A stretch of DNA of 9,219 nt, from assembly GCA_030616165.1 (NCBI GenBank), contig JAUWXV010000150.1:1-9219 (forward strand). Reading direction: 5' to 3'. Made by a program: the position numbers and the translations under genes. The DNA is from a bacterium (lineage in GTDB: Bacteria; SM23-31; JAUVVT01). Positions 1 through 9,219 of the stretch are shown here, in pieces. The notes under the pieces were generated by a model. That model did not search any database. It worked only from the letters and a program-made list of their open reading frames with translations, and was not told the origin of the DNA. Each line of letters starts with the position of its first letter. The first letter of the stretch is position 1.

Positions 1-38
1 TAAATCCCCCTTATCAAAGGGGGAACTAAAGGGGGTTG
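1..38. repeat. C/G-tract palindromic repeat at window edge
   Basis: A run of C5 followed by two runs of G5 (about 6-10, 19-23 and 31-35) can fold in alternative hairpins, for example CCCCTT with AAGGGG around an ATCA loop. It resembles widespread dispersed repeats of this composition. The window boundary may cut it. Confidence 0.5.
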
Positions 39-75
39 TAAAATAATTAAATTTCTTTTATTATACTATCTTCTC

Positions 76-95
76 TGTTGGTGACAACACCAACA
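76..95. repeat. Perfect 8-bp hairpin TGTTGGTG/CACCAACA
   Basis: TGTTGGTG and CACCAACA pair around the loop ACAA, 29 nt past the stop of the DUF6599-like gene. Read in the direction of that gene, the T-run precedes the stem rather than following it, so it is not a canonical terminator. More likely it is a dispersed palindromic repeat. Confidence 0.6.
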
Positions 96-124
96 AAAAA
101 CTATAATTTATTTTATACGTTATA

Positions 125-1039
125 TTACTGTTGACATGACACTAGGTTATCAAGGAATTCTAATAAATATTTAATTGAATCTTCACTCCCACTTAGAATC
201 CCACCCAAATAATTATTCTTTAACATAAAAATATCAAACCTTTTTTCTGCTCTTTTCCAGGCTAAAAAATTATCATCTTCCTCAACAGATTCATTTCTTA
301 CATATTTTTTCAATGATTCTAAGGCATTTATGGCACTCTTTTCATCTGGATATTTGACTAAAAGCATCTTCTTTCCATCTTCAGTATAGTTATAAATTAT
401 CCCATCTGTATTCTTGTTCAACTGCAGAACATTTTCATCCGCTACATAATGAATACTGTTTAAAGAATATCTTCCATGAAAATATATAACATTTTTTTGG
501 TTGAATTCTGAAAAATATTTTAAAATCTCGGATTTTTCGCCCTTATTCGGTATATTTTCTTCTATAATTTTTGCAAGGGATATTATACCATTTTTTGTAG
601 CCGCATTATAAGACATTATGTTCACAAAATACTTATCCTTCCAAAATTTAATAGACCAATCTGTGGTTCTATCATCATTTCCAATCCCGGTTGTTTCGCC
701 TTTTTCTGACCGGTAAAGGCTGAATATTCCAAAGGCGTCTTCCCCTTTTCCCATATTATAGACTACCAGTTCAATATTGTTATTATCATTAAAATATTGC
801 TGGACGGCTGCTGCCTTAAAATCATATTCTAAATATATCTCTCCTTCACCATTGATAAAATCAAATATTTCCTTCCCTTTATAAAACTTGACAGGTTCTT
901 TAATAATCCAGCCCGAAAAACTTTTCGGAATTTCCGGGAACTGACCGTCATTTTCTCTGAATAAATTTAAACATATCAATATTATTAGAAGTACAAATAC
1001 AAATATTATTGTATATTTTAAGATTTTATAAAAGTTCAT
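125..1039 (-). CDS. DUF6599-like membrane-anchored protein
   Basis: This 304-residue protein has an N-terminal hydrophobic segment (about residues 9-27) after a short basic start, so it is probably anchored in the cytoplasmic membrane with the rest outside. There is no lipobox. The body carries IFDFINGEGEIYLEY (about 58-72) and MGKGEDAFGIFS (96-107), which I recognise as the hallmark segments of the DUF6599 family. The biochemical role of that family is not known to me. It is the last gene of a probable three-gene operon, starting 11 nt after the DUF362 gene ends. An upstream ATG at 1075 would add 12 residues and overlap that gene by 25 nt. I prefer 1039 because it gives a standard signal-anchor, but neither start has a strong ribosome binding site. 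The gene is very AT-rich: positions 481-540 contain 13 G+C in 60. The family call is from memory of motifs, not a search. Confidence 0.75.
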   Translation of the reverse strand: MNFYKILKYTIIFVFVLLIILICLNLFRENDGQFPEIPKSFSGWIIKEPVKFYKGKEIFDFINGEGEIYLEYDFKAAAVQQYFNDNNNIELVVYNMGKGEDAFGIFSLYRSEKGETTGIGNDDRTTDWSIKFWKDKYFVNIMSYNAATKNGIISLAKIIEENIPNKGEKSEILKYFSEFNQKNVIYFHGRYSLNSIHYVADENVLQLNKNTDGIIYNYTEDGKKMLLVKYPDEKSAINALESLKKYVRNESVEEDDNFLAWKRAEKRFDIFMLKNNYLGGILSGSEDSIKYLLEFLDNLVSCQQ

Positions 1040-1050
1040 AATTATTAATA

Positions 1051-2037
1051 TTAAGTTATATCGAATTCTATCCATTCAATCTTTTCTGGGTCGTTCACTC
1101 CGACTCCCAACTCCGCAGCAATGTCAATAAAAGATGGCTTTGGGGATATCTCTCTTTTTAGATGTTTTTCCAATATACCTTTGGCAGTATAATCCAGAGC
1201 AACAGGGTCTCTGCTCATTATGATGCTTCCTGTTCCAACATGGTCGCTTCCGAAATTCCTGATAGCGTCGCAGATTATAAGTTTTGTCTTATTCTTTATC
1301 GGTTGGACAGTATTTAAAATTGCTATATGTCTATTTAAATTATCTCCGTGTAAATTAACTGGAGAATTAATACAGCCGAAGTGATTTTTCATAGCAGTTG
1401 AAAAACCAGATAAACTCATGCGCTTGATAACCGGGATATTTATTATAACCGAACACATATCAGCAACAATTTTACAGACTTGTATTTTGTTACCGGCAAT
1501 ATCATATATTTGGGGATTAAATTTATCGGATTCATTCGTTGCACCGTGCCATTCCTCCTTAACTATACCAAAACATTTTATCCCTTTATTCGTTCTGTTA
1601 ATTTTATGATTCCCGAGTGTTAAATCGTAATCAGCCCTTTCAAATATGATAATATTCTCCGGGGGGAGTCCGGCATCTATAAGGCTGTTTGCGACTCCAT
1701 AAATAAGCTGGTAGTCGGTTTTGGTTCGTTCATAAGTTACTTTTAAACCGACAACATCATCTTTTTTTATAATTTTGTTCCATGCTTCCTGGGAAGTTAA
1801 TCCGCCGGCTAATGTCATAATTGACTGGTCAACGCCTTTCCGCACCAACTCGATATATTCACTGCCTTCTGCACTTAACAACTTTTCAGCTCTCCCAATT
1901 ACGACTCTGGATTTATTTTCGGGCACCAATGATATTATCGGGCCTTTCTTGAACAAAAAATTTGTTCCAATCAGACCAAATGAAATTGACTTTAAAAAAT
2001 TTCTTCGGTCTAAATTTTTGAATATTTTTCTTGTCAT
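1051..2037 (-). CDS. Tat-signal DUF362 domain protein
   Basis: This 328-residue protein begins with a twin-arginine leader (DRRNFLKSISFG, residues 10-21) and a hydrophobic stretch, suggesting folded export by the Tat system. The body matches DUF362: DDVVGLKV (93-100), a long central alpha/beta region, and the conserved MKNHFGCI (216-223), followed by SRDPVALDYTA (275-285). DUF362 proteins are often found with iron-sulfur domains, but this one has only five scattered cysteines (155, 188, 195, 222, 256) and no ferredoxin CxxCxxC motif. The reaction is unknown. The ATG at 2037 is chosen because GAGAGAG lies 6 nt upstream. A TTG at 2052 would add five residues but overlaps that ribosome binding site. 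The gene sits between a Tat oxidoreductase gene (68-nt gap) and the DUF6599-like gene (11-nt gap), which supports one transcript and a shared envelope-associated role. Confidence 0.87.
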   Translation of the reverse strand: MTRKIFKNLDRRNFLKSISFGLIGTNFLFKKGPIISLVPENKSRVVIGRAEKLLSAEGSEYIELVRKGVDQSIMTLAGGLTSQEAWNKIIKKDDVVGLKVTYERTKTDYQLIYGVANSLIDAGLPPENIIIFERADYDLTLGNHKINRTNKGIKCFGIVKEEWHGATNESDKFNPQIYDIAGNKIQVCKIVADMCSVIINIPVIKRMSLSGFSTAMKNHFGCINSPVNLHGDNLNRHIAILNTVQPIKNKTKLIICDAIRNFGSDHVGTGSIIMSRDPVALDYTAKGILEKHLKREISPKPSFIDIAAELGVGVNDPEKIEWIEFDIT

Positions 2038-2043
2038 ATTTTT

Positions 2044-2050
2044 CTCTCTC
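2044..2050 (-). promoter_or_regulatory. Shine-Dalgarno site deciding the DUF362 start
   Basis: The minus strand reads GAGAGAG, a 6-nt spacer, then ATG at 2037. The alternative TTG start at 2052 overlaps this purine tract, so the ATG is preferred. Confidence 0.65.
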
Positions 2051-2105
2051 AATTTGATTATCCTTTCTTACTTTATATATTAATTTAAAAAAACTTCTAA
2101 TTTTT

Positions 2106-3248
2106 TCAAAGTTTAATAATACTGTGCTGATTTGCAGATTGATGAGCAATAAGTGCAACCCTTGTCATCTCAAAAGGTTCCTCAGGTGATAAAATATGTT
2201 TTCCCTGACCGCGCAGTTCTCCAACGAAATCCGCAAACAATGACATCCCTTCTAAAAGAGCAATATTGACTGGTTTTGTTGATGAAGATATAAGTTCAAC
2301 CCTTTTCCCTGAATCTTTTATTTCTATTACACCCTCGGACCCTATTATGCGAAGACGGTCATCTCCATGAGTCGGTGCTGTTTCTGGTCGGAGATAGTCT
2401 ATATTTATCATTGCAGTTCCCTCATTACTCATCCGCAGCAAAACACCGGCATAATCCTCGAATCCCGGGTAGTCTGGATGGTCTTTATTCCCCTGAAATG
2501 CTGTTACCTTGCTAAAATTTAATCCTGTTGTATAGTGGATATAATCTATGGCATGAATACCAACCCAGGGTATCGTCCCTCCGTATGTTTCCTTTTTTTT
2601 ATAAAAATCGGGACGGCTTGCACCAAATTTATAAGATTTTTGCGCCGTCACAAGAATCGGTTCGCCAATTTTACCTTCAGCAACAGCCTTATGTATTGCC
2701 TGATAAGGTGGACTAAAACGCATATCCAGAAGAGTTGTCAGTCGGACTTTATTTTCGATTACTGTTTCCAACAACATCTTCAAGTCTGTCAAAGTAGTCG
2801 CCACTGGCTTTTCCGTAACAATGTGTATCTTCTTTTTTGCCGCCTCAATAGATGCCCTCGCATTCATATAATAAGGCAGGCAGACTCCAACAATATCAAG
2901 TTCCTCCTTTTCTAACATCTCTTCATAATTATCGTAAAGACGGGTTTCTTTGGGAAGTCTTGATACCCTTTTATTATGGTTGGCATAAGCAGCAAGTTTT
3001 ACGCCCTTCACTTTCGACAGGTCACCGATTATTGTTCCAGTATGTCCATCCGTTCCAATCATACCAATCTTCAGAATCTCATCTGAACGAAACGTTTTCC
3101 ATTTATAATTAAATTGCGAAGATTTTATCCGTTCTACCTCTGCAGTAGCCATTTTATCAAACAATGCCAGCGTCCCCAAACCTGCTGCTCCAAACCTCTT
3201 TATAAAACCACGCCGATTTATATTATTTACTATATTAATGTCGTCCAT
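2106..3248 (-). CDS. Tat-signal Gfo/Idh/MocA family oxidoreductase
   Basis: This 380-residue protein is a predicted NAD(P)-dependent oxidoreductase of the Gfo/Idh/MocA type, a family that mostly acts on sugars, inositols and related polyols. A twin-arginine leader is visible (NRRGFIKRFGAAGLG, residues 11-25). The nucleotide-binding strand is KIGMIGTDGHTG (60-71), which departs from the usual GxGxxG. The family EKP motif is intact at 146-148 (TEKPVA), and WVGIHAIDYIHY (228-239) supplies the conserved histidine and aspartate of the C-terminal alpha/beta domain. Length is normal for the family. ATG at 3248 has an excellent ribosome binding site, GAGGGG, 5 nt upstream. It is the first gene of the likely operon with the DUF362 and DUF6599-like genes. 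The substrate cannot be read from the sequence. Its upstream region is occupied by a 65-bp MITE-like repeat that ends 24 nt before the start. Confidence 0.92.
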   Translation of the reverse strand: MDDINIVNNINRRGFIKRFGAAGLGTLALFDKMATAEVERIKSSQFNYKWKTFRSDEILKIGMIGTDGHTGTIIGDLSKVKGVKLAAYANHNKRVSRLPKETRLYDNYEEMLEKEELDIVGVCLPYYMNARASIEAAKKKIHIVTEKPVATTLTDLKMLLETVIENKVRLTTLLDMRFSPPYQAIHKAVAEGKIGEPILVTAQKSYKFGASRPDFYKKKETYGGTIPWVGIHAIDYIHYTTGLNFSKVTAFQGNKDHPDYPGFEDYAGVLLRMSNEGTAMINIDYLRPETAPTHGDDRLRIIGSEGVIEIKDSGKRVELISSSTKPVNIALLEGMSLFADFVGELRGQGKHILSPEEPFEMTRVALIAHQSANQHSIIKL

Positions 3249-3253
3249 ATATA

Positions 3254-3259
3254 CCCCTC
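3254..3259 (-). promoter_or_regulatory. Shine-Dalgarno site for the 3248 start
   Basis: The minus strand reads GAGGGG, then TATAT, then ATG. This is the strongest ribosome binding site among the genes of the operon and fixes the start of the Gfo/Idh/MocA oxidoreductase. Confidence 0.8.
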
Positions 3260-3272
3260 ATTTTATGTGTAT

Positions 3273-3337
3273 GGGCGAGGCATTCAACTAAAGAGTTTTC
3301 AAAAAATTCACAGCATAGACAAAAAAATGCTTCGCCC
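3273..3337. mobile_element. 65-bp MITE-like palindromic element, copy A
   Basis: GGGCGAGGCATT at the left pairs with AATGCTTCGCCC at the right with one mismatch, enclosing a body that contains ACTAAAGAGTTTTC and CAGCATAGACAAAA. It matches copy B (4564-4628) at 59 of 65 positions without gaps. A 5-bp direct repeat TGTAT flanks it (3268-3272 and 3338-3342), possibly a target duplication. It has no coding capacity. It lies directly upstream of the 3248 start and could contribute to that gene's leader. Confidence 0.75.
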
Positions 3338-3375
3338 TGTATAAATAAAATTCGAAAAACACTTTAAATATTAAA

Positions 3376-3392
3376 AGATGATACGGCAAAAA
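3376..3392 (+). repeat. Inverted repeat bounding the hairpin cluster, left copy
   Basis: AGATGATACGGCAAAAA here recurs in inverted orientation at 3778-3794 with one mismatch (16 of 17). Together they enclose the five hairpins of this field. Confidence 0.6.
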
Positions 3393-3473
3393 GGCTAAAA
3401 TTTTTTTTTAAATCTTTAGTTCTAAAATAGAATATAATTTTAGATTAAATGAATATGAATATTTTAATTATCT

Positions 3474-3496
3474 GGTTCGATAAATCGAATCCCTAC
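3474..3496 (-). repeat. GTAGGG-type hairpin, half of pair 1
   Basis: Read on the minus strand, it starts GTAGGGATTCGA and closes with TCGAACC, with stem TTCGA/TCGAA around a 4-nt loop plus flanking pairs. Its CTAC end (3493-3496, plus strand) faces the GTAG end of the next hairpin across 19 nt. Confidence 0.7.
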
Positions 3497-3515
3497 GAAT
3501 GTTATCATTATAATT

Positions 3516-3539
3516 GTAGGGGCTTGATTTATCAAGCCC
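3516..3539 (+). repeat. GTAGGG-type hairpin, half of pair 1
   Basis: GTAGGGGCTTGAT is followed by a 2-nt loop and ATCAAGCCC, giving a 9-bp perfect stem (3520-3528 with 3531-3539). It is inverted relative to the hairpin at 3474-3496. Confidence 0.75.
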
Positions 3540-3613
3540 TTTATATTAATTTTTGCTAAATCTGCATTTACATAATTAATCCAGAAAATAGAAAATATTT
3601 TTATGTTTCGTGG

Positions 3614-3628
3614 TGCTCCAAAGGAGCA
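3614..3628. repeat. TGCTCC/GGAGCA hairpin
   Basis: A 6-bp perfect stem with an AAA loop lies between the two GTAGGG-type pairs. Its ends lack the GTAGGG sequence, so I treat it as a different repeat type. Confidence 0.5.
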
Positions 3629-3674
3629 TGAATCTTTATTCTGAAAAAAATTCAATTGTAAAATATATATTTAG

Positions 3675-3702
3675 GTAGAGACATGCCATGGCATGTCTCT
3701 AC
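3675..3702. repeat. 28-bp perfect palindrome, half of pair 2
   Basis: The half-site GTAGAGACATGCCA is followed immediately by its exact reverse complement, so all 28 bases are palindromic. It is a fully symmetric GTAG-ended member of the family and can pair in either orientation with the hairpin at 3739. Confidence 0.85.
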
Positions 3703-3738
3703 TTTAATATATTAATTTACTTTAATTCCCACTACTAT

Positions 3739-3762
3739 GTAGGGACAACCCTCGGGTTGTCC
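3739..3762 (+). repeat. GTAGGG-type hairpin, half of pair 2
   Basis: GTAGGGACAACCC, loop TC, GGGTTGTCC gives a 9-bp perfect stem (3743-3751 with 3754-3762). Its GTAG end faces the CTAC end of the 28-bp palindrome across 36 nt. Confidence 0.75.
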
Positions 3763-3777
3763 TTGTTAAATTTTCAT

Positions 3778-3794
3778 TTTTTGCCGTGTCATCT
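3778..3794 (-). repeat. Inverted repeat bounding the hairpin cluster, right copy
   Basis: On the minus strand this reads AGATGACACGGCAAAAA, matching 3376-3392 at 16 of 17 positions. Weaker similarity (AAAATTT) continues inward on both sides. Confidence 0.6.
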
Positions 3795-3843
3795 ATAAAA
3801 AATATATTAAAAATATTACCACTAAAAATTAATTTTACACAGA

Positions 3844-4368
3844 TTATATTGAAATATTTAAAATGTAAAATAATAATCCTAATATAATCCACTGAATTAT
3901 CCAGCCGATGACACATACTCCAACAGCACGTCCTGTTCCAGAGTAATCAAGAGCCTGCCTGACAGCAATTACCATTGCAATCAACATCCATACAGAAGCT
4001 GTTAATAATACAATGCCTGTTAATCCGGGAATAATTCCAAAAACACGAATTAAGCCTGGAGAACTTGAAAAACCAATCGTCCGGAGTAATTCGCCGTAGT
4101 CTGCTTTAGTCTGTGGTTCAGGGAGAATTCTTGTGCCGACAAAATAAACAATATATGACCAGGCATACCATCCAATAAGAGCAGAGACTGTTCCCATTAA
4201 AATCACGCCGATTCCTGCGCTTGAAATAATTCCAATCCCCGCTGCTAAACTTGAAAGAACAACAATCCCCATAGCTTGACCCATAGCCCCCTTATCTGCC
4301 TCAACCTCTTCATACAAACTGACATCTAACTTCGCGGCACGTATAATACGGTCTTTAAAAATATTCAT
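3844..4368 (-). CDS. Yip1-family integral membrane protein
   Basis: This 174-residue protein has a short amphipathic N-terminus (MNIFKDRIIRAAKLD, with the LYEEVEADK segment at 18-26), then about five hydrophobic segments: roughly 31-50, 52-77, 104-120, 122-137 and 147-171. The loop LLRTIGFSSSPGLIR (94-108) and the segment AVRQALDYSGTGRAV (135-149) are the patterns I recognise for bacterial YIP1 domain proteins. Bacterial members are common but functionally undefined, so I assign only a membrane location. The start is set by GAGGTG 6 nt upstream of the ATG at 4368. A GTG at 4377 lies inside that ribosome binding site and is unlikely to be used. The gene is flanked on both sides by gene-free repeat fields of more than 450 bp, so it is probably a single-gene transcript. 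Confidence 0.85.
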   Translation of the reverse strand: MNIFKDRIIRAAKLDVSLYEEVEADKGAMGQAMGIVVLSSLAAGIGIISSAGIGVILMGTVSALIGWYAWSYIVYFVGTRILPEPQTKADYGELLRTIGFSSSPGLIRVFGIIPGLTGIVLLTASVWMLIAMVIAVRQALDYSGTGRAVGVCVIGWIIQWIILGLLFYILNISI

Positions 4369-4374
4369 TTTATT

Positions 4375-4380
4375 CACCTC
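4375..4380 (-). promoter_or_regulatory. Shine-Dalgarno site deciding the Yip1 start
   Basis: The minus strand reads GAGGTG, AATAAA, ATG. The last three bases of GAGGTG form an in-frame GTG that would otherwise be taken as the start. As a ribosome binding site it points to the ATG at 4368. Confidence 0.7.
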
Positions 4381-4424
4381 AATTATTAATATTTTTTTTA
4401 ATGTTTAACCTCATTTGCCCACTT

Positions 4425-4440
4425 GAATTTCACGAAATTC
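4425..4440. promoter_or_regulatory. Inverted repeat GAATTT-N4-AAATTC, possible operator
   Basis: This perfect 6-bp inverted repeat with a 4-bp spacer lies 57 nt upstream of the Yip1 start codon. Size and place fit a dimeric repressor site, but AT-rich DNA yields such repeats by chance, so confidence is low. Confidence 0.2.
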
Positions 4441-4536
4441 TTTGCTTTTTGTAATATTTTCACCCGGTGTTTTTCGAATTTGATTTATTTTTCTTGTCGC
4501 AAACGATTGAAAAATTTGCAGGATTGTTGACAATGA

Positions 4537-4559
4537 ACCCGGTTTTGTTCCAATCGGGT
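4537..4559. repeat. ACCCGGTT/AATCGGGT hairpin
   Basis: An 8-bp stem with one G-T wobble and a 7-nt loop abuts MITE-like copy B on its left side. Confidence 0.5.
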
Positions 4560-4562
4560 GTA

Positions 4563-4629
4563 GGGGCGAAGCATTTAACTAAAGAGTTTTCGAAAAATCT
4601 GCAGCATAGACAAAAAAATGCTTCGCCCC
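4563..4629. mobile_element. 65-bp MITE-like palindromic element, copy B
   Basis: GGGGCGAAGCATTT at the left and AAATGCTTCGCCCC at the right are perfect 14-bp terminal inverted repeats. The core matches copy A (3273-3337) in the same orientation with six differences, all transitions. With the preceding GTA it begins GTAGGGGCGAA, the same end as the hairpins at 7152, 7271 and 7360, so it appears to be a longer-loop member of the same superfamily. Confidence 0.8.
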
Positions 4630-4657
4630 CACAATAATGATAATTCCGTGCAAATGA

Positions 4658-4687
4658 TCCCACAAAATAGTCTATAATATTGTCTTT
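4658..4687 (+). repeat. 30-bp dispersed direct repeat, copy 1
   Basis: This begins TCCCACAAAATAGTCTATAA and matches 7232-7261 at 28 of 30 positions in the same orientation. Both copies lie beside GTAGGG-type palindromes. Confidence 0.7.
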
Positions 4688-4751
4688 TTATTATTGTATT
4701 ATTGCACGCCTGCGCGGGAATAACAAAGGTACTAATGAAAAAAGATTTGTC

Positions 4752-4775
4752 ATTCCCCCGAGTACTCGGGGGAAT
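4752..4775. repeat. 24-bp perfect palindrome, TCATTCCC-type repeat
   Basis: ATTCCCCCGAGT is followed directly by its reverse complement. With its context (GTC before, CCAT after) it resembles the GTCATTCCC...GGGAATCC dispersed repeats seen in many bacteria. It is 107 nt past the stop of the serine hydrolase gene and could act as a transcript end, but the T-run on the minus strand comes about 9 nt after the stem, which is too far for a standard terminator. Confidence 0.7.
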
Positions 4776-4784
4776 CCATTGCTG

Positions 4785-4817
4785 GCGAAGTCCCGCTAAA
4801 GCGGATTTTACCTTCGC
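4785..4817. repeat. Nested hairpin GCGAAG...CTTCGC
   Basis: Outer arms GCGAAG and CTTCGC enclose an inner stem CCGC/GCGG with a TAAA loop. A T-run follows on the plus strand only, where no gene needs a terminator. Confidence 0.5.
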
Positions 4818-4881
4818 ACCTGCTTTTTTAATTAATTATCCTTTTTTAACATTCCCCTTATTTTTCATGATATAAATTATT

Positions 4882-6993
4882 CTACCTTGACAGATTATCA
4901 ACGGTAAGCATCACCTTCTGAATGGAAAAAGCATCGAACGCCGAGCATACCATATATAGAGTTTTTCCGTTACTGCTTATCCATTTAGTTGGAAAGTGCT
5001 GAGCCTCACCTGGCCAACCATTTGTGGTTGAACTTGGCTCAATATAATAAACTTGTATCCATGGTCCCCAGGGTTCAGGCGCCTCGTAAATGCTGAACTG
5101 GTTCATCCCACCTGCATTTGCTCGGCTGCGCATAGTCATAAGATAACGTCCAAGCGGTGCATTGTAAACCACGTCCAGCCTGTTACAGCAACCTTTTAAG
5201 GTAAAGACTGCTCCACGCTGAATGATATCCTTTGTCCATTCAGGGTTGCCATTCGCATCCAGACCCTTGAAAAATTCATATCCTCTCCTGTTCCTTATCT
5301 GATTTCTTAATACCCGGGCCAATACCACATCGTCGGTTTCATTATAGGCGCTCGGAGTATCAGGAGAATAAATGTAAACATAATCATCTCTTGAGCCTGC
5401 ATAATTCTTACCGAAATTCAGAAAACAGCAGTATCCAAAATCTTCAAACTTCCAATCAGCCCATCTCCAGCTCTGTCCATAGTCGGTTGACCAGGCAAGC
5501 TGTGATTGTTCCCCGTTATTATTCGCATTTCTCACCCACATATAGAGAACACCGTCCACCATGAGCATCCCGCTTGCCTTCTTTCCCGATTTTCCATCGC
5601 CAGCATGTTCTCCACTGGGAGAGCGTATATTGACACCAGAAATATTCGTAGGTTCTCCAATGACCTTTGCCAGGCCAAGACTCAGTTTCTCTTTAATTTT
5701 TGGTTCAAATCCCCAACCATCTCCAAATGCTGTGTAAAGATTATCGTCGTCTGCCCATGTGATAGGCCAGTTATCACTGCCTTCTGCCTTGACCACTATA
5801 CTTTCTTGTGAAGCAAAGGTAATGTCTTTGATAACTGCTTTTGATGAGGAATAAGATTCATCATTTACGATTGCGTCCATCAATGGATTGAACAGATATT
5901 TTTCTAATCCACCCCAGAATGTATCTCCAAGCTGTGAACCATTTCGCACAACAATCAAGTCTAAACTCGGAACTACCAGGAGAATTTGATTACCGGCACC
6001 GGCACCTGCAAACGCATCTCCGGGAACCGATCTCCAGACTCCATCGAAGTTCGTCCACCAGCAAAGTCCCGAACCAGGCTCTGGATTATCTTCAGTTCTT
6101 TTGGGTAATGGGGTTCCCGCATATCTGGTACATTTTTCAACCCAACTTCCATCAACAATTTGTTTTCCGTCCCAGTTTCCTTTGTTCAGCATAAGCCGAC
6201 CGATACTCGCCGCCGCCCGGGCAGTATAGTTACCGCCGCCCCAGTTGGCATATAGCATAAGACCTTCCGCTTCACCCCCCTTGCCATAACCTATAGACCA
6301 ATCTTCATCGGGGACTCCAATAGGTCTCATAATCCGTTCTCTAAGCAGATTAAGGATGTTTGATTGTGGGGCACCTTTCAAACTAACTGTTACAGCATAA
6401 GCAAGCATCGCCATTCCTGGATTGCTGTAATGATAATCTGTACCCGGAGTAAATATCACCGGGGCTGAATCTCTGGCGATAATGAAAGCTTCGGCTCCTG
6501 ACCTGTTTCTCCAGAAATCCCCTTTCCAGCCCGGAAGGTCATTTTGTGAAACTCCGAGCCTATCCTCCTTGGCATCTTCAATACCTGAAGAGTGTGTAGC
6601 CAGATGACGTATGGTAATCTTTGCTTTTTCTAAGTCTCCCTTCCATTGAGGTATATACTTCCAGGCGGGTTCTTCAATGTCAATACGTCCATCATTCAAT
6701 GCAAGCATAAGAGATAAACCACCTACTAAAGCCTTTGCCAGTGAAGCGGTGTAATGGTGCGTCTTAGGGCTGTACTCGGATGCATACCATTCATAAACGA
6801 TTTGGTCATGTCTGATAACGAGGAATGTCTTGGTACCTCTGACAGCAAGGGTGTCCTTTAATGCATCGAGTTTTGAGGAGGACATTCCGTTACGCTCAGG
6901 CTCTCCTTTCTGCCACTTAAAATCACTGAACACCCCCTGTGCTAAAAAAACTGCGCAAAATAAAAAAAGAATTATTATAACTTTGTAATTCAT
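4882..6993 (-). CDS. Secreted serine hydrolase (beta-lactamase class C fold) fused to DUF4185-like propeller
   Basis: This 703-residue protein starts with a signal peptide (MNYKVIIILFLFCAVFLAQG) and should be exported. Residues about 30-375 form a class C beta-lactamase/penicillin-binding type serine hydrolase. The nucleophile motif SLAK is at 84-87, LATHSSGI at 131-138, YSN at 189-191, and a glycine-rich GAGAGNQ (about 330-336) stands where true beta-lactamases carry KTG. Family members of this type are esterases or peptidases rather than beta-lactamases. Residues about 390-700 look like a DUF4185/sialidase-like beta-propeller, opening with NWPITWADDDNLYTAFGDG and containing ASGMLMVDGVLYMWVRNA and PWGPW. 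Two adjacent cysteine pairs (522-523 and 602-603) sit in this half. An ATG at 7053 would put 20 polar residues before the signal peptide, so 6993 is chosen, though it lacks a clear ribosome binding site. The substrate is unknown. Confidence 0.88.
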   Translation of the reverse strand: MNYKVIIILFLFCAVFLAQGVFSDFKWQKGEPERNGMSSSKLDALKDTLAVRGTKTFLVIRHDQIVYEWYASEYSPKTHHYTASLAKALVGGLSLMLALNDGRIDIEEPAWKYIPQWKGDLEKAKITIRHLATHSSGIEDAKEDRLGVSQNDLPGWKGDFWRNRSGAEAFIIARDSAPVIFTPGTDYHYSNPGMAMLAYAVTVSLKGAPQSNILNLLRERIMRPIGVPDEDWSIGYGKGGEAEGLMLYANWGGGNYTARAAASIGRLMLNKGNWDGKQIVDGSWVEKCTRYAGTPLPKRTEDNPEPGSGLCWWTNFDGVWRSVPGDAFAGAGAGNQILLVVPSLDLIVVRNGSQLGDTFWGGLEKYLFNPLMDAIVNDESYSSSKAVIKDITFASQESIVVKAEGSDNWPITWADDDNLYTAFGDGWGFEPKIKEKLSLGLAKVIGEPTNISGVNIRSPSGEHAGDGKSGKKASGMLMVDGVLYMWVRNANNNGEQSQLAWSTDYGQSWRWADWKFEDFGYCCFLNFGKNYAGSRDDYVYIYSPDTPSAYNETDDVVLARVLRNQIRNRRGYEFFKGLDANGNPEWTKDIIQRGAVFTLKGCCNRLDVVYNAPLGRYLMTMRSRANAGGMNQFSIYEAPEPWGPWIQVYYIEPSSTTNGWPGEAQHFPTKWISSNGKTLYMVCSAFDAFSIQKVMLTVDNLSR

Positions 6994-7132
6994 AATTATA
7001 CAAAAATTGTGATAGGTTAAAAAATCAGTAAAAAAATATCCCCGACTTGTCATATTACATAAAATTTGCCGTTTTTTCGCTTATTGATTGGTATTTAGAA
7101 TAAATTGTTTTCAACCCTCGTTTTAATGTATA

Positions 7133-7191
7133 TTCCTCTTATACATAACCCGTAGGGGCGAACCCATGTGTTCGCCCTATTTATTTTCTAA
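7133..7191 (+). repeat. 59-bp direct repeat containing a GTAGGGGCGAAC hairpin, copy 1
   Basis: The unit starts TTCCTCTTATACATAACCCG and contains the hairpin GGGCGAAC...GTTCGCCC (stem within 7155-7177). It recurs 208 bp later at 7341-7399 with 6 differences in 59. Confidence 0.75.
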
Positions 7192-7231
7192 CATCCACGT
7201 TTCAATCCTTATTTTCTGCTGGCGAAGGTGT

Positions 7232-7261
7232 TCCCACAAAATAGCCTATAATAATGTCTTT
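7232..7261 (+). repeat. 30-bp dispersed direct repeat, copy 2
   Basis: This begins TCCCACAAAATAGCCTATAA and matches 4658-4687 at 28 of 30 positions. It ends 9 nt before the expanded hairpin at 7271. Confidence 0.7.
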
Positions 7262-7270
7262 CAACCAAAT

Positions 7271-7323
7271 GTAGGGGCGAACCTCTGTGCGTGCACTGTG
7301 TGCGTGCACTGTGTGTTCGCCCT
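7271..7323 (+). repeat. GTAGGGGCGAAC hairpin with tandem-expanded loop
   Basis: The ends GTAGGGGCGAAC and GTTCGCCCT match the neighbouring hairpins, but the loop is about 26 nt longer. The extra sequence is a tandem array of the 13-nt unit CTGTGTGCGTGCA (first copy two bases short), which is itself partly self-complementary (GTGC/GCAC). Confidence 0.75.
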
Positions 7324-7340
7324 CTCTGTTTCAATTTATT

Positions 7341-7399
7341 TTCCTCCTACACAAAACCCGTAGGGGCGAACCCCTGTGTTCGCCCTCTTTGTTTTCTAA
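7341..7399 (+). repeat. 59-bp direct repeat containing a GTAGGGGCGAAC hairpin, copy 2
   Basis: This copy of the 7133-7191 unit starts TTCCTCCTACACAAAACCCG. The hairpin and the trailing TTTTCTAA are shared, and similarity ends after 7399. Confidence 0.75.
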
Positions 7400-7482
7400 T
7401 AGCTAACACCTAACCGCTTGAAGATTTCAATATTTTTATCTTGGCTGTGAAAACAACACACCTGCTCATAATCCCTCAGCAA

Positions 7483-8868
7483 CTATAATGTCCAGCCATC
7501 GCGATACTTGATATGAAGGTACTCATTAGCCTTGTTGTTGTTGGTGAACTTCATATTCTTTCCGTCCCACTCAAGCTTCTCATCCTTCACGCGCATGGCA
7601 AGCACGCCCAGAAGCACCATTTCCGTGAGAGGCCCACCGTAGTCGAAATTTGAACTTGCCGGCTTACCGTCCTTGCAGGCACGTACCCAGTCCTGTTCAT
7701 GACTGCCTTTGACTCTGGGGATTGTTTTTGGCGGAAGTTGATACGACTTCATCTTCGCTTCCGGAATAATCCGAACTCCTCCGGCTCCGTGCGAACCGTG
7801 CATGATAGCTCCCTTGTCGCCGACAAGAATAGCCCCATTAGAACCTAATTTTCTGCCTGGCTCGAGTTCCTTTGGAATCGGCGGCTTGAGTCTGCCGTCA
7901 TACCAGGTAAGTTTGACCGGAGGCATATTGCCGCGCGCCGGAAACTCGTAACGAACAATCGAAGCTCGTGGGTATGTTTCAGTACTGATCCTTTCCTCCC
8001 AGTGTGTTGTCGTGGTTTGAACACTGCTCGGCTGACCCAACTTCAGCGCCCAGAAAGCCGGGTCAAGAATATGGCAACCCATGTCACCAAGCGCACCAGT
8101 ACCGAAATCAAACCAGGCACGCCATTTCAAGGGACAGTATTCAGGATGATAAGGTCTATATTTCACTGGCCCAAGCCAGAGATCCCAATCCAGTGTCTCA
8201 GGTACTGGTGGTGTCTCTTTCGGCCTGGCAATAACGGCAAAGGTGGACCATGGTTGACCACCCACAGGTCGGTCGCTCCATGCGTGCACTTCCGTTACCT
8301 TGCCTATGGCACCGTCATTTATCCATTCGCACAGCAGCCGGATATCCTCTGATGAATGGCCCTGGTTACCCATTTGAGTTTGAACCTTGTGCTTGCGCGC
8401 GGCATCGGTTATCATGCGAGCCTCGTACACAGTATGCGTCAGCGGCTTCTGGCAGTAAACATGTTTTCCCATCTTTATGGCAATCATCGTTGCAGCGGCA
8501 TGCGTGTGGTCGGGAGTTGCCACAATTACGGCATCGATGTTCTTGTCCTCCTTATCTAACATCTCTCGGAAATCAATATATCTCTTTGCATTGGGATACT
8601 TCTCGAATGTATCAGCCGCTCGGTCAGCATCCACATCGCACAGCGCGACAATATTTTCACTTGCACATTCATTAATGTTTGATGAACCCATACCACCTGC
8701 ACCTATGCCGGCTATGTTGAGCTTGTCGCTCGGCGGAATGTAGCCGGAACCTCCTAAAACGTGTCGGGGAATAATTGTAAACACAGCAGCCGCAGCCGCA
8801 CCGCCCATAAAATCCCGTCGTGAAATCTTCATACTCTTCTGTTTGTTAGATATTTTCTGGTCTTTCAT
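7483..8868 (-). CDS. Tat-signal Gfo/Idh/MocA family oxidoreductase
   Basis: This 461-residue protein has a twin-arginine leader (KISRRDFMGGAAAAAVF, about 14-30) ending near RHVLGG, so Tat export is likely. The Rossmann motif GIGAGGMG is at 54-61 and the acidic strand end CDVD at 77-80. TPDHTH (118-123) and QKPLTH (140-145, in place of the more common EKP) follow. GTGALGDMGCHILDPAFW (256-273) carries the conserved histidine of the family. The C-terminal extension fits the long planctomycete-type subgroup. The enzyme is expected to oxidise or reduce a sugar-like substrate with a bound nicotinamide cofactor, but the substrate is not identifiable. Start ATG 8868 has GAGAAG 7 nt upstream. An internal ATG at 8832 is less well placed. 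G+C is clearly higher than in the operon genes: positions 8041-8100 contain 34 G+C in 60. It stands alone between repeat fields. Confidence 0.93.
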   Translation of the reverse strand: MKDQKISNKQKSMKISRRDFMGGAAAAAVFTIIPRHVLGGSGYIPPSDKLNIAGIGAGGMGSSNINECASENIVALCDVDADRAADTFEKYPNAKRYIDFREMLDKEDKNIDAVIVATPDHTHAAATMIAIKMGKHVYCQKPLTHTVYEARMITDAARKHKVQTQMGNQGHSSEDIRLLCEWINDGAIGKVTEVHAWSDRPVGGQPWSTFAVIARPKETPPVPETLDWDLWLGPVKYRPYHPEYCPLKWRAWFDFGTGALGDMGCHILDPAFWALKLGQPSSVQTTTTHWEERISTETYPRASIVRYEFPARGNMPPVKLTWYDGRLKPPIPKELEPGRKLGSNGAILVGDKGAIMHGSHGAGGVRIIPEAKMKSYQLPPKTIPRVKGSHEQDWVRACKDGKPASSNFDYGGPLTEMVLLGVLAMRVKDEKLEWDGKNMKFTNNNKANEYLHIKYRDGWTL

Positions 8869-8934
8869 AATATTTCTTCTCGCATATTATGTTTTGTTAT
8901 TATTTATTGTTTAAACTTTTAGATCAGTTTCTGC

Positions 8935-8940
8935 ATTATA
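8935..8940 (-). promoter_or_regulatory. Candidate -10 element for the 8868 gene
   Basis: The minus strand contains a perfect TATAAT, which would give a leader of about 60 nt before the oxidoreductase start. No convincing -35 hexamer lies 16-18 nt further upstream, so this is weak. Confidence 0.25.
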
Positions 8941-9086
8941 ACTGCGAGGTGAGTGTGAAAGGCTTCTTCTCTTTGTTGTACTGGTATAACTAGTGCCTTG
9001 TTAAATAAAATATGTTCTTTTTTGTAATTTCTATAAAAAAATTTTATTAATTTCTACATTTGTGTAATTTTTAAAAATATGTTAAC

Positions 9087-9111
9087 GGACAGAACGCTGT
9101 TCTGTCCCTAC
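9087..9111 (-). repeat. GTAGGG-type hairpin, half of pair 3
   Basis: On the minus strand this reads GTAGGGACAGAAC, loop AGC, GTTCTGTCC, a 9-bp perfect stem. Its CTAC end (9108-9111, plus strand) faces the next hairpin across 28 nt. Confidence 0.75.
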
Positions 9112-9139
9112 ATAATAGTCATTTGTGATTGAATATATT

Positions 9140-9164
9140 GTAGGGACAGGACATTGTCCTGTCC
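9140..9164 (+). repeat. GTAGGG-type hairpin, half of pair 3
   Basis: GTAGGGACAGGAC, loop ATT, GTCCTGTCC gives a 9-bp perfect stem. It is inverted relative to 9087-9111 and differs from it in the stem core at matched positions, so pairing is kept in both. Confidence 0.75.
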
Positions 9165-9219
9165 TTCTGTTCTAAAGTAAAAGTTGATTTTATTTCGTTT
9201 ATTACTTTTCCATTTTAAA

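Follow-up and report, generated by a model that had tools for sequence, protein, structure and literature searches.

Hairpins and carrier repeats of the window

The window, that is, the whole stretch of DNA analysed here (9,219 nt), is an entire contig (C213) of a draft genome of 3.74 Mb in 343 contigs, with a GC content of 35% in the part of the genome that was read. Its genes encode Gfo/Idh/MocA-type oxidoreductases, a DUF362 protein, a DUF6599 protein and a beta-lactamase/DUF4185 protein. Ten GTAG-tagged hairpins and one degenerate copy were located, all of them intergenic according to the predicted genes, the calls of which are based on open reading frames and are approximate. The hairpins have in common a 5' GTAG tag, whilst their self-paired cores differ, as listed here with folding z-scores relative to shuffled sequences.

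3269..3337, plus strand: degenerate copy of the long-loop element at 4560, in which GTAT replaces GTAG
3473..3496, minus strand: REP with core TTCGA, a decayed copy of GTAGGGGTTCGATTTATCGAACCC carrying two one-armed changes (z -1.0)
3516..3539, plus strand: REP with core CTTGA, GTAGGGGCTTGATTTATCAAGCCC, tail-to-tail with the REP at 3473 (z -4.6)
3675..3702, no strand assigned: double-foot REP, GTAGAGACATGCC/GGCATGTCTCTAC (z -6.6)
3739..3762, plus strand: REP with core ACAACCC, GTAGGGACAACCCTCGGGTTGTCC (z -3.5)
4560..4630, plus strand: long-loop GTAG hairpin with stem GGGGCGAAGCATTT/AAATGCTTCGCCC and a loop of ~40 nt (z -5.3)
7152..7177, plus strand: REP with core CGAACCC, GTAGGGGCGAACCCATGTGTTCGCCC
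7271..7322, plus strand: REP with core CGAACC and a 13-nt loop unit in tandem (z -6.0)
7360..7385, plus strand: REP with core CGAACCC, GTAGGGGCGAACCCCTGTGTTCGCCC, which folds better than its shuffles
9087..9111, minus strand: REP with core CAGAAC, GTAGGGACAGAACAGCGTTCTGTCC
9139..9163, plus strand: REP with core CAGGAC, GTAGGGACAGGACATTGTCCTGTCC, tail-to-tail with the REP at 9087

When folded as single-stranded DNA, nine of the ten hairpins were far more stable than shuffled sequences (z -3.5 to -6.6). The initial annotation, which had described one hairpin family with conserved ends and variable, always self-paired cores, was therefore sound as regards the tag and the paired cores, but not in its statement that every copy keeps its stem, since the 'ATTCGA' copy at 3473 is a TTCGA hairpin that has decayed through two one-armed substitutions. 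Nor are the ends a constant GTAGGG/GTAGAG; what recurs is GTAG followed by a stem base rich in G, and GTAGGG is only one form of this. The reading as a single family was rejected, as the window hairpins belong to several families, and the cores fall into separate multicopy classes, each with its own copies elsewhere in the genome and its own flanks. For instance, the pattern of the double-foot REP at 3675 gave 47 strand-wise matches against three for its control, and ~15 copies of the long-loop type at 4560 were found in the sampled sequence.

The loops of the CAGAAC, CAGGAC and CGAACC hairpins (window 7271-7322; also L038, L129 and L170) are extended in steps of 13 nt, by units such as TGCCTGCACACTG that are in some cases arranged in tandem. 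Other multicopy short palindromic repeats, of the TCATTCCC...GGGAATCC type and the CCCCCTT type, are present at positions 4750-4779 and 1-40. Positions 1-108 recur without a difference at the end of C56 and at the start of C214; contigs of this assembly end in repeats.

Copies of one hairpin family have long flanks in common. The pairs 3473/3516 and 9087/9139 are embedded in repeats of ~230 bp, of which 16 and 30 copies, respectively, were examined, and three larger elements could be delimited.

3371..3799, no strand assigned: MITE-like element F, with inverted ends GATGATACGGCAAAAA / TTTTTGCCGTGTCATC, which carries the REPs at 3675 and 3739 and is interrupted by element A
3419..3631, no strand assigned: repeat element A (16 copies aligned), which lies inside element F and carries the 3473/3516 REP pair
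8989..9219, no strand assigned: MITE-like element B, with inverted ends TAGTGCC.../...GGCACTA, which carries the 9087/9139 pair and is cut by the contig end

The insertion of A into F is flanked on both sides by an 8-bp duplication, AATCTTTA, and copies of F without A were found on C21, C56, C223, C44 and C302. A paralogous locus on C329 lacks B from exactly the left end of that element. In the copies of A and B the REP pairs had been copied along, with loop insertions and a small number of stem changes, most of them confined to one arm. Among 25 close REP pairs, 11 were inverted tail-to-tail and three head-to-head; identical hairpins were sought in these pairs and found in none of the 25, so that no inverted pair of one class, the arrangement that defines a REPIN, was present among them.

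GTAG hairpins and RAYT genes across the genome

Hairpin statistics were drawn from 1.13 Mb of sequence, ~30% of the genome, taken as stretches. With no tag preset, GTAG was the tetramer most enriched beside perfect hairpins in the 1.13 Mb, in which 157 GC-rich hairpins stood behind GTAG compared with 1-29 behind nine control tetramers. A pattern fixing only the stem base was matched 342 times in the whole genome, against 34 times for its reversed control. GT[AG]G was positioned directly at the 5' foot of palindromes of 20-40 nt, as is characteristic of GTAG REPs; CTAC at the 3' foot (double-foot) accompanied 19% of the hairpins, and GTAG-GGG classes dominated, which fits three G-C pairs at the stem base. 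Although 76% of the sequence is coding, only 8 of 135 hairpins lay inside open reading frames, the calls again being approximate. An Rfam search with the hairpins returned no family match, and a literature text search for GTAGGGGC retrieved only unrelated papers. In the genome of the sole other member of the family the pattern was not in excess (23 matches vs 18 in the control).

There were seven Y1_Tnp hits, and the genome gave 19 matches to the REP_Tyr_transpos model NF047646, the latter corresponding to ~16 loci, several of them truncated. Relative to the curated cut-off of 80 bits for NF047646, five proteins scored 126.9, 103.1, 79.2 and, in two cases, clearly below. The best relative of solved structure was the Escherichia coli TnpA_REP 4ER8 (E 9.5e-18). 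The motifs of TnpA_REP subclass 2.4 (NH[IFV]H, WQ and YIxNNP) are present in the RAYTs on C268 (NHFH, YIFNNP), C108 (NHFH, YIINNP) and C329 (NHIH, YIINNP), whereas those on C302, C283 and C182 do not match them exactly, and some RAYTs of this genome have DHIH and YIENHP. The RAYT gene at L013 14447-15625 (C182) is flanked by eleven GTAGCCGAGCC hairpins in one orientation, many of them ~41 nt apart. A broken Y1 transposase gene at L011 944-1391 (C24) lies between long inverted repeats with GGGGACAC, an arrangement described for TIR-associated tyrosine transposases.

GTAG hairpins were found inside, or within ~600 bp of, 13 of the 14 RAYT loci examined, with 43 hairpins at these loci against at most five for control tags, and several RAYT genes, among them those on C268, C283, C302, C207 and C329, contain such hairpins in frame. 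Amongst relatives in other phyla, GT[AG]G hairpins lay at most 400 bp away or within the gene in 59 of 73 cases (190 hairpins vs at most 20 for control tags). Four of the window cores recur at or in a RAYT gene. TTCGA hairpins stand on both sides of the RAYT at C182:26182; a RAYT remnant at C302:3127 has CAGAAC hairpins on either side; 25 nt of the CGAACCC hairpin at 7152 are found in frame inside a 231-aa RAYT on C207; and a GTAGAGAC hairpin, which matches the window by type, is inside the RAYT on C329. For the ACAACCC and CAGGAC families of the window, no RAYT with an exactly matching core was found among those read. Identical REP hairpins (e.g. GTAGGGGCGATTCACGAATCGCCC, GTAGGGGCGAATTTATTCGCCC and GTAGGGGCGACCCGGTGGGTCGCCC) are also shared between this genome and other phyla (L190, L192, L197, L209, L236 and G029), which suggests either transfer of RAYT/REP sets or convergence.

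The hairpins are thus very probably GTAG-tagged REP elements, substrates of the RAYT (TnpA_REP) single-strand HUH/tyrosine transposases of the same genome, and for each REP class there is probably a dedicated transposase that recognises and copies it. Going by the known enzymology, a RAYT would read the GTAG foot together with the folded stem-loop of one strand and would help to copy it to new intergenic sites. Different RAYT copies would prefer different stems, which would account for the many REP classes in one genome that have the same tag and differing cores. Copying would move the hairpin as a whole, often as a pair and often within a MITE-like carrier.

It is rather unlikely that the hairpins are instead passive cargo of DDE-type MITEs and now spread without any involvement of the RAYTs. 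Elements A, B and F do have inverted or duplicated ends of their own, AATCTTTA flanking A, and for this reason some of the window copies may derive from MITE transposition and not directly from RAYT activity. However, hairpins of the same classes were also found without carriers, many classes are situated at RAYT genes, and single hairpins are present or absent depending on the copy of F. The MITE-like carriers do point, for several window copies, to a second route of mobility, probably served by another transposase.

Covariation of the arms and steps of stem change

The initial annotation had proposed that the self-paired cores reflect either selection on structure or a copying process that writes both arms together, and had called for an alignment of genome copies to examine covariation between the arms. 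This was carried out on 24-nt elements with 23 distinct cores, which were taken from matches fixing the outer bases only, so that pairing of the core was not selected. Paired bases occupied 94.8% of the core cells, compared with 50.6% after shuffling, and the covariation score was 1.20 against 0.27 in shuffles (reached in 0 of 500), with sliding controls all far lower. The arms of the hairpins covary beyond doubt. Selection on structure is upheld by this covariation, by a shape that is that of a RAYT substrate, and by the RAYT genes beside and around the hairpins.

The steps by which stems change were examined among close relatives. As the genus is represented by this genome alone, the comparison used paralogous copies of the elements and homologous RAYT genes in place of orthologous intergenic loci. 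Across 14 family consensus sequences, 151 one-armed and 67 compensated cells were counted, these being cells and not events, and minimum spanning trees of distinct variants gave 78 one-armed steps against 16 compensated double steps between nearest variants. Thirteen of the 16 were transitions and three were transversions, for which a G-T wobble cannot serve as intermediate; a transition bias as evidence for a wobble path was considered and dropped, the doubles (13:3) showing no clear difference from the singles (57:21). In the homologous RAYT genes on C302 and C283, three in-frame hairpins occupy the same sites, of which one is identical and two differ by one-armed changes. In the more distant RAYTs of Clostridia, the arms of the in-gene hairpin at homologous codons covary fully, and one base pair takes all four Watson-Crick states (T:A, G:C, A:T and C:G).

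These counts bear on a process in which a change in one arm is copied to the other in a single event, by snap-back templating, template switching or gene conversion within the hairpin, so that the stem stays perfect. The 16 double steps with their three transversions agree with it, as do the GTAGAGAC palindrome, in which compensated changes (4) outnumber one-armed ones (2), and the homologous in-gene hairpins that differ by double changes including transversions. Nonetheless, we regard it as quite improbable: one-armed changes dominate both the steps and the cells, and the prevalence of double changes expected between nearest variants was reversed. Moreover, the closest homologous gene pair differs by two one-armed changes and no double change, and the copy at 3473 has two one-armed changes that were never corrected, one of them in common with its nearest copy.

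With one-armed changes dominating close comparisons and covariation seen over greater distances, copying of whole units combined with selection on structure fits the data, and arm-to-arm copying is not needed. Whole-hairpin copying, which is shown by the flanks in common, makes both arms travel together, and the covariation between classes would arise since recognition would require a stem that is still able to fold. Individual mutations would hit one arm, often as G-T wobbles, and would then be lost, decay in place or be compensated; the pattern itself was observed, whilst selection would be its cause. The simplest reading is therefore that one-armed mutations are later compensated or replaced, with selection keeping the stem foldable. 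Of the two parts of the earlier proposal, the writing of both arms together survives as the copying of whole elements with their flanks, and not as snap-back or conversion. Likewise, the tag is common to the families, and the arms are coordinated over long distances, though not at each step. The earlier observation was thus largely right and its reading partly supported, and no new copying trick is required.

It is improbable that some class switches occur in one step, in which the other arm of a single-stranded REP, exposed or cut by its RAYT, serves as the template for repair or copying. If so, transversion pairs such as the T:A, A:T, G:C and C:G at one site would arise without a mismatched intermediate. 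For the change of REP stem class (orthoswitch), the ~16 RAYT-like loci and dozens of distinct stems of this genome and the codon-alignable in-gene hairpins of Clostridia offer material with which to measure whether stems change arm by arm. The first such measurement, made here, favours one-armed steps with later compensation.

That the hairpins are primarily intrinsic terminators or RNA stability elements, with pairing kept by selection on RNA, has very little probability, since T-rich sequence after several hairpins, 13 terminator-like structures in the window against 6.4 expected, and a position between mostly codirectional or convergent genes leave unexplained the GTAG tag, the multicopy classes, the in-frame hairpins in RAYT genes and the RAYT association, and no Rfam family was matched; a secondary role of this kind is possible.

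Comparison with known REP systems

GTAG-tagged REP families, complementary changes in their stems and their link to RAYTs have already been described (PMC3733652; PMC3686654). The hairpins of this genome are of the same form as those of Di Nocera et al. 2013 (PMC3733652), being palindromes of 20-40 nt with GTAG at one foot, in high copy and extragenic, and they likewise occur as singles and dimers, in several families per genome, with complementary stem changes between subfamilies. They differ in their low-GC uncultured host, in the very many classes in one genome, and in that close pairs always combine different classes. MITE-like carriers also hold several of them; nested REPs in palindromes are described in that study for a few species.

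Three traits seen here are known from TnpA_REP subclass 2.4, the RAYT group 4 REPtrons (Quentin et al. 2018, PMC6006769): REPs that lie in frame within a transposase gene, REPs with a double foot, and stems whose base consists of three G-C pairs. The exact motifs of this subclass are found in three of the RAYTs here, with DHIH and YIENHP in some others, and the ~16 RAYT-like loci compare with the 1.5 copies that the survey found on average. The REPs of Pseudomonas and Stenotrophomonas (Nunvar et al. 2013, PMC3686654) have the same tag, perfect class-specific stems and changes of class at orthologous RAYT loci, but belong to another phylum, with no more than four RAYTs in any genome and no in-gene REPs reported. 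In three systems, TnpA_REP has been shown in vitro to recognise GTAG as well as the loops and stems specific to a class (PMC8266576).

Taken with the described GTAG REPs, the subclass 2.4 traits and the exact motifs in three RAYTs, this recognition places the present finding within a known kind. What is unusual here is how many RAYT loci and stem classes one genome has, and the absence of a single pair of one class among the 25 close pairs, REPINs elsewhere being usually of one class.
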